Shown piece by piece: positions 1-64,000 of a stretch of DNA of 64,000 nt. Both the position numbers and the translations under genes were made by a program. Position 1 is the stretch's first letter. Each line of letters opens with the position of its first letter. The DNA is from Coleofasciculus sp. FACHB-T130 (GTDB taxonomy: Bacteria > Cyanobacteriota > Cyanobacteriia > Cyanobacteriales > FACHB-T130), in contig NZ_JACJOG010000022.1 of the NCBI RefSeq assembly GCF_014695375.1, positions 124,001-188,000 of the forward strand. Direction: 5' to 3'. The notes beneath the pieces were generated by a model, which did no database searches, was not told the origin of the DNA, and saw only the letters and a list, made by a program, of their open reading frames with translations.

Positions 1-2
1 AT

Positions 3-98
3 TCTTGGCAAAGTCCAGCGTTCAGCCTTTTTGAAAAAGGATGGCACTGGCAACTTAAATTCATCGGGGAAGAGTTGACCCAGCTTGTCGGTTACTGA
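3..98 (+). CDS. Possible 3' end of an upstream gene (partial)
   Basis: One frame stays open from the window edge to a TGA at 96-98 and encodes about 31 residues rich in aromatic and hydrophobic positions, ending in EELTQLVGY. The other two forward frames are closed by stops within 35 to 80 bases. This could be the C-terminus of the gene preceding rne, but the fragment is too short to recognise a family and the open frame may be chance. Confidence 0.25.
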   Translation, partial: SWQSPAFSLFEKGWHWQLKFIGEELTQLVGY

Positions 99-435
99 TT
101 CCAGTGACTATGGGCGATCGCACCTTTATTCTCTCTAGGTAGGGGCGGGTTTAGAATCTATCCCTGCTGTCATTGAACCAGAAGGTAAAACAAAACCGGC
201 CCGTACAGAGTTGTTTCTGGCTGACACTGTTATTTTTTTTGAGCAAAAGTGAGAGTCACCTCGAAAGGATGAAGGATGTAGGGCGTAGACCGAAGGTCTT
301 CTCGAAGAGCAGCCCTTCGTTGTACCCCGAAGGGTACGGAAGGATAAATGTATACATTCCATTCCGCCTTCTGCCAGTGAGCAACTTCCGCCTGTCTGTT
401 GTGCCTAAGCTTGCTGCAAATTTTGAGGAAATTGA
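99..435 (+). promoter_or_regulatory. Leader region of rne
   Basis: About 340 bases without a convincing gene precede rne. The region holds a T-rich run near 229-240, a block of GAAGGAT/GAAGGGT-like words at 262-345 with an imperfect hairpin (GAAGGTCTTCTCGAAG and CCCGAAGGGTACGG), and a GAGGAA ribosome site just before the rne start. RNase E genes in many bacteria are autoregulated through a long leader, and U-rich leaders are known for cyanobacterial rne. That this leader acts so here is inference. No promoter can be fixed by eye. Confidence 0.3.
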
Positions 436-2667
436 ATGCCAAAGCAAATTATCATCGCAGAGCAGCATCGAATTGCTGCCGTATTTTGGGAAGATCAAAT
501 TCAAGAACTCGTCGTTGCGACTGGCAACCATCAAGTTGGAGACATTTATCTTGGCGTTGTTGAAAATGTCTTACCTGGGATAGATGCCGCCTTTGTGAAC
601 ATCGGAGATACAGAGCGCAATGGCTTTATTCATGTTACTGACTTGGGGCCGTTGCGGCTAAAACGCTCTGCCGGTGCGATTACAGAACTGCTGACACCCC
701 AGCAGAAAGTCTTGGTACAAGTGATGAAAGAGCCGACGGGCAACAAAGGCCCTCGGCTGACCGGAAACGTCAGCTTACCCGGACGCTATGTCGTGTTGAT
801 GCCCTTCGGACGGGGTGTAAGTCTCTCGCGGCAAATCAAGAGTGAAAGCGAACGCAACCGCCTGAGAGCCTTAGCGGTTCTGATTAAACCCGCAGGCATG
901 GGGCTGATCGTGCGGACAGAAGCGGAAGGACGGTCCGAAGAAGCCATCATTGAAGATTTGGAGTCTTTGCAAAAACAGTGGGAGGCAATTCAGCAAGAGG
1001 TAAACTCCACTAGGGCACCAGCACTATTGAATCGGGACGATGATTTTATTCAGCGCGTCCTGCGAGATATGTACAGTGCGGAAGTCAATCGCATCGTGGT
1101 TGATTCCCATACGGGAGTCAAACGAGTCAAGCAATACTTACTGAGCTGGAGCGGAGGGCGATCGCCTGAAGGGGTTTTGATTGACCATCACCGCGAGCGT
1201 CTGCCGATTTTAGAATACTTCCGCGTCAATGCCGCGATTCGAGAGGCCCTCAAGCCCAGAGTCGATCTTCCTTCCGGTGGCTACATTATCATTCAACCGA
1301 CGGAAGCATTGACGGTCATCGATGTTAACTCCGGTTCCTTTACTCGCTCCGCAACAGCCCGCGAAACGGTTCTGTGGACAAACAGCGAGGCAGCAACGGA
1401 AATTGCTCGCCAACTAAGGCTTCGGAATATCGCCGGTGTCATTATTGTTGACTTTATTGACATGGATCAGCGGCGAGACCAGCTGCAAGTGCTGGAACAC
1501 TTTAACAAGGCACTGAAAGTAGATAAAGCAAGACCGCAGATTGCTCAACTCTCAGAACTCGGCTTAGTAGAACTGACCCGCAAGCGTCAAGGTCAAAATA
1601 TTTACGAATTGTTTAGTCAGGCGTGTCCGACTTGCGGCGGCTTGGGGCATCAAGTTCGCCTTCCCGGTGAGCCTGCCCGAAATGGCGGGGAAATTGCCGA
1701 GCATTCTGTGCCAGTGCCTGTAAGGGAAGTCCGGACGGCACCTTATCGAAACGAACGAAACGAACGAAACGAACTTGGCGTCCGGGAAATGCCCCTCCCA
1801 GACATCCGTGAAAGTCGCAGCGAAGCCTTAGATTTAGCTGTTGATGATGATGATGATGATGACGCAATGGATTTGATGCATCATCCCAGTTATCAGGAAC
1901 GGGGAGGAGTCAATAACAATAATCGCCGTCGTCGTCGCCGCCGTATTGGCGAACCTCCTGCAAGAGAGGAAATCACTAAAAATCCCGTTCGAGTCTCGAC
2001 TTCTCCGCCACTGGTGAATCATTTCAGACAGAGTCCGGTGGCAGAACCAGAAGTATCCAGAGATACCGAGGTATTTACAGCAGCGCCATTGCCCGTTTTA
2101 CCCGCTGTGGAAGAAGGTCGTCGGGCGTCAAGACCGGAGCGTCCTAAGCCTTCCAGGCAGGAAGTTGAACCGCCGGAGATTGTTTCGATTGAAATGACCC
2201 CAGAGCAACAAGATATCTATGCTTTAATGGGAATTTCTCCGTTGGTACTCCTGAATCGGCAGGTCAAAAATCCTAAATCAGCGATTGTTTCTGTCACCTT
2301 ACCCGGAGAGTCTGCCCAAACTGCACCTGCACCGTCTGTAGAACCAAACAGGGAAGCTGTCAGCGTCATAGATAACATCATAGATAGGGATATTCCTGGC
2401 GTTGAGTCCGCGCTTGACGAGAAATTCTCTTATATATCCTCCGCCTACGAGGAAGATGAGATGAGAGATGGGGGAGATGAGACAACGGACGAGGAACCAC
2501 CAACTCAGTTGGTGATGCCTGTGGTAATGCCCGAACCCGAAGTTCCTAGCGAAGAAGACACTGTGGAGAGTGCTTCTTCTGCATCCTCTAATGAAGCCGA
2601 AAGTAGCCCCGTGATAAACCGGCGGCGTCGTCGTCGGTCTTCTGCAACGGAGGCTTCTGAAGGCTGA
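436..2667 (+). CDS. rne: Ribonuclease E/G family endoribonuclease
   Basis: This 743-residue protein is the main mRNA-decay and RNA-processing endonuclease. The N-terminal S1 domain (about residues 37-120) is followed by the RNase H-like and DNase I-like catalytic core. The metal-binding aspartates are visible in TVIDVNSGSFT and VDFIDMD, and the zinc-link CPTC motif lies at about residues 397-400. After residue ~410 the protein becomes a low-complexity tail with an RNE triplet repeat, an Asp run, and two Arg clusters. The last Arg cluster (NRRRRRRSSA, near the C-terminus) matches the cyanobacterial nonapeptide reported to bind polynucleotide phosphorylase. The ATG is preceded by GAGGAA. rnhB follows on the same strand after 143 bases. 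Confidence 0.96.
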   Translation: MPKQIIIAEQHRIAAVFWEDQIQELVVATGNHQVGDIYLGVVENVLPGIDAAFVNIGDTERNGFIHVTDLGPLRLKRSAGAITELLTPQQKVLVQVMKEPTGNKGPRLTGNVSLPGRYVVLMPFGRGVSLSRQIKSESERNRLRALAVLIKPAGMGLIVRTEAEGRSEEAIIEDLESLQKQWEAIQQEVNSTRAPALLNRDDDFIQRVLRDMYSAEVNRIVVDSHTGVKRVKQYLLSWSGGRSPEGVLIDHHRERLPILEYFRVNAAIREALKPRVDLPSGGYIIIQPTEALTVIDVNSGSFTRSATARETVLWTNSEAATEIARQLRLRNIAGVIIVDFIDMDQRRDQLQVLEHFNKALKVDKARPQIAQLSELGLVELTRKRQGQNIYELFSQACPTCGGLGHQVRLPGEPARNGGEIAEHSVPVPVREVRTAPYRNERNERNELGVREMPLPDIRESRSEALDLAVDDDDDDDAMDLMHHPSYQERGGVNNNNRRRRRRRIGEPPAREEITKNPVRVSTSPPLVNHFRQSPVAEPEVSRDTEVFTAAPLPVLPAVEEGRRASRPERPKPSRQEVEPPEIVSIEMTPEQQDIYALMGISPLVLLNRQVKNPKSAIVSVTLPGESAQTAPAPSVEPNREAVSVIDNIIDRDIPGVESALDEKFSYISSAYEEDEMRDGGDETTDEEPPTQLVMPVVMPEPEVPSEEDTVESASSASSNEAESSPVINRRRRRRSSATEASEG

Positions 2668-2810
2668 AGGATGTTAGCGAAGCGGCGCTAACGCGCCGGA
2701 TGAAGGATGAAACGAGAAAGACTGTAGGTATTTACCTAAAAATTCAGTTCCATACTGTTATGATTCATCCTTCATTCGTCAGAAGCTAAATTCTCAAGGA
2801 GTCAACGATC

Positions 2811-3482
2811 GTGTCGCCGCAAGTGCAAAATGCCCCCGCCGTCGTAAAGCGAATCCGCAAACCAAATTTCAACCCAGCCGATCTGCCAGAGTTAGCTGGC
2901 GATTGGGAACTGGTTGCCGGAGTGGATGAAGTGGGGCGCGGGGCTTTATTTGGGCCAGTGGTGGCAGCGGCTGTAATTTTACCAAAGTCTGCTTTTGAGG
3001 AACTTGCAGCCGCTGGGGTTAGAGACAGCAAACAGCTGTCTAGCTATCGGCGCAGCAAACTGGCAGAACACATTCAAGCGATCGCGCTTGACTGGAAAAT
3101 CGGCTATGCCAACAATCAGGAAATTGACCAGATCAACATCTTGCAGGCGTCGTTATTGGCAATGAAGCGGGCTGTCACTAAGCTAAAGGTACAGCCGCAG
3201 ATGTGTCTGGTTGATGGGAAGTGGTCGCTGCCAGACTTGGCGGTACCGCAACAGAATCTTGTGAAGGGTGATGAGCGATCGCTGGTCATTGCTGCGGCCA
3301 GCATTGTTGCCAAAGTGTGGCGCGACGACTTAATCATGCGTTTCGCCACCCAGTATCCTGCCTATCATTTAGCAGCTAATAAAGGTTACGGTACTGCTCC
3401 GCATCTCTTAGCTCTGCAACAATACGGTCCTTCGCGCTTGCATCGAATGTCTTTTAGTCCCTGTCGGGTGGGTAATCAATAA
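2811..3482 (+). CDS. rnhB: Ribonuclease HII
   Basis: RNase HII cleaves the RNA strand of RNA-DNA hybrids and removes single misincorporated ribonucleotides. The 223-residue protein has the family signature GVDEVGRGALFGPVVAAAV near residue 40, which supplies the first Asp-Glu metal ligands, and a later VDGK supplies a further Asp. The start is GTG at 2811, supported by AAGGAG at 2796-2801 nine bases upstream. The cyanobacterial rne-rnhB pairing seen here suggests a shared RNA-metabolism transcript. Confidence 0.95.
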   Translation: MSPQVQNAPAVVKRIRKPNFNPADLPELAGDWELVAGVDEVGRGALFGPVVAAAVILPKSAFEELAAAGVRDSKQLSSYRRSKLAEHIQAIALDWKIGYANNQEIDQINILQASLLAMKRAVTKLKVQPQMCLVDGKWSLPDLAVPQQNLVKGDERSLVIAAASIVAKVWRDDLIMRFATQYPAYHLAANKGYGTAPHLLALQQYGPSRLHRMSFSPCRVGNQ

Positions 3483-3587
3483 AAACAATTTACTGATGCC
3501 CTACTCCTGAGCAATTGAGTACAAGCGGGTTTATCCAAACATATTGCTGAGACAACAGATAAAACGAGCAAAACCGCTCTAATAATT

Positions 3588-4169
3588 TCAAAACTCAAAA
3601 CTTTCGGAAGGCTGATTGCTAATTGCAGAGGACTGAGAATTAGTAGCGTTTGCCCAACGACGATAGTCTAAAAGTAACTGATGCATCAATCGTTGTTTGA
3701 TAGTTAACAGTACACTTTTGAGTAGAGCATTTCCAGTCGCTTCTAAAAACGGCTTAGGGGTAAACAAAAAAGGCGGCGGCAGCTCTACTTTGACCTCTAA
3801 ATCTGCTTTTCCTTTGAGATGAGTTGTTCCATTCAATTCGCACGGAGAAAGCTTACCAATTAAATTGAGAGCAAAGCGTTGGTTGATATATTCAACACCA
3901 CGCAGTTCGCAATTTGTAGATGTTAAATGAACTGTTCCATCCGACTCTGCCCATACTCTTAAATCCACAATTGGTTGAATGCTCAGGGTCATAAAGCTTA
4001 AGGGACGCATTTTCAAACGAAAAAGCTCGTCACTGAGTTGTTCAATTCGAGTCGGATCGACTAGAGCCTGCACAAGACGTTGGGGCTGGCGCAAATAATG
4101 CTGAATGGGAACAGGTTGTTCCGGAACAGCAATTTGAACAGATTGGGAGGCAACAAATTGAGTTTGCAT
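3588..4169 (-). CDS. DUF1997 family protein
   Basis: The 193-residue soluble protein resembles the DUF1997 family found in cyanobacteria and plastids. It has an N-terminal QHYLRQPQRLVQALVDP segment, a central beta-rich part, and a long helix near residues 145-170 (ALLKSVLLTIKQRLMHQLLLDYRRWA). There is no signal peptide or membrane helix. Function is unknown. It is transcribed convergently with rnhB and divergently from pheA, with about 320 bases to the latter. The family call is from memory of the sequence pattern and was not searched. Confidence 0.7.
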   Translation of the reverse strand: MQTQFVASQSVQIAVPEQPVPIQHYLRQPQRLVQALVDPTRIEQLSDELFRLKMRPLSFMTLSIQPIVDLRVWAESDGTVHLTSTNCELRGVEYINQRFALNLIGKLSPCELNGTTHLKGKADLEVKVELPPPFLFTPKPFLEATGNALLKSVLLTIKQRLMHQLLLDYRRWANATNSQSSAISNQPSESFEF

Positions 4170-4488
4170 GAGAGGATGGTAACAGAATGTAATTCTGTAC
4201 GCTAAATTAAATTAATTTTACTTTACAGTTCTTAAAAAAGCGGACAGAATTTTTTCTGGAGCTAAAATCCGTCCTAGTAAAGAAGGCATCAACTAAAGCA
4301 TTTTGTAATTATAAAAATTTATGAAGCAGATCTCCTCTTTCGGAGGCATAAGAAATAGACACTGGGATAGGGCATAAAGTAGCTCCACTCTATCCCTTGC
4401 GAGGGACAGCCTCGTTAGCACCGACTTTCTGAGAAAGGTAAAAAAGGTGTCAGAATGACTATCACGGAAAAATAAAGGGCTAGCTTTA
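4170..4488. other. Divergent intergenic region before pheA
   Basis: This 319-base AT-rich stretch separates the DUF1997 gene from pheA and should hold promoters in both directions. It contains two small hairpins, CCTC-TTTC-GGAGG near 4334 and CCCTTGCGAGGG near 4396. No credible reading frame or RNA gene was seen, and no known operator was recognised. Confidence 0.35.
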
Positions 4489-5334
4489 ATGGTCGTATCC
4501 GTTGCACACTTAGGACCTCCTGGCACTTACGCAGAAGCCGCTGCTTTGGCTTATGTTAGCTGGCTAACCCAGATGGGAAAGGAAGCGTTGTTATGTCCCT
4601 ATCCCAGCATTGCTCAGACACTCCGAGCCGCAGCACAGGGACAAGTGGATCTAGCTGTGGTGCCGGTAGAAAATTCGGTTGAGGGCAGTGTTACGACAAC
4701 GTTGGATACCCTGTGGCAGTTAGATACGCTGCAAATTCAACAAGCTTTGGTACTGCCAATTTCTCATGCTCTGATGTCACGAGCGCCGAATTTAGAGGCA
4801 ATTCAGACCGTTTATTCTCACCCACAGGCTTTGGCTCAGTGCCAGGGGTGGCTGGAGCGGTTTCTGCCGCAGGTGCAGCTGGTGCCGACAAATGCGACGA
4901 CGGAAGCTCTCAAGTATCTGGATGAGGACAAAACAGCGGGGGCGATCGCTTCCTCTAGAGCTGCTCAACTCTACAATCTACCGATTCTGGTTTGCCCGAT
5001 TAATGATTATGTTGACAACTACACGCGGTTCTGGGTGCTGAGTTTACAACCCGCTACCGGAGGCAGTTGTACTTCTTTGGCGTTCAGCGTTCCTGCCAAT
5101 GTACCTGGGGCACTCGCCAAACTGCTTCAAGTGTTTGCCAGTCGTGACATTAACTTGAGTCGAATTGAATCTCGCCCGACGAAGCGGAGTCTTGGCGACT
5201 ATCTGTTCTTTATTGACTTGGAAGCGAACACTACAGAGGCATCGGTTCAATCCGCGTTAGAAGAATTATCCACTTATACCGAAACGCTCAAAATCTTTGG
5301 TAGCTATTCAATTCTGCCGGTAGGGAAACTCTAG
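4489..5334 (+). CDS. pheA: Prephenate dehydratase
   Basis: The enzyme converts prephenate to phenylpyruvate, the committed step to phenylalanine. The 281-residue protein begins with the typical HLGPPGTYAEAAAL and carries the catalytic-domain motif TRF (YTRFWVLS) near residue 180. A C-terminal ACT domain follows, with the regulatory motifs GAL (NVPGALAKLL) and ESRP (RIESRPTK) that mediate phenylalanine feedback in this family. It is monofunctional, since no chorismate mutase domain is present. The ATG at 4489 is the best start. Confidence 0.95.
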   Translation: MVVSVAHLGPPGTYAEAAALAYVSWLTQMGKEALLCPYPSIAQTLRAAAQGQVDLAVVPVENSVEGSVTTTLDTLWQLDTLQIQQALVLPISHALMSRAPNLEAIQTVYSHPQALAQCQGWLERFLPQVQLVPTNATTEALKYLDEDKTAGAIASSRAAQLYNLPILVCPINDYVDNYTRFWVLSLQPATGGSCTSLAFSVPANVPGALAKLLQVFASRDINLSRIESRPTKRSLGDYLFFIDLEANTTEASVQSALEELSTYTETLKIFGSYSILPVGKL

Positions 5335-5405
5335 TCTTGGGACTGTAGTCTTTAAAACTCAAACCAGACGCTATATCGAGCGTCTCTACAAAATCCCAAA
5401 CTTTT

Positions 5406-6806
5406 ATGTTTCAATCTGCTCAAGGCATTCCCGGATTGCCCGATTTAACGCATCCGGCTGAGCTAATGAAATTTGGGGGGCAGGTACTGAGTACCTTCCT
5501 CATCATTGTGTTTCTAGTTGGTGCGTTGGGAATTGCGATCGCGCTGCTAAATTTCTCTCTCCGTCGAGATCAACCAGAACAAGCGCTTTTCATGGGTGAA
5601 TGGGTGGTTCGCTACTCTCGATTGTTGCGAAGTTTACCCCACGCTGCCTTGGTTTTAATTCTAATGGTGGGAGGATTTTTTCTTAGCTCAACTTTAGGCA
5701 ATCGGTACCACCACTGGGAACAAGCACGGGTCGCTCAGGTAGCTGCCAGTGTTGCCGGTGACAGGCTAGAGCAACCTGCACCCCAAGTGCGCTATGTCCT
5801 CAAAGAGCCTTACACTTATACCACTCAAGTTGAGGGTAAAATCGTCAAAGTCAACGATACGCGAGAAGTTAGCCGTTTGCTAACTCTGAGCGAATCGCAA
5901 GTTCAGGTAAAAATTGACCAAAGCACAGATGCCCAAGATCGTCGCGCAATTTATCGCGTTGACTACAGTGCCGATTATAAAGTTACCAACCCGCTGACCG
6001 ATGTTAGCAATTTTTTCTTTGAAGTCCCGCCGCCTGCCGGTTACTCACTGCTGCAAAGCTATAAGGTAGAGCGGGACGGGACTCGCCTCCAGCAAGCAAA
6101 TCCCGGTGACTATGGTTTTCCATTCCGTCTCGAACCTGGACAAGTAGCTAGTTTTAAAGTCAGCTATAAAGCTCAAGGCGGGCCGCGCTGGGTTTATAGT
6201 GCCACCGGGCAATTACTCTCCAATTTCCGCCTCACCGCGCTGGCGAACTTCCCTGGAGCGGATTTTGCTAGTGGGATTATCCCCACAGAAAGTAAGGTTG
6301 AGGGACAAGGCACTCGATTCACCTGGGTATTTGACGACAACGTTTCAGTCCAAAATCCATTTGGTGTCTTTACTTCGACTGGCCCAATTCGCAACACAGG
6401 TATCCTTCCCCGGTTGCTGTTACTCGCACCAGCCGTATTCTTGTGGTGGATATTATTGCTTTATATGTCGCTACCCATGAGCCTCAGAAATGTAGCGATC
6501 GCTGGCGGTATTTTCTTCGCTTGTCTGCTAACTTTGACTTATCTTAGCCGCCTGATTGATGTCAAGCTGGCTTGGACTCTCATCTCTATCGTCTTGCTAG
6601 CCTTAGCGTGGGGATTGGGGTCAAACCGCCGTGCGTCTCTTGCCGCCGTCATTTGCACGATTGCTGGTGCGGTTGTGCCAGTCTTAGGACTCGTCGTTCC
6701 TTACACGGGACTCACTCTCAGCGTAGCCGCTCTCTTGGGCGCTGTATGGCTTGCAGTTCGTCACTGGTATGGCTGGTATGACTTGCGAGCAGATGCTCGT
6801 GTTTAG
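5406..6806 (+). CDS. Conserved multi-pass membrane protein, CreD-like topology
   Basis: The 466-residue protein has two membrane segments near the N-terminus (about residues 30-50 and 77-95), then a soluble domain of ~230 residues rich in beta strands. Four to six closely spaced C-terminal membrane segments follow (from about 335). This one-loop topology resembles the CreD inner-membrane family, but I see no diagnostic motif. Function is unknown. It follows pheA by 71 bases on the same strand and converges on the LON-domain gene. Confidence 0.6.
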   Translation: MFQSAQGIPGLPDLTHPAELMKFGGQVLSTFLIIVFLVGALGIAIALLNFSLRRDQPEQALFMGEWVVRYSRLLRSLPHAALVLILMVGGFFLSSTLGNRYHHWEQARVAQVAASVAGDRLEQPAPQVRYVLKEPYTYTTQVEGKIVKVNDTREVSRLLTLSESQVQVKIDQSTDAQDRRAIYRVDYSADYKVTNPLTDVSNFFFEVPPPAGYSLLQSYKVERDGTRLQQANPGDYGFPFRLEPGQVASFKVSYKAQGGPRWVYSATGQLLSNFRLTALANFPGADFASGIIPTESKVEGQGTRFTWVFDDNVSVQNPFGVFTSTGPIRNTGILPRLLLLAPAVFLWWILLLYMSLPMSLRNVAIAGGIFFACLLTLTYLSRLIDVKLAWTLISIVLLALAWGLGSNRRASLAAVICTIAGAVVPVLGLVVPYTGLTLSVAALLGAVWLAVRHWYGWYDLRADARV

Positions 6807-6810
6807 TCCT

Positions 6811-6881
6811 TAGTCATTAGTTCTGAATCAGTGATTAGTTAAGGTTTTTGCACTGAACTAATCCTTGAAGACTAATGACTA
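6811..6881. terminator. Inverted repeat between convergent genes
   Basis: TAGTCATTAGT at 6811-6821 pairs with ACTAATGACTA at 6871-6881 across a loop of about 50 bases, between the ends of two convergent genes. A bidirectional terminator role is possible. The long loop and lack of a clean T-run make it weak. The arms also belong to the family of degenerate short repeats common between genes in this window. Confidence 0.3.
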
Positions 6882-6895
6882 ACAACTAATGAAAC

Positions 6896-7537
6896 TTACT
6901 GGAGCGCATCTTTGAGGACGGTACGAGCCGCGAGATGATTGCGAGTAGAAGTGAGAATTTCGGCTTCTCGCTCTAGGCGGGTTGTCGTATCTTGCATTTC
7001 CAGAAGGGCTTGCTGTTCAGATGCCACCCCGTAAAGATTGCTGGCAACCCAGTAGGATAATTCTCTGGGGAGGGTGGGCAAGTCTTCTGGTAGCTCCATG
7101 TCTTGGTCGGTCAACTTGGATGAGAGCCGTACCACATCTCTGAGCAGTTGTTCAACCTCAGAGGCTAAGGTTCTGAGGTCTTTTTCTGGTGGATGGTCTT
7201 CAATCCATTCCACCAAACCGACGCGATAAGGCTTTTCGCGGACGTACTCTAAGACCCTAAACCGCTGCTGTCCCAAGGTCAAGATTTTCATTCGGTCATC
7301 GGGAAGACGCTGGAAGTGGATAATTTCAGCGCAGCATCCCACGGCAGCTGGTTTACTTTGAACTGGGTCCCACATCAAAACCCCAAAACGGCGATCGCTT
7401 TCCAGAATCGTGTTCATCATGATTCGGTAGCGAAATTCAAAAATATGTAGCGGTAAAGGTCTCCCTGGAAATAGCACCACTTCGGGCAGTGGAAACAGGG
7501 GGAGTTCTCGAACTGCGATTGAGGAAGAGGATGCCAT
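6896..7537 (-). CDS. LON substrate-binding domain protein (no protease domain)
   Basis: The 213-residue protein consists of the LON N-terminal substrate-recognition domain, starting with RELPLFPLPEVVLFPGRPLPLHIFE, plus a helical C-terminal part. It lacks the AAA+ and Ser-Lys protease domains of full Lon proteases. Such stand-alone LON-domain proteins are common in cyanobacteria, and their role is not established. It lies downstream of rpsJ on the same strand but is separated from it by a perfect 18-bp hairpin, so it is probably a separate unit. Confidence 0.85.
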   Translation of the reverse strand: MASSSSIAVRELPLFPLPEVVLFPGRPLPLHIFEFRYRIMMNTILESDRRFGVLMWDPVQSKPAAVGCCAEIIHFQRLPDDRMKILTLGQQRFRVLEYVREKPYRVGLVEWIEDHPPEKDLRTLASEVEQLLRDVVRLSSKLTDQDMELPEDLPTLPRELSYWVASNLYGVASEQQALLEMQDTTTRLEREAEILTSTRNHLAARTVLKDALQ

Positions 7538-7604
7538 TGTCCCTATACTTGCTGTACGTGCGATTCTTTACTTACTTTAACCGATCTCTTTCCTAGAATC
7601 CCAA

Positions 7605-7644
7605 CGACGAAGCCCTTTAGAGGTATCTCTAAAGGGCTTCGTCG
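7605..7644 (-). terminator. Perfect 18-bp hairpin after rpsJ
   Basis: The arms at 7605-7622 and 7627-7644 are exact complements with a 4-base GTAT loop. On the minus strand the hairpin starts about 25 bases after the rpsJ stop and is followed by TTGGGATTCT. It is the likely end of the str operon transcript, although the T-run is short. It could also be a mobile palindrome. Confidence 0.65.
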
Positions 7645-7669
7645 AATGCAGACTCACAAGAGCGTGTAT

Positions 7670-7987
7670 TTAAAGTTTGACTTCAATATCAACGCCTGCT
7701 GGCAAATCCAGTTTCATCAAAGCGTCAATTGTCTTGGAGGTGGGCTGATAAATGTCAATGATGCGGCGGTGAGTCCGAGTTTCAAAGTGTTCCCGCGAAT
7801 CCTTATCAACGTGAGGAGAGCGCAAAAGACAGTAAATTTTCTTCCGGGTTGGTAAGGGAATGGGGCCAATAGCTGTTGCCTGTGTCCGGTTTGCCGTATC
7901 GACAATCTTTTCGCAAGAGGTGTCAAGCAAACGCCGGTCAAAAGCCTTCAAGCGAATGCGAATTTTTTGCTGCTGGATAGTTGCCAT
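7670..7987 (-). CDS. rpsJ: 30S ribosomal protein S10
   Basis: S10 is a component of the small-subunit head and also, as NusE, part of antitermination complexes. The 105-residue length is normal. The sequence has [14 protein letters not shown] near the start and [19 protein letters not shown] in the middle, both diagnostic. It is the last gene of the minus-strand rpsL-rpsG-fusA-tuf-rpsJ operon. It follows tuf after 173 bases that include a perfect palindrome. Confidence 0.97.
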
Positions 7988-8107
7988 TTTCAGTTGTCCA
8001 GGTTCTAATTAGTGGTTATTTGTTAGGTTTTAGTTGCTACTAGAACGGCGGTTTTTTGCCGTACACGTACAGCTCTTGGAGTTTAGCATCTGATTTCAAG
8101 GACATAG

Positions 8108-8145
8108 ATAAGGAGCAGAAAAGCATATGCTTTTCTGCTCCTTAT
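8108..8145 (-). terminator. Perfect 38-base palindrome between tuf and rpsJ
   Basis: The arms 8108-8126 and 8127-8145 are exact reverse complements with no spacer, centred on GCATATGC. On the minus strand it begins 16 bases past the tuf stop. It would fold into a very stable hairpin and could terminate or attenuate transcription before rpsJ, or protect the tuf mRNA 3' end. The run after the stem is not strongly T-rich, so partial read-through to rpsJ is plausible. Confidence 0.6.
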
Positions 8146-8160
8146 TTGTTGGTCAAAATC

Positions 8161-9390
8161 CTACTTTAGGATCTTGGAGACGACGCCAGCACCAATGGTG
8201 CGACCGCCTTCACGAATCGCGAAGCGCATCCCTTGCTCAATTGCGATCGCGTTGATCAACTCAACGGTCATTTTGATCCGGTCTCCTGGCATCACCATCT
8301 CGGCGTTAGAGCCATCATCCGAGGTGAAAGCTTTGATGGTTCCAGTTACGTCGGTTGTCCGCACGTAGAACTGAGGACGATAGCCAGCAAAAAACGGTGT
8401 TTTCCGACCGCCTTCTTTTTCCTGAAGGATGTACACTTCAGACTCAAACTGAGTGTGAGGAGTAATTGTACCAGGCTTGGCTAGCACCATACCTCGCTCA
8501 ATATCTTCCTTCTTCAAACCCCGAAGTAGAACGCCGACGTTATCGCCAGCCATCCCTTCATCCAAGGTCTTCTGGAACATTTCCACGCCAGTTACTGTTG
8601 TGCTGCGAGTGTCTCGAATTCCCACCAGCTCAACAGTTTCCCCAACTTTGACTTTGCCCCGCTCAATCCGACCAGTCGCAACGGTACCGCGCCCTGAGAT
8701 GGAGAATACGTCTTCCACAGCCATCAGGAAGGGCTTATCAATATCCCGCTCTGGAGTAGGAATGTAAGCATCGACCTCATCCATCAACTTGTAGATTTTA
8801 TCTACCCACTCATTCTCACCCCGTGGGGTCTTGGGATTGGCAGCCATCGCTTCCAACGCTTGTAGCGCCGAGCCGGCGACGATGGGAATATTGTCACCGT
8901 CGAATTCATAAGAACTTAGCAGTTCCCGGACTTCCAGTTCTACCAGTTCCAACAATTCTTCATCGTCCACCATGTCTTGCTTGTTCAAGAAGACAACTAG
9001 CCGGGGAACGCCAACTTGCTTAGCCAGGAGGATGTGTTCCCGCGTCTGAGGCATGGGGCCATCTGCCGCCGACACCACCAGAATGGCACCATCCATTTGA
9101 GCTGCACCCGTGATCATGTTCTTCACATAGTCCGCGTGACCTGGGCAGTCCACGTGGGCATAGTGGCGAGATTCGGTTTCATACTCAACGTGGGCGGTAT
9201 TGATGGTAATACCGCGAGCCTTTTCCTCCGGCGCTGCATCAATGTCGGCATAACCCTTTGCTTTCGCCCGACCCATTGCTGCCAGAGTCATCGTAATGGC
9301 AGCGGTTAAGGTCGTTTTACCGTGGTCAACGTGACCAATCGTGCCGATATTGACGTGGGGTTTAGTGCGTTCAAACTTTGCGCGTGCCAT
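8161..9390 (-). CDS. tuf: Translation elongation factor Tu
   Basis: EF-Tu delivers aminoacyl-tRNA to the ribosome as a GTP complex. The 409-residue protein has the P-loop [15 protein letters not shown], the switch [14 protein letters not shown], and the guanine-specificity motif NKQDMVD, followed by the two beta-barrel domains. The length and the insert around residue 185 are typical of cyanobacterial and plastid EF-Tu. It sits 99 bases downstream of fusA, and that spacer holds a heptamer repeat array. Confidence 0.98.
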
Positions 9391-9423
9391 GTATTACCTG
9401 TTCCTTTTTCCTTTTTCCTTTGC

Positions 9424-9451
9424 CAGTTGTCAGTTGTCAGTTGTCAGTTGG
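9424..9451. repeat. Heptamer tandem repeat between fusA and tuf
   Basis: Four consecutive 7-base units CAGTTGT, the last changed to CAGTTGG, lie in the fusA-tuf spacer. A partial inverted copy (CTGACAACTGACC) follows at 9459-9472, so a hairpin can form. This is a short tandemly repeated repetitive (STRR) array of the kind known in cyanobacteria. Confidence 0.8.
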
Positions 9452-9489
9452 CTTTTCTACTGACAACTGACCAAAGACTACAGACCGAT

Positions 9490-11565
9490 TTATGTGTTCC
9501 CTTTGCTCTTGGCGATGATGGTTTCAGCCACGTTGCGAGGAACTTCTTCGTAATGGCTAAACTCCATTGAGAAGATACCCCGCCCTTGAGTCATCGACCG
9601 GATATCCGTCGCATAGCCAAACATCTCTGCAAGCGGAACTTTGGCTGTTACTCTTGTAATGCCTTGTTCCGAGTTCATGCCTTCAATTTGACCGCGACGG
9701 GAGTTGAGGTTTCCCATCACATCCCCAAGGAAGTTTTCTGGAGCTTCCACCTCAACTTTCATCATAGGCTCCAATAGCACTGGTGAAGCCTTCATTACAG
9801 CTTCTTTAATCGCCATTGAGCCTGCGATTTTGAAAGCCATTTCTGAGGAATCCACCTCGTGGTAAGAGCCATCCACCATCGTTGCCTTGAGGTCAATCAC
9901 CGGATATCCAGCTACAATACCCGATTCGCAGGCTTCTTTCATCCCTTGCTCTGCTGGGTTGATGTACTCTTTAGGTACTATACCCCCAACAATTTTGGAG
10001 ACAAACTCGAAACCAGTCCCCGGCTCTCCAGGCTCGACTTGAATCACAACGTGACCGTACTGACCTTTACCACCACTCTGACGGATAAATTTCCCTTCAG
10101 CTTTGACAGCTTTGCGAATGGTTTCGCGGTAAGCAACTTGCGGCGCACCAACGTTGGCTTCTACTTTGAATTCTCGCATCATCCGATCTACGAGAATCTC
10201 TAAGTGCAGTTCGCCCATCCCCGCAATTACTGTCTGGTTAGTTTCTGGGTCAATGTGAACTCGGAACGTTGGGTCTTCTTCTGAGAGCGATTGCAGAGCC
10301 TTGGAGAGCTTCTCCATATCCTGCTTAGTTTTAGGTTCCACTGCTACGGAGATCACAGGTTCTGGTATAAACAGAGACTCCAGAATCACTGGTGAGTTTT
10401 CGTCACAGATGGTATCGCCCGTATAGGTTTCTTTCAGACCTAAAGCTGCACCTAAGTCACCAGCTCGCATTTCATCTACTTCGATTCGTTCGTCAGCTTT
10501 GAGAACGATCAAGCGGGAGATACGTTCCTTTTTATCTTTGGTTGAGTTGAGGATGTAACTGCCCTTTTTGATTACGCCAGAATATACCCGAATGAATGTC
10601 AAGCGTCCATAGGGGTCTGCCATAATCTTGAAAGCTAAAGCAGCCGCTGGTTCGTCATCGCTAGCGTGCCTTACTACCTCAGTGCCATCTGGCAATAGTC
10701 CTTGAATTGGAGGAACGTCAATAGGAGCGGGTAGATAATCTACCACGGCATCCAACAGCAGCTGGACACCCTTATTTTTAAAGGCAGAACCACACAACAG
10801 CGGGACAATTGTGCCAGCAATTGTGCCTTTACGCAACGCCTTTTGAATCTCTGGTTCGGTTAGTTCTTCGCCTTCCAAATATTTTTCCGTCAGGGCATCA
10901 TCGGTTTCTGCTACAGATTCGATGAGCTTAGTGCGGTACTCTTGGGCTACCTCCTGAAGGTTTGCAGGAATATCTGTTTCCTCAATTTCTTTGCCCTGAT
11001 CGTCTTTGTAGAGGTAGGCTCGCATCCGAACTAGGTCTACAATTCCCTCAAAGTTGCTTTCAGCACCAATAGGAATCTGAATGGGGACAGCGTTTGCCCG
11101 CATGCGATCGCGTATCTGGTTATAAACTTTGTAAAAGTTCGCTCCAGTCCGATCCATTTTGTTGATAAAAGCGATCCGAGGCACCTTATACCGATCTGCC
11201 TGTCGCCATACAGTCTCAGATTGAGGCTGCACGCCTCCCACCGAGCAGAACACAGCAATCACGCCATCCAACACCCGCATTGAACGTTCTACTTCAATCG
11301 TGAAGTCTACGTGACCAGGGGTATCAATGATGTTGATTTGGTGATTCCGCCAGCTCGTGCTAATCGCAGCGGCGGTAATGGTAATACCTCTTTCCCGCTC
11401 TTGCTCCATCCAGTCAGTCGTTGCTGTGCCTTCGTGGACTTCGCCAATTTTATGAACGATACCGGAATAGAACAGAATCCTTTCTGTTGTTGTTGTCTTG
11501 CCCGCATCAATATGGGCAGCAATTCCGATGTTGCGTGTTCTCTCTAGCGGGACGGTACGTGCCAC
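9490..11565 (-). CDS. fusA: Translation elongation factor G
   Basis: EF-G is the GTPase that drives ribosomal translocation. The 691-residue protein has the P-loop [15 protein letters not shown], the DTPGHVDF switch II, and NKMDRTG. Domains II to V follow, with the family motif GMGELHLEI and the C-terminal [11 protein letters not shown]. It lies third in the str operon, 146 bases downstream of rpsG. Confidence 0.98.
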
Positions 11566-11711
11566 AGCTACCTCCTTCCTCTGTGCCGCATAGCTAGTAA
11601 TGTGCTATGCGTTCTATCTCGTTTAAAATTGTATACTTTATTTAAGATTTTCAGCTCGTACAGACGCGAGCAAAACAGTCGCAATAACCGAGCTCGCGTC
11701 TGTAGTAGTGC

Positions 11712-12182
11712 TTAGTATCGATAGTGGGCAAACGCCTTATTCGCTTCAGCCATTCGGTGAGTTTCTTCGCGTTTGCGAATCGCATTCCCTGTCTCATTAG
11801 CGGCATCAAGCAGCTCATTTGCGAGCTTCCCAGCCATTGTGCGGCCTGGGCGAGAACGAGCAAACTGAATTAGCCAACGCAGCGCTAGCGCAGTTCCACG
11901 GTCAGGGCGGACTTCCATTGGCACCTGGTAGGTGGCACCACCCACTCGACGAGCCTTGACTTCCACCAAAGGGGTCGCATTCCGAACTGCTTTCTCAAAA
12001 GTCTCTAGGGGATCTGCTCCAATCCGTTCTTCGATGGTTTTTAGCGCATCATAGATAATCCCAGTCGCAATAGATTTCTTGCCACTATGCATAATCCGCC
12101 GCACCATCATACTGACAAGACGGCTGTTATACATCGAATCAGGGGGAACAGGACGCTTTTTAACAACGGTACGACGAGACAT
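11712..12182 (-). CDS. rpsG: 30S ribosomal protein S7
   Basis: S7 nucleates assembly of the small-subunit head. The 156-residue protein begins [20 protein letters not shown] and contains the conserved [19 protein letters not shown]. It is the second gene of the str operon, but a 553-base spacer separates it from rpsL, where most bacteria have about 50-150 bases. Confidence 0.98.
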
Positions 12183-12735
12183 ACTAAGCCTTCAATGAAT
12201 AAAATACAGAATTTTTACGATCCCTCCCAATGTTCGTGCCTGAGATGGGATTTTTTTCAACAAGTCTTTGCGGGTTCTAGAGAGCCGCCTTCTACTAAGG
12301 TAGAGATTTCGCCCGACTGTGAAACTCTTCCCTACCTACATTGAGGACATTGAGGTTTTCCCTAAATGCCAGCAACGGTTGTCTCCCTGGCGCATTAATT
12401 TCCCAATTTTTTGGTTTGAGGAACTGAAGCAACCTTCTACGGATTTAGATACATCCTACTGGATTCGCATACACTCGCTTTAACGGGTGCTTATCTACGT
12501 GTTTACAACATCTCTGATGCGTCTTCCCGCACGGAATCCAGTAAAAACATCCTCAATCCAACTCTACCACCTATACCGGGGGTTCATCGGCATCCGCTCG
12601 TAAGCGGATATCTTCACACATTTCCTGTGCAATTGGCACGAGATTCGGGAGCTTTCGAGCCGTATGAGCGTTTTGTCTTTTCTGCAAAACGGAAGCCATC
12701 AATTGTGACTGTACCAATGCAGATAGGCACTCCGC
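12183..12735. other. Unusually long rpsL-rpsG spacer
   Basis: This 553-base stretch holds no open frame with start, ribosome site and protein-like composition on either strand. It has no tRNA-like fold and no strong terminator. It contains a short inverted repeat around 12592-12613 (CGGCATCCGCTCGTAAGCGGATATC, stem ATCCGCT/AGCGGAT). It may carry a second promoter for rpsG-fusA-tuf or a decayed gene. Confidence 0.4.
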
Positions 12736-13113
12736 TTACTTTGCCTTGGGACGTTTTGTACCGTACTTAGAACGACCCTGACGGCGATCCTTAACCCCGG
12801 CGGTATCTAAGGTTCCGCGAATAATATGGTAACGGACTCCGGGCAAGTCCTTAACCCGTCCCCCCCGAATCATCACAACCGAGTGTTCTTGCAAATTGTG
12901 ACCGATGCCAGGAATATATGCCGTTACTTCAAAACCTGAAGTCAAACGGACTCTTGCCACTTTCCGCAGGGCTGAGTTTGGCTTTTTAGGCGTCGTTGTA
13001 TATACTCTGGTGCAGACACCACGACGTTGCGGGCAGCTTTTTAGGGCTGGTGACTTAGTTTTCTTCTGTGTACTTAGGCGCTCGTTACGAATGAGCTGCT
13101 GGATTGTGGGCAT
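12736..13113 (-). CDS. rpsL: 30S ribosomal protein S12
   Basis: S12 controls decoding accuracy at the A site. The 125-residue protein carries [15 protein letters not shown] and the loop [13 protein letters not shown] that lines the decoding centre. The Lys residues of these loops that give streptomycin resistance when mutated (KKPNS and RVKDLPG) are present. It is the first gene of the minus-strand str operon, about 100 bases from the end of an Fe-S carrier gene. Confidence 0.98.
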
Positions 13114-13211
13114 GAGTTACTGGGGTTACTGAATCCTTGCTAGTTCCAAATGCAGACAAATTCTGAGTGTATCATCTGTCAGGGGTTCTGTCAATTTAAA
13201 GGAGCTGGAGA

Positions 13212-13619
13212 TTAAGCTTCTGGGGTGGCAGAGTCGGCAAGCGGCTCATTAATAGAGAAAGAATTACCGCAACCACAACTTTCTTTAGCGTTTGGGTTGT
13301 GGAAGCGAAACCCGCCACCCATGAGATCCTCTGAGTAATCTAAGGTGAGACCATTGAGGTAGGCTAGGCTTTGAGCATCAACCAATACTCTAATGCCATT
13401 GCATTCATACAGTCTATCGTCCGGCTTCACAGCTTCATCAAAGCTGAAAGTATAGGAAATGCCAGAACAACCACCTGATTGAACTGCTAGACGAAATAAT
13501 AGAGCGTTGGCGTTTTGACGCTTGGATTGCAAACGCTTTATTTCACTAGCTGCTGCTTGAGTGAGATCGATAGTGGACTGAGTGAGTTTCACAGAGCTTT
13601 CTATAGAGTGCTGAACCAA
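13212..13619 (-). CDS. A-type iron-sulfur cluster carrier (IscA/SufA/ErpA family)
   Basis: These small proteins carry Fe-S clusters or iron to target apoproteins. The 135-residue protein has all three family cysteines: GGCSG (in VQSGGCSGISY) and CGC (in ESCGCGNSF) near the end. The first ~18 residues form a family-variable extension. It is transcribed on the minus strand just upstream of rpsL and divergently from the CAAD gene. Which paralogue it is cannot be settled from sequence alone. Confidence 0.92.
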   Translation of the reverse strand: MVQHSIESSVKLTQSTIDLTQAAASEIKRLQSKRQNANALLFRLAVQSGGCSGISYTFSFDEAVKPDDRLYECNGIRVLVDAQSLAYLNGLTLDYSEDLMGGGFRFHNPNAKESCGCGNSFSINEPLADSATPEA

Positions 13620-13857
13620 TGCTACAGCCGGTTGCGGGAAAGCTTGTCAATTTTTAAAGGAGAAAATCGAGCGTTCGGTGTTCCAGCTTGGTAGTTTTGC
13701 TACTTGTACCTCAGGATGCTTGATTTTTATCACCCCAATAGATAATAACTTGGTAGCAGAGTCTGTTCTTCACTTTTTGATTAGAAAAAGCAGAACTAGA
13801 AGAAACACTCCCATAACCAACCAAGACATCAAGTTGTTGTCATTCCCAAAAATTGAT

Positions 13858-14313
13858 ATGAATCCTGAAACTCCCTCTTCTGAAAGTAGGCTTGAATCTG
13901 AAAATCCTTCAGTAGAAGTCAATGTACAAAACGTAGAAGCAACACCTTCGGAGTTACAAGTGTCGTCTACTCAAGCCTATACTGGGCAAGTACAGCAGGT
14001 GTGGGCACAAATCGCTAGGTTTTTAGAAAAGATGCCAAGTTATGCGGGCAACTTTTTTTCCTCCTACCAGCGATCGCTCATTACCCTTGGACTACTCTTA
14101 GCAGTGTTAGTCACATTAAGGATAACAGTGGCTTTGCTAACGGCGATTCATAGCTTGCCGTTGATAGCGCCAACCCTACAGCTGATTGGCATCGGATATA
14201 CGGCTTGGTTCGTTTATCGTTACTTACTTACTGCTGAAAGCCGCAAAGAACTATCTCAAGACTTCCAGACCTTAAAACAGCAAGTTTTGGGCAGAGGAGC
14301 TTCAAACACCTAA
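13858..14313 (+). CDS. CAAD-domain membrane protein, CurT/CURT1-like
   Basis: The 151-residue protein has an acidic Ser/Glu-rich N-terminus, an amphipathic segment (VWAQIARFLEKMPSYAGNFF), two adjacent membrane helices (about 78-100 and 104-123) and a charged C-terminal helix. This is the layout of the CAAD domain and of CURT1/CurT thylakoid-curvature proteins, whose cyanobacterial member has a similar length. I chose the ATG at 13858. The same frame is open back to 13678, but the extra residues look like non-coding DNA. A role in thylakoid shape is inferred from family. Confidence 0.75.
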   Translation: MNPETPSSESRLESENPSVEVNVQNVEATPSELQVSSTQAYTGQVQQVWAQIARFLEKMPSYAGNFFSSYQRSLITLGLLLAVLVTLRITVALLTAIHSLPLIAPTLQLIGIGYTAWFVYRYLLTAESRKELSQDFQTLKQQVLGRGASNT

Positions 14314-14344
14314 GCGTCCTAATCTTCGATTCGACTGAATTTGT

Positions 14345-14372
14345 TTAGCCTGTGTAGGCAGGCTAAGTTTCT
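14345..14372 (+). terminator. Rho-independent-like terminator after the CAAD gene
   Basis: TTAGCCTG at 14345-14352 pairs perfectly with CAGGCTAA at 14359-14366 across a 6-base loop. GTTTCTTT follows on the plus strand. It lies 31 bases past the CAAD stop codon. Confidence 0.65.
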
Positions 14373-14406
14373 TTATAGCCGCACCTGAAGGGGTCAGGCT
14401 GGAATC

Positions 14407-14928
14407 ATGACATACGCAAAAACTGCGTTAGCAAAGGGTGGGCGAAGCGCAGTTGCTCTTGGTAGCAACCTCGGCGACTCCCGCGCCACTCTAGAGGCTG
14501 CTCTAGAAACGCTGAACCGAACTCCTGGAATTACTCTGCAAGCCCAGTCTAGTTGGTATCAAACGAAGGCTGTAGGGCCACCTCAACCAGATTATTTGAA
14601 TGGTTGTGCCCTGCTGCACGTTCAGATGAAGCCTCAGCAATTGTTAGAGACGCTGTTGGCAATTGAAGATCGCTTTGGTCGCGTCCGTCAAGGGCGCTGG
14701 GGGGCGAGAACACTTGACCTTGATTTATTGCTCTTTGATGATGTGATTTTGGACACTCAGGGTGGGGAGATTCCGCCTCTCCAGTTGCCTCACCCTCGGA
14801 TGAGAGAAAGAGCGTTTGTGCTGGTGCCTTTAGCGGAAATTGCACCAGATTGGCTCGATCCAGTTTCTGGATGTGCGATCGCGCAACTCGTTCAGGCTGT
14901 AGACTGTTCAGAAGTCCGTCGTTTGTAG
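14407..14928 (+). CDS. folK: 2-amino-4-hydroxy-6-hydroxymethyldihydropteridine pyrophosphokinase
   Basis: HPPK transfers pyrophosphate from ATP to the pterin in folate synthesis. The 173-residue protein has ALGSNLGDSRATLEAAL at the start, QPDYLNGCALL, and the signature RWGARTLDLDLLLFDD, which supplies the two Mg-binding Asp residues, followed by LPHPRMRERAFVLVPLAEI. The first ~12 residues may be an extension, since the conserved fold begins at VALGSN. A NUDIX gene follows after only six bases, suggesting co-transcription. Confidence 0.95.
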   Translation: MTYAKTALAKGGRSAVALGSNLGDSRATLEAALETLNRTPGITLQAQSSWYQTKAVGPPQPDYLNGCALLHVQMKPQQLLETLLAIEDRFGRVRQGRWGARTLDLDLLLFDDVILDTQGGEIPPLQLPHPRMRERAFVLVPLAEIAPDWLDPVSGCAIAQLVQAVDCSEVRRL

Positions 14929-14934
14929 TTTCCT

Positions 14935-15483
14935 ATGGCACTGGGTCAAGAACCCCCTGAAGTCCTCAAACAACGCTTGTTCTACCAGGGGCGTAAATTT
15001 AATTTTGAAGTCAGCCGTCTGCGCCTCCCGAACCAAGTAGAGGGAGACTGGGAATGCATTCGGCATCCTGGTGGTGCGCTGGCTGTTCCTGTAACCTCAG
15101 AAGGGAAGTTGATCCTATTGAGGCAGTATCGTTTTGCTGTACAGGGGCGTCTTTTGGAGTTCCCGGCTGGAACGATAGAACCAAATGAAGCTCCAGAGGA
15201 GACTATTAAGCGCGAAATTGAAGAAGAAACCGGATATCGCGCTCACAAATGGCAAAATTTAGGTAAGTTTTCCCTTGCTCCCGGTTATTCAGATGAATTT
15301 ATTTACGCTTTTTTAGCGCAAGATTTAGAACGTTTGGAGATACCTCCCAGTCAAGATGTTGACGAAGATATTGAAACGATTTTGATGACTCCCCAGGAAT
15401 TAGAGCAAGCAATTCTGGCGGGTGAACCAGTAGATGCTAAATCGATTTCTAGTTTTTTCTTAGCTCGTCCTTTTTTACAATAG
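14935..15483 (+). CDS. NUDIX hydrolase, ADP-ribose pyrophosphatase type
   Basis: The 182-residue protein contains a complete Nudix box, GTIEPNEAPEETIKREIEEE followed by TGY, which binds the metal ions used to split nucleoside diphosphate-X substrates. The preceding WECIRHPGGALAVPV and LLRQYRFAV strands and the APGYSDEFIYAFLA loop match ADP-ribose pyrophosphatases. It starts six bases after folK, so the two are probably translated from one message. The actual substrate is not proven. Confidence 0.88.
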   Translation: MALGQEPPEVLKQRLFYQGRKFNFEVSRLRLPNQVEGDWECIRHPGGALAVPVTSEGKLILLRQYRFAVQGRLLEFPAGTIEPNEAPEETIKREIEEETGYRAHKWQNLGKFSLAPGYSDEFIYAFLAQDLERLEIPPSQDVDEDIETILMTPQELEQAILAGEPVDAKSISSFFLARPFLQ

Positions 15484-15511
15484 TTCGTTAGGTTAAAGTC
15501 TGCGACTACAC

Positions 15512-15546
15512 AAAATTAGCCAGCTTAAACTGGCTAATTTTTTATA
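15512..15546 (+). terminator. Strong terminator after the folK-NUDIX pair
   Basis: AAATTAGCCAG at 15513-15523 pairs with CTGGCTAATTT at 15530-15540 and is followed by TTTTAT on the plus strand. It has an A-run on the other side, so it could work in both directions. It lies about 30 bases past the NUDIX stop. Confidence 0.85.
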
Positions 15547-15671
15547 TTTTAATAGCCAGATATAAGATTATTTCAATTCTCAATTAGGTGCGATACATCA
15601 GTAGGGACATGGCATTGCTATGTCTCTATTGAGCATTAGAACTGCAATATATTCCACCCACCTGAGAAACG

Positions 15672-15775
15672 CTATATAGGAATCTTGTTTGATTTGTAAG
15701 ATACCAGCGGTTCAGATCCGCGACTTTAAAGAAGTCGCGGATCTCGCCTTCACGAATCATTGAGGATTGCTATAG
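15672..15775. repeat. MITE-like palindromic element, copy A
   Basis: This 104-base element begins CTATATAGGAATCTTG and ends GGATTGCTATAG, so its ends are imperfect inverted repeats. The centre is a hairpin, GATCCGCGACTT-TAAA-GAAGTCGCGGATC, flanked by CCAGCGGTT and GCCTTCACGAATCAT. The same plan and flanks recur at 40146-40244 (same orientation) and 59251-59354 (opposite orientation). It carries no coding sequence. It fills most of the 389-base gap before the photolyase gene; the rest of that gap shows nothing notable. Confidence 0.75.
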
Positions 15776-15872
15776 CCGTTTAGTTTGCAGTCACTCGCAG
15801 GAGTGATACACACGGTGTTGTCACCTTTTAAACTGTCAAACATAAGCGAGTTATTTGAAAAGCAAGGATTGA

Positions 15873-17324
15873 ATGTCTGACCTGATTTTGTTTTGGCACC
15901 GCCGCGATTTACGCATTTCCGACAATCTAGGATTGGCTGCTGCACGGCAGCAAAGCCAAAAGGTGGTAGGGGTTTTCTGCCTAGATCCGAATATTTTGAA
16001 AAGGGATGATGTGGCACCGGCAAGAGTGACTTATATGATTGGTAGTTTGCAGCCACTGCAAGAACGCTACGCAAAGGCTGGTAGTCAATTGTTGATCCTT
16101 CATGACAATCCGACTCAAGCAATCCCAGCTTTGGCGGCGGCGCTAAATGCGAAGGCTGTATTCTGGAATTGGGATGTCGAGCCTTATTCAAAAGAACGAG
16201 ATCGCACTATTAGCGAAGTCCTGAAAGAAAAGGGTATTTTTGTCCAAAATCACTGGGATCAGCTATTACACGCACCAGAGGAGATTCGCTCAGGTTCTAA
16301 TCAGCCGTACACGGTTTATACTCCGTTCTGGAGAAATTGGAGTAGTAAACCTAAGGCTAAACCCGCAGCAGAACTCCAAAATGCCGAAGGACTTACCCAA
16401 GAAGAACAGCAGAAAGCACAACAAGCGGGTGCGGGTGAACTGCCTACAGCTCAGGATTTAGGATTTATTTGGGAAAATGAACTGGTGAGTGCCCCAGGGG
16501 AGAAGGCGGCGCAAGAAAAGCTGGCAGCATTTTGCGATCAAGCGATCGCAGAATATAAAGAACAGCGCAATTTTCCAGCGGTTAACGGCACCTCTCAACT
16601 CAGCGCCGCTTTGAAATTTGGTGTAATCGGCATTCGCACCGTTTGGGATGCCACGCTGAAGGTATTAGAAGACAGCCGCAGCGAGGAAAAAGATACCCAT
16701 ATCCGCACATGGCAACAGGAACTGGCATGGCGAGAGTTCTACCAACACGCGATGTATTGGTTCCCAGAATTAGCCGAGGGTGCCTTCCGCGAAACGCTCA
16801 AAAATTTCCCTTACGACAACAATCCAGAACATTTCCAAGCTTGGTGCGAGGGGAGAACCGGCTACCCAATCGTCGATGCAGCAATGCGCCAGATGAATGA
16901 AACAGCCTGGATGCACAATCGCTGTCGGATGATTGTTGCCAGTTTTCTTACCAAAGACTTGCTAATCGATCCGCGCTTGGGGGAAAAATACTTCATGCAA
17001 AAGCTATATGACTGGGATCTTTCTGCGAACAATGGTGGCTGGCAGTGGAGTGCTTCTAGCGGGATGGACCCCAAGCCAGTCCGAATTTTTAACCCAGCTT
17101 CTCAATCGCAGAAATTCGATCCAGACGGGGAATATATCCGGAAATGGGTGCCAGAACTCAGGTCTGTAAATACAGAATATCTCGTCAGTGGGAAGATACC
17201 GGCGAATGAACGCGATCGCTGTAATTATCCCGCCCCGATTGTGGAACACCAGCTACAGCAGCGTCTGTTTAAACAGCGCTATCAGCAGCAAAAAGAAGCA
17301 CTAGGGGATAAAGATAAAGAGTAA
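15873..17324 (+). CDS. phr: Deoxyribodipyrimidine photolyase (CPD, class I)
   Basis: The enzyme repairs cyclobutane pyrimidine dimers with blue light. The 483-residue protein has an N-terminal photolyase antenna domain (LFWHRRDLRISDNLGL) and a C-terminal FAD-binding domain. The latter includes TGYPIVDAAMRQ, WMHNRCRMIVASF and LYDWDLSANNGGWQWSAS, which form the FAD pocket and Trp electron chain. The antenna cofactor is probably 8-HDF, as in most cyanobacterial members, but this is inference. It is monocistronic by context. Confidence 0.94.
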   Translation: MSDLILFWHRRDLRISDNLGLAAARQQSQKVVGVFCLDPNILKRDDVAPARVTYMIGSLQPLQERYAKAGSQLLILHDNPTQAIPALAAALNAKAVFWNWDVEPYSKERDRTISEVLKEKGIFVQNHWDQLLHAPEEIRSGSNQPYTVYTPFWRNWSSKPKAKPAAELQNAEGLTQEEQQKAQQAGAGELPTAQDLGFIWENELVSAPGEKAAQEKLAAFCDQAIAEYKEQRNFPAVNGTSQLSAALKFGVIGIRTVWDATLKVLEDSRSEEKDTHIRTWQQELAWREFYQHAMYWFPELAEGAFRETLKNFPYDNNPEHFQAWCEGRTGYPIVDAAMRQMNETAWMHNRCRMIVASFLTKDLLIDPRLGEKYFMQKLYDWDLSANNGGWQWSASSGMDPKPVRIFNPASQSQKFDPDGEYIRKWVPELRSVNTEYLVSGKIPANERDRCNYPAPIVEHQLQQRLFKQRYQQQKEALGDKDKE

Positions 17325-17446
17325 GCGTCTGGTGGACAGTGCCCGCCGGACAAGCGTGCTTTCAATACCCTAAAGTGTCACAATAACCACAGCTAATCCT
17401 TCAATCAAGAAGATGATTTGAGTATTCATCTTTAGGGTGGCTGCTG

Positions 17447-20400
17447 ATGTCATCTTCACATGACCGCTCCATCAACATTAAAGTAACGATTAGCAATTCG
17501 CAGCCTCAGTTATTGGAAGGACTAGATGTTTGGCTGCGCTTGGGTTTGATTTCTGAGGCTCAGGTTAGCGATTTAAGTCAAAAATACTTAGTCTGTGCGT
17601 TGCCACCAGTTGCAGTAACGCCCAAACCAACGCCTCAAGTAACGCCTCAAATTACGATATCTTCTGATTCGCAGTTACTACCAGCAGCAACTGGTAAGAA
17701 TGCTTCTCGTCAACATCCCAAAGCGATCCCAGGGATATGGCAGTCGCTGATGGCAGAACTCAGCGTCCGGTGGCTGCTGTTTTTGGGAGTGTTCATGGTG
17801 GTGGTGTCCTCCGGGGTGCTAGCCGCCACTCAATGGGAAAGATTTCCTGCTGCTGGGCAGTATGGGGTTTTATTAGCGTATACCTTGATTTTTTGGCGGG
17901 TAAGCGCTTGGGCGAATCGCCAACCCAGTTTGCAATTGACGGCGCAGACGTTGCAAATTGTCACCCTACTGTTAATGCCCGTGAATTTTTGGGCAATGGA
18001 TAGCTTTGGGTTGTGGCAGAATCCCGTCAATCTGATAGTAGTTGCGATCGCATCCGTTCTTCTGACAGCGATCTCTTTCCAAGTATTGAAAAATTGGCGA
18101 TTGGCGGCTTCTGGACGGCTGGGGCTACTGGAAGCGTTGCCAGCATTAAATATTTTGGGACTCAGTTACCTGCATTGGGGCTGGAATTTGTCAGGCTTTC
18201 CCGTCATCGCCATTTATCTGGGAATGGTGGGAACGTCCCTACTCACGTTCTATCAAGTTCGTCACCGACAGCCTGCGGGGACTATCGAAAAAAAGGGAAT
18301 CGGGATCGAGTTGCCAGCCGGGGTGGTGATTTATGCCTTGGTGGTGCTGCTGGTACGAACAATTTTTATTGTCCAAGTACCTGTAACGCAGTTGGGGTTA
18401 GCCCTTGGTATCTGCGGCTGGCTGGTGGCGTGGTTATCGCAACAGCAACCCGAAACATCCACCGAATCACTCCCATTGCCGTGGGAGAAAGTTGGCGGTA
18501 GTTTGTTGTGCCTCGGTTGGCTGGTTTCGGTAGGAACAACGGTTCCCTGGCAAGCAACAGCGGTTAGCGGATTGGGTTTGTGGTTTTTCTTCAGCCGATT
18601 GCAGCGTTTTTGGCTACAGGTTGATCTGGCAGCATTTTTAGGGATTGGCTTACAGACGATTTGGCTGGTTTGGCGGTTAGTTCCTGCTTCCGTGCAAGAA
18701 TGGGCGATCGCAACTGGCACACAACTGACGGGTTCGGAAACGGTTCCTTGGGCTTTGCTGAGCCTGGTTTTATTTCCCTACGTTGTTTTTATCGTCGGGG
18801 TCAGCGATTGGCTGCATCGAGCGGATAAGACTGATTTAGCCACTTTTGGCGAACAACTGGCTCTCACTTGTGGGGCGGTGCTGAGTCTAATTAGTTTACT
18901 AAATCCCACATTGCGATCGCTCAATCTGTTGTTTTCGACTGTGACACTGGCAATTGTGACACAGCGCCGACTTCCGACCAGGGTCAGTCTGGTGTATTCC
19001 ACTCACTTGGTGGGGTTGCTGACGCTATTTTCTACAATTGACCGCTTTTTTCCCAATCTGCACCAAGAAGTTTGGGCAAGCATTTTGTTGGCGGTGATGG
19101 TTGCTGAATGGACGCTTCACGTCCTACTACGCTCCTCAGCACTTCTGTGGAAGCAAAGTGCTTGGCACATCGGGTTAGGACTGGCGGGACTCAGTTATCA
19201 ATTATTGTTAGCAAATGTTTCCTTATTCGGGAACGATGCCTTTAGCCGTCAGCAGTGGGGCATTTTCTGGCTAATTACACCTTTGGCTTTAACGGGAGTT
19301 GCCAGCCAAACAGCTGGAAAGCAACGCACATTGGCGAGTTGGTTGAGTGTCGCCAGTTTGGGAATGGCACAACTTCTCACATTCGCGCTACCTGGAGGCA
19401 GATTAATTGGCTTAGGAATGGCAACTGGGCTGATGTTGGTGAATACGCGCTATTTACGGCATCTGGCAGCAGCCGTCATTACCGTTGGGTTTAGCTTGAG
19501 TTTTTTCAGCGTGCTGCTGGGGGATGGCGTACCTGGAGTGCCGCCCCTTTCGGTACCGGATTGGTTTTTAGCCGGAGCGATCGCGCTGGTGGGTTTATGG
19601 CTTGCCAGAACCTGGCTGATGCGTCGTCATGGGACGTTAGCGGCACTTTATGCACAAGCGGTTGAGGGTTGGGCGATCGCGTTATGTAGTTTTGAGCTGT
19701 TGATGCTAACGGTGCATTCGCTTTTTGTCTACCAAGGGGTTGCTTCTCCCGATGGGGAATATTTACTTGCGGTTACGTTGACAATTGGGGCGATCGCTTA
19801 TCGCAGTTGGCAACAGCCGAATCATTGGGCATTTTATGGACTGGGTTGGGGTTTAGAACTGTTAACAGCCGAGACGTTGGGCTTCTTTGAACACTCGGTG
19901 ATGAATTTAGCGATCGCAAATATCGTCTTAGGTTTAAGCACGCAGCTTTTGGGAGAAGCATGGCGGCGGCGATCGCAAATCGAAAGTGTTCCGAACAGGT
20001 GGCATATCCTGCCGCTACTATACGGCGTGTTGGGGGCACTTCTGCGGTGGGATACTTTTACCAGTTGGACGGGATTGTGTACGCTTGCGATCGCGTTCAT
20101 TGCCATTGGAGTTGGCAGACGACGGCAGGAACTTAAACCCATCCTCTATTTGGGACTTCTGGGAGTATCCATTTCTGCCTACGAACTTTTGTTCTATCAA
20201 CTTTTACAAGCATCAGGTGGAGCTTTGGGCGATGGATTCATTGTTATGTCCGCCCTTGGCACCAGCATCATGTATGCCTATCGCCTGCTATTCCCCTGGC
20301 TTCTAAATTACTTACGCCTTACTGCTGAAGAACTGAAAGTAATTGCCCATCTTCATTGGGCTTGGAGCAGTTGTTTACTCATCGCGGCGATTGGTAATCC

Positions 20401-21400
20401 CATCGAAGCTAGCCGACTCCTTGGATTAGGAACCGGGTTGTTTTTAATCCAATACGCGATTTTTCAAGGGCGCAGATTTCCCCTTTCTTCTCCCTCAAAA
20501 AACAGGGGAGATTCACAAACCCTCTCAAAAACAGAGGAAAATGCAGCACATTCCTTCTTCCGTGAAGAAAGGGGAATTAGCATTGCAGAAGTCTGGGTTT
20601 ACCTAGGTTTATTAGAAGTAGGTATCATCAGAATATTTTGGCTTTATACAGCCATTGGGCAGTTCTGGACTGGGCCATTAGTTCCTTGGAAAGCCCCGAT
20701 TTCTTGTGTTTGGGCTTATTTTCTCTATATTTTGCCTTGGGAGAAGTGGGGATGGCCTAGAAGACCTTGGCAGCACGCGGCATATATTCTGCCACTGGTG
20801 ATGATTTGGGAAACCCGAGTAGAAATTCACCCGATTAGCTTGCTGATAACAGGGGCATTTTATGTCTTTATTGCCAAATTATCCAATCAAACTCGATTTA
20901 CTTATATCAGCTTAGTACTGATTAATTGGGCACTTTTTCGGTGGTTTTTGGAATTACAACTTTACGATTACTTGTGGTACATCATACCGCTTGGCTTATC
21001 TTGGCTGTACGTTGCCCAAGTCGATTCTGGGTTGAGGCTACCAAGCCGCAAACAGACTCGCCACCTATTTCGTTGCCTAGGCGCTGGGGTAATTTGTGGA
21101 GCGGCATTTTTGCTACACCAAGACACTGGATTGATACCGGGAATTTTGAGTATTTTATTCATTTTTTCTGGATTGGCTTTCCGAGTCCGGGCATTTCTCT
21201 ACGTCGGTACCGCCACCTTTTTACTGACTGCTTTTTACCAGTTAGTAATTTTTGTTTTCCGTTACTCCTTTTTTAAGTGGGTAATCGGGTTGATAGTCGG
21301 TATCAGTTTTATCTCGATTGCCGCTAATTTTGAAACTCGGCGCGATCGCTTTATTGCTTTGGTTCGGCACTGGCTGTCGGAATTGGAACAATGGCAATAA
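17447..21400 (+). CDS. Very large multi-pass membrane protein, DUF2157-like N-terminus
   Basis: The 1317-residue protein has a short soluble N-terminal part with LLEGLDVWLRLGLISEAQV, resembling the start of DUF2157 proteins, and a Pro-rich linker. A very long run of hydrophobic segments follows (about residues 105-1300), with likely more than 30 membrane helices. No transport or catalytic motif is recognisable. A charged low-complexity stretch near residues 1006-1050 (nt 20465-20590) looks like intergenic repeat DNA read in frame, with FPLSS...EERGIS encoded by two inverted copies of a CCCCTTTCTTC-type word. Function unknown. Confidence 0.6.
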   Translation: MSSSHDRSINIKVTISNSQPQLLEGLDVWLRLGLISEAQVSDLSQKYLVCALPPVAVTPKPTPQVTPQITISSDSQLLPAATGKNASRQHPKAIPGIWQSLMAELSVRWLLFLGVFMVVVSSGVLAATQWERFPAAGQYGVLLAYTLIFWRVSAWANRQPSLQLTAQTLQIVTLLLMPVNFWAMDSFGLWQNPVNLIVVAIASVLLTAISFQVLKNWRLAASGRLGLLEALPALNILGLSYLHWGWNLSGFPVIAIYLGMVGTSLLTFYQVRHRQPAGTIEKKGIGIELPAGVVIYALVVLLVRTIFIVQVPVTQLGLALGICGWLVAWLSQQQPETSTESLPLPWEKVGGSLLCLGWLVSVGTTVPWQATAVSGLGLWFFFSRLQRFWLQVDLAAFLGIGLQTIWLVWRLVPASVQEWAIATGTQLTGSETVPWALLSLVLFPYVVFIVGVSDWLHRADKTDLATFGEQLALTCGAVLSLISLLNPTLRSLNLLFSTVTLAIVTQRRLPTRVSLVYSTHLVGLLTLFSTIDRFFPNLHQEVWASILLAVMVAEWTLHVLLRSSALLWKQSAWHIGLGLAGLSYQLLLANVSLFGNDAFSRQQWGIFWLITPLALTGVASQTAGKQRTLASWLSVASLGMAQLLTFALPGGRLIGLGMATGLMLVNTRYLRHLAAAVITVGFSLSFFSVLLGDGVPGVPPLSVPDWFLAGAIALVGLWLARTWLMRRHGTLAALYAQAVEGWAIALCSFELLMLTVHSLFVYQGVASPDGEYLLAVTLTIGAIAYRSWQQPNHWAFYGLGWGLELLTAETLGFFEHSVMNLAIANIVLGLSTQLLGEAWRRRSQIESVPNRWHILPLLYGVLGALLRWDTFTSWTGLCTLAIAFIAIGVGRRRQELKPILYLGLLGVSISAYELLFYQLLQASGGALGDGFIVMSALGTSIMYAYRLLFPWLLNYLRLTAEELKVIAHLHWAWSSCLLIAAIGNPIEASRLLGLGTGLFLIQYAIFQGRRFPLSSPSKNRGDSQTLSKTEENAAHSFFREERGISIAEVWVYLGLLEVGIIRIFWLYTAIGQFWTGPLVPWKAPISCVWAYFLYILPWEKWGWPRRPWQHAAYILPLVMIWETRVEIHPISLLITGAFYVFIAKLSNQTRFTYISLVLINWALFRWFLELQLYDYLWYIIPLGLSWLYVAQVDSGLRLPSRKQTRHLFRCLGAGVICGAAFLLHQDTGLIPGILSILFIFSGLAFRVRAFLYVGTATFLLTAFYQLVIFVFRYSFFKWVIGLIVGISFISIAANFETRRDRFIALVRHWLSELEQWQ

Positions 21401-21676
21401 TTCCCACTGGTTCAATCCCAAAATGATTAAATTTAGCCCTGCTTTGCTTCCATCCATCAGGTATCTCTTGGCTAACTGAGACATTTGGTAATTGCGTGGC
21501 ATAATGAAGTATTTGCTTGCCTTATACGATTTGCCCTGTAAATTTACTTGGTTTCAGATGTGAAATCGTCCCTGAGGATAAGCCGCTGGATTGAGGCGCT
21601 GTCCCTAGTCTGGGCGGGCGTACAGCCTGCAATTTAGCAAAATTCAAGAAAACAAAAACAGGAGCGCGAGGCGAAC

Positions 21677-22951
21677 GTGAAGGTTTTGGTTGTTGGCAAT
21701 GGGGCACGCGAACACGCCCTGGTATGGAAACTGCTGCAATCTCAACGCATTCGGCAGATAGTCTGTGTTCCTGGAAACGGCGGCACAGCTTCTCTAGAGC
21801 GTTGTCAGAATCTCCCCTTAAGTGTTGATGATTTTGAGGGAATAGCACGATTTGCCCAAGTGAATAACATCTCGCTGGTGGTCGTCGGGCCTGAAGCCCC
21901 CCTGGCTTTGGGGATCGCAGATTACTTGCAACGCCAAAATCTCAAGGTGTTTGGTCCCACCAAAGCGGGAGCGCAAATTGAGGCGAGTAAGTCTTGGGCA
22001 AAGGATTTGATGCGGGAAGCGGGTATCCCAACCGCCAACTCAGAGGTGTTTACAGAGCCAGAAGCTGCAAAAGCTTATGTAGCAGCGCAAGGGGCACCGA
22101 TTGTTGTTAAAGCTGATGGGTTGGCAGCTGGTAAGGGTGTCACGGTAGCGGCAACGGTGGAAGAGGCATACTCTGCGATCGCAGATTTATTCTCCAGTCG
22201 AGTCAAGACTGTAGTGATTGAAGAATATTTAGCGGGTCAGGAAGTCTCGGTTTTGGCGCTGTCGGATGGCTTGACAGTTCGCCAGTTGTTACCGGCTCAA
22301 GATCACAAACGCATCGGTGAGGGCGATACCGGGGCAAATACAGGCGGGATGGGAGCCTATTGCCCTGCACCCATCCTGACACCTGCCCTGAGTGCGCGGG
22401 TTCAGAAAGAAATTCTGGAGCCGACTGTTGCCGCTTTAAAGGCGAGAGGCATCGACTACCGGGGTCTTCTTTACGCTGGGTTAATGATTACCCCCCAAGG
22501 CGATCCGAAAGTTTTGGAATTTAACTGCCGCTTTGGCGATCCGGAAACGCAGGCGATCTTGCCATTACTTGAAACCCCTCTAGAAGACTTACTGGTTGCC
22601 TGCGTTGGACAGAAACTCGCCCAACAGCCTCCGATTGCCTGGAAATCAGGCGCTTCTGCCTGTGTCGTAGTAGCGGCGGGGGGTTATCCCGAAAGCTATA
22701 AAAAAGGTCACGTCATTACCGGCATTGAGCAAGCCGAGGCAGCAGGAGCGAATGTGTTCCATGCAGGCACTCAGAAGAAGCAGCAACAAGTGGTGACAGA
22801 AGGCGGTCGGGTGTTGGGAGTCACCGCCATTGGAGAGGATTTTGATGCAGCGATCGCTCAAGCATACGCGGCGATTAATTGCATTGAGTTTGAGGGGATG
22901 TACTACCGACGGGATATTGGTTATCGCGTCCGCACGGCAGGGAAACTTTAG
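21677..22951 (+). CDS. purD: Phosphoribosylamine-glycine ligase
   Basis: PurD makes glycinamide ribonucleotide from phosphoribosylamine, glycine and ATP in purine synthesis. The 424-residue protein has the N-terminal MKVLVVGNGAREHALVWKL and the ATP-grasp domain with IVVKADGLAAGKGV. The conserved GANTGGMGAYCPAP and the metal-binding VLEFNCRFGDPETQ follow. The start is GTG at 21677. It precedes nblS by 191 bases, which hold a long imperfect hairpin. Confidence 0.97.
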   Translation: MKVLVVGNGAREHALVWKLLQSQRIRQIVCVPGNGGTASLERCQNLPLSVDDFEGIARFAQVNNISLVVVGPEAPLALGIADYLQRQNLKVFGPTKAGAQIEASKSWAKDLMREAGIPTANSEVFTEPEAAKAYVAAQGAPIVVKADGLAAGKGVTVAATVEEAYSAIADLFSSRVKTVVIEEYLAGQEVSVLALSDGLTVRQLLPAQDHKRIGEGDTGANTGGMGAYCPAPILTPALSARVQKEILEPTVAALKARGIDYRGLLYAGLMITPQGDPKVLEFNCRFGDPETQAILPLLETPLEDLLVACVGQKLAQQPPIAWKSGASACVVVAAGGYPESYKKGHVITGIEQAEAAGANVFHAGTQKKQQQVVTEGGRVLGVTAIGEDFDAAIAQAYAAINCIEFEGMYYRRDIGYRVRTAGKL

Positions 22952-22957
22952 CGTTTA

Positions 22958-23045
22958 ACGTCATGTGCAACTGCAATCCAATCGCTCCTCGTTTCCAAAG
23001 CTCTGTAGCCTAAGCTAGAGAGTTTTGGAAAGTTGCACATCACGT
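22958..23045 (+). repeat. Long imperfect palindrome between purD and nblS
   Basis: The outer arms ACGTCATGTGCAACT (22958-22972) and AGTTGCACATCACGT (23031-23045) pair with one mismatch. Inner arms GTTTCCAAAGCTCT and AGAGTTTTGGAAAG continue the stem. It could end the purD transcript or fold in a leader of nblS. No T-run follows, and no second copy was noticed in the window. Confidence 0.55.
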
Positions 23046-23142
23046 AAATCTTTAAATTTCTTCAAAATCTTAGTCAAGCTGCATCTAAAGATACATGAGA
23101 GTTCCAGGAGGAACTTGAGAAAATAGAAGTGGATAAATATAA

Positions 23143-25263
23143 TTGAGAAACGTTCAAAAATCCACCTATCCCTGGGAAGAATCCTCTACAATTTTTGATA
23201 AATCTCTAATTTTTACCATTTTTAGTGGCAAATTTACCTTGCTGGCTCTATTAAAAACCCTTCGAGAAGTTATTGCCCATTGGTGGTCTGAGTTTACTCT
23301 CCAGACGCGCCTGATGGCGGCTGCTACCTTAGTCGTCTCCTTGGTGATGAGCGGTCTGACCTTCTGGGCAGTGAATACAATTCAGCAGGATGCTCGGCTG
23401 AATGATACTCGCTTCGGGCGCGACCTGGGTTTGTTGTTGGCGGCGAATGTCGCGCCTCAGATTGCTGAAAAGAATCTGACGGAGGTGGCACGTTTTTCTC
23501 ACCGCTTCTACAGCAGCACCTCCAGCGTGCGCTATATGCTCTACGCCGACGAAACTGGCAAAATCTATTTTGGAATTCCTTTCTCTGAGTCCGAGGTACA
23601 AAACTCGCTGACAATTCAGCGTCGGATTCAATTGCCAGAGGATTACGCTGATAATTCCGACTTACCAATGGTGCGTCAGCACCTAAGTCCGGATGGGGAA
23701 GTTACGGATGTCTTTGTTCCCCTGTCGCACGATGGCAAAAATTTAGGGGTTTTGGCAATTGGGATTAACGCCAATCCAACCGTGGTGGCGTCGTCCCATC
23801 TGACACGAGATGTCACGATTGCGGTATTTATTTCCATTTGGGTGATGGTGATTTTGGGCGCTGTTTTTAATGCCTTAACTATTACTCAGCCAATTAAAGA
23901 ACTTCTCGTTGGGGTTAAAAATATTGCCGCTGGCAACTTCAAGCAACGAGTTGACCTGCCACTCGGAGGAGAACTGGGCGAACTGATTTCCAGTTTCAAC
24001 GAGATGGCAGAACGGCTGGAGAGTTATGAAGAGCAAAATATCGAGGAACTAACAGCAGAGAAAGCCAAGCTAGAGACGTTGGTTTCTACGATTGCTGATG
24101 GAGCGGTGCTGATCGACACCAACTTTCAGGTGATCTTAGTCAACCCGACAGCGCGACGAATTTTCGGGTGGGATGGCGTTGATGTGGTGGGATCTAACGC
24201 TCTGCATTGCTTGCCTTCTCCAGTAAATTTGGAGCTAGCGCGACCCCTGCATCAAATTGTTGCTGGCGAATGCGAAGGGGCAGAGTTTCGGGTGACGCTA
24301 TTCCAACCGGCGAACCGCACCGTCCGCATTCTCCTAACGACCGTCCTCGACCAGTACCGGGAAACCATCAAGGGAATTGCGATGACGGTACAGGATATTA
24401 CTCGTGAGGTAGAGCTGAACGAGGCGAAAAGCCACTTTATTAGCAATGTTTCCCACGAATTGAGAACGCCGCTGTTCAACATCAAGTCGTTTATTGAAAC
24501 GCTCCACGAATACGGCGAAGATTTGACAGAAGAGGAACGTCGGGAATTTTTAGACACTGCGAATCGAGAAACAGACCGCCTGACTCGCCTAGTAAATGAC
24601 GTTTTGGATTTATCTAGGCTTGAGTCGCATAAGCGCTATCACTTTGAGCCTGTAGATATTGCCCAACCTGTGGAGCAAACGCTGCGGACTTACCAGCTAA
24701 ACGCCCGCGATAAAGGAATTGAACTCATCCAGGAGATTGAACCGAATTTGCCAGCAGTCTGGGGCAACTATGATTTGTTGCTCCAGGTGTTTGCTAACCT
24801 GGTCGGTAACGGCCTGAAGTTTACTGAGACGGGTGGACGGGTGGCAATTCGCGCCTATTTGCTGGAGTCGAGGGATGAGCGGAGTCAAGGCGGAGTCTTC
24901 CCTTCCGGCGCAGAGGAACGCGGGAAAATTCCTGCAACGAACAATCCCAAATTAGTGCGGATTGAAATTTCTGATACGGGAATCGGCATCGATACAGAAG
25001 ACCAAGAGGCAATCTTCGATCGTTTTTTCCGAGTAGAAAACCGAGTTCACACCCTTGAAGGAACAGGTTTGGGTTTGTCAATTGTTAGAAATATCATTGA
25101 GAAGCATCACACCAGGGTTCACTTGGTTAGCGAGGTCGGCGTCGGTACAACTTTCTGGTTTGACTTGACGGTTTTTCAAGAAGCAGCACCCGTTGAGGAG
25201 TTGCCTCTAAAAGAAGCAAAAGAAGCTTCAGGAACCAGTTCGGTTAGGGCGAAGGTTGTCTAG
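23143..25263 (+). CDS. nblS: Sensor histidine kinase NblS (Hik33/DspA/Ycf26 type)
   Basis: NblS senses light, redox and nutrient stress and acts on RpaB-type regulators that control phycobilisome degradation and high-light genes. The order visible is: membrane helix (LMAAATLVVSLVMSGLTFWA), periplasmic sensor domain, second membrane helix, HAMP (ITQPIKELLVGVKNIAAGNF), PAS, HisKA with FISNVSHELRTPL (His at about residue 438), then HATPase with NLVGNGLKF, DTGIGI and GTGLGLS. The frame starts at TTG 23143. A TTG at 23239 (LALLKTLREVI) fits the usual family N-terminus better, so the true start is uncertain. A charged insertion lies before the G1 box (nt ~24863-24955). Confidence 0.92.
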   Translation: MRNVQKSTYPWEESSTIFDKSLIFTIFSGKFTLLALLKTLREVIAHWWSEFTLQTRLMAAATLVVSLVMSGLTFWAVNTIQQDARLNDTRFGRDLGLLLAANVAPQIAEKNLTEVARFSHRFYSSTSSVRYMLYADETGKIYFGIPFSESEVQNSLTIQRRIQLPEDYADNSDLPMVRQHLSPDGEVTDVFVPLSHDGKNLGVLAIGINANPTVVASSHLTRDVTIAVFISIWVMVILGAVFNALTITQPIKELLVGVKNIAAGNFKQRVDLPLGGELGELISSFNEMAERLESYEEQNIEELTAEKAKLETLVSTIADGAVLIDTNFQVILVNPTARRIFGWDGVDVVGSNALHCLPSPVNLELARPLHQIVAGECEGAEFRVTLFQPANRTVRILLTTVLDQYRETIKGIAMTVQDITREVELNEAKSHFISNVSHELRTPLFNIKSFIETLHEYGEDLTEEERREFLDTANRETDRLTRLVNDVLDLSRLESHKRYHFEPVDIAQPVEQTLRTYQLNARDKGIELIQEIEPNLPAVWGNYDLLLQVFANLVGNGLKFTETGGRVAIRAYLLESRDERSQGGVFPSGAEERGKIPATNNPKLVRIEISDTGIGIDTEDQEAIFDRFFRVENRVHTLEGTGLGLSIVRNIIEKHHTRVHLVSEVGVGTTFWFDLTVFQEAAPVEELPLKEAKEASGTSSVRAKVV

Positions 25264-25264
25264 A

Positions 25265-25633
25265 TTATTTGCTTGCATAGAAAGCGATCGCTAAACTTAC
25301 GACGATGAGACCGAATAGCAGCAGCAAAGGCTGGTTTCGCTGACACCAAAGTTGAAGCGAGTGACGCCAGCCGAGACTGTAGTGAGTGGCAGTCATCGGG
25401 TGAGATTCTTGAGAGCGATCGCTATACATCGTACATTCTTGGGCGTAAGGACGCTTGGAAAACGTACAGGTATCATCTTCGTGGTAAGTGCAGGTGTCGC
25501 ACAGAAATTTCTCCCCCGTTGCTCGATGCAGGGGAATGCCAGGATGACCGTAGGCTTTTAGCTCAATTCGGCAATAAGGACAGGTCGTTACCTGGGCATT
25601 GACGGGTTGATGGCATTTAGGACAGTTCGGCAT
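25265..25633 (-). CDS. Zinc-ribbon and membrane-anchor protein
   Basis: The protein of about 122 residues starts at MPNCPKCHQPVNAQVTTCPYC, a four-cysteine zinc ribbon. A second Cys/His cluster follows (FLCDTCTYHEDDTCTFSKRPYAQECTMY), then one C-terminal membrane helix (PLLLLFGLIVVSLAIAFYA). The frame runs four codons further upstream, but the ATG at 25633 gives the expected family N-terminus. Similar small proteins occur across cyanobacteria; their role is unknown. It is convergent with nblS with one base between the two stops. Confidence 0.7.
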   Translation of the reverse strand: MPNCPKCHQPVNAQVTTCPYCRIELKAYGHPGIPLHRATGEKFLCDTCTYHEDDTCTFSKRPYAQECTMYSDRSQESHPMTATHYSLGWRHSLQLWCQRNQPLLLLFGLIVVSLAIAFYASK

Positions 25634-25707
25634 GGATAACAGCACGGTAATTCTGGGTCTGTATCCGGTCTAGCAAGTCGCAATCTAAAAAGACCTCTAG
25701 ATCCAGT

Positions 25708-26016
25708 TTAAGCTTGGGGAAACTTTCGGATTTGATATTCTGCTAACTGAACGATGGGAAAAGCCTCTCCCATCGCTTGGACAAACTGCCGCTCGATTTC
25801 TTCCAGGCGTTCTGACGCAACAGACTTCCACTGTTCCCGCGTCGCCCAGCGAATGACTAAAATGACCTCTGTTGGCTCGTTCGGGTTGAGCCAGACTTCT
25901 TTACCCAAAAAACCCGGACATCCGGCGAGGAAAGCCGTCCAGATTTCGCCATCCTTCTGAATGTATTTTTCCCGCAGTTCGGGGGGGACTCTTACCTGAA
26001 GCCACTCAATTACCAT
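25708..26016 (-). CDS. TIGR03792-type small protein (antibiotic monooxygenase-like fold)
   Basis: From the ATG at 26016 the protein is 102 residues, starting MVIEWLQVRVPPELREKYIQ. It has the ferredoxin-like fold of the ABM/dimeric alpha-beta barrel superfamily, with a conserved FLAGCPGFLGKEVWLNP core, and matches my memory of the cyanobacterial TIGR03792 family. The preceding 15 codons of open frame look non-coding. Function is unknown, and no cofactor ligand can be assigned with confidence. Confidence 0.7.
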   Translation of the reverse strand: MVIEWLQVRVPPELREKYIQKDGEIWTAFLAGCPGFLGKEVWLNPNEPTEVILVIRWATREQWKSVASERLEEIERQFVQAMGEAFPIVQLAEYQIRKFPQA

Positions 26017-26233
26017 GAGCTGGAGTATAAGCTGCTTTGAAGCTGTAAATAGACTCTTCAATCATCCATCAGAGCGATTGATTTTGCCACGAGCAAAGTC
26101 TGGAAGATGGGCGGCAGTTGTTGAGAGAATGTCACAAAATAGAACTGTAGGCGAAAAATCGGTAAGATTTTAGCACCGCTTTATGATACGTGTTTAGCCG
26201 CTCAAAGTCGCGGCGGAGTGACAGGAAGGGAAA

Positions 26234-26557
26234 ATGGATAATAACAACTGGCTTAAGCAGCTACTAATGATGGGTGTGGGGACTACGTCTTTGGTAGCCG
26301 ACAAAATCCGCGAAGTGAGCGATGAATGGGTCAAGGAAGGCAAAATCAACCCCGAGCAAGCTAAGGGGATGGTAGATGATTTGATGCAGCAGCTCAAGTC
26401 AGATCAGGGGAACTTGGAGATCCAGATGCAACGGCAAATGCGGAATATGTTGCAGGATCTGGGGGTTCCTCGCCAGTCGGAAATGGATGAATTGCGGGGA
26501 CGCATTGACCGGCTCGAACGTCAGGTGCGTGATATGGAAAATAAGCTCTGGCGGTAA
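26234..26557 (+). CDS. Phasin-like coiled-coil protein
   Basis: The 107-residue protein has a short hydrophobic N-terminal segment (LLMMGVGTTSLVA), an amphipathic helix, and a C-terminal coiled coil (EMDELRGRIDRLERQVRDMENKLW). This pattern is shared with phasin-family and polyhydroxyalkanoate granule-associated proteins that many cyanobacteria encode even without PHA. AGGAAGGG lies just before the ATG. Whether it binds granules or membranes is unknown. Confidence 0.6.
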   Translation: MDNNNWLKQLLMMGVGTTSLVADKIREVSDEWVKEGKINPEQAKGMVDDLMQQLKSDQGNLEIQMQRQMRNMLQDLGVPRQSEMDELRGRIDRLERQVRDMENKLWR

Positions 26558-26596
26558 GTAAAGCTGATAGGATTGAAAATCTAGTGGGACAATCAA

Positions 26597-26658
26597 TTTT
26601 GGATTTTGGATGGGGAATTTTGGATTAAATCGAAAATTCTCTCAATCTAAAATCTAAA
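26597..26658. repeat. Heptamer repeats before the FKBP gene
   Basis: TTTTGGA, TTTTGGA, TGGGGAA, TTTTGGA runs in 7-base register at 26597-26624. After a short spacer two ATCTAAA units follow at 26645-26658. The two halves are partly complementary (TTTTGGATT against AATCTAAAA), so the region can fold. Confidence 0.65.
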
Positions 26659-26692
26659 GTTTTGAGGTCTTAGAGGTACGGAGAACGGATGA

Positions 26693-27256
26693 ATGAGAGA
26701 AATTCTAATCAGCGTTGGGGTAATGTTTACCTGTGTAGTACTCTTGATTTTTGCTCAAGTTACGAGCAGCAATCAAGGAGATGCAAAAGCAGCTGAACTA
26801 ACCAAAACTGAAACCGCAGTTGTTGCAAAAACTCCCAGTAACGATCCTACTGCTGATATTACAAGGCTTATAACGATGAATACCAACCCAGGAAGTGATG
26901 AAACTGCCAGTGGCGAAGTGAAGACAACGCCTTCTGGTCTTAAGTACACTGAGTTAAAGGAAGGCGAGGGGGCAACTCCTAAAACAGGTCAAAGGGTGGT
27001 AGTGCATTACACCGGCACTCTAAAGGATGGCACGAAGTTTGATAGTTCGCGCGATCGCAATTCTCCCTTCGAGTTCAAACTCGGCGTTGGACAAGTCATC
27101 AAAGGCTGGGACGAAGGACTCAGCACCATGAAAGTCGGCGGACGCCGCCAGTTAATTATCCCTCCTGAATTGGGATATGGCTCTCGTGGTGCGGGTGGAG
27201 TCATTCCTCCTAACGCCACTCTAATTTTCGACGTAGAATTGTTGGACATTAGATAA
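26693..27256 (+). CDS. FKBP-type peptidyl-prolyl cis-trans isomerase, membrane-anchored or exported
   Basis: The 187-residue protein has an N-terminal signal anchor ([18 protein letters not shown]), a Thr/Ala-rich linker, and a C-terminal FKBP domain of about 105 residues. The domain holds [31 protein letters not shown] and [20 protein letters not shown], containing the residues of the FK506-type active site. It likely assists folding of proteins in the periplasm or thylakoid lumen. A strong terminator follows. Confidence 0.93.
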
Positions 27257-27275
27257 CTAAATCCTCAGTTTTTAG

Positions 27276-27311
27276 AACCCCGATTTCTCCAAGAAATTGG
27301 GGTTGTTTTTC
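27276..27311 (+). terminator. Strong Rho-independent terminator after the FKBP gene
   Basis: AACCCCGATTTCT at 27276-27288 pairs with AGAAATTGGGGTT at 27292-27304, with one G-T pair and a 3-base loop. GTTTTT follows. It lies 20 bases after the stop codon. Confidence 0.88.
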
Positions 27312-27483
27312 GCATAATCAACAAGAGTATATGTTGAACTTCTTCTTGGTAGGAGAATATACAATTACTTGCTAGGCAAAAATGTAGTATTTAAACAACA
27401 TCCAGCGTAAATTCAGCGAGCACGATCGGCATTTACGTGACAAAATTCATTAGGAATGCCAAAAAGTGTGAGGAGAGACCGTC

Positions 27484-29175
27484 TTGAAACTGTTTCGTGC
27501 CCCTCTAAAATTTTGCCTCGCGGTGCTAGTTAACGCTTTAGCGAGCGCTAGCATTGCCCAAGCAGCAGAATTTCCAACTGTGTCAGAGGAAACCCATCCC
27601 TTTGCCCAGGATACTGACGCTCTAGTTGGGGCAGATACCGTTTCTCAGGGAACTGAAGAGACTGATGCGATGGATCGAGTCAGCAACGTGTCGCAGTTGC
27701 GAGATGTAGAACCGACGGATTGGGCGTATGAAGCCCTGCGATCGCTTGTTGAACGTTACGGTTGTATTTCAGGATATCCGGATGGCACCTTTCGTGGCAA
27801 TCGGGCGCTGAGTCGTTATGAATTTGCGGCTGGGTTAAATACCTGCTTGCAGCAAATTGAGAAATTGATTGCTGCTAGTTCAGCAGATTTTGTCACCAAA
27901 GACGATTTAGGAACCTTACAACGGCTGATTGATGAATTTGGAACAGAACTGACGGCGCTGCGGGGTCGAGTGGATACTTTGGAAGCTCGAACAACCCAAC
28001 TGGAAGCTCACCAATTTTCTACGACCACTAAATTAGGCGGTGAGGTTATCACCTATGCAGGTGATGCTTTTGGTGAGAATGCTAGCGATGTAAATAACGC
28101 TACTCTCGGTCATCGGACTCGCATTGATTTTAATACTAGCTTCACTGGAAAAGACCGTTTAAGAACTCGATTTCAAATCACTAACTTAAGACAGTTTGAC
28201 ACTGGGGCAACATTTGGTGGAGGGCCAGATCCAGGCTTAACAGGTGAAACTCGGTTTACTCCCAGTAGCGTATCTCAAAATAATGAAGCCAGAATTAGCC
28301 AATTAGAGTATCGCTTTCCAGTTGGAGACAAACTCAGAATTTATATTGAAGCGGGTTCAATCGATCCGTCGTATGTAACAGATACAATTGCTCCTTTTAT
28401 CGACACTTCTACGGGTGCTATTTCTAATTTTGGTCAAGTCAATCCTGTGTATTTTCCCTTGGGAAATCGAGCTGGGATTGCAGCAAATTATGCCCTTAGC
28501 GAAGCCCTCAGTTTAGATGTTGGTTACTTTGGTGAAGACGCCCCTAACGGTCCTAGTAACCCAGGCAGAGATTCAGGTATATTTAATGGTGGTTACAGTG
28601 CTTTTGCCCAGTTGGTTTATAGTGGCGATCGCTTGAAACTTGGCTTGCTTTACCTGAACTCTTTTTCTCAAGCTTTTGGTGTCGATACTCTCGCAGGTAG
28701 CAATGCCGCCAAAGTCATCGATCTCACCGATCCTGATGGAAATCCTGTGGTCGGTAATGGTTATGGCGCACAAGTTAATTACCGATTTAGTCCCCGCTTT
28801 GAACTCGGTGGCTGGGTGGGTTACACAGCCGCCCGCGCTCTTGGTAATATCAAGGGGGATGCAGATGTCTGGAATTATGCGGTAACGCTGGCTTTCCCTG
28901 ATTTGGGCAAAAAGGGAAATTTAGGTGGCATTGTGTTAGGGATGCAACCAAAGTTAACAGGGACTAGCAATCGTGCTTTAGCAGAGGCGATTGGTTTACC
29001 TCCCGGACAAAGAAGCGATCGCGATACCGGATATCACATCGAAGCTTTCTACAAATATCAATTAACCGAAAATATTTCGATTACTCCTGGTTTCTTTTGG
29101 CTAACAGCACCTAACCATGATGAGCGAAATCCCGATGCTGTGATTGGTGTGGTGAGAACGAGTTTCGTCTTTTAG
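27484..29175 (+). CDS. SLH-domain outer-membrane porin (iron uptake porin / Som type)
   Basis: The 563-residue protein has a signal peptide ending near AQAAEF and an S-layer-homology domain around residues 73-125 (DVEPTDWAYEALRSLVERYG, GYPDGTFRGNRALSRYEFAA) that anchors to peptidoglycan. A coiled coil follows (about 140-180), then an OprB-like beta barrel ending in Phe (VVRTSFVF). Cyanobacterial porins of this class carry small solutes and, in some cases, inorganic iron. The start is TTG at 27484 behind GAGGAGA. No neighbour points to a specific substrate. Confidence 0.88.
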   Translation: MKLFRAPLKFCLAVLVNALASASIAQAAEFPTVSEETHPFAQDTDALVGADTVSQGTEETDAMDRVSNVSQLRDVEPTDWAYEALRSLVERYGCISGYPDGTFRGNRALSRYEFAAGLNTCLQQIEKLIAASSADFVTKDDLGTLQRLIDEFGTELTALRGRVDTLEARTTQLEAHQFSTTTKLGGEVITYAGDAFGENASDVNNATLGHRTRIDFNTSFTGKDRLRTRFQITNLRQFDTGATFGGGPDPGLTGETRFTPSSVSQNNEARISQLEYRFPVGDKLRIYIEAGSIDPSYVTDTIAPFIDTSTGAISNFGQVNPVYFPLGNRAGIAANYALSEALSLDVGYFGEDAPNGPSNPGRDSGIFNGGYSAFAQLVYSGDRLKLGLLYLNSFSQAFGVDTLAGSNAAKVIDLTDPDGNPVVGNGYGAQVNYRFSPRFELGGWVGYTAARALGNIKGDADVWNYAVTLAFPDLGKKGNLGGIVLGMQPKLTGTSNRALAEAIGLPPGQRSDRDTGYHIEAFYKYQLTENISITPGFFWLTAPNHDERNPDAVIGVVRTSFVF

Positions 29176-29202
29176 AATCAAACAAACCTAACCTGCTGAC
29201 TT

Positions 29203-29217
29203 TCTCCTCTTAGGAGA
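29203..29217 (+). terminator. Short hairpin in a dispersed repeat after the porin gene
   Basis: TCTCCT-CTT-AGGAGA lies 28 bases past the porin stop, inside a CTCCTCTTAGGAGAGGGTTAGAGGGAGG-like word of a type that recurs between cyanobacterial genes. The stem is only 6 bp and no T-run follows, so terminator activity is doubtful. Confidence 0.3.
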
Positions 29218-29407
29218 GGGTTAGAGGGAGGTGAAGAGGGTTTGGAGTAAGGTTAACAAACCTATGTTTTTTTATGAGCTTATTTATCATAAAAATTTTG
29301 AAAATGTAACTTTATGTAAGCAAAATATCATCCTTAAGATAGTAGAAATGGTCTTGTGGTTTGAGTGTTAAATATTTATACATTAAGACATTAAGGATTT
29401 ACTAGCC

Positions 29408-30877
29408 ATGCCAAAAAGGAAATGGCTTTTTGCCATCCTATTTTCTATTACATTATCGATAAGTTTACTTTGTGGGGGTTGGAGAAGCGATCGCGTCTTT
29501 GCACAATCGCCACAATATCAAGGTAAAAAATTTGTGATGGTCACGTCAGCGGACTATCCACCTTATGAATTTCGAGATACGGCTAGCGGTAGCGCTGATA
29601 TTGTAGGTTTCGACGTAGACATTGCCAACTATATTGCTAAAGAGCTAGGGTTTCAACTTGAGATTAAAGATACAGATTTTAGCGGCATAATTCCGGCTGT
29701 GCAATCCGGTCGGGCTGACTTTGCGATGGCTGGGATGACACCAACAGCAGAACGGAGAAAAAATGTTGATTTTTCCGATATTTACTATGAAGCTAAAAAT
29801 ACAATTGTTGCTAGAAAAGGTAGTAACCTAACGACACCTGAAAGTTTAGCTGGAAAAAAAGTCGGCGTTCAATTGGGTTCTACTCAAGAAAAAGCTGCTA
29901 AAGAAATAAAGGGCGCGAATCTGGTAGCCCTTAATAAGACTGGTGAAATTATCCAAGAAGTTAAATCAAATCGTATCGACGCTGCAATTATCGAAGATAC
30001 CATCGCTAAAGGTTTTATTGCCAATAACCCAGATTTAGAATTTAATACGGTTCCGAATACTGGGGAAGCAGGGAGTGCGATCGCTTTCGCCAAAGGTTCG
30101 CCTCTAGTCAATGACTTCAACCGCGTTCTGGCAGAAATGAAACAGAACGGTGAAATAGAAAGGTTGGTGACAAAGTGGTTTGAAAATAATGGAAAAACTG
30201 AAATTCCCGCCAGCAGTTCCAGCTTGGCTTTTGCTAAGATAACGCCTCGGATTCCTTTTATTCTAAAAGGAATATTAGTAACTCTCCAATTCACTGCTAT
30301 CTCAGCAATTTTGGGCTTTATTTGGGGGACAATCCTCTCTTTATTTAAGATTTCTACCTTTAAACCACTGGTTTGGTTTGCAACAGCCTACACCTCTATC
30401 TTTCGAGGAACGCCGCTACTATTGCAAATCGCTTTAGTTTATTACGCAACGCCTCAGTTGATTGGCTACAATATTCCGGCATTATTAGCCGGTGTCATTA
30501 CCTTTACTCTCAACTCAGGCGCTTACATTTCTGAAACAATTCGCGGCGGTATTCTTGCCGTTGATAAAGGTCAACAGGAAGCTGCTTTGTCTTTAGGAGT
30601 TCCCTATAGACCGATGATGCTGGATATTATCTTGCCACAGGCGATAAAAAATATTTTGCCAGCATTAGTAAATGAGAGTATTGCACTACTCAAAGACTCA
30701 GCATTAGTCTCTACAATTGGGGTAACTGACTTGTTACGCCGTGCCCAAATTGTGGGTGCAGAACAATATATTTACTTTGAACCTTTGCTATTTGCAGGTG
30801 CAATTTACTATTTAATGGTCATGAGTTTAACATGGGGGGGTTATGTACTCGAACGAAGATTACAACGCAGCAGTTAA
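29408..30877 (+). CDS. Amino-acid ABC importer: substrate-binding protein fused to permease
   Basis: The 489-residue protein joins two usual subunits. After a signal anchor ([19 protein letters not shown]), residues ~40-265 form a type-2 periplasmic binding domain ([50 protein letters not shown]) of the polar amino acid family. Residues ~290-485 form the permease with its coupling-loop region ([28 protein letters not shown]). Such fusions are known for glutamine/histidine-type importers. It overlaps the ATPase gene by 35 bases, so the two are translationally coupled. The exact substrate is unknown. Confidence 0.92.
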
Positions 30878-31592
30878 GGTTGAAGATTTGCATAAATCTT
30901 TTGGAAATCTGAAGGTTTTGCAAGGAATTTCGACTGAGATTAGACACGGGGAAGTTGTGGCAGTGATTGGCCCTTCGGGTTCTGGTAAGTCCACTTTCTT
31001 GAGGTGCATGAATTTACTGGAAGTGCCAACTTCGGGTAAGATTTATATACAAGGAGCAGACATCACCTCACGAAAAACCGACATTATGAAGGTTCGGCAA
31101 AATGTCGGGATGGTGTTTCAACATTTCCATTTATTTCCTCACAAAACCGTCCTTTCTAATGTGACGTATGCGCCTAAAAAGGTAAAGGGCATTTCTTCGG
31201 AAGAGGCGCGGCGAGAAGGAATGGAACTGCTGAATAAAGTAGGTTTATCAGAAAAGGCTGATGTTTATCCTTCTAAGCTGTCAGGGGGGCAGAAACAGCG
31301 GGTCGCGATCGCGCGTTCCTTGGCAATGAAGCCAGATATCATGTTGTTTGACGAACCGACCTCGGCACTCGACCCGGAAATGGTGAAAGAGGTGCTAGAG
31401 GTGATGAAAGACCTCACCAAAACTGGTATCACAATGGCAATTGTCACCCATGAAATGGGGTTCGCGCGAGAAGTTGCCGACCGCATTTTGTTTCTTGATG
31501 GTGGAAAACTGGCTGAAGATTCACCACCTAGTAAGTTCTTTACAAATCCAGACTGCGATCGCGCTAAGCAATTCTTGGATAAAATCTTGTAA
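30843..31592 (+). CDS. glnQ: Amino-acid ABC importer ATPase
   Basis: The 249-residue ATPase energises the importer encoded just upstream. It has Walker [11 protein letters not shown]-loop [11 protein letters not shown], signature LSGGQKQR, Walker [13 protein letters not shown] and the H-loop VTHEM. It is closest in pattern to polar amino acid (GlnQ/HisP) ATPases. Its start lies within the 3' end of the preceding gene (35-base overlap). The symbol reflects family, not a proven glutamine specificity. Confidence 0.92.
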
Positions 31593-31698
31593 AAGATAAT
31601 CGTTAGAGGCTGCATTCTTTCTGTATACACTTGGGCTAATCTACCACGCTCCTCAGCAATTTAGGCAGCCTCGTTCGCTCATTTGAGTAATAAACCAG

Positions 31699-31833
31699 TT
31701 AGTTTTTAAGCAATTGTTGTAGTTTCTGCCGTAGTTTTGCTGTTGTTTCTACTGTCTCTTCGTCTATTACCCCCTTATTTACCCAAAGTTGATTGAAAAA
31801 CTTCTGTATTTTTATATAGATAAGTAACTTAAA
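31699..31833 (-). pseudogene. Protein-like frame without a start, downstream of the cyclase gene
   Basis: The minus strand reads 44 sense codons to a TAA with protein-like composition, including IQKFFNQLWVN, GVIDEETVETTAKL and RQKLQQLLKN. It has no ATG, GTG or TTG start, and a stop lies just upstream. It begins about 50 bases after the cyclase stop. It may be the tail of a decayed gene or a lost C-terminal extension. The rest of the 293-base gap to glnQ shows nothing else. Confidence 0.3.
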
Positions 31834-31885
31834 TTACAAATACTAGTCTTGAAAATATATTTCTAACTAAATACTTCTGCTTCGA

Positions 31886-33505
31886 TTACTCTTCATTTAT
31901 CCTGAAATTAGTAGATACAAATTGACAGCGCTCTAAATATATCTTAGCAACTTTATCCATCGGGTTATACCATAAACAATCTTGAAAGAGTTGTGCAGCT
32001 TCATGAAACTTTTGATTTTTGTAAAATAACAAAGCTTTTTCAAATATTGTTTTTGCGCTTAATTTACCATCTTTTAATTCCGCTAAATCCCCATCGAATA
32101 CTTCATAAACTGTTACTTCTTCGGATTTACCTTTTATTTTCACCCGATCGATAATGCGGATGAAATAATCAGATGAATTTTGTAACTGTAAGAAAGTCTG
32201 ATGACTGATTAATAATGACACTCCATACTCTTTCGTCAATCCTTCAATACGGGAGGCTAAGTTGACAGCATCGCTAACGACAGTGCCCTGCATCCGGTTA
32301 TTTCCTCCCACCGTACCCAGCATCAAAGAACCCGTATTGATGCCAATTCCGATTTGAATTGGATGATAACCAGCTTGGGCGCGATGCTGATTATACTCGG
32401 CAAGATTATGTAGCATGGTAATGGCTGCTTTAATCGCATCATCTGCACTGCCGCTAAACAGCGCCATAATCCCATCACCGATATATTTATCAATGAAGCC
32501 ATTATTCTCGGTAATAGCAGGCTCCATGCGGCTTAAAAAGGCATTAATAAATTGAAAATTGTCTGACGGCGTCATTTTTTCTGATAGTGCAGTAAAGTCT
32601 CGAATGTCGGCAAATAATACCGACATTTCCTGCTGCACTTGGTCGCCTAATGTGACATCAATAATGCTTTTTTTCTTCAAAAACTGAAGAAATTCACGGG
32701 GTACAAACCGCTCGTAAGCAGTGTTAAGTTGATAAAGTTGATCGATTAACTGAATTCGCTCTGCTTCTGCCTTCTTGCGTCGCGTGATATCTTGAAAGGC
32801 AGCGATCGCGTAGACAATTTCGCCCTTCTCATCAAAAATTGGCGTTGCCCACACCTCTATCGGGATAATCTTGTCTGCTTGGCGAACCTCCATATCATCA
32901 ACAGTCGAGCAGGAGCCACTCAACGCCAGCGCTAGGGGCTGTTGGGCATTCGGGTACAACCGATCTGTCCCTGCCACATAAGCTTGATAAAGTTCTGGCA
33001 GTTGAGCGGTGGTGTCTTCCGGGACGATGCCCTTGCCGAGAAGCCGCTGTGCCGTATGATTGGCGTAGTAGGGTTTGCCCCTCGCATCAATCACGAAAAC
33101 ACCTACCGGCACGGCTTCTAGAAATTGAGCCAACCTTCTCTCGCTGGCACGTACTGCCTCCTCTGCTTTGTGATGCAACTCAGCTTCCACCCTATCGGAA
33201 TGTTCCGTAGTCGTCTCCAGCAAAATTTCCAAATCGATCTTATCTCTAGTAACGATTGTCAAAAGAGACTGGAGCGCGGCTTGACTCGCTTGTAGTGCTT
33301 CTTCGGTACGCTGGCGTTCGGCAATTTCGGCTTGTAGCTGTTGATTGGACTGATGCAGCTGAGCTTCAACTATATCGGAGTGTTCTGTTGTCGTCTCCAG
33401 CAAGATTTCTAAGTCAGCTTTTTTGTTTTTTAAGTCTTCCAATTCCCGTCGCAGATTTGCGATTTCTAAAAACAGCTGTTCCCTTGAGGGTTGTTCTTCT
33501 TGCAT
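31886..33505 (-). CDS. PAS-domain class III adenylate cyclase
   Basis: The 539-residue protein is predicted to make cAMP from ATP. Residues 1-115 are coiled coil with an internal duplication: LEILLETTTEHSD occurs at 32-44 and again exactly 60 residues later. A PAS domain covers ~120-245 and the cyclase domain ~290-475, followed by a helical repeat-like tail (EKALLFYKNQKFHEAAQLFQ). Catalytic residues are visible: metal Asp300 (LFADIRDF) and Asp344, ATP-specifying Lys340 (FIDKYIGDG) and Thr408, and transition-state Asn415 and Arg419. Thr in place of the usual Asp marks the class IIIb group that includes bicarbonate-stimulated cyclases. It is the last gene of the five-gene signalling cluster. 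Confidence 0.9.
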   Translation of the reverse strand: MQEEQPSREQLFLEIANLRRELEDLKNKKADLEILLETTTEHSDIVEAQLHQSNQQLQAEIAERQRTEEALQASQAALQSLLTIVTRDKIDLEILLETTTEHSDRVEAELHHKAEEAVRASERRLAQFLEAVPVGVFVIDARGKPYYANHTAQRLLGKGIVPEDTTAQLPELYQAYVAGTDRLYPNAQQPLALALSGSCSTVDDMEVRQADKIIPIEVWATPIFDEKGEIVYAIAAFQDITRRKKAEAERIQLIDQLYQLNTAYERFVPREFLQFLKKKSIIDVTLGDQVQQEMSVLFADIRDFTALSEKMTPSDNFQFINAFLSRMEPAITENNGFIDKYIGDGIMALFSGSADDAIKAAITMLHNLAEYNQHRAQAGYHPIQIGIGINTGSLMLGTVGGNNRMQGTVVSDAVNLASRIEGLTKEYGVSLLISHQTFLQLQNSSDYFIRIIDRVKIKGKSEEVTVYEVFDGDLAELKDGKLSAKTIFEKALLFYKNQKFHEAAQLFQDCLWYNPMDKVAKIYLERCQFVSTNFRINEE

Positions 33506-33581
33506 CGCCTTACGATTTGCACTTCGACGAAAATGAACTTATCTAGTTTTCAGTGCCAGTATCTTAGCCTTGTAGGAGTTT

Positions 33582-33926
33582 TTATGCCAATTCCAGCTGT
33601 AAAGAAGGCATTAGCCGCTGCAAATTTTTCAACGACTTACTTTGCCAGGGGATATTCTTAGAGCCTTGTACAATCATCTGCATACTTTCTTTTTGACGCA
33701 CATTGATGACAAATTTCGACAGAACATTGATTCCCGAACTATTCAAAAATTCTAGTTCCCGCAAATTCAAGGTAATTTTTGGTGGCTCTGAATCTACTAG
33801 CTCGTTAAGTAACTTTACGATTGGTGCATATTCTTCCATTCCGCTAAGTCGAAGCGAACCCTGAAAGATCGCTGTTTCAGTAACCGAGTCGTACCAAATG
33901 CTGTAATCTTCGGTCTTAATTTCCAT
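33582..33926 (-). CDS. STAS-domain protein (anti-sigma-factor-antagonist-like)
   Basis: The 114-residue protein is a single STAS domain. Its conserved loop EFLNSSGINVLS places Ser64 where SpoIIAA and RsbV carry the serine that is phosphorylated by the partner kinase and dephosphorylated by a SpoIIE-type phosphatase. Genes for both predicted partners lie in the same cluster. It starts 40 bases after the kinase-like gene and ends 76 bases before the cyclase. No anti-sigma target or sigma factor is nearby, so the cyclase or histidine kinase may be its target (inference). Confidence 0.85.
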   Translation of the reverse strand: MEIKTEDYSIWYDSVTETAIFQGSLRLSGMEEYAPIVKLLNELVDSEPPKITLNLRELEFLNSSGINVLSKFVINVRQKESMQMIVQGSKNIPWQSKSLKNLQRLMPSLQLELA

Positions 33927-33966
33927 TACGCATCAACTCCTTGCATATTCTGAACAACTCGGTAAG

Positions 33967-34551
33967 CTATACTGCCAACTGCACCATTGTGGTCACGGCG
34001 ATCGCTTCCGGCTCCGACTCTTTTTGGATAGTCTCAAACTTCCAACCTAGCTTAGCCTGATAATCGTTCATCATTGTCAAAAAGCCTAGCCCAGATTCGC
34101 TCTCGCTCTCGTCTTCTGCATTTTTTTCTAGCTGGCGAAGATAGAACTCGCTCGGATCGCAGGTGGTTAACTCTGTGATAAATGCCTGAAACTTAGCGAT
34201 CGCGCTTGGATTGATATTGTTCGTACCAAGGAATACCAGGCGATCGTTATGCATTTGCAGCCGAATACTGATAGGTTGCACTGATATGTCATCGTTAAAT
34301 TTCATCGCATTCTCTAGCAACTCATTAGCGATAAAACTAACAGCACTTTTTATCTCTGCTTTTGGGTCGGTTTCGGTCGTATTTTTATTACCAGGAAAGA
34401 AAGTTGCAAAATAGTCAGCCATAAAATCAGCCGATAAACCATTATTGCGCCAGCGTTGCTTTAGGGGGATGGAGGTAGGCGAAAATACAATTGTTAAGCC
34501 TTCCTGACTGCTTGGAAGCTCGTCCCTGAAGTCTCCGAATATTTGAATCAT
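33967..34551 (-). CDS. ATPase-fold kinase-like protein (SiaB/DUF6272-like)
   Basis: From the ATG at 34551 the protein has 194 residues. NELLENAMKF (76-85) matches the N-box of GHKL/HATPase kinases, and SGLGFLTMM (153-161) sits where the second Gly box is expected. The first Gly box (DxGxG) is replaced by GTNNINP, as in the divergent SiaB-type family, so activity cannot be read off. The frame runs another 68 codons upstream but crosses a heptamer repeat array and looks non-coding. Predicted partner of the STAS protein encoded 40 bases downstream. Confidence 0.65.
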   Translation of the reverse strand: MIQIFGDFRDELPSSQEGLTIVFSPTSIPLKQRWRNNGLSADFMADYFATFFPGNKNTTETDPKAEIKSAVSFIANELLENAMKFNDDISVQPISIRLQMHNDRLVFLGTNNINPSAIAKFQAFITELTTCDPSEFYLRQLEKNAEDESESESGLGFLTMMNDYQAKLGWKFETIQKESEPEAIAVTTMVQLAV

Positions 34552-34559
34552 ATCAATTT

Positions 34560-34587
34560 GGTAATTGGTAATTGGTAATTGGTAGTT
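34560..34587. repeat. Heptamer array at the start of the kinase-like gene
   Basis: GGTAATT, GGTAATT, GGTAATT, GGTAGTT run in register, ending 9 bases upstream of the start codon on the minus strand. The array takes the place of a normal leader, and no purine-rich ribosome site is seen on the mRNA strand, which is AATTACC-rich. It may influence translation of the kinase relative to its neighbours. Confidence 0.75.
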
Positions 34588-34857
34588 GGTCATATTTTGA
34601 GTTCTAAGTCTTGAAATATAGTGGTTACTCCTCTCGCTTACAATACATTCTGCTACTTGCTTCTTAACCGCCTCTTTGAAAAGCAAAGAAGGGGAATATG
34701 GAACTGCTCCCTGGTTTTCGGGCAGCGGCAGAGGTGGGATTAAACTGTACTGCATCCAAACGAGAATTACTATAAATAATTCCTTTTAACTCAACATTCA
34801 TTACCAATTACGCATTTTTGCTTGAACATCGCGAAGATGATTTGCTTGTACATTGGC

Positions 34858-36798
34858 TCATTGATTTGCCTCTGTACAGCTAATCGGAATCTCAATGTGG
34901 AATTCTGTTCCTTGCCCTAGTTCAGAGATACATCCAAGCTGTCCCCCATGTTTTTCTACTACAATTTGATGACTGATTGAGAGACCCAATCCAGTGCCTT
35001 TGCCGACTTGCTTGGTTGTAAACAAAGGTTTAAACAACTGTTGCTTTGCCTCTTCTGAAATACCAACTCCATTATCTGCAATCCGAATCAAAATATGAGA
35101 GAAATTAAGCCCAAAGAATGAAGAATCAACTAATTTATTTTCAGTTTTTACCCTTAGATTATTCTGCTTTATTTCCGTGCTAATCCGAATAGTAGGCACA
35201 AGTTTTTGATTTTTCCTGAAAATTCCAGAAGCTATTGCTTCTTCTAGCGCATCAATGGCATTGGCAATGAGATTCATGAACACTTGATTAAGTTGTCCGG
35301 CATAACACTCAACAAGCGGGATATTTTCATATTCTTTAATTAATGTAATTTCTGGACGATTTCCGTTTGAATTTAAGCGATGCTTCAAAATTAGTAGAGT
35401 GCTATCAATGCCATCATGAATATTAAAAAGTGTCTTTCTGGATGTATCTGCACGAGAGAAGGTTCGCAGAGACACGCTAATTTGATGGATACGATCTATT
35501 CCTATTTTCAGAGAAGAAAGTATTTTAGGCAGGTCTTCTGCTAGGAAATCAACATCCATAGCTTGTGCCTCTGATTGGATTTCTGGTACTGGATTTGAAT
35601 AATGCTGTTGGTAAAGTTTTAACAACCTAAGCAAATCGCAGGTGTAGTCGTAGACATAAGTGAGATTGCCAGATAAAAAATTAACTGGATTATTGATTTC
35701 GTGGGCAATTCCTGCGACTAATTGACCAAGAGAAGACATTTTTTCACTTTGTATTAATTGAACTTGAGCTTGCTGCAAATCGCGCAGCGATCGCGCTAAC
35801 TGTTGAGCTTTTTCTCGTTCTCGCGCTTCGCTTGCCCTTAGAGATTGCTCAATCTGCTTGCGCTCAGTGATATCAATAATGGTTCCCTCGTAGTAGAGTA
35901 AGGTGCCGTTGGCATCACAAATCCCGCGAGTATTCTCGGAAACCCAGATGATGCTGCCATCTTGGCGATAAATTTGATACTCGAATCCTTTAACTTCACC
36001 CTGTTTGGTTAATAAAGCTAAGAGGTTCTTGCGGCATTTCGGGTCAACATAAACTTGATCTTTGATTTCTGGAATGCTACTCATCATCTCCTCAGGAGAC
36101 TCATAGCCGTAAATTTTTGCCAGTGCCGGATTGACACAAATGTAGTGCCCGTCTAATGTAATCTGGAAAATCCCCTCAATGGCATTTTCAAAGATACTGC
36201 GATACCTCGTTTCCGCTTGTTGCAGCGCTTCCGCGGATCGCTTGCGCTCGGTGGTGTCTTGAAAGGCAGCAATCGCATAAGCAATATCGCCCCGGTCATC
36301 AAAAATGGGGGACGCCCACACCTCTATGGGAATTATTTTGTCTGTTTGATAAATCTCCGTATCGTCAACGGTTACTTTTTCGCCTCTCAACGCTCGTATA
36401 ATTGGCAGGCGATCGCTGGGGTACAATTGCTCTGTGCCTGCGAGATAAAGTTGATAAGTCTCTGGCAATTCCTCGACAGTGGCTTCTGACATAATGCCTT
36501 TGCCTAGGATTTGCTGTGCCGTCTGATTGGCGTAGTAAGATTTACCGCTAGCATCAACCACGAAGACGCCCACTGGCAGGGCTTCCAGAAATTGCGCCAG
36601 CCTGCGATCGCTTTGTTTTCCCGCCTCCACTGCCTTGTCATACAACTGCGCTGCAACCGTATCCGAGTGTTCGGTAGTATTCTCCAGCAAGATTTCCAAG
36701 TCAACTTTTTCTCTTTTCAAGTCTTCCAATTCTTGGGACAAGCTTTCTATCTTCAAAAAGAGCTGTTCTGTTAATGATTTTTCTTCCTCAATTGCCAT
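34858..36798 (-). CDS. PAS/PAS sensor histidine kinase
   Basis: The 646-residue soluble kinase has a coiled coil with LEILLENTTEHSD (34-46), a first PAS (~60-185), a second PAS with PAC (~195-315), a short coiled coil, HisKA with GIAHEINNPVNF (His366) and HATPase with LIANAIDAL, DNGVGI and GTGLGLS. The first ~185 residues closely match the N-terminus of the cyclase three genes downstream. No receiver domain is fused and no response regulator is adjacent. It lies 289 bases after the transporter-phosphatase gene. The input ligand is unknown. Confidence 0.92.
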   Translation of the reverse strand: MAIEEEKSLTEQLFLKIESLSQELEDLKREKVDLEILLENTTEHSDTVAAQLYDKAVEAGKQSDRRLAQFLEALPVGVFVVDASGKSYYANQTAQQILGKGIMSEATVEELPETYQLYLAGTEQLYPSDRLPIIRALRGEKVTVDDTEIYQTDKIIPIEVWASPIFDDRGDIAYAIAAFQDTTERKRSAEALQQAETRYRSIFENAIEGIFQITLDGHYICVNPALAKIYGYESPEEMMSSIPEIKDQVYVDPKCRKNLLALLTKQGEVKGFEYQIYRQDGSIIWVSENTRGICDANGTLLYYEGTIIDITERKQIEQSLRASEAREREKAQQLARSLRDLQQAQVQLIQSEKMSSLGQLVAGIAHEINNPVNFLSGNLTYVYDYTCDLLRLLKLYQQHYSNPVPEIQSEAQAMDVDFLAEDLPKILSSLKIGIDRIHQISVSLRTFSRADTSRKTLFNIHDGIDSTLLILKHRLNSNGNRPEITLIKEYENIPLVECYAGQLNQVFMNLIANAIDALEEAIASGIFRKNQKLVPTIRISTEIKQNNLRVKTENKLVDSSFFGLNFSHILIRIADNGVGISEEAKQQLFKPLFTTKQVGKGTGLGLSISHQIVVEKHGGQLGCISELGQGTEFHIEIPISCTEANQ

Positions 36799-37087
36799 AA
36801 ATTTTTATCTTTGCCAAAAAATGAATTACCCTAGCAAGGGATATTTTTAGAGTTTTGTATCACTATTTAAATATTCCCTTTCTTAGGGGCTTTTGTAACA
36901 AACTTTACAGAACATTTACTTACAAACTGGTTAAAAGTTCTAGCTCCAGCAATTTGAGTTTGAGAGCGGCAGCAAACTCACGAAAGATAAAGTGCAAGTT
37001 CTATACAAACAGCGCAGACTACAGCCTTTGGTGTGAAGGCAATGCAAGCTGTTTTGCATCTACAACAGATAAGAAGTCAAACTCGGC

Positions 37088-39883
37088 TTATTTCTGTTTA
37101 AGAATCAGCAAAGTGATGTCATCGTAAATTTTTTGCTCACCGATATGCCGTCGCAGATCCTCAATCACAGCTTGTTTAATTTCCTCAACGGTCTGTTGGC
37201 AGCTGCGGCTGACTATGTCGCACAGCCGATCTAACCCGTATTGCACCTTGAATCTATTTTCGGCTTCAGTAATGCCATCGGTGTACAGCACCACGACGTC
37301 CCCTGAGTGCAATTGCAACTGAATCTGGGCAACGAAATTGGTAATGTCTGCTTCTAGCCCAATCGGGAAGCCTAAATCAACCGTGTCTATCCGTTCCACC
37401 TGACCGCCGGAACGCACAACAATCATTTCTTCGTGTTGCCCCGTCAGGCGTAGCGTTCCCCCTTGGTAGTCCAATAAGGAAAGGCTAAGATTTTTATCGG
37501 AACTCATCCGCTGCACATTGTGATAAATAGTGCGGTTGAGTACGTCCAAAAATTTTTTGGGGTCGGTTTCGTTGTTTTCCAGTAGCGTCCGGACTGCTGT
37601 CTGCACCATGATCGTTAAGACGCCGCTTTCGAGTCCGTGTCCAGTGACATCGCCGATCCCGATTTTGACTTTATCCTCATAATTGAGTACATCGTAGTAG
37701 TCGCCGCCTACCTCTTCGGCAGGTTCCATAAAGCTGGCAATCTCCAGTCCAGGAAGCGATTCAAGTTCTTGCTGTTTAGGCAATAGCATCTGTTGCAGTC
37801 GGCGCGTTACGGCTAACTCAGCGCTCATGCGGATATTGTCGGCTTGAAGACGTTCGTTGAGGGCAAGAATCTCGGCGTTGGCGTGAGCGAGTTCGCTGGT
37901 GCGTTCGTCAACTTTTTGTTCCAAAGTGTGGCTGTAATTCCGCACCGCCTCCTCAGCTTGCTGGCGTTCGGTAATATCGCGCACCAGTACTACATACTCT
38001 TGAAAGTCCTGATTGAAACGGTTAGAGACGGCTGCCTCAACGATGGTGGGATGTTCGGGCGTTTTTAGGGTATGTTCGCTCCGACTCGACCAATTATCTG
38101 GTTGACCTGCCAAGGCGGGAAATATCTGGTTGAGACGACATCCTAGGAGATTGGGAGCGATCGCTTTTAATAGTTGCTCGGCGGCTGGGTTGGCTTGCCG
38201 AATAACGCCCTTTTCATCGACGACGAGAATCCCGTCAATGGCAATATTAAACAAATGCTCAGACTGTTCTCTGGCTTCGACAATTGCCATGACTTGGGGC
38301 AAACTTGTCCAGCAAGCGATCGCTACCCCAACAAAGGCAGCGATCAGCAGCATCACCACATAGAGATTGTTGCCATTCTGACCTAGGTCTACCGCCCCAA
38401 TTCTGGCTCTAAACATCCAGCTAATCGTGGCAGCGCTACAGATCAGTAAGATCAGGATGACTACCTGAAACCCTACAAAATCGGATATTTTAGTTTGCGA
38501 TCGCCCTCGGTAATGTTGAATCCACCAAGCAGCATGAAAGGGTGCCCACCGGATGCGGCGTATCACCCGATCTGCTGCCAAAATCCCTAGGGGAAATAGC
38601 AACCCAATCAAGAAGTCTTTCCAACCCCAAGCCAAACCCCCAACCACTAAGACAACGACTTCCAGCAAAAAGAAGACCCCCGACCACCAAGGCAGAAATA
38701 CCTCCGGTCTCTTTCGGCGCAGCCACAGTGCTAAATGTACCGACATGATAGACACAAACCAGCCGGTGTTACTCACCACCGCAATCCGGGCGACATCCCC
38801 CCAAGCTAGACAAATGAAAGTGAACAACAACGTCAGCACCAAAGCGGGACCGAATACACCCCGTCGGGACACCACAGCGAACACGGGAGATAAATGTCCG
38901 TCTGTAGCAAGTTGGTACAGCATTCGGGGACAGTTGGAAAGCACCGTCGCGCAACTCAGAAGCGACCCAGCAGCGAGAAAAAAGGTAACGATGATCGCTG
39001 CCGACTGCCCCCAGAACGGCGTAGAAACTGCTAACAAATTTAAGAAAGTGTCACTACCCAAACCTGGGTCGGTTGCTAAGCGCATCAGTACCCAGGAACC
39101 CCCCAGAAAGATGGGCGGCATGATCCAACAGGAGATACTTAGAAACCGCAACGTTTCATCAGGGCGTCGGCTATCAGCAACAAATGCAGACGCAGATTCA
39201 CAAGCGTAGGTCGTGTAGGTGACGAAGAATAACCACTTCGCCCAATCCACAAAAGAGGGAGGCGACCAACTGGATGGGAAAAACCCAGGACTTGCTGGGG
39301 AAATGGCTAACCAGCCGATGCCAAATAGACAAAAAGCGAGTAAAAGTCCAATTGCCGGGATAACAAAAAATAAGTGCAGGATACTTAAAGCGCGGGTGCC
39401 GCTAAACGCCAAAATAAACGCGATCAGCGTCAAGCCAACTTTCACAAGAGTATCGGGACAAGCAATTCCTAAAGGCTCCAGGTTTACCTTAATGAGTTCT
39501 GTAAGGACAACCACGTTAATCGCCAGCGTCGAAACCCAGCTGAAGAAGTAACCAACTGCCGCGTAACGGGCTAACCCCGGATAGTGCTTTAGCAATCGGG
39601 TGGTATAGTTGGGCGTTCCTCCGGCTACGTCAGGAAAATGCCTGCCTAAGCGTTTTACTTGCAGGTTTAGCAAGATGCCAAGGATCGTTCCTGGCAACCA
39701 GACAAAAATAGCCCCCGTACCGAGAGCAATGTGCAGTACGGGGGCTATGGCAGGCCAAGAGATATGAGCTGTTACACCAAAGCCCCACGTTTCCAGAGAG
39801 CTAAGACTGCGGGGTAAGCGCGGGGCTGAGTACCGATTCGGAGGCGCAGAGTCTATGATTGTCGGCAATGGTGTTGAGGTCAT
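37088..39883 (-). CDS. APC-type transporter fused to PAS and SpoIIE/PP2C phosphatase
   Basis: The 931-residue protein starts with an amino acid-polyamine-organocation permease-like region of about 12-14 helices (residues ~35-530; WGFGVTAHISWPAIAPVLHI near the start). A PAS domain (~545-640), a coiled coil (~640-697) and a PP2C-family serine phosphatase (~700-931) follow. Phosphatase metal-site motifs are intact: VGGDYYDV (Asp728), GDVTGHGLESG, LYTDGITEAEN and YDDITLLIL. By family the phosphatase should act on a phospho-serine STAS protein, and one is encoded in the same cluster. The permease may transport or only sense its ligand. It is first in transcription order. Confidence 0.9.
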   Translation of the reverse strand: MTSTPLPTIIDSAPPNRYSAPRLPRSLSSLETWGFGVTAHISWPAIAPVLHIALGTGAIFVWLPGTILGILLNLQVKRLGRHFPDVAGGTPNYTTRLLKHYPGLARYAAVGYFFSWVSTLAINVVVLTELIKVNLEPLGIACPDTLVKVGLTLIAFILAFSGTRALSILHLFFVIPAIGLLLAFCLFGIGWLAISPASPGFFPSSWSPPSFVDWAKWLFFVTYTTYACESASAFVADSRRPDETLRFLSISCWIMPPIFLGGSWVLMRLATDPGLGSDTFLNLLAVSTPFWGQSAAIIVTFFLAAGSLLSCATVLSNCPRMLYQLATDGHLSPVFAVVSRRGVFGPALVLTLLFTFICLAWGDVARIAVVSNTGWFVSIMSVHLALWLRRKRPEVFLPWWSGVFFLLEVVVLVVGGLAWGWKDFLIGLLFPLGILAADRVIRRIRWAPFHAAWWIQHYRGRSQTKISDFVGFQVVILILLICSAATISWMFRARIGAVDLGQNGNNLYVVMLLIAAFVGVAIACWTSLPQVMAIVEAREQSEHLFNIAIDGILVVDEKGVIRQANPAAEQLLKAIAPNLLGCRLNQIFPALAGQPDNWSSRSEHTLKTPEHPTIVEAAVSNRFNQDFQEYVVLVRDITERQQAEEAVRNYSHTLEQKVDERTSELAHANAEILALNERLQADNIRMSAELAVTRRLQQMLLPKQQELESLPGLEIASFMEPAEEVGGDYYDVLNYEDKVKIGIGDVTGHGLESGVLTIMVQTAVRTLLENNETDPKKFLDVLNRTIYHNVQRMSSDKNLSLSLLDYQGGTLRLTGQHEEMIVVRSGGQVERIDTVDLGFPIGLEADITNFVAQIQLQLHSGDVVVLYTDGITEAENRFKVQYGLDRLCDIVSRSCQQTVEEIKQAVIEDLRRHIGEQKIYDDITLLILKQK

Positions 39884-40003
39884 CAGGTTTATTCGTATTT
39901 TTATGTCAATTTATTTTTAACGCTTGACAATGAGAGCGATCGCGCTATTGAAATTTTGAGGAATTAATCGTAATCGGCTACTTTTTTAAATTTATATATC
40001 GAA

Positions 40004-40109
40004 TCATTTCTGTTTAAGAACTTGCAAAGCGTTGCAGATTTTCAACACAACGCTGTCCTAGTCAGTATTGCATCCCAGCCCTGTTTTCGGCTTCGGTAAT
40101 TTCATCGGT
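40004..40109 (-). pseudogene. Remnant of a second SpoIIE-type phosphatase gene
   Basis: The minus strand reads TDEITEAENRAGMQY then a stop (40062-40109), and further on NALQVLKQK then a stop (40004-40033). These match two separate parts of the intact phosphatase encoded at 37088-39883: TDGITEAENRFKVQY and LLILKQK at its C-terminus. The DNA also matches (TTCTGTTTAAGAA and TTTTCGGCTTC words). The stretch between them is deleted. It lies 121 bases upstream of the intact gene. Confidence 0.65.
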
Positions 40110-40145
40110 TCTACCGATTTATTTTCTCTAGATACACTTATCCAT

Positions 40146-40244
40146 CTATAGCAATCCTATTTGAGTTGTGAGCCAGCGGTTTAGATCTCCGACTTCTCGA
40201 ATAAGTCGGAGATTTTGCCTTCACGAATCATTTATAACTGCTAG
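40146..40244. repeat. MITE-like palindromic element, copy B
   Basis: This 99-base copy begins CTATAGCAATCCTATTTGAG and ends ACTGCTAG. Its central hairpin is GATCTCCGACTT-CTCGAAT-AAGTCGGAGAT, flanked by CCAGCGGTTT and GCCTTCACGAATCAT as in copy A. It shares its left end (reverse complement CTCAAATAGGATTGCTATAG) with copy C. It lies in the 627-base gap before the UPF0182 gene end; 40245-40510 is AT-rich and shows no gene. Confidence 0.75.
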
Positions 40245-40510
40245 ATTCATGGTTAGTTGTTCTTGGGGTTGCGATCAATCCTGAATTAGGAACTATAAAA
40301 TAAAAATTAAATATTTAAAAGCAATACTAATATCAAATTACATTCATAAGCGACTTAAACCGTTTTACTTTATGTCTGTAACAGAAGCGTGTTACCCCTA
40401 ATTGGAGGTTTCTGTTGTTTTGTTGAGTGCGCTGTATTTCAGAATTTACGCCTGTGGAAACATTTTCATTTCGCACTCTCCAAACTGCTAAATTTCCTGT
40501 ATTAAGCGAT

Positions 40511-43498
40511 TCAAGGAACGCCCGACGGTTCCACAGGACGAATAATTGCTGGGGTAGTTGGTTGTGCTGGTTGGAAGATTGCTTTAAGTGCTTCTTCTAG
40601 AGTTTCTGCCATAACAATACGGTTTTCGTAGGCAACAATCACTCTCACTAAAGTCGGCAGACTATTTTGTTCGGCTTCCAAATAAAGAGGTTCGACGTAG
40701 AGAAGCGATCGCTCAATCGGAATTACTAACAAATTACCTTGTATTGCCCTTGCTCCCTGCCGATTCCAGAGAGAAATTTGCTGAGAAATAACCGGATCTT
40801 GGTTGATTAAAGCTTCGATTTGCTCGGTTCCGTAAACCAGTTGTTGCTTGGGAAACTCGTAAAGTAACAACTTGCCGTATTCATTTCCATCGGAACGTGC
40901 CGCCAACCAGGCGATTAAGTTAGTGCGTTGCCTAGGTGTGAAAGGCAGGAGAAGAATAAATTCTTCTTCCTGGGCCGTCGGCAGTTTCATAATCAGGTAG
41001 TAAGGTTCCACGGGTCGCGGTTCGCTGCCATAAATCTCAGTCGGAACCTGCCACTGGTCTTCCCGGTTGTAGAACACCTGGGGGTCGGTCATGTGATAAG
41101 TCCGCAACCGTTCCGACTGAATGCTAAAAAAGTCCACTGGATAGCGGAGATGACTCCGCAGGGAAGCGGGCATCACATTTAATGGTTTTACCAGATCGGG
41201 AAAGATAGCAGTCCAGGAGTTAATAATCGGGTCTTGGGGGTCGGCAACGTAAAAATTAACCGAACCGTTATAGGCATCGATGACGACTTTGACAGAGTTG
41301 CGGATGTAATTAAATTGGTTTTCGCCAGGATCGGAGTAAGGATAGCGATCGCTTGTTGTATAAGCGTCAATAATCCAGTAAATGTAATTTTGCTCCTTCG
41401 ATGCATCGGTCTTGGCAACCACTAAGTAGGGGTCGCTGTCAAACCGCAAGAAAGGCGCGATCTTCTGAACTCGCTGTGCAATATTGCGGCGAAACAACAG
41501 CTTGGTTTGCGGTGTGAAATTCCGCGTAAACATCATCTGCCAGTCTTTCAAATACTCGGCAAATAAAAGACGCCGCCACCACGAACCGATGGAGACGCCG
41601 CCAGTACCATCGTAAGTGTTATAAACATTCTCGTTGCCACTGGGATAATCTAACTCTTCGACTGTCGTTGGCGTCATCACATAAGTATTCGTGAGTTCGC
41701 CGTAGTAAATCCGAGGTATCCCAATCGGAATGCTGGCTCGAATCCGTTCGCTAGATACATTTAAGGCGCTGTTGTCGGCAGCATCCGGATTGGTGGCTAT
41801 GTCTTTAACAAAATAATCTGGTAGTCCACCAGGGCCAACTCTATTGACCGGACTGAGGGTAAATCCATAACCGTGAGTGTAAATTAAATGTTTGTTTACC
41901 CAAGTCTTTGCTTCTGGGGGAACGGCACTGTAATCTAACTCTCTAGCAGCAATAATTGCTTGTTGCCTTTCGGTCTGCTCGGTTTCCTCTGAGGCTACTA
42001 TCTTCAAAGTATATCGGTCAATGTCAGCGTCAGGAAACTTGTAATAGAGACGGATTTGTTGTAATTGGCGATTTGTTTCTAGAAGTGGGCGCTTATCCCA
42101 AAGGCGAATATTGCGAATCGTCAGTTCATTTTGCTGGAGGTCTGCGGTAGTAAGATTTCCTTGAGGGTCGAAAGTTTGAACTTCAATATTCTCTAAATTA
42201 AATGCTGCCCTCGTAAAGGCAATACTGTGTTTAATATAGATTCGTTCCCGTGCCAGTTCATTAGGTTGAACGATGAGGCGTTGCACCACTGTGGGTAATC
42301 CAATTAGAAATGAAAAATTAAAAATTAAAAATGCCAAGAAAATAATTTTTAATTTAAGAACTTTTATTTTTAATTGAAGTGTTTGCCACAACAGGAGAAG
42401 TGCGAACGCTAGTGAAAATAAACTTAACCCTGTATATAGTGGCAATCGCACGGTGACATCGGTGTAACTGGCACCATAGGTAACGCCGGTGGTGGAATAC
42501 AGCAATTGATAGCGCAATAACCAATAGCCGAGAGCGAGAGCAGTACATAGGCAACCGCCGAGTCCGCACAAATGACGCATCTGGGATTTGGAAAACCCTA
42601 GAAATCTTCCCTCACTAAAACTACCTCCAGATAGCAAATAAATTAGAGTGACTGCTGCAAAACAATACAAAAATAGTCCGAAAAACCAAAATTCTAGTAA
42701 TTCCCAAACAGGTAACTGAAATGCATAAAAGCTGATATCTCTTCCAAATAAGGGGTCAACGCTGTTAAAACTGGTGGGATGAAAATACTGTAAAATTCTC
42801 GCCCAGTGGCTTGACAGCACCAGCCCAAAGAATAAACTGAGGACAAGCGCGATCGCAGTTAACAAAAACTGTGAATAAATCAACACCAGCGCCGCCGATA
42901 CCAACACCACGACAACCTGCCAGATGCTAAAGTGCGTCTTTCTACCTATCTGCCATATCAACTCAGGTTGAAACCAAACTGGCAAAAGGGGAGATATGGT
43001 CGGCAAGCTGGCATTAGAATGCCAATAACTCGCGGCTATTTGACCATAGTGCAGCAACATCAACCCAATTGCTAAACTAAGTACCGCTAGCAAAGACAAA
43101 AGCGATCGCAATTTCAGGGCTGAGGACTGAGGACTGATTGAAGAAAAGGATTCTCTCTGATACTCTTCGGTTAAGACTCGATCCTCTCCAACCCCCGCGC
43201 TAACGCGCTGCTTCCCCCTTAAAAAAGGGGAATCAAAGCCCCTTTTTTTAAACCCTGTTGGGGGAATCTCTTCAGAATACTTAAGATGATGGGCGAGATA
43301 TAGATTACCCAGTAAAAAGCCAGCGGTAACGATTAACGCGATCGCCCACAACCCTGCTTGAGTGCTTACCCTGAGAAGAAACGCCGGTAGATATCCGACT
43401 TCCTGAAACCAAAAAACATCTGCTACTAGGTAAGCGACTAGATCGAAGGCTAGCCACAGTCCTAGTAGCAGTAAAAGTCCTGGAAAAATTCGATTCAT
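40511..43498 (-). CDS. UPF0182 family membrane protein
   Basis: The 995-residue protein has seven or so membrane segments in the first ~390 residues and a large extracytoplasmic C-terminal domain with the conserved [19 protein letters not shown] region near residue 820. Family function is unknown. Residues ~75-128 (nt 43115-43276) form a charged insertion ([19 protein letters not shown] and on) encoded by DNA of the CCCCTTTTTTAAGGGG/GCGCTAACGCGC type normally seen between genes, read in frame between two membrane helices. Confidence 0.9.
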
Positions 43499-43500
43499 TA

Positions 43501-43535
43501 TTCATTGTTCGTTGTTCTTTGTTCGTTGTTCATAG
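43501..43535. repeat. Heptamer array at the start of the UPF0182 gene
   Basis: TTCATTG, TTCGTTG, TTCTTTG, TTCGTTG, TTCATAG run in 7-base register and begin two bases from the start codon of the UPF0182 gene (minus strand). A related inverted stretch (CATGAACCGTGAACGATGAAC) follows at 43542-43562, so a hairpin can form between hemA and this gene. Confidence 0.75.
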
Positions 43536-43572
43536 AAGTTGCCATGAACCGTGAACGATGAACCCCGAACGA

Positions 43573-44859
43573 TTAGCTAAATTGTTCGCCTATATCCAGG
43601 TTAAACAGAGTTTGGAGTGCCTGCATCGCTTTGCGTCTAGCTTCGATATCCTGTTGCGATCGCAGTTGTACCATCGGATCGTGCAGAATTTTATTGACAA
43701 TTCCGCGCGTTAGTGCTTCGATGACTTCTTGATGTCTTTCGGCAAATTCCGTACCCAAGCGAGACAAAGCTTTTTCTAACTCTTGAGTGCGAATCGTTTC
43801 CATTTTATCGCGCAGGCAGCTGATGGTAGGAACGGTTTCAAGCGATCGCCACCAAAGATCGAAGGCTTCCACCTCTTCTTCTAGCAATTCCTGGGCTTCC
43901 ATTGCCATCTTGCGGCGGCTTTCGTGATTCTGAGCCACCACTGCCTTTAAGTCATCGACATTAAACGCCTGCACGTTGTCCAGCTCGTTAACATCCCCAT
44001 CCACATTACGCGGCACGGAAATATCAAAGATCATCAAACCTCGGTGCGCTTCCAGGTGAATTTCCAGTTTCGATCGATTCAACAGGGGTTCTGTGGAAGA
44101 GGTACTGGTAAACACTAAATCCGAGGAAGCGATCGCTGACATCATTTCTGACAGTGGATACAGTTGCAACTGTGCCTCTGGGAACTGATTCGCCAATTCC
44201 TGTGCCCGTTGCATAGAACGGTTCAACACCGAGATGTGAACCGCTCCTTTTGCCAGTAAATGTTGCACTAACAGCCGGGACATTTTCCCCGCACCTAGAA
44301 TCATCACTCGGCAAGCTGCCAAGTTCTGGGCTTTGATCTGGGCTAACTCTACCGCTGCTGAACTGATGGAGACAGCACCCGTACCGATACTGGTTTCCGT
44401 CCGAACTCGCTTCCCAGCAGTCAGTGCTTGCTTGAACAACCGATTCAGGATGCTACCAATGCCCTTGTATTGCTGTCCCAGTTTGTGAGTATGTTTCACT
44501 TGCGCCAGGATTTGCCCTTCCCCCAGCACCAAACTATCTAAACCTGCTGACACTCGCATCAAGTGCATGACTGCATCTTCATGCAACAAAACAAACAAGT
44601 GTTGCCGCAGTTGATGGAGGGGAAATTTGCTGTGTTCGGAAAGAAATTGGGTGACTTCCCGAACGCCCTGTTCGGTTTCATGAGCAACGATGTAAATTTC
44701 CAGGCGGTTGCAGGTGCTAAGAATCGCGACTTCTGCAATGTGGGGGTAGCTCATGAGGGCAAGAGTTGCACCTTCACACGCTGGCTCTGGAATACTTAAT
44801 TTTTCCCGAATCTCAACCGGCGCTGTTTTATGGCTAAGACCTACGACTGCAATATTCAT
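43573..44859 (-). CDS. hemA: Glutamyl-tRNA reductase
   Basis: HemA reduces glutamyl-tRNA to glutamate-1-semialdehyde, the first step of tetrapyrrole synthesis for heme, chlorophyll and bilins. The 428-residue protein has [14 protein letters not shown], the catalytic cysteine at position 50 in [23 protein letters not shown], the NADPH-binding [10 protein letters not shown], and the C-terminal dimerisation helix. A heptamer array abuts the ATG with no space for a normal ribosome site. Confidence 0.97.
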
Positions 44860-44894
44860 TTGCTAATTGCTAATTACTAATTGCTTATTGGGTT
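44860..44894. repeat. Heptamer array abutting the hemA start codon
   Basis: TTGCTAA, TTGCTAA, TTACTAA, TTGCTTA, TTGGGTT run in 7-base register from the base next to the hemA ATG. On the hemA mRNA strand the sequence before ATG is AATTAGCAATTAGCAA, with no Shine-Dalgarno match. Confidence 0.75.
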
Positions 44895-44913
44895 GATGGT
44901 TAAAAGATTAGAA

Positions 44914-44995
44914 GATTGAAGATTGAAGGGTGAAGATTGAAGGTTGAAAGTTAACCTGCACGACCTTCAACCTGCAACCTACAACCTGCAACCCG
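44914..44995. repeat. Two further heptamer arrays between glpX and hemA
   Basis: GATTGAA, GATTGAA, GGGTGAA, GATTGAA, GGTTGAA occupy 44914-44948, and CAACCTG, CAACCTA, CAACCTG, CAACCCG occupy 44968-44995. The second set is partly complementary to the first (GGTTGAA against TTCAACC), so the pair can form an imperfect hairpin that may end glpX transcription. Confidence 0.75.
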
Positions 44996-45014
44996 ATTTC
45001 CGATTATCCGCAGA

Positions 45015-46052
45015 CTACCTCAATTGCAGTTGCTTCGGCTCTTCAAACATGTGGATCGTATCAACAAAGCGGGCGGTCTGCGACTGGCTGGAAATGACCA
45101 AGCTTTGAGTCCGTGCCCCACCCTTGAAGAACCGGACGCCTTCCATGAGCGTACCAGGAGTGATACCACAAGCTGCAAACAGAACTGTCTTGCCAGAGGC
45201 GAGTTCCTCAGCACTGTAAACTTTGTCTGGGTCTGTGATGCCCATGCTATTAAGCCGTGCGATATTGCTCTCTCTGCTCTCTCCGATCAATCCAGTTTTC
45301 ACCACATCTGGATCGTAGATCAGCTGACCTTGGAAGTGTCCACCCAGACAGCGCAAAGCGGCTGCTGAGATGACGCCTTCGGGTGCAGCACCAATTCCCA
45401 TCAAAGCGTGAATATTGGTACCGGCAAAGGCGCAGGAGATGGCAGCAGAAACGTCACCATCGCTGATCAGTCGCACTCTGGCTCCCGCTTGCCGGATTTC
45501 TTGAATCAGTTCTTTGTGACGAGGGCGATCCATCACTACGACCACCAGTTCCTCAATCGAGCGACCCAGGCACTCTGCGAGAATCTTCAGGTTTTGGGTG
45601 GCGGACTTGTTAATATCAACATGACCGCGTGCCACTGGGGGCGCTGCCAGCTTTTTCATGTAAAAGTCAGGAGCGGCAAACAAACCGCCTTTTTCAGCAA
45701 TTGCCAGAACTGCCATTGAACCATTTTGACCGTAGGCAACGAGGTTGGTGCCTTCGCAGGGGTCAACGGCAATGTCAATCTCAATTAATTCATCTGGGTT
45801 GCAATAAGTTTTGGCATCTTCGCGGGTACAGATACCAACTTCTTCTCCGATATACAACATGGGGGCATCATCCCGTTCGCCTTCACCGATGACGATCCGA
45901 CCCCGCATATAAATTTTGTTCATCCGCTCCCGCATGGCTTCCACCGCGACTTGGTCAGCGATGTTTTTTTCGCCTTTTCCCATCCACCGGGAGGATGCGA
46001 TCGCAGCTTGCTCAACTACCTCTATAATTTCTAATCCCAGCGTGTTTTCCAC
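45015..46052 (-). CDS. glpX: Fructose-1,6-/sedoheptulose-1,7-bisphosphatase, class II (GlpX type)
   Basis: In cyanobacteria this enzyme serves both bisphosphatase steps of the Calvin cycle. The 345-residue protein has the lithium-sensitive phosphatase-fold metal motif [15 protein letters not shown] near residue 97, [16 protein letters not shown], and [23 protein letters not shown]. The start is GTG at 46052. The bifunctional activity is inferred from cyanobacterial orthologues. Confidence 0.94.
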
Positions 46053-46189
46053 AAAAATTATCCTCTCAACTGCTTGATTTAGCGTCGTTTCATCTGGCGA
46101 TTCCAGTTAGAAGTCTATCAGAGGGGGGATACCCAAAGCTGGAGATTAACGGCTTGGTTTATGTTAACTTTTGTAATTCGTCCGGCTGA

Positions 46190-46234
46190 TGGGTCATGGG
46201 TCATTCGTTGGGAAATCACGAATAACTCATGACT
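46190..46234 (-). terminator. Imperfect inverted repeat after nadK
   Basis: GGGTCATGGGTCATTCGT pairs imperfectly with ACGAATAACTCATGACTC across a short loop, starting about 12 bases after the nadK stop on the minus strand. GGGTCAT is itself repeated in 7-base register. A terminator role is likely from position, but the stem has mismatches and no clear T-run. Confidence 0.4.
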
Positions 46235-46245
46235 CCTGGCTTTTT

Positions 46246-47187
46246 TTAGGGCAATTCAACCGATGTCGGTTTAGCAATGTGAGGCAGACCCCAACCGAGT
46301 TTTTCTCGTAAAATTCGGAAAAACTCAGGGGATTGCAAGCGGATGAATCGAGCTGAAAAAGGCGATCGCTCCAGATACACCCGATCTTCTGGCAATACAT
46401 AGCACCCAGCATTGCCATCTACCACCATCACCAGTCGGTTAGGATTTGCGGGGAAAATTGTCACAGGTTCGCTATCTGCAAACACCAATGCCCTAGACGC
46501 CAGTGAATGAGGACAAATCGGTACTAACTGTAATGTCGGCACCCCAGGCGTCACCACCGGCCCCCCAGCACTCAACGAGTAAGCCGTCGAGCCAGTCGGG
46601 GTCGAGATAATCACCCCGTCTGCGGCAATATCCATCAGCGCGTGACGCCCAATCAGCACCTCAAAATGGCACATACTGGTGAGCGGTTCCCGATGAATCA
46701 CCATTTCATTCAGGCACAGCGCTTCCCACAGCCGGACATTATCGCGAAATAGTTGCACCGCGAGCATCGCCCGCTCTTCGACTTCATACTCCCCAGCCAT
46801 GAGCATTTCCAGCGCTTGCGGGATCTGGTTCACATAAGCTTCAGTGAGAAAACCCATGTGCCCAGTATTCACCGCCAGCAAGGGAATCCCGCAAGGTGCC
46901 ACTTGGCGAAATGCCGCCAGAACCGTGCCATCTCCCCCTAACACCACGGCAAATTTCATCTCTTCATCAAAGCCGGGGGGAGCCAGGGAATCGATTGGGG
47001 TATGACATACCGGACGATCGGGGCGAGAATATCCCAAAATCCCACCGGAACCTGTTGTCATGCAAACTTCCCAACCAGCGGCTGTCAGCTTGTCTTTTAA
47101 CTCTGTTGCAGCGCGACAAGCTACAGGTTTGGTGTCATTGTATATAATCCCTGCTTTGGGCACGCTTCGAGTCCGGTAGTAGTTCAT
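46246..47187 (-). CDS. nadK: NAD(+) kinase
   Basis: NadK phosphorylates NAD to NADP. The 313-residue protein has the family [12 protein letters not shown] motif, [13 protein letters not shown], and [20 protein letters not shown]. Cyanobacteria carry two NadK paralogues; this length and N-terminus resemble the longer type but I cannot assign it firmly. It follows ycf39 on the same strand after 95 bases with a hairpin. Confidence 0.95.
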
Positions 47188-47210
47188 TCTTAATTGTTAG
47201 CGATCGAGGA

Positions 47211-47244
47211 TTGGTTTTTAGGTATGTAACCTATTAAAAACCAA
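47211..47244 (-). terminator. Hairpin between ycf39 and nadK
   Basis: TTGGTTTTTA (47211-47220) pairs exactly with TAAAAACCAA (47235-47244), and GGT/ACC extends the stem inward. It lies about 38 bases past the ycf39 stop and just before nadK. It could attenuate read-through into nadK. Confidence 0.5.
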
Positions 47245-47282
47245 CAACTAACAACTCACTTTGTTTTGAGGCTGTAATCAGT

Positions 47283-48260
47283 TCAAGAGGTATAGGGCAT
47301 CTTCTTTTTATTCTGCTTTTTATTTTTTGATTTTTCGTAATCAATTTCCTTGAGTTTTTTCAAGATGCGACTGAAGTAGTCTTGCAGGTATGCCTCCAAA
47401 GTCGTGATTTGGGCTGAGTCTATCCCGAAGACTTGATAAACCTCATCCATCGACGCATTCAGGGGTTTGCCGGTCGCTACCACTTCGGCAAAAGCCAACC
47501 GATCTGCTAGGTTCCAGCCCCATTCAAAAAAGCGAGCGATCCGTCGCACTGTCCGCAGTAAGCCCAAAGGCATCCGCGTCACCTTGGATTCTCGCCCAGA
47601 AAGACGTTCGCACAGGCGGATGATTTCATAAGCACCCCAAGCGCGAGAACCGACAATCGGGAAGGTTTTCTTTTCAGTTTCCGGAACCTTCAGGGCTTTG
47701 ATTGCAAACTTAGCAATATCCTGAGTGTCCATGTAAGCCACCGGAGAGGTGTCCCCTGTCACCCATACAGCTTGTCCATCTAAGATCGGCACTGCATACT
47801 GACCAATCAGCCCTTGCATAAAGCCGCAAGGTCGCAAAATGGTGTAATTCAACCCGGATTCTGCTAAGAAAAGCTCCGTACACCGCTTGATTTCCATCAA
47901 CGGGACATTGGGATACTTTTCAGCATCCAAGATGGAAAAGAAGATAAAACGATCAACTTTGGCAGCGCTGGCGGCTTGAATCAGCGCTACTTTGCCATCC
48001 CAGTCTACCTGTTTGATACTAGTGGCGTCTGTCGGTCGTGAAGTTGCCGCATCAATCACGGCTGTGACACCTTCAAAGGCTGCTTTCAGGCTTTCAGGAT
48101 TGGTGAGATCGCCGCCGACTAACTCAGCGCCCCATTCTTTTAAAAATGCCGCCTTCTTCGCACTTCGTACCAGACAGCGAACTTGATAGCCCTCTTCTAT
48201 TGCCCGACGAGCCACCTGTCTGCCCAGGGTGCCGGTGGCACCGACAATTAATAAAGTCAT
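47283..48260 (-). CDS. ycf39: Ycf39-type NAD(P)-binding photosystem II assembly factor
   Basis: The 325-residue protein is an atypical short-chain dehydrogenase of the NmrA group with the nucleotide motif VGATGTLGRQVARRA at its start. Ycf39 and its plant homologue HCF244 act, with Hlip proteins, in early PSII (D1) assembly. FILDAEKYP-like and LRPCGFMQGLIGQY segments match my memory of the family. The C-terminus is Lys-rich. It is co-directional with petM upstream and nadK downstream. Confidence 0.88.
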   Translation of the reverse strand: MTLLIVGATGTLGRQVARRAIEEGYQVRCLVRSAKKAAFLKEWGAELVGGDLTNPESLKAAFEGVTAVIDAATSRPTDATSIKQVDWDGKVALIQAASAAKVDRFIFFSILDAEKYPNVPLMEIKRCTELFLAESGLNYTILRPCGFMQGLIGQYAVPILDGQAVWVTGDTSPVAYMDTQDIAKFAIKALKVPETEKKTFPIVGSRAWGAYEIIRLCERLSGRESKVTRMPLGLLRTVRRIARFFEWGWNLADRLAFAEVVATGKPLNASMDEVYQVFGIDSAQITTLEAYLQDYFSRILKKLKEIDYEKSKNKKQNKKKMPYTS

Positions 48261-48539
48261 CTAGTAATTAGTAAGGAATCTTAAACTTTCTATAAGATAT
48301 TATCAGAAATCTCAGAATTAACGCAAAGAAAGTTCACAAAAATAGTAATAAGAGCGATCGCGCACTTCAATTGCTAGTTGCTAATCCGATGAAAATGCCC
48401 AATAGTAAACTCTCGCCAGATGACAAAGCAACGGGCGAGGAACAAATCAACGATTCATTTTTATGGCAACGGACAAGCTACTAGGCGCGTTGATAGAACA
48501 CGCACCGGCGTCGCTTGCCCTTGCTTTCAGGGGTTGCCC

Positions 48540-48653
48540 TTAGAGGGACTCGTTTTCGCCGCCTTGGATTTTGAGTAACAAAAAGCCTAGACCCAGACCC
48601 ACTAAAATCAGGGTAGAGGACAATATAGCTGCATTAAAAATCTCACCGCTCAT
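48540..48653 (-). CDS. petM: Cytochrome b6f complex subunit PetM
   Basis: This 37-residue protein ([20 protein letters not shown] then [17 protein letters not shown]) is a single membrane helix with the characteristic PetM N-terminus and QGGE end. It is a small structural subunit of cytochrome b6f. It is transcribed divergently from pdxA, whose frame if extended upstream would wrongly overlap it. The ATG is preceded on the minus strand by CTACAACCG, and the 58 bases to the pdxA start must hold both ribosome sites. Confidence 0.93.
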
Positions 48654-48711
48654 CGGTTGTAGGCTCCTTGGGAATCAATTAAAAAGTTTAGAGTATTTTA
48701 AACTGAAAGCT

Positions 48712-49899
48712 GTGAAAACTTTCTTTACACAAACACCTACCAATCTCACACAACGGCAAGAACGTCCTCGGTTAGCGGTAACACTGGGAGATCCGGCGGG
48801 GATTGGGCCAGAGGTGGTGCTGAAGGCGTTGGCAGATCCGATTACCGAAAATTGCGAGATTACTGTCGTTGGCAGTCGGGGACTGTTGCAAGAAACTTAT
48901 CATCGATTGACCCGACAATGTAAGGGCAGGGTGCCGCGTCCCTCCCAGCTACAGGAGCAAAGCCTGTCTACACAGACTTTAGAAGCGGGTAAGGAGGCAT
49001 CTGAGTTGGAGGCATCTGAGTTGGTGTCAGCACCGCTAGCAGACCCGGCACAGTTATCAATTCTTGATGTCCCACTGGACGGGGAAATAGAGCGGCAAAT
49101 CAAGATTGGGACTGGGAATGCTGCGAGTGGCGCGGCAAGCTTTGCTTATATGGAAACTGCGATCGCGCACACGCTTTCGGGTGAGTTCCAAGGCATTGTT
49201 ACTGGCCCGATTGCGAAATCTGCTTGGAAAGCCGCAGGATATGATTATCCGGGTCAAACGGAACTGTTAGCCAATCGTTCCGGCGTCCAGCGATTTGGGA
49301 TGTTATTTGTGGCGCGATCGCCTCATACTGGTTGGACACTCCGCACTTTACTTGCCACTACCCATATTCCCCTCCGTCAAGTCGCTGAGGTGCTGACACC
49401 GCAACTGCTGACGAATAAGCTTGATTTGCTGGTGGAATGCTTAAAAGCAGATTTTGGGATAGAAAAGGCAAAGATAGCGATCGCTGGTCTAAATCCTCAC
49501 AGCGGCGAACAAGGACAACTGGGACGAGAAGAAATCGATTGGTTAATCCCTTGGCTAGAGCAACAACGGCGACCCGCTCTGCAACTGGATGGCCCAATTC
49601 CCCCAGATACGATGTGGGTAAAGCCCGGTCAAGCCTGGTTCGGTTCAAATGGCATCTCATCGGCTCACGATGCTTACTTGGCGCTCTATCATGACCAAGG
49701 CTTAATCCCGGTTAAACTGATGGCATTTGACCGAGCGGTAAATACTTCTATCGGTCTTCCCTTCATCCGCACCTCTCCCGATCACGGGACTGCTTTTGAT
49801 ATCGCTAGTCAGGGAATTGCCGATGCTACCAGTATGAAGGCAGCGATTCAACTTGGGGCTGAATTAGCGGCTCGGAGGACAGCCGCGAACGCTATGTAG
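48712..49899 (+). CDS. pdxA: 4-hydroxythreonine-4-phosphate dehydrogenase
   Basis: PdxA oxidises 4-phosphohydroxy-threonine in pyridoxal phosphate synthesis. The protein has [37 protein letters not shown] with [25 protein letters not shown], and [12 protein letters not shown], all family signatures. I start it at GTG 48712 (about 395 residues). The same frame is open back to 48571, but that overlaps petM. A short insertion with the direct repeat [12 protein letters not shown]-like (nt ~48995-49035) is unlike the family. Confidence 0.93.
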
Positions 49900-49954
49900 C
49901 TTTCGCTAGCGAATAAGGTATCGTCAGCCAGATTAATTCGAGAAGAGATTGTTC

Positions 49955-51007
49955 ATGTTTGCATATTTGATTTTTAGCGCGATCGCTCAAAGCATCCACT
50001 TGAGCGCTCCAAAACTTCCTGCGTCTAAATCTGAGAACGAGCGAGCCAAGTTCGAGCGAATAGCAGCCTCAACAGTACCAACGAACTCCGCCTTCGCAGA
50101 CTTAAGGTATTTAAAAACCGCACAGAGGGGTTTTGCCGTTTTACCTGTTGCTTATGTAGCCGCGAATTCTATTCACCGGGAACATTCTCTAGGGTTGGAT
50201 GCTAAAAACGGTATCTCCTCACAAACACCATTTGTTAAAAGCGATCGCAATCAAAAGTTCTTTCCTTTTGGTTTTAAAGCAATTAGGAGTGCGCCAGGGG
50301 TTACACTTTATCACCAAAACTCTGATTATGTGCAAGTTGTTGATTTGAGCCAAGGCGCGTCTGTCAAATTCCTTTATGGCGAGATTACCAATCCCGGTAA
50401 GAAACAAGGCGCTTATGGAGGAAACGATCCTAAGTTGAGACGCCAAACGCTGACACAAGCCTGGAAAAATTTCTATTCTTTTAATAAAAAAGCTTTTTCG
50501 ATAACGAATGGTCAGTTTTTCAGAAATGACACTAAATCCGCCACCATCACTAACTTAGCTTTTCCAGTTAAAGCCAATGGAATCATTATGAGTGACGGCT
50601 ATGCAGGCGAAAGTGAATTTGCTAGCCAAAAGCTGATGCTTGCGGTTTGGAATAATCGCGCAGAAATTAGCGTTTTTAATGGTAAAAACTCTCTTTACTC
50701 TTCTTCAGCTCCTAATATCATTGTTGGCTTAAGCGAAAAAGCAAATAAATCTATAAATAAAAATTTGGGTAGAACTTTTATGGGAGTTAGAGATGGCGAC
50801 TCTAACAGAATTTACGAAACAGTTTTAATTTTCAATTCGAGTGATTCAACTCAGTTTCATGCAGCTGAGACACTAAAAAAATTTGGTGCAGATAACGTAG
50901 TTATGCTCGATGGTGGCGGTTCTTCACAGTTGCTTGCTCAGGGTGTAAATTATATTACATCTAAAAGAACTATTCCCCAGACCATCGGTGTAGTAAGCGC
51001 TCCGTGA
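49955..51007 (+). CDS. Phosphodiester glycosidase (NAGPA/DUF2233) family protein
   Basis: The protein of about 350 residues has a short hydrophobic N-terminus (FAYLIFSAIAQSIHL) that may act as a signal, then a C-terminal NAGPA-type domain with AFSITNGQFF, a conserved MGVRDGDSN stretch and the signature VMLDGGGSSQLLAQG. Family members hydrolyse phosphodiester-linked sugars, and many cyanobacterial ones are exported. The ATG at 49955 is preferred to the TTG two codons earlier. The substrate is unknown. Confidence 0.82.
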   Translation: MFAYLIFSAIAQSIHLSAPKLPASKSENERAKFERIAASTVPTNSAFADLRYLKTAQRGFAVLPVAYVAANSIHREHSLGLDAKNGISSQTPFVKSDRNQKFFPFGFKAIRSAPGVTLYHQNSDYVQVVDLSQGASVKFLYGEITNPGKKQGAYGGNDPKLRRQTLTQAWKNFYSFNKKAFSITNGQFFRNDTKSATITNLAFPVKANGIIMSDGYAGESEFASQKLMLAVWNNRAEISVFNGKNSLYSSSAPNIIVGLSEKANKSINKNLGRTFMGVRDGDSNRIYETVLIFNSSDSTQFHAAETLKKFGADNVVMLDGGGSSQLLAQGVNYITSKRTIPQTIGVVSAP

Positions 51008-51118
51008 GTAAAGAGTAGACAGAAATAAGGATGCGATCGCAAGGAATGCCCTGTTGATTCAGGTAGGGTGCGATCGCATTTTTATTTTTTTGCTTTCTTC
51101 ATTTTAAACCTTTGCAAA

Positions 51119-51475
51119 TTAGGTAAACCAAGTAGATGGGGAAAAACTCTGCTCAGACGAGCTAGGAAGTTGATGTTTAATCCAATCTCTCTTCCTTTGG
51201 AGAATCTCAAAAATTCCTTGGCGAATTACTGTTTCTATGTGCAGCTTTCTTTCTCCAGAGCAGTAACGACGATTACATTTCTCTGAAATTTTTTGACCAT
51301 CCTCGATCGCAGCGTATACGTTAGGAACTCGACTCAGGGTATAGGTCATTAATTCTTTATATAATCTAGAATTTAAAAAGGCTCCGTATTCAAAATACTC
51401 TTGTTCATTGTCTAAGATTTGAGCAATTTCATCGGCAACCCATAACATTGTTAAATTGATGGTTCGACAAGCCAT
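51119..51475 (-). CDS. ComFB-like small protein
   Basis: The 118-residue protein contains ELMTYTLSRVPNVYAAIEDG, which resembles the conserved core of cyanobacterial ComFB (late competence) proteins (AYALNRLPALYATSEKG-like). It lacks the cysteine cluster of Bacillus ComFB; only CNRRYC is present. Cyanobacterial ComFB proteins have been linked to c-di-AMP or c-di-GMP signalling and motility or competence. Whether this one binds a nucleotide is unknown. AT-rich flanks isolate it from neighbours. Confidence 0.5.
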   Translation of the reverse strand: MACRTINLTMLWVADEIAQILDNEQEYFEYGAFLNSRLYKELMTYTLSRVPNVYAAIEDGQKISEKCNRRYCSGERKLHIETVIRQGIFEILQRKRDWIKHQLPSSSEQSFSPSTWFT

Positions 51476-52075
51476 TTTGACCTCAATTTTTATCGAATAA
51501 CATTCTGATTTTGTCTGGTTGATTTTCTAATTTATATCTATTATTATTAAATTTTAAAAACATCAACGTCTTGCCCGAAGCAAATTTTAAAACTGGAGAT
51601 TTTCTCTTATTTTATTTATGAAGTTTTCACGTAAAAACACAGATAAAATTTAATTACTTTCTTTGCAAATGAAGAGGCAAAAATAGTACTTATAGGCTGA
51701 CTAATAGGTAATAATTTCCCCCAGCCATAAAGTTTACGGGTATCTTGCTTAGAGGTTTTTGTTAACATCGGCTGCTTTGTAAACTCAAGGCATGAATATT
51801 AACAGGAAACTCAGCTTCTATTGGATTAATATCAGTTCTATCTACTAGCGCAAAGAGAGCATACTGGATTAATCGCTTCTAGCGTATGCCGACTAACCCA
51901 GCCTGCATTAAAAGGAGGTCGTCAGATTGGGAAACAGACTCTAGCCTGTTTTGAATCTAAGATTACGTCTCAAATGTAAAAAAATAGAGGAGAAATCGGG
52001 AAGAAATCGAGAAGAAATGAAAAAAACAGTAAACTTTTGCAAATAATATTTTGCTGCTGTTTACAAAGCATCAAA
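51476..52075. other. AT-rich intergenic region
   Basis: These 600 bases between the ComFB-like gene and the response regulator hold no credible gene. A direct repeat of about 12 bases (GAAATCGGGAAGAAATCGAGAAGAAATG) is at 51991-52019. An AAAGGAGG ribosome-like site at 51910 is followed by no start codon in position. No tRNA or terminator stood out. Confidence 0.35.
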
Positions 52076-52753
52076 TTAAGATAGCTGTTTAAGGCGATAC
52101 CCAATACCGTGAATTGTCTCAATCAAATCGGGCGGTGCGCCTACTGCTCTGAGTTTCTGCCGTAGGCTTTTAATATGGGCTTTAACAGTCTCCTCCTCTG
52201 GCGGTTCCTCAAGAGACCATACGTGTTCAATGATGCTACTGCGGCTGAGTACCCGCCGACCATTGCGGAGGAATAGCTCCAATAAAGAATATTCCTTGCG
52301 GGTTAAGTGCAAAGATTGCTCAGCATAGCTAACTTCATAGGTACTAGGGTTAAAGCTCAAGCTGCCCCACTCTAGCACTGGAGACGCTGAGGAACTCCCT
52401 CGACGCAACAAAGCGCGTATCCGAGCTAATAACTCTGGTAGATCGATCGGTTTAACAATATAATCATCCGCTCCAGCATCTAAGCCGGTGACTTTATCTG
52501 CGCTAGTGTCGCGGGCAGTGATCATGAGGATTGGCTGGTTGTAGTCATGAGAGCGCAATCGACGGCAAAGGCTTATGCCATCTAGCTTAGGCAGCATTAC
52601 ATCTAGCAAAATTAAGTCATACGTAACGGTTTGGACTTGATCCCAAGCAGCTTCCCCATCTGTCACCACATCAACCACATAAGTTTGATCGGTAAGAGCT
52701 TCTACTAAAGCTTCTGCAAGACGCAAATCATCTTCTATTAGAAGGATTCTCAT
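52076..52753 (-). CDS. OmpR/PhoB-family response regulator
   Basis: The 225-residue regulator has a receiver domain with acidic pocket EDD (7-9), phospho-acceptor Asp51 (LILLDVMLP), Thr in ITARDT and Lys in VKPID. A winged-helix DNA-binding domain follows (TRKEYSLLELFLRNGRRVLSR, HGIGYRLKQ). It is divergent from a large hybrid-sensor kinase gene with 150 bases between starts, so the two probably form a pair. Pattern resembles the RppA/ManR/NrsR group, but no regulon is implied by neighbours. Confidence 0.92.
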   Translation of the reverse strand: MRILLIEDDLRLAEALVEALTDQTYVVDVVTDGEAAWDQVQTVTYDLILLDVMLPKLDGISLCRRLRSHDYNQPILMITARDTSADKVTGLDAGADDYIVKPIDLPELLARIRALLRRGSSSASPVLEWGSLSFNPSTYEVSYAEQSLHLTRKEYSLLELFLRNGRRVLSRSSIIEHVWSLEEPPEEETVKAHIKSLRQKLRAVGAPPDLIETIHGIGYRLKQLS

Positions 52754-52903
52754 TGCATAAATTGCTTTTAGTTGATAAAAAACGGGAAATAAAGATGATT
52801 GATAAAGTCTCTAACTGGCTAAACTGCCCTATTCATAGAATATCATCTATCATTCGGACGATTAACGCAGGATAAACAGTAACCTTAGCAAGAAAACAAT
52901 GCG

Positions 52904-55900
52904 ATGAAGTGGCCTATTAAAAAAACAATGATTATCAGCGGTTTAGGGTTGGCATTGTTGCTACTCGGTGCAACAAGTACAGCTTCGTATTGGAGCATGA
53001 CTCAACCGATCGAATGCCATGAATGGATACAGCACACTGAAGAAGTTGTGCAGAACCTTGATGAGATGCTTTCTACGCTAAAAGATATTCAAGCAAAGGA
53101 ACGCAACGATATCCTAAGGGGCGACGAAACTTGGCTAAACACCGCTCCCGCGGCTAGTCCGGAAATTGGCTCGAAAATTCAAAAGCTCCGAAAGTTGACG
53201 GGCGATAACTCCCTGCAACAGACAAAGTTGAATGTGCTTGAGTCTTTAGTGACAAAGGAACTCCCTGTAGTCGAAAAGTTAGTTTCCTTGCGGCAAAACA
53301 ATGATGAAGATGCGGCGGGTCAGATTGCCCTGATTGAAGAGGAGCAAAAGCGTCAGGGTGAGATTCGCCAGTTAATTCAGCAGATGCAGAATGATGAGCG
53401 AGCATTTTTACAGCAGCGATCGCTAGCAGTATCAACCAGCGCTCAAAATACAATCCTGATGCATTATCTTGGCACAGGCTCGGTTTTTTTGCTTTTATGC
53501 TGGGTTTACTTGCTTCTGTATAGCGAAAATGCAAAGCGTCAACGTGCAGAGGAAGCACTCAGAAAGGTTAATGAGGAACTAGAAATCAGAGTTCAGGAAC
53601 GAACCGCAGAAATCGTTAGTACGAATGAATTGCTGCTGGCTGAAATTATCGAGCGCAAGCGAGCTGAAGAAGCGTTACATCTAACCCAATTTTGTGTCGA
53701 GCGGGCGGTATATGCGATCGCTTGGATAAATCCGGAAGGGCGGTTTGTCTATGTAAACGACGCCCTTTGTCATTCCATCGGTTATTCACGAGAAGAATTA
53801 CTCTCGATGAGTCTATATGACGTAAATCCGGACATTCCCCCAGCAGTCTGGCCAGATATTTGGCAAGCTATCAAGCAACGCGGCTCTCTCTCCCTGGAGT
53901 CTCATCATCGTAGTAAAGATAGCAGGATATTCCCGATTGAGGTGACAGGCAATTACTTGCAGTTTAAGGGCAAGGAGTACGCTAGTTTTTTTGCTCGCGA
54001 TATCAGCGATCGCCTGCGGCACGCTACGCTACGCCAACAAGCAGAATTCGCTCTCTCGGAGAGCGAACAACGGCTACAGGCAATTTTAGATAACTCTCAA
54101 GCAATTATCTACCTTAAAGACACTTCTTGCCGACACATTCTAGTCAATCGCCAGTTTGAAAATTTATTGCACCTTACTAGAGAGCAAGTTCTTGGCAAAA
54201 ACGATTACGATATATTTCCCAAGGAAATCGCAGATAGATTGGTATCAAACGACAAGAGAGTGCTTGAATCTGGAAGTTCCTTTGAGTTTGAAGAACTCAT
54301 TCCTTGCCCCGACGGTATCCGCACTTACTTATCGCTCAAGTTTCTCATTCATAACACTGAAGGGATTCCCTACGCAATTGGTGGCATTTCCACCGATATT
54401 AGCGATCGCAAAGCTGCTGAAGAAGCACTGAGAATTAGTGAGGAACGCTTTCGGATTGCGCTCAAAAATTCACCCATCGTTGTCTTTAATCAAGACACCG
54501 ATTTACGCTACACCTGGGTACATCATCCCACTTCAAGGGTTGTTGACGAAGTTTTACTAGGAAAATTAGAAACCGAAGTCTTTTCGCCTGAAGATGCCCA
54601 ACAGCTGGTAGCGATTAAACGCCCGGTGCTGGAAAGCGGAATTGGAACGCGCCAACAGACGTGTATTACACTCAATGGAAAAGTTCGCCACTACGATTTA
54701 ACCGTAGAGCCGTTGCGGAATCCCACCGGGGAAGTTATTGGCATTACCGGCTCAGCGATGGATATTACCGACGTCCGTACTAGGGAAGAACAACTGCGAG
54801 CAATCTTCGAGGGCGCACTCGAAGTGATATTAATTACAGATGACGAGGGCGCTTATGTGGAAGCGAATCCAGCCGCCTGCCAACTACTGGGGCTGCAACT
54901 TTCAGAACTTTTGGGAAAGCGGATTGCAGACTTTCTGGAGCCTAGTTTCGATTTTGAACAGGCGTGGCACAGCTTCCAAAAACAAGGGCTGGCAACCGGA
55001 GAATTGCGCCTCCTTCATCCAGATGGAACCGTGCGAGAAGTTGAGTATTCGGCTAGAGCTAATTTTCTTCCTGGGCGAAATCTATCAGTGTTACGCGACA
55101 TCACCATGCGTAAGCAAGCAGAGGCAGCGCTGCGAGAGAGCGAGGCTCGCTTCCGCATGATGGCTGATAGCGCCCCCGTTATGATCTGGATGTCCGATCC
55201 AGACGCACTTTGTACGTTTTTCAACCAGACTTGGCTAAACTTTACCGGACGGACTCTAGAACAAGAAATTGGGAATAGTTGGTTGGAAGGCGTGCATTCT
55301 GAAGATATTCAGCATTGTTTAGATAGCTACTTATCCGCTTTCAATTCCCGAATGTCCTTTTGTATAGAATATCGATTGAGAAAGGCTGATGGCGAATACG
55401 GTTGGATTGTAGATAAAGGAGTTCCCCGGTTTACCCCAGAAGGAGATTTTGCGGGTTACATTGGCACCTGCATCGACATTACCGAGCGCAAAGCTAACGA
55501 GGAAGCGCTGAAGGAAAGCCAACGTTTCATTCAGAAAATTGCCGATACAACTCCTAATTGGCTCTACATTTATGACATAATCCAAGATTGTAATGTTTAT
55601 GCCAATCGTCGAACGGAAGACTTTTTTCAATGCACCCAGGCAGAAATTCAAGCAATCGGATCGCGGATTTTATCAGATTTTTTACACCCAGAAGATTTCG
55701 CTAAAATCGAGGAATTTAGCAAAGAGTTTGCCACTACTACAGAAGATCAAGTAATCGAAAAAGAATACCGGATGAAAAACGCCACGGGTGAATGGCGTTG
55801 GTTTCATATCAGTGAGGTTGTCTTTACAAGAACTGCTGACGGTAGACCCGAACAAATCCTAGGTACAGGAGTAGACATCACCGATGTTAAAAAAGCGGAA

Positions 55901-56647
55901 GAAATTCATCTGGCGCTAGAAAGAGAAAAAGAACTCAGTCAGCTTCAGATGCGCTTTTTTTCAATGGTTTCCCATGAATTTCGCACTCCAATCAGCACGA
56001 TTTTACTCTCTTCGCAATCCTTAGAACATTCCTTCGAGCGATGGTCAAAAGAGAAATTATTGAAAAATATTGCTCGGATTCAAGCCAGTGCCAAACACAT
56101 GGTTCAGCTATTAGAAGATATTCTAATAATCAATAGAGCCGAAGCTGGAAAACTAGAATTTAATCCTGCGTCTATTGATATCAAAAAGCTTTGCTACTAC
56201 TTAACTGAAGAAATGCGGTTAATTGCAGGTAGTAAGAATTCAATAATATTTGTCAGCCAGGGAGATAGCCCAAACTCAGCAATCGATGAAAAACTTCTGC
56301 GCTCGATTGTTACCAATTTACTCTCCAATGCGATTAGATACTCCCCCCAAGGCAGTCATATTCATTTTTCCCTCGTTTGCGATCGCCAAGAGGCAACTCT
56401 GCAAATTAGGGATAAAGGCATTGGTATTCCACCAGAAGACCAACTTCATCTATTTGAGCCGTTCTATCGAGGCGAGAATGTTGGAAATGTCGCTGGTTCG
56501 GGATTAGGACTAACCGTGACTAAGAAGTGTGTGGACTTACACGGCGGCACAATTACAGTAAAGAGTAAAGTCGGGGTGGGAACCACTTGCACTGTGACAT
56601 TGCCTTTATACAACCCTGTAAGACCAGGAAGTCTCCAGCCCAGCTAG
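52904..56647 (+). CDS. Multi-PAS sensor histidine kinase with CHASE3-like input
   Basis: The 1247-residue kinase has two N-terminal membrane helices around a CHASE3-like extracytoplasmic domain (HTEEVVQNLDEMLSTLKDIQ, RNDILRGDE). A coiled coil and about six PAS/PAC units follow (from ~250 to ~1000), then HisKA with SMVSHEFRTPIS (His1024) and HATPase with NLLSNAIRYSP, DKGIGIP and GSGLGLTV. Residues around 370 (RHATLRQQ; nt 54015-54040) are encoded by a CACGCTACGCTACGC word typical of dispersed repeats. Likely partner of the divergent regulator upstream. Confidence 0.92.
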   Translation: MKWPIKKTMIISGLGLALLLLGATSTASYWSMTQPIECHEWIQHTEEVVQNLDEMLSTLKDIQAKERNDILRGDETWLNTAPAASPEIGSKIQKLRKLTGDNSLQQTKLNVLESLVTKELPVVEKLVSLRQNNDEDAAGQIALIEEEQKRQGEIRQLIQQMQNDERAFLQQRSLAVSTSAQNTILMHYLGTGSVFLLLCWVYLLLYSENAKRQRAEEALRKVNEELEIRVQERTAEIVSTNELLLAEIIERKRAEEALHLTQFCVERAVYAIAWINPEGRFVYVNDALCHSIGYSREELLSMSLYDVNPDIPPAVWPDIWQAIKQRGSLSLESHHRSKDSRIFPIEVTGNYLQFKGKEYASFFARDISDRLRHATLRQQAEFALSESEQRLQAILDNSQAIIYLKDTSCRHILVNRQFENLLHLTREQVLGKNDYDIFPKEIADRLVSNDKRVLESGSSFEFEELIPCPDGIRTYLSLKFLIHNTEGIPYAIGGISTDISDRKAAEEALRISEERFRIALKNSPIVVFNQDTDLRYTWVHHPTSRVVDEVLLGKLETEVFSPEDAQQLVAIKRPVLESGIGTRQQTCITLNGKVRHYDLTVEPLRNPTGEVIGITGSAMDITDVRTREEQLRAIFEGALEVILITDDEGAYVEANPAACQLLGLQLSELLGKRIADFLEPSFDFEQAWHSFQKQGLATGELRLLHPDGTVREVEYSARANFLPGRNLSVLRDITMRKQAEAALRESEARFRMMADSAPVMIWMSDPDALCTFFNQTWLNFTGRTLEQEIGNSWLEGVHSEDIQHCLDSYLSAFNSRMSFCIEYRLRKADGEYGWIVDKGVPRFTPEGDFAGYIGTCIDITERKANEEALKESQRFIQKIADTTPNWLYIYDIIQDCNVYANRRTEDFFQCTQAEIQAIGSRILSDFLHPEDFAKIEEFSKEFATTTEDQVIEKEYRMKNATGEWRWFHISEVVFTRTADGRPEQILGTGVDITDVKKAEEIHLALEREKELSQLQMRFFSMVSHEFRTPISTILLSSQSLEHSFERWSKEKLLKNIARIQASAKHMVQLLEDILIINRAEAGKLEFNPASIDIKKLCYYLTEEMRLIAGSKNSIIFVSQGDSPNSAIDEKLLRSIVTNLLSNAIRYSPQGSHIHFSLVCDRQEATLQIRDKGIGIPPEDQLHLFEPFYRGENVGNVAGSGLGLTVTKKCVDLHGGTITVKSKVGVGTTCTVTLPLYNPVRPGSLQPS

Positions 56648-56752
56648 AGCAGTCAAACCATTCTGAGGGTAGACGGCTGCGATCGCACCCACCGAGTAAA
56701 GTAAAAAAGTAGCTCAATTGACTAAGATTGGCATTTGGTAGCAAGATAAGTC

Positions 56753-57355
56753 ATGACTTCTTGGCGCGATCGCTTCAATCAAATCAGTGGCAAAAGCCGC
56801 TTCGTAGTCTGTCGTTTGTTTGTCCATCTAGCAGGTGCAGAGGTTGCGCCTCTGTTGGGAGTTCTAAATCGTGCTGCTAGAGAAGCCGTCGAAGCTGACG
56901 GGGATCTGCAAATTTTGGGCGAAGGACTGGTTGAAATTTGTCAGAACCTCTTACAGTACGATACTTACTGGCAATCCGCAGCGAATGAAGGCGACGTTTT
57001 CTGGAATGAAGGTGAAGCTGGGGACTATGTGAATGAATTGTTCACAGACTCTGCTGAGCGCTATTTGAGCGAACCAGACTTCAGCCAACCTTCTCACGGA
57101 AATGAACCCTTGTCATTGCCAGTCACTCGCAACTTGATTGTGATGATTACGGTGGCTTATGAGGGGGAACTTCCGGTACTCGAAGGCGATCTGGCCAATC
57201 TTAGTGCGCTTAAAGAAGGTCTAAAAGCCTTGGTTAATCTGCACTATCAGGAAAGGCTGCGAGCAATACAAGTTCACTTTTCTCCAGCGCAGTTGGGTGA
57301 TGAACTCACAAACGATCAATTGTTGCTGAATTTTCCAGAACTGATTCCTCTTTAG
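56753..57355 (+). CDS. DUF1517 family protein
   Basis: The 200-residue protein lacks a membrane segment and ends with HFSPAQLGDELTNDQLLLNF then PELIPL, which matches the C-terminal pattern of DUF1517 proteins of cyanobacteria and plastids. A conserved middle part (PVTRNLIVMITVAYEGELPVL) fits too. The N-terminal membrane part seen in longer members is absent. Function unknown. The next gene starts 11 bases later, so they are probably one operon. Confidence 0.72.
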   Translation: MTSWRDRFNQISGKSRFVVCRLFVHLAGAEVAPLLGVLNRAAREAVEADGDLQILGEGLVEICQNLLQYDTYWQSAANEGDVFWNEGEAGDYVNELFTDSAERYLSEPDFSQPSHGNEPLSLPVTRNLIVMITVAYEGELPVLEGDLANLSALKEGLKALVNLHYQERLRAIQVHFSPAQLGDELTNDQLLLNFPELIPL

Positions 57356-57405
57356 ATTCCCCTTTAATGGCTAATAGCTTCCTCATCAAAATTATTCATC
57401 CGTTT

Positions 57406-58287
57406 ATGTTACGTAGATTGACCATTCTTTTCATGTCCCTGACGTTGTGCTTCACAACGGTAGCTTGTGGTAGTCCCTCAACCACAACCCAAGCCCCATC
57501 TCAGAATCGGGACTTCAAGACAACGACCACTCAAAGTCGTTTGCCTGATGGACAATATCCAGTCCAGCAGGCAACCTACAATGATGCCGATGGGGAATAC
57601 ACCCTCATGTTGCTCAATACCCCTCCGGGCACGCCCGCTGTTTATCGCTCTACAGATTTGCAAATGGCACGTCTGACAGACGAAGAAATTAAGTCTGGTC
57701 AGAAGGGTTATGTGAAAGCAGCTAACGGTCAGGCATCTCTGCACATTCCAGAAGACTTCAAAATTGAATACGTTCACAACGTCACTGAAACGCGACCCGA
57801 CCCTCAAACAGGTCAACCCCAGACCGTGGTCGTGCGTCAGCAGTCAAGCTTCTGGGCACCTTTTGCAGGAGCATTGGCAGGTCAAGCGGTAGGCAGTTTG
57901 TTGTTTACCCCGCGTTACTATATGCCGCCAGTGTATCAACCGGGCGGAATTATGAGAGGTTACGGCGGATACGGCAACACTTATAGTCAAGCGGTTCAGC
58001 AATACCAAACCCGCTATCAAGCGCCGCCACCAGCTGTTAGAAATCGTCAAACCTTGCGGACAACTGGGCGCTTAAGATCGCCTTCATCCAGTCAACCGAC
58101 CAGCATTCGTCGAGTCCCGCAAAGCGGAAACCGTTCTACTGGATCGGGTTATGGTTCCAGCACGCTGCGTCGCTCTAACGGATCGACTCCCAGCCGCGCG
58201 AATAGAAGTCCCAGTTTTGGCAGCGGATCGCGATCGCGTCCCAGTCGTAGTCGGGGATCGTTTGGTTCTGGTGGCAGACGCCGCTAA
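57406..58287 (+). CDS. Arg/Ser/Gly-rich exported, probable lipoprotein
   Basis: From the ATG at 57406 the protein has 293 residues. A signal sequence ends in TVACGSPS, a possible lipobox although position -3 is not typical. A ~100-residue domain (GEYTLMLLNTPPGTPAVYRSTDLQMARLTDEE region) is followed by a Gly/Ala hydrophobic patch and a basic, low-complexity tail rich in Arg, Ser, Gly (SRSRPSRSRGSFGSGGRRR). The frame also has an ATG at 57367. It follows the DUF1517 gene closely. Similar proteins occur next to DUF1517 genes in cyanobacteria as far as I recall; function unknown. Confidence 0.6.
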   Translation: MLRRLTILFMSLTLCFTTVACGSPSTTTQAPSQNRDFKTTTTQSRLPDGQYPVQQATYNDADGEYTLMLLNTPPGTPAVYRSTDLQMARLTDEEIKSGQKGYVKAANGQASLHIPEDFKIEYVHNVTETRPDPQTGQPQTVVVRQQSSFWAPFAGALAGQAVGSLLFTPRYYMPPVYQPGGIMRGYGGYGNTYSQAVQQYQTRYQAPPPAVRNRQTLRTTGRLRSPSSSQPTSIRRVPQSGNRSTGSGYGSSTLRRSNGSTPSRANRSPSFGSGSRSRPSRSRGSFGSGGRRR

Positions 58288-58327
58288 TTATCGAGAGCGT
58301 GGGTAACGCCTATTCTCCTAGCTAGCT

Positions 58328-58357
58328 CTGTAAGCGCACATTGCCTTGCGCTTACAG
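58328..58357 (+). terminator. Hairpin after the Arg/Ser-rich protein gene
   Basis: CTGTAAGCGC (58328-58337) pairs exactly with GCGCTTACAG (58348-58357) across a 10-base loop, 41 bases after the stop codon. A TTTTT run is 12 bases further on. It is the probable transcript end. Confidence 0.55.
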
Positions 58358-58436
58358 CGTCAAAAGAAATTTTTACAAGCTGTATCTTATTGCTTTTCGC
58401 CGTTTGAGAAGACTCTGGGGCTGAACTTCCTGGAAC

Positions 58437-58458
58437 CCCTCCCCGCTTGCGGGGAGGG
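58437..58458. repeat. Short GC-rich palindrome
   Basis: CCCTCCCCG-CTTG-CGGGGAGGG is a perfect 9-bp hairpin with a 4-base loop, a word common between cyanobacterial genes. It lies about 30 bases beyond the candidate small RNA terminator on the other strand. Confidence 0.6.
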
Positions 58459-58488
58459 AAATTAACTTGCGGTTACGAGTATTAAGTC

Positions 58489-58545
58489 AAACAAAAAACG
58501 CCCAACAAAAACTTGAGGGCGTCGATCATCAGGGTGCATCTACTA
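58489..58545 (-). ncRNA. Candidate small RNA, copy 1
   Basis: On the minus strand a TATATT box (58551-58556) is followed by about 55 bases ending in a terminator: ACGCCC (58498-58503) pairs with GGGCGT (58517-58522), then TTTTTTG. The stretch 58489-58560 is nearly identical to 58859-58930, 370 bases away; weaker similarity continues to about 58612. Neither copy overlaps a gene. A possible start near 58543 would give an RNA beginning about AGATGCACCCTGATGATCG. The HLR1-like site of copy 2 is degenerate here (GTTATAAAACTTCTCAAT). Confidence 0.5.
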
Positions 58546-58858
58546 AATTCAATATACCTCACTGAGGGGTCACACCCCCCACCCCTAATAAAAGATTGTT
58601 ATAAAACTTCTCAATCGCTTCTCAAAGAGCCAAACGTTCTGGCTGTCGCGCGTTATCCCCCATCACTTTATGAGCGCTACATCAGGGATTCCTCTTTTCC
58701 CACTTTGGTAGGTAGCGTAGCGGCGCGCCCATTGCGGGGGTTAAGGAACTGTTGCAGACGATTTGCACAACAAAATGACATTACTACCAGAAGCTGCTTC
58801 TACCAGCTTCAAAGAACCGAGTAGCCGCCCATAGCCTGCGCGATCGCTACTCCCCCAA

Positions 58859-58915
58859 AAACAAAAAACGCCCAACAAAAACTTGAGGGCGTCGATCATC
58901 AGGGTGCATCTACTA
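58859..58915 (-). ncRNA. Candidate small RNA, copy 2
   Basis: This is the second copy of the putative small RNA, with the same TATATT box (58921-58926) and the same ACGCCC/GGGCGT terminator with T-run. Upstream it has a perfect hairpin GAGGGGTGTGACCCCTC (58934-58950) and an exact HLR1-type direct repeat at 58966-58983. The duplication, promoter-like box and terminator support a transcript. Its identity with any named cyanobacterial sRNA is not established. Confidence 0.55.
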
Positions 58916-58965
58916 AATTCAATATACCCCACTGAGGGGTCACACCCCTCACCGTCAAAAAAGTT

Positions 58966-58983
58966 GTTACAAAACTTTACATT
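58966..58983. promoter_or_regulatory. HLR1-type site (RpaB-binding motif)
   Basis: GTTACAAA-AC-TTTACATT matches every position of the HLR1 consensus, (G/T)TTACA(T/A)(T/A) twice with two bases between. It lies roughly 53-70 bases upstream of the predicted start of the copy-2 small RNA, a spacing typical for RpaB-activated promoters. Nearby on the plus strand there is no gene for some 700 bases. Binding is inferred from the motif. Confidence 0.55.
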
Positions 58984-59250
58984 TTGGGGGAGCGATTAGC
59001 CGAGAGTCCTTATCAAGAGGGTTGAAGGATGCTTGCAGTCAATCCAGAGAAATCAATACCTTGAAACCTACGTACAGCCTAGACGTCAAGAGAGACTGAG
59101 AGACACACTAAGCGATCGCTTCTGTTAGCTTTGTATTTACTTGAGCTGTACTTTGTCTACCCAAATCGCTTATCTCTCAAGCAGTGCGTGCAGATTGAGC
59201 TTTCTCGCCTGATTGACTGAAAAAACTCCCCTCCTTCCTATCCCTGCTAC
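58984..59250. other. Intergenic sequence, no gene seen
   Basis: The stretch between the small RNA repeat and the MITE-like element has no frame with a credible start or protein-like composition and no recognised RNA fold. Together with 59355-59580 it makes up most of a 1.4-kb gene-poor region. Confidence 0.3.
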
Positions 59251-59354
59251 CTATAGCAGTCCTCAAGGATTCATGAAGCCTTGCTCCCCGGCTTCTTAGA
59301 GAAGTTGAGAAGCTGAAGGGCTGGCATTCCACAACTCAAATAGGATTGCTATAG
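59251..59354. repeat. MITE-like palindromic element, copy C
   Basis: This 104-base copy begins CTATAGCAGTCCTCAAGGAT and ends CTCAAATAGGATTGCTATAG. It is in opposite orientation to copies A and B. Its right end is identical over 20 bases to the reverse complement of the copy B left end. Its centre, CCGGCTTCTTAGAGAAGTTG, is a decayed version of the hairpin. Confidence 0.75.
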
Positions 59355-59587
59355 TTAGTTGAATTTCTCCAGCGTAGCTGCTACTTAAACGAAATTCGCC
59401 CAAAATAGTATCAGTAGTTTTGGTCGCAACAATGCTATATTTGATAGCCGTTATCGTTCTTATTTAAATTTGTTTTTATAAATTGACGGCGACTTAGGGC
59501 GTAAAATTTAAATTCGATCTATACTAATCCCTCAGACGATCCCCTGTATTTTTCCTAAGAAAAGTTTACCCATTAGGGTGATGTGTA

Positions 59588-59650
59588 AAGGAGGTGAGGA
59601 GGGAAACATGGTAATAGCTTGATGGAATGACCCTAAACAGGGCAACTTGA
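59588..59650 (+). promoter_or_regulatory. Strong ribosome site followed by overlapping mini-ORFs
   Basis: AAGGAGGTGAGGAGGG (59588-59603) precedes an ATG at 59608 that encodes only four residues (59608-59622). Its TGA overlaps ATG GAA TGA (59622-59630), which overlaps a seven-codon frame (59627-59650), whose stop overlaps a TTG (59647) in frame with the next small gene. This may be a translational relay or leader-peptide control, or chance. Confidence 0.35.
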
Positions 59651-59691
59651 CAACAAGTAGCCTGCATATTCGATTTCAAGAGGTTTTGGAT

Positions 59692-59916
59692 ATGTCCTTG
59701 CTTTTTTTAATCCCTTTAGCAATCTCGATAGCATCAGCCTTCGTCATCTTTGAGAATTCTCACGATGAAGTTGCCATGCTTGCTGCATCAGCAGCATCTG
59801 TCAGTTTGATTCTATGTTTGCTCTTTTTGCCTTGGCAAGTCCAGCTTTTGGTGTTGATGTTTGTCTTAACGATTACTAGACGGGTTTCTGTGCCAAATCA
59901 GAGCAAATTTAGGTAA
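59692..59916 (+). CDS. Small hydrophobic protein
   Basis: The 74-residue protein has two membrane helices (LLFLIPLAISIASAFVIF and VSLILCLLFLPWQVQLLVLMFVL) around a short acidic loop, and a basic C-terminus. It starts at ATG 59692, 8 bases after AAGAGG. A TTG start at 59647 would add 15 residues and couple it to the mini-ORFs upstream. I do not recognise the family. It is isolated in a gene-poor region. Confidence 0.5.
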   Translation: MSLLFLIPLAISIASAFVIFENSHDEVAMLAASAASVSLILCLLFLPWQVQLLVLMFVLTITRRVSVPNQSKFR

Positions 59917-60940
59917 AAAGACAATAATTTATGCTGCGCTTTCCTGTACAGCGAACTCCAATCCAGTCTCGATCTAGGTTGTTAGAGCTGGATTTGGTAA
60001 CGCTGATACTGAACCTCTAACTGAAACATCTGATGAACTGCTACCATTTTGAACAGCAGCTATCGTTTACAGGTTCTTCGGATAAACTCATCGACTCTCA
60101 AGAGTTTATTTGCTTTGGTAGGTATATCCCAGTTTGCCCTGCCAACCTAAGCGTGAAAAGGCGCGATCGCTGGAACCTCTACACCCAGCGCTGAAACTGC
60201 CCTTTCTTAAACACAGTCTTTACCAGTGCTGCCTTGTGCTTTTCGCCTTGATAATTCACTTAATAGAGTTTGGTGTGAATCCGCCTACTTTTTTGGGATA
60301 CGTCATGAGCTGAGGATAGAACCATGTTTGTCCTCTAGTTGTTTGGCGCTCGGCACGCATAGCCGCGCCATTGCTTGTGACAGATGCGTAAGTCCTGACG
60401 ATTTTACTTCATGTCTGCAATGGAGGCATCTATTGTCCCCCTTTAAAAGAGGACTGGGGATATCTGATATTTAGTCTCCAAAAATGAAAGGTATAACACC
60501 TGTCTTGAAAGCTTCAATCAAACTTTTAGCAATTAATACCAAAGGAAGAGCCTAAATCATTTTTGATTTGATAATAAATTTTTCGAGAAAATAAAAATAC
60601 GAAATATTAAGCTTATGAAAATTTTCCGGATTCATTGCCAGATCTATCGTTGAAAATACTGAATACTAAACTTACAAATAAACGTTTAGTTGACCACTAC
60701 ACAGAAACGCCTGCTATTGTCAGAAAATCACTCGAACAACTTCCACAGCTTTGTTTAGCGTACCTTACTACGGATTCTAACTTTACAAATTCTTTGTAGA
60801 AGCTCAAGTTTTTATAAAGAGAACGTAAAGAAAAAGATTTGATAAAGGTACTGGCTACTGAGGTTTTCAGTGGATATACTGATATTACTGGCACTCCCAA
60901 AAGTGGCACTCCCAAAAGTCTAGGAACTGTAACGGGTGTT
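59917..60940. other. 1-kb gene-poor region
   Basis: No convincing gene is present. A frame of 82 codons at 60226-60474 has cysteine-rich, non-protein-like composition. A stretch near 60405-60445 (GATTTTACTTCATGTCTGCAA) resembles 40365-40400 (GTTTTACTTTATGTCTGTAA), a possible minor repeat. At 60888-60917 the 15-base unit TGGCACTCCCAAAAG is tandemly repeated. The region is AT-rich towards the end. Confidence 0.35.
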
Positions 60941-61180
60941 ATGAGTAATTACTTTCGATTCACAGGAACAGCAACTTTACTGATTGGGTTGCAACTATTC
61001 AGCCCCCAGATGGTGTCTGCCAGAATCGACCCCACTCTTCCCAACAACAGCCCGTCAAACAGCTTCTGGAGTGCTGCTGAGACCCAGAATTTACTAAAAT
61101 CTGGCGGGGAAGGGAAAGCATTTCAACCGAAAGATAACGGCCCTCCGGCTGGTGATGGAACGGGTGCAGGAACGCGCTGA
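60941..61180 (+). CDS. Small exported hypothetical protein
   Basis: From ATG 60941 the protein has 79 residues with an N-terminal signal (GTATLLIGLQLFSPQMVSA) likely cut before RIDPT, and a mature part ending FQPKDNGPPAGDGTGAGTR. This end recalls the linker just before the DUF928 domain in cyanobacterial proteins, so it could be a truncated relative. The frame is open upstream from TTG 60839, where it crosses a tandem repeat and looks non-coding. Confidence 0.45.
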   Translation: MSNYFRFTGTATLLIGLQLFSPQMVSARIDPTLPNNSPSNSFWSAAETQNLLKSGGEGKAFQPKDNGPPAGDGTGAGTR

Positions 61181-61252
61181 ACCAGGCAAAGGTAAAGGTC
61201 AAGTAAAAGTTAAAAGGCAAGGATAAAGAAGTTTGTTCTTTCTTAGAACTGT

Positions 61253-63049
61253 TTAGTTTTGCAGAGGGGGAGATTTCCACCAATGCTGATGTTGAACTAA
61301 GGTGTGAACTTGCCAGCTTGGCGAGGTTTGAGAGAAGTCAGTTCGGTAGTGTCCGCCTCGACTCTCTGTACGAAAAGCAGCACTTTTGAGAATTAGATAC
61401 GCTACATCTAATAAGTTGTGGGTTTCTCCCCAAATTCGCAGTTGTTGGTCGGCATCGGGTAAGTCGAAACTAGCCCGCTGACCGGGGATTAAATTCATCA
61501 GGTACTGACTCAGAGACAGAGCAGCAAATTCTTGTTGCCAAACTTCGATTTGAGCGATCGCATTCTCTAAAACCTCTTGCGATCGACAAATTCCAGCACT
61601 TTGCCACACTAAGCGCGGTAACTCTTGCCGTAAAGCTTCAATTTTGTCTCGTTCGGTCGAATCGCAGATGAATGATGAGGGATGAGAGAGAGTCAAAGGG
61701 GAAATTTCTCCCATGCTTCCACTATCTGGTTTTTCTTGTGTTGTTTCATCCTGCATCGTTGCTGTTTGATCCTTTCGAGTCTTTCCTTCTTGCTTCTGAC
61801 TCCTTTCTAAATGAGCCAGTTGGGCACCAAACACCAAACATTCCAGTAGGGAATTACTGGCGAGACGATTGGCACCGTGAACGCCAGTACTAGCTGTTTC
61901 CCCAATCGCATATAAACCGGGAATCGAGGTGCGATTCATTAAATCGCTGGCGACGCCTCCCATCCAGTAATGAGCCGCTGGCGCAACCGGAATTGGCTCG
62001 TGAAAGACATCAATTCCCCACCGCTGACACACCTGGATAATGTTAGGGAAACGGTGGCGAATCTTTTCTTGGGGAATTGGGCGCAAATCTAAGAAAACGT
62101 GACCTGTGGCAGGGTTGGCTGCGATTTGCTGCAAGTGGCTAAAAATCGCTCGACTGACAACATCTCTCGGTGCGAGTTCACCCGCTGGATGGTAATCAAA
62201 GGCAAATCGTCGTCCTTGGGAATCGACCAGATGAGCGCCTTCCCCCCGGACTGCTTCGCTAATCAAAAAACGAGGCGCACCCGGCTTGGTGAGGGCTGTA
62301 GGGTGAAATTGGACAAATTCTAAGTCTCGCAGGATAGCCCCAGCACGCCACGCGATCGCTACCCCATCTCCCGTACTGACCGATGGATTTGTCGTTTGAG
62401 CAAATACTTGACCTCCGCCGCCTGTCGCCAGCACCACCGCACCCGCCCTTATCCAGCTAATCTGATTTTGGTAAACCAGGCAAATTCCCTGGCACTCACC
62501 AGTTTCAGGATTGAGCCACAGACTTAGGGCAAATGCTTGAGAGATAATCTGGATATTCTGACGACGCAGCACTTGTTCGGTTAAGGTACTCACCATTGCG
62601 CGACCCGTCGTATCGGCAGCATGAAGCACGCGGGGACGAGAATGAGCCGCCTCTAAGGTCAAAGCGAGATAGGTTCCTTTGCGGTCAAAGGCAACGCCCA
62701 TATCCACTAGCGAATCAATGCAGGATGCAGCCTCCTCTACAAGAAACTGTACGGCTTCTTTGTCACACAAACCCGCCCCTGCCCGCATTGTGTCCTCAAT
62801 GTGCAGCAAAGATGAGTCTGTCGGGTCAATTGCAGCCGCGATGCCGCCTTGCGCCCAGTCGCTGGCAGAAAGGGGCAGAGTATCCTTTGTAATCAAACCA
62901 ACTTGATACGAGTCTGGCAGGCAAAGCGCTGCATAAAGTCCGGCTGCACCAGCGCCTACTACTAAGACATCAAAGTGGATAGGTATTTCCTGCTGGGGTA
63001 AAGATTCTGAGCTTATAGGGTTCAATGATAAGTTCCTTAATACTTCCAC
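61253..63049 (-). CDS. nadB: L-aspartate oxidase
   Basis: NadB oxidises aspartate to iminoaspartate, the first step of de novo NAD synthesis. The 598-residue flavoprotein has the FAD motif VLVVGAGAAGLYAAL, SDWAQGGIAAAI, AAHSRPRVLHAADTTGRAM, ATGGGGQVFAQTTNP and GEGAHLVDSQGRRF. The start is GTG at 63049. Residues ~405-470 (nt ~61640-61820) form a charged low-complexity insertion encoded by DNA resembling intergenic repeats (GATGAATGATGAGGGATGAG and AAGGGGAAATTTC words). Confidence 0.95.
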   Translation of the reverse strand: MEVLRNLSLNPISSESLPQQEIPIHFDVLVVGAGAAGLYAALCLPDSYQVGLITKDTLPLSASDWAQGGIAAAIDPTDSSLLHIEDTMRAGAGLCDKEAVQFLVEEAASCIDSLVDMGVAFDRKGTYLALTLEAAHSRPRVLHAADTTGRAMVSTLTEQVLRRQNIQIISQAFALSLWLNPETGECQGICLVYQNQISWIRAGAVVLATGGGGQVFAQTTNPSVSTGDGVAIAWRAGAILRDLEFVQFHPTALTKPGAPRFLISEAVRGEGAHLVDSQGRRFAFDYHPAGELAPRDVVSRAIFSHLQQIAANPATGHVFLDLRPIPQEKIRHRFPNIIQVCQRWGIDVFHEPIPVAPAAHYWMGGVASDLMNRTSIPGLYAIGETASTGVHGANRLASNSLLECLVFGAQLAHLERSQKQEGKTRKDQTATMQDETTQEKPDSGSMGEISPLTLSHPSSFICDSTERDKIEALRQELPRLVWQSAGICRSQEVLENAIAQIEVWQQEFAALSLSQYLMNLIPGQRASFDLPDADQQLRIWGETHNLLDVAYLILKSAAFRTESRGGHYRTDFSQTSPSWQVHTLVQHQHWWKSPPLQN

Positions 63050-63061
63050 TCATAATAAATA

Positions 63062-63084
63062 ACCCACTCCATTGAGGAGTGGGT
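63062..63084 (-). terminator. Hairpin between psbU and nadB
   Basis: ACCCACTCC (63062-63070) pairs exactly with GGAGTGGGT (63076-63084) across ATTGA. It lies 166 bases after the psbU stop and 12 bases before the nadB start on the minus strand. TATTTATTAT follows in the transcript, so it could terminate psbU or control nadB translation. Confidence 0.55.
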
Positions 63085-63250
63085 GGTGAAAATGAGTCGT
63101 TAGGGGCGAATGTTCTTGTTATGGTCTAGATTCCGAGTGTAAGGTGAGTTTAGCTCACCCGGCTTGCGAAATCTTTTCCTTGATAGTCACGACTCAGCAC
63201 GATTAGCAAATCGCTACGTCTATGCTCAAAGGGCTATAGCACTCAGCACT

Positions 63251-63685
63251 TTAGTAGTAACCGTTGTTATAGCGATCGCCACCTTCCACGAAGCTTGATT
63301 CTATTTCTGTCACTGTAAAATTATCCAGGTTCGCTTGAAGCCGTTCTTTTTGACCGTCACTTAGCCCTGGAATTTGCAGGACATCTTCTACTTTCTTGTA
63401 AGGTGCATTATCGACAACTTTGCGAGCCAGAGTGGGGTACAGCCCTGGATATTGCCGAAACGCTCGCACATTGGTGTTGTTCAAGTCAATCTTTTTCCCG
63501 AACTCGGTGGCTAGCTTATCATCCGCCCGATTCCGGAGGGGTGCCTCGACTGCTGCCAACACTGATGAAGAGTGCAGTGCTACACCCGTCAAATCGGCTG
63601 CAATAGCGCTTTTGGGCAGCCCCATCCATCCTAAGCAGCTCACCAACATAGCCAACACTGTCAGCAGACGAACCAATCGTTTCAT
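63251..63685 (-). CDS. psbU: Photosystem II 12-kDa extrinsic protein PsbU
   Basis: PsbU is a lumenal protein that stabilises the oxygen-evolving complex. From the ATG at 63685 it has 144 residues: a signal peptide ([24 protein letters not shown]) and a mature part with [36 protein letters not shown] and the helix-hairpin-helix-like [18 protein letters not shown]. The frame has an ATG seven codons earlier, but that stretch contains the GGAGG ribosome site for 63685. Confidence 0.95.
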
Positions 63686-63927
63686 AAACTTAAATCCTCC
63701 TGACACAGCATGATTGAGGGTACCATGTCCTCAACTATTAGTTTAATTTTTGTTTTCTATCCTCTCATCTTATTACCTCTCGGTACCCACTCCACCTCAA
63801 CTCTGGAACAATTGGAAGTTGGTTAGTTTTCCAAAATCTTAATAAAGAGCTAAACTCCGACCGGGAAACTGGGGTTTTGTGGCAATATAGAAGATCGTTC
63901 CTCAAGGTAGTTCACAGGAAATCCGAT

Positions 63928-64000
63928 ATGGTTCTTAGATTAGGCGACCAAGTACCCGACTTCACGCAGGATTCTACACACGGTCAAATCAACTTTTATG
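63928..64000 (+). CDS. Peroxiredoxin, 1-Cys Prx6 type (partial)
   Basis: Only the first 24 residues lie in the window: MVLRLGDQVPDFTQDSTHGQ then INFY. The LGDQVPDF and GQINFY pattern is that of cyanobacterial 1-Cys peroxiredoxins (AhpC/TSA superfamily), which reduce peroxides. The catalytic cysteine is beyond the window edge, so the class is inferred from the N-terminus only. Confidence 0.7.
   Translation, partial: MVLRLGDQVPDFTQDSTHGQINFY

Follow-up and report, generated by a model that had tools for sequence, protein, structure and literature searches.

A coiled-coil module common to an adenylate cyclase and a histidine kinase may connect both to a SiaABC-like partner switch in Coleofasciculus sp. 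FACHB-T130

Five genes in a 64,000-nucleotide stretch of Coleofasciculus sp. FACHB-T130 (the window) probably encode a partner switch like Pseudomonas SiaABC-SiaD that belongs to a separate, modular lineage. The reading rests on protein families, predicted folds, the distribution of a shared module and analogy. A class III nucleotide cyclase and a histidine kinase in the cluster begin with the same coiled-coil module, and the unphosphorylated STAS protein of the switch would bind this module and alter the dimer geometry of either enzyme. What is new is a common socket through which a single phosphoprotein family would act on many signalling enzymes. The first-pass annotation of this DNA, made from the letters and their open reading frames, had missed what links the switch to its output.

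The open reading frame list together with Pfam and NCBIfam domains bears out five genes at 31886-39883, all on the minus strand and in the order described earlier (Table 1). The gaps of 40-290 bases given at that time hold for three gene pairs (289, 40 and 76 bases); with the kinase-like start placed at 34551, the gap between the histidine kinase and kinase-like genes is 306 bases. The host genome (6.2 Mb) contains three module copies only, and one slr1658 and one slr1659 protein above cut-off, all inside the cluster. The first-pass annotation had proposed to look for conserved linkage in relatives, and all five genes are collinear and 90-94% identical in the sampled congener (G039), so the cluster is not a chance arrangement. 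A promoter scan of the cluster gave 15 promoter-like sites versus 15.5 in shuffles, a terminator scan gave 12 terminator-like sites versus 9.2 (sd 4.0), and an Rfam search gave no match.

Table 1. Features of the five-gene cluster, in window positions.
Feature	Position	Strand	Basis
Permease-PAS-SpoIIE phosphatase, 931 aa	37088..39883	-	Pfam, NCBIfam; G039 orthologue 93% identical
Phosphatase, APC permease part, aa 1-480	38444-39883	-	
Phosphatase, PAS, aa 541-591		-	
Phosphatase, SpoIIE, aa 736-929	37097-37678	-	
Histidine kinase, 646 aa: N-terminal coiled-coil module, two PAS, HisKA/HATPase_c	34858..36798	-	Pfam; module profile
Module of histidine kinase, one copy, residues 3-57	36625..36798	-	Module profile
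Kinase-like GHKL protein, slr1658 family, 194 aa from likely start	33967..34551	-	NCBIfam, alignments, predicted fold
STAS protein, slr1659 superfamily, 114 aa	33582..33926	-	NCBIfam, alignments, predicted fold
Ser63 codon, candidate phosphosite	33738..33740	-	RsfB alignment
Ser64 codon	33735-33737	-	
Class III nucleotide cyclase, 539 aa: two module copies, PAS, cyclase domain	31886..33505	-	Pfam, CyaB alignment
Cyclase domain, aa 290-465	32111-32638	-	
Cyclase module copy 1, residues 1-56	33338..33505	-	Module profile
Cyclase module copy 2, residues 60-116	33158..33331	-	Module profile

The phosphatase matches AA_permease (E 4.7e-6), PAS_8 (2.4e-5) and SpoIIE (2.3e-37) in Pfam. Its SpoIIE domain is clear, and the whole protein scores 77.8 bits against the SiaA equivalog NF038263, which has a cut-off of 700. 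The histidine kinase has two PAS domains and HATPase_c (1.4e-19), with HisKA slightly under cut-off, and the cyclase has PAS and Guanylate_cyc (E 1.1e-20). In an alignment with solved CyaB, the cyclase keeps the catalytic positions ADIRDF, DKYIGDGIMALF and GTVVSDAVNLASR, which we take to be the two metal aspartates, the substrate Lys and Thr, and the transition-state Asn/Arg. These residues are those of a class III adenylate cyclase, and adenylate cyclase activity is predicted. Class III cyclases function as dimers, which suits a stalk-driven switch.

The kinase-like protein belongs to the slr1658 families of NCBIfam (NF052618/NF047703, 278 bits against a cut-off of 200 and 254 against 100) and matches DUF6272 in Pfam (28.7 bits, cut-off 26.6). 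It scores 27.5 bits against the SiaB-subfamily model NF038262, for which the cut-off is 85. The open frame extends up to 34755, and the gene probably starts at 34551. This start is favoured because a methionine lies at most 8 residues before the FGDF-like motif in 57/66 aligned rows of the slr1658 family, the window included, and because the extra 204 bases contain a short repeat. That tandem repeat (ATTACCA-like, 34555-34600) lies directly before the likely start and makes the longer frame look coding. The N-box NELLENAMK is conserved, and the family alignment contains no obvious DxGxG box. When the AlphaFold model (pLDDT 86.9) was compared with solved folds using VIA-align, SiaB ranked first (Z 13.6, 156 residues aligned, 3.2 A) and SpoIIAB second (Z 12.0). 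In Foldseek's own ranking SpoIIAB is first, and SiaB is absent among the matches listed.

The STAS protein falls in the slr1659 superfamily (NF047705, 176 bits against a cut-off of 100) and has no Pfam match at E 1e-3. Its scores against the SiaC family (PF09345, 16.5 bits, cut-off 24.5) and the STAS model (19.2 bits) are below cut-off and point the same way as the fold matches. SiaC came first for the AlphaFold model (pLDDT 94.4) in VIA-align (Z 12.8, 111 aligned, 2.5 A), in a tie with two anti-sigma antagonists (Z 12.6 and 12.4; structures 4qtp and RsfB). With SiaB and SiaC at the head of the VIA-align rankings, the earlier comparison with SiaABC stands. The description of the cluster as SiaABCD-like with a cAMP output was right in kind; the phosphatase and the STAS protein score under the curated cut-offs for SiaA and SiaC.

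Ser63 and Ser64, in the conserved FLNSSGI of the STAS protein, are both invariant in 33 slr1659 sequences, the window included. Ser64 had been singled out before. The alignment with solved RsfB puts a serine opposite Ser63 and a valine opposite Ser64; Ser64 was therefore rejected as first choice, and Ser63 is the likely phosphosite. In the STAS model Ser63 is the first residue of helix 63-78. T68 of SiaC is placed in the N-terminal portion of helix 2 in the excerpted text of PMC8457831.

The cyclase and the histidine kinase share an N-terminal module of roughly 58 residues with the core DLEILLETTTEHSD, in two copies in the cyclase and one in the kinase. The core of the second cyclase copy is located 60 residues after that of the first. 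The module is a leucine-rich coiled coil, and D31, L32, E33 and H42 are invariant in an alignment of 26 rows. The module profile comes from loci that have slr1659 at their centre and was seeded by a motif search over all 1380 open frames there. Searches of Pfam and NCBIfam with the module gave nothing above cut-off, and its core letters occur in no open PubMed Central paper searched. In a PDB search coiled-coil and WD-repeat matches lead, and SiaD is absent among the matches listed, so the analogy with SiaD is one of layout, not of sequence.

Linkage was scored in 80 named GTDB loci around slr1659, which comprise 1312 kb. Of the 58 module domains in this DNA, 56 follow slr1659 on its own strand at a distance of no more than 2.5 kb, and the other two lie upstream (L048 and L070). 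By locus, 46/80 carry a module downstream by this measure, and 34/80 have none within 2.5 kb downstream. A kinase-like gene is found within 1.5 kb upstream of slr1659 in 57/80 loci and SpoIIE within 6 kb in 33/80; all three partners occur in 19/80. A module protein comes after slr1659, with no kinase-like gene or phosphatase adjoining, at 21 loci, many of which belong to Microcoleus, Tychonema and their relatives. 20 of these proteins are histidine kinases by profile, as at L045, L050, L057 and similar loci, and the remaining one (L044) is cut by a contig end. Since L057 is on the same chromosome as the full cluster L101, cross-phosphorylation would be possible there.

The genome-wide searches, unlike the loci behind the profile, were not centred on slr1659. 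Presence of slr1659 in whole genomes was defined as a score above the family cut-off; weaker matches, in all likelihood to generic STAS proteins, did not count as presence. Among the matches listed for an order-level sample of 148 genomes, 66 have both slr1659 and the module, 15 slr1659 only, 3 the module only and 64 neither (module in 69 genomes, slr1659 in 81). Two of the three module-only genomes have weak matches (E near 3.6e-4), and the other is 71% complete. Kinship was addressed by a per-genus table and a within-family shuffle. With one genome per genus the counts are 36 both, 9 slr1659 only, 1 module only and 35 neither, and 20,000 rounds of shuffling within families gave a maximum of 63 genomes with both versus the 66 observed. 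For the genomes of 4.5-7.0 Mb (n=85) the counts are 48, 7, 0 and 30, in the same order. The odds ratio with slr1659 is 94 for the module versus 2.6 for a control signalling trait, the permease fusion.

A phylum sample of 386 cyanobacterial genomes gave 42 with both, 11 with slr1659 only, none with the module only and 333 with neither; the absences are softer here because scoring took in only the best first-look candidates of each genome, 16 for the module or 11 for slr1659. 27/42 module genomes are shared with the order sample, and in the 15 outside it slr1659 is no more than 5 kb away from 18/23 module genes. In the order sample, 47 of at least 111 module genes are on a different contig from slr1659 or over 5 kb away from it, where the distances also took in four slr1659 fragments below cut-off. 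The module is thus nearly restricted to slr1659 genomes. This near-strict co-occurrence and the common N-terminal module support the suggestion, made in the first-pass annotation, that the STAS protein is linked to both the cyclase and the histidine kinase.

Outside the cyanobacteria, modules are present in 5/5 Beggiatoa-like genomes with slr1659; one adjoins slr1659 at L066, and the other four genomes have none within 2.5 kb downstream. Three rhizobial slr1659-bearing replicons carry no module. Two rhizobial plasmid clusters (L032:1521-8339 and L033:1553-8339) encode a GGDEF-EAL protein, a small gene product, a STAS-like domain, SpoIIE, slr1658 and slr1659; the STAS-like domain has NNT in place of the slr1659 NSS and is fused to a methyltransferase (Pfam, L032). 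The replicons of these two clusters showed no module. No recognised module was found in 15/81 slr1659 genomes of the order sample and 11/53 of the phylum sample. Because so many slr1659 loci and genomes are without one, slr1659 must have other targets as well, or some modules are too diverged to be recognised. One genome (G440) has the kinase-STAS pair with its modules far away, and another (G098) has a REC-PAS-cyclase without a module behind the switch.

The domains behind the module are varied. They include GGDEF (L037, L038; L046 by motif), GGDEF-EAL (L066), histidine kinase (L042, L062), histidine kinase-REC-cyclase (L038), PAS only (L075, L102), PAS with a sub-threshold HAMP (L112) and a sub-threshold HAMP only (L110). 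L099 has a stand-alone module gene with no recognised domain after the module. 19 stretches with a distant module gene gave GGDEF letters in 6, the cyclase profile in 6, PAS only in 1 and none of the profiles in 6, five of which are GGDEF-like by eye. In four cyclases among the distant module genes the module is in mid-protein.

Outputs were mapped under nine labels on a tree of 40 STAS proteins, from 39/46 downstream-module loci plus the window. L060, L063, L071, L076, L082, L083 and L106 were omitted as near copies, and L044, whose module gene is the truncated one, was labelled histidine kinase by likeness. The tree needs 11 changes versus a minimum of 8 and a shuffled mean of 19.9, so the labels cluster strongly. 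Well-supported branches force at least two changes for histidine kinase, one for cyclase and two for GGDEF. The evidence for output exchange on this tree is weaker than first thought; what speaks for exchange is how varied the outputs are, not a history of frequent switching.

The phosphatases of the switch carry dCache-HAMP, CHASE, Amt-PAS, Ser/Thr kinase-AAA-GAF, HisKA-REC, dCache-histidine kinase-REC or permease-PAS sensors. The family of the permease part occurs in at least 44/148 order-sample genomes and is related to permease-PAS-histidine-kinase fusions. Its fusion to SpoIIE was found in at least 3/148 genomes (the window genome, the congener G039 and, from a different family, G065) when the best 11 candidates per genome were scored. 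Among eight permease loci examined, two have a SpoIIE end (window and congener) and five a histidine kinase end; at L157 PAS was seen, and neither SpoIIE nor a histidine kinase lies within the stretch examined. With a SpoIIE end at only 2/8 loci, the permease-phosphatase was rejected as the conserved heart of the system. The permease-PAS-SpoIIE sensor is not a constant component of the switch, whose sensors are swapped freely.

Several sensor genes were noted in passing. The window genome has a second permease fusion (L190:129-3038, G000:C40), a permease-PAS-histidine kinase with a 65% identical permease part. The G065 relative (G065:C1:5276946-5284840), whose permease part contains stop codons and which has an slr1659 fragment at a distance of about 5 kb, is perhaps a decaying copy of the window cluster. 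Amt-PAS-SpoIIE phosphatases, candidate ammonium-sensing phosphatases, stand at the head of slr1658-slr1659 clusters at L046:1249-3747 and L068:6654-9242. A 1798-aa switch phosphatase (L038:451-5847) has Ser/Thr kinase, AAA, GAF and SpoIIE domains, and L041, L043, L100 and L102 also encode long SpoIIE proteins (1659-1778 aa). At L048:4395-9316 a histidine kinase, a small receiver-like protein and a HisKA-REC-SpoIIE phosphatase lie upstream of the switch. This arrangement is a two-component input feeding a partner switch; the phosphatase assignment is by Pfam for L048, and L070, L108, L111, L168 and L169 are similar by letters. The Calothrix and Rivularia loci L113 and L099 have repeated slr1658 or slr1659 genes, then SpoIIE genes, in a different gene order.

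In the proposed switch the permease/PAS part would steer the SpoIIE phosphatase, which together with the slr1658 kinase would decide whether the slr1659 STAS protein carries a phosphate, with Ser63 as the most likely site. In its unphosphorylated form the STAS protein would bind the module, probably in pairs along a parallel dimeric stalk, and would thereby change the geometry of the dimer formed by the enzyme that follows. The cyclase would offer two such binding sites and the histidine kinase one. According to the excerpts of PMC8457831, SiaC pairs bind two repeated motifs on the parallel dimeric SiaD stalk and convert an inactive oligomer to an active dimer, and phosphate on T68 prevents SiaC from binding to SiaD. 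By this analogy we infer that the STAS protein is active when unphosphorylated and that its binding switches the cyclase on, so that the phosphatase sensor would raise cAMP and alter the histidine kinase.

The module might instead be a generic dimerisation stalk that was spread by domain shuffling and binds no STAS protein, with a neighbourhood of shuffled regulatory genes. Its leucine-rich coiled coil, the 47 module genes away from slr1659, and the PAS sequence beside the module, which is 59% identical over 175 aa between the window cyclase and the G039 histidine kinase, would all agree with this. We consider it unlikely, because none of the 333 phylum-sample genomes without slr1659 above cut-off has the module, because the invariant D, L, E and H seem to go beyond the needs of a heptad, and because even the stand-alone module gene (L099) and the one with a weak HAMP (L110) are directly behind slr1659. 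A classical anti-sigma switch is very unlikely. Here the kinase-like protein would be an anti-sigma factor, the STAS protein its antagonist and a sigma factor the output, with the cyclase and the histidine kinase as bystanders. The tie of the STAS model with RsfB-type antagonists, the high rank of SpoIIAB for the kinase-like model in both fold comparisons and the existence of IcfG-type systems speak for such a switch. Against it, Pfam finds no sigma domain in the five cluster proteins, SiaB is the nearest kinase-like fold by VIA-align, and the protein after slr1659 in the 46/80 linked loci bears a module, usually with an enzyme domain where examined.

The same wiring could also run with the opposite sign. 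Phosphorylated or module-bound STAS protein would then keep the cyclase and the kinase off, and the phosphatase would release or repress the output. We regard this version as rather unlikely, since unphosphorylated SiaC binds and activates SiaD (excerpts of PMC8457831) and since a phosphate on the serine at the start of helix 2 in the STAS model would, by analogy with T68, block binding.

If the partner switch operates through the module as proposed, it would show a SiaC-like switch gone modular at both ends, with many sensors and many signalling enzymes. The chances seem about even that the module is a general plug. The one STAS phosphoprotein of each switch would then be a diffusible trans hub that sets cAMP, c-di-GMP and histidine-kinase signalling together by gripping this socket on any enzyme bearing it, whether encoded next to the switch or not, and evolutionary rewiring would proceed by moving the socket and swapping sensors on the phosphatase. 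A socket recognisable in sequence predicts slr1659 targets from genomes in three signalling currencies, each testable singly. The inputs to cAMP in cyanobacteria include bicarbonate and light, and the window version would tie a permease-like sensor to cAMP.

Transporters fused through PAS to a signalling enzyme are familiar from CbrA and the Amt-histidine kinases. They differ from the window protein, in which the enzyme is a SpoIIE phosphatase, an arrangement also seen in the Amt-PAS-SpoIIE proteins of relatives. The slr1658 and slr1659 families are little studied, and Zer et al. (2018, Plant J) is reportedly the reference on Synechocystis Slr1658. The outputs of cyanobacterial STAS switches are poorly known, to judge from excerpts of two papers. 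Synechocystis Slr1658 and Slr1659 belong to the same families as the window kinase-like and STAS proteins; an slr1658 mutant had reduced recovery from iron limitation and Pgr5 overexpression, the mechanism is stated there to be unidentified, and the excerpts propose no output (PMC7555055). Nostoc punctiforme HmpU-V-W is likewise a cyanobacterial partner switch with a STAS protein described as output, and the downstream effector of HmpV is described as undefined (excerpts of PMC6495340). Pseudomonas HsbA-HsbD and Sinorhizobium BgrUVW-BgrR are also STAS partner switches, acting on a diguanylate cyclase; they differ in their GGDEF output, and the excerpts of PMC7647112 describe no module common to enzyme classes.

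The closest comparison is with Pseudomonas aeruginosa SiaABCD, as described in excerpts of PMC7647112 and PMC8457831. The window proteins are below the SiaA, SiaB-subfamily and SiaC cut-offs, Ser63 in slr1659 stands in place of Thr68 in SiaC, and the window phosphatase has a permease sensor. The Pseudomonas output is a GGDEF enzyme, whereas the window has a class III cyclase and a histidine kinase and no diguanylate cyclase. SiaD has no sequence match to the module, and its sites are spaced by 32 residues (S50 to S82) versus 60 between the window cyclase modules. The window kinase-like protein resembles SiaB by its DUF6272 match and by VIA-align, and SpoIIAB by Foldseek. Both systems share a SpoIIE/PP2C phosphatase, a single-domain target of the SiaC fold and an adjoining output enzyme with a helical stalk, which has two repeated SiaC sites in SiaD and two modules in the window cyclase.
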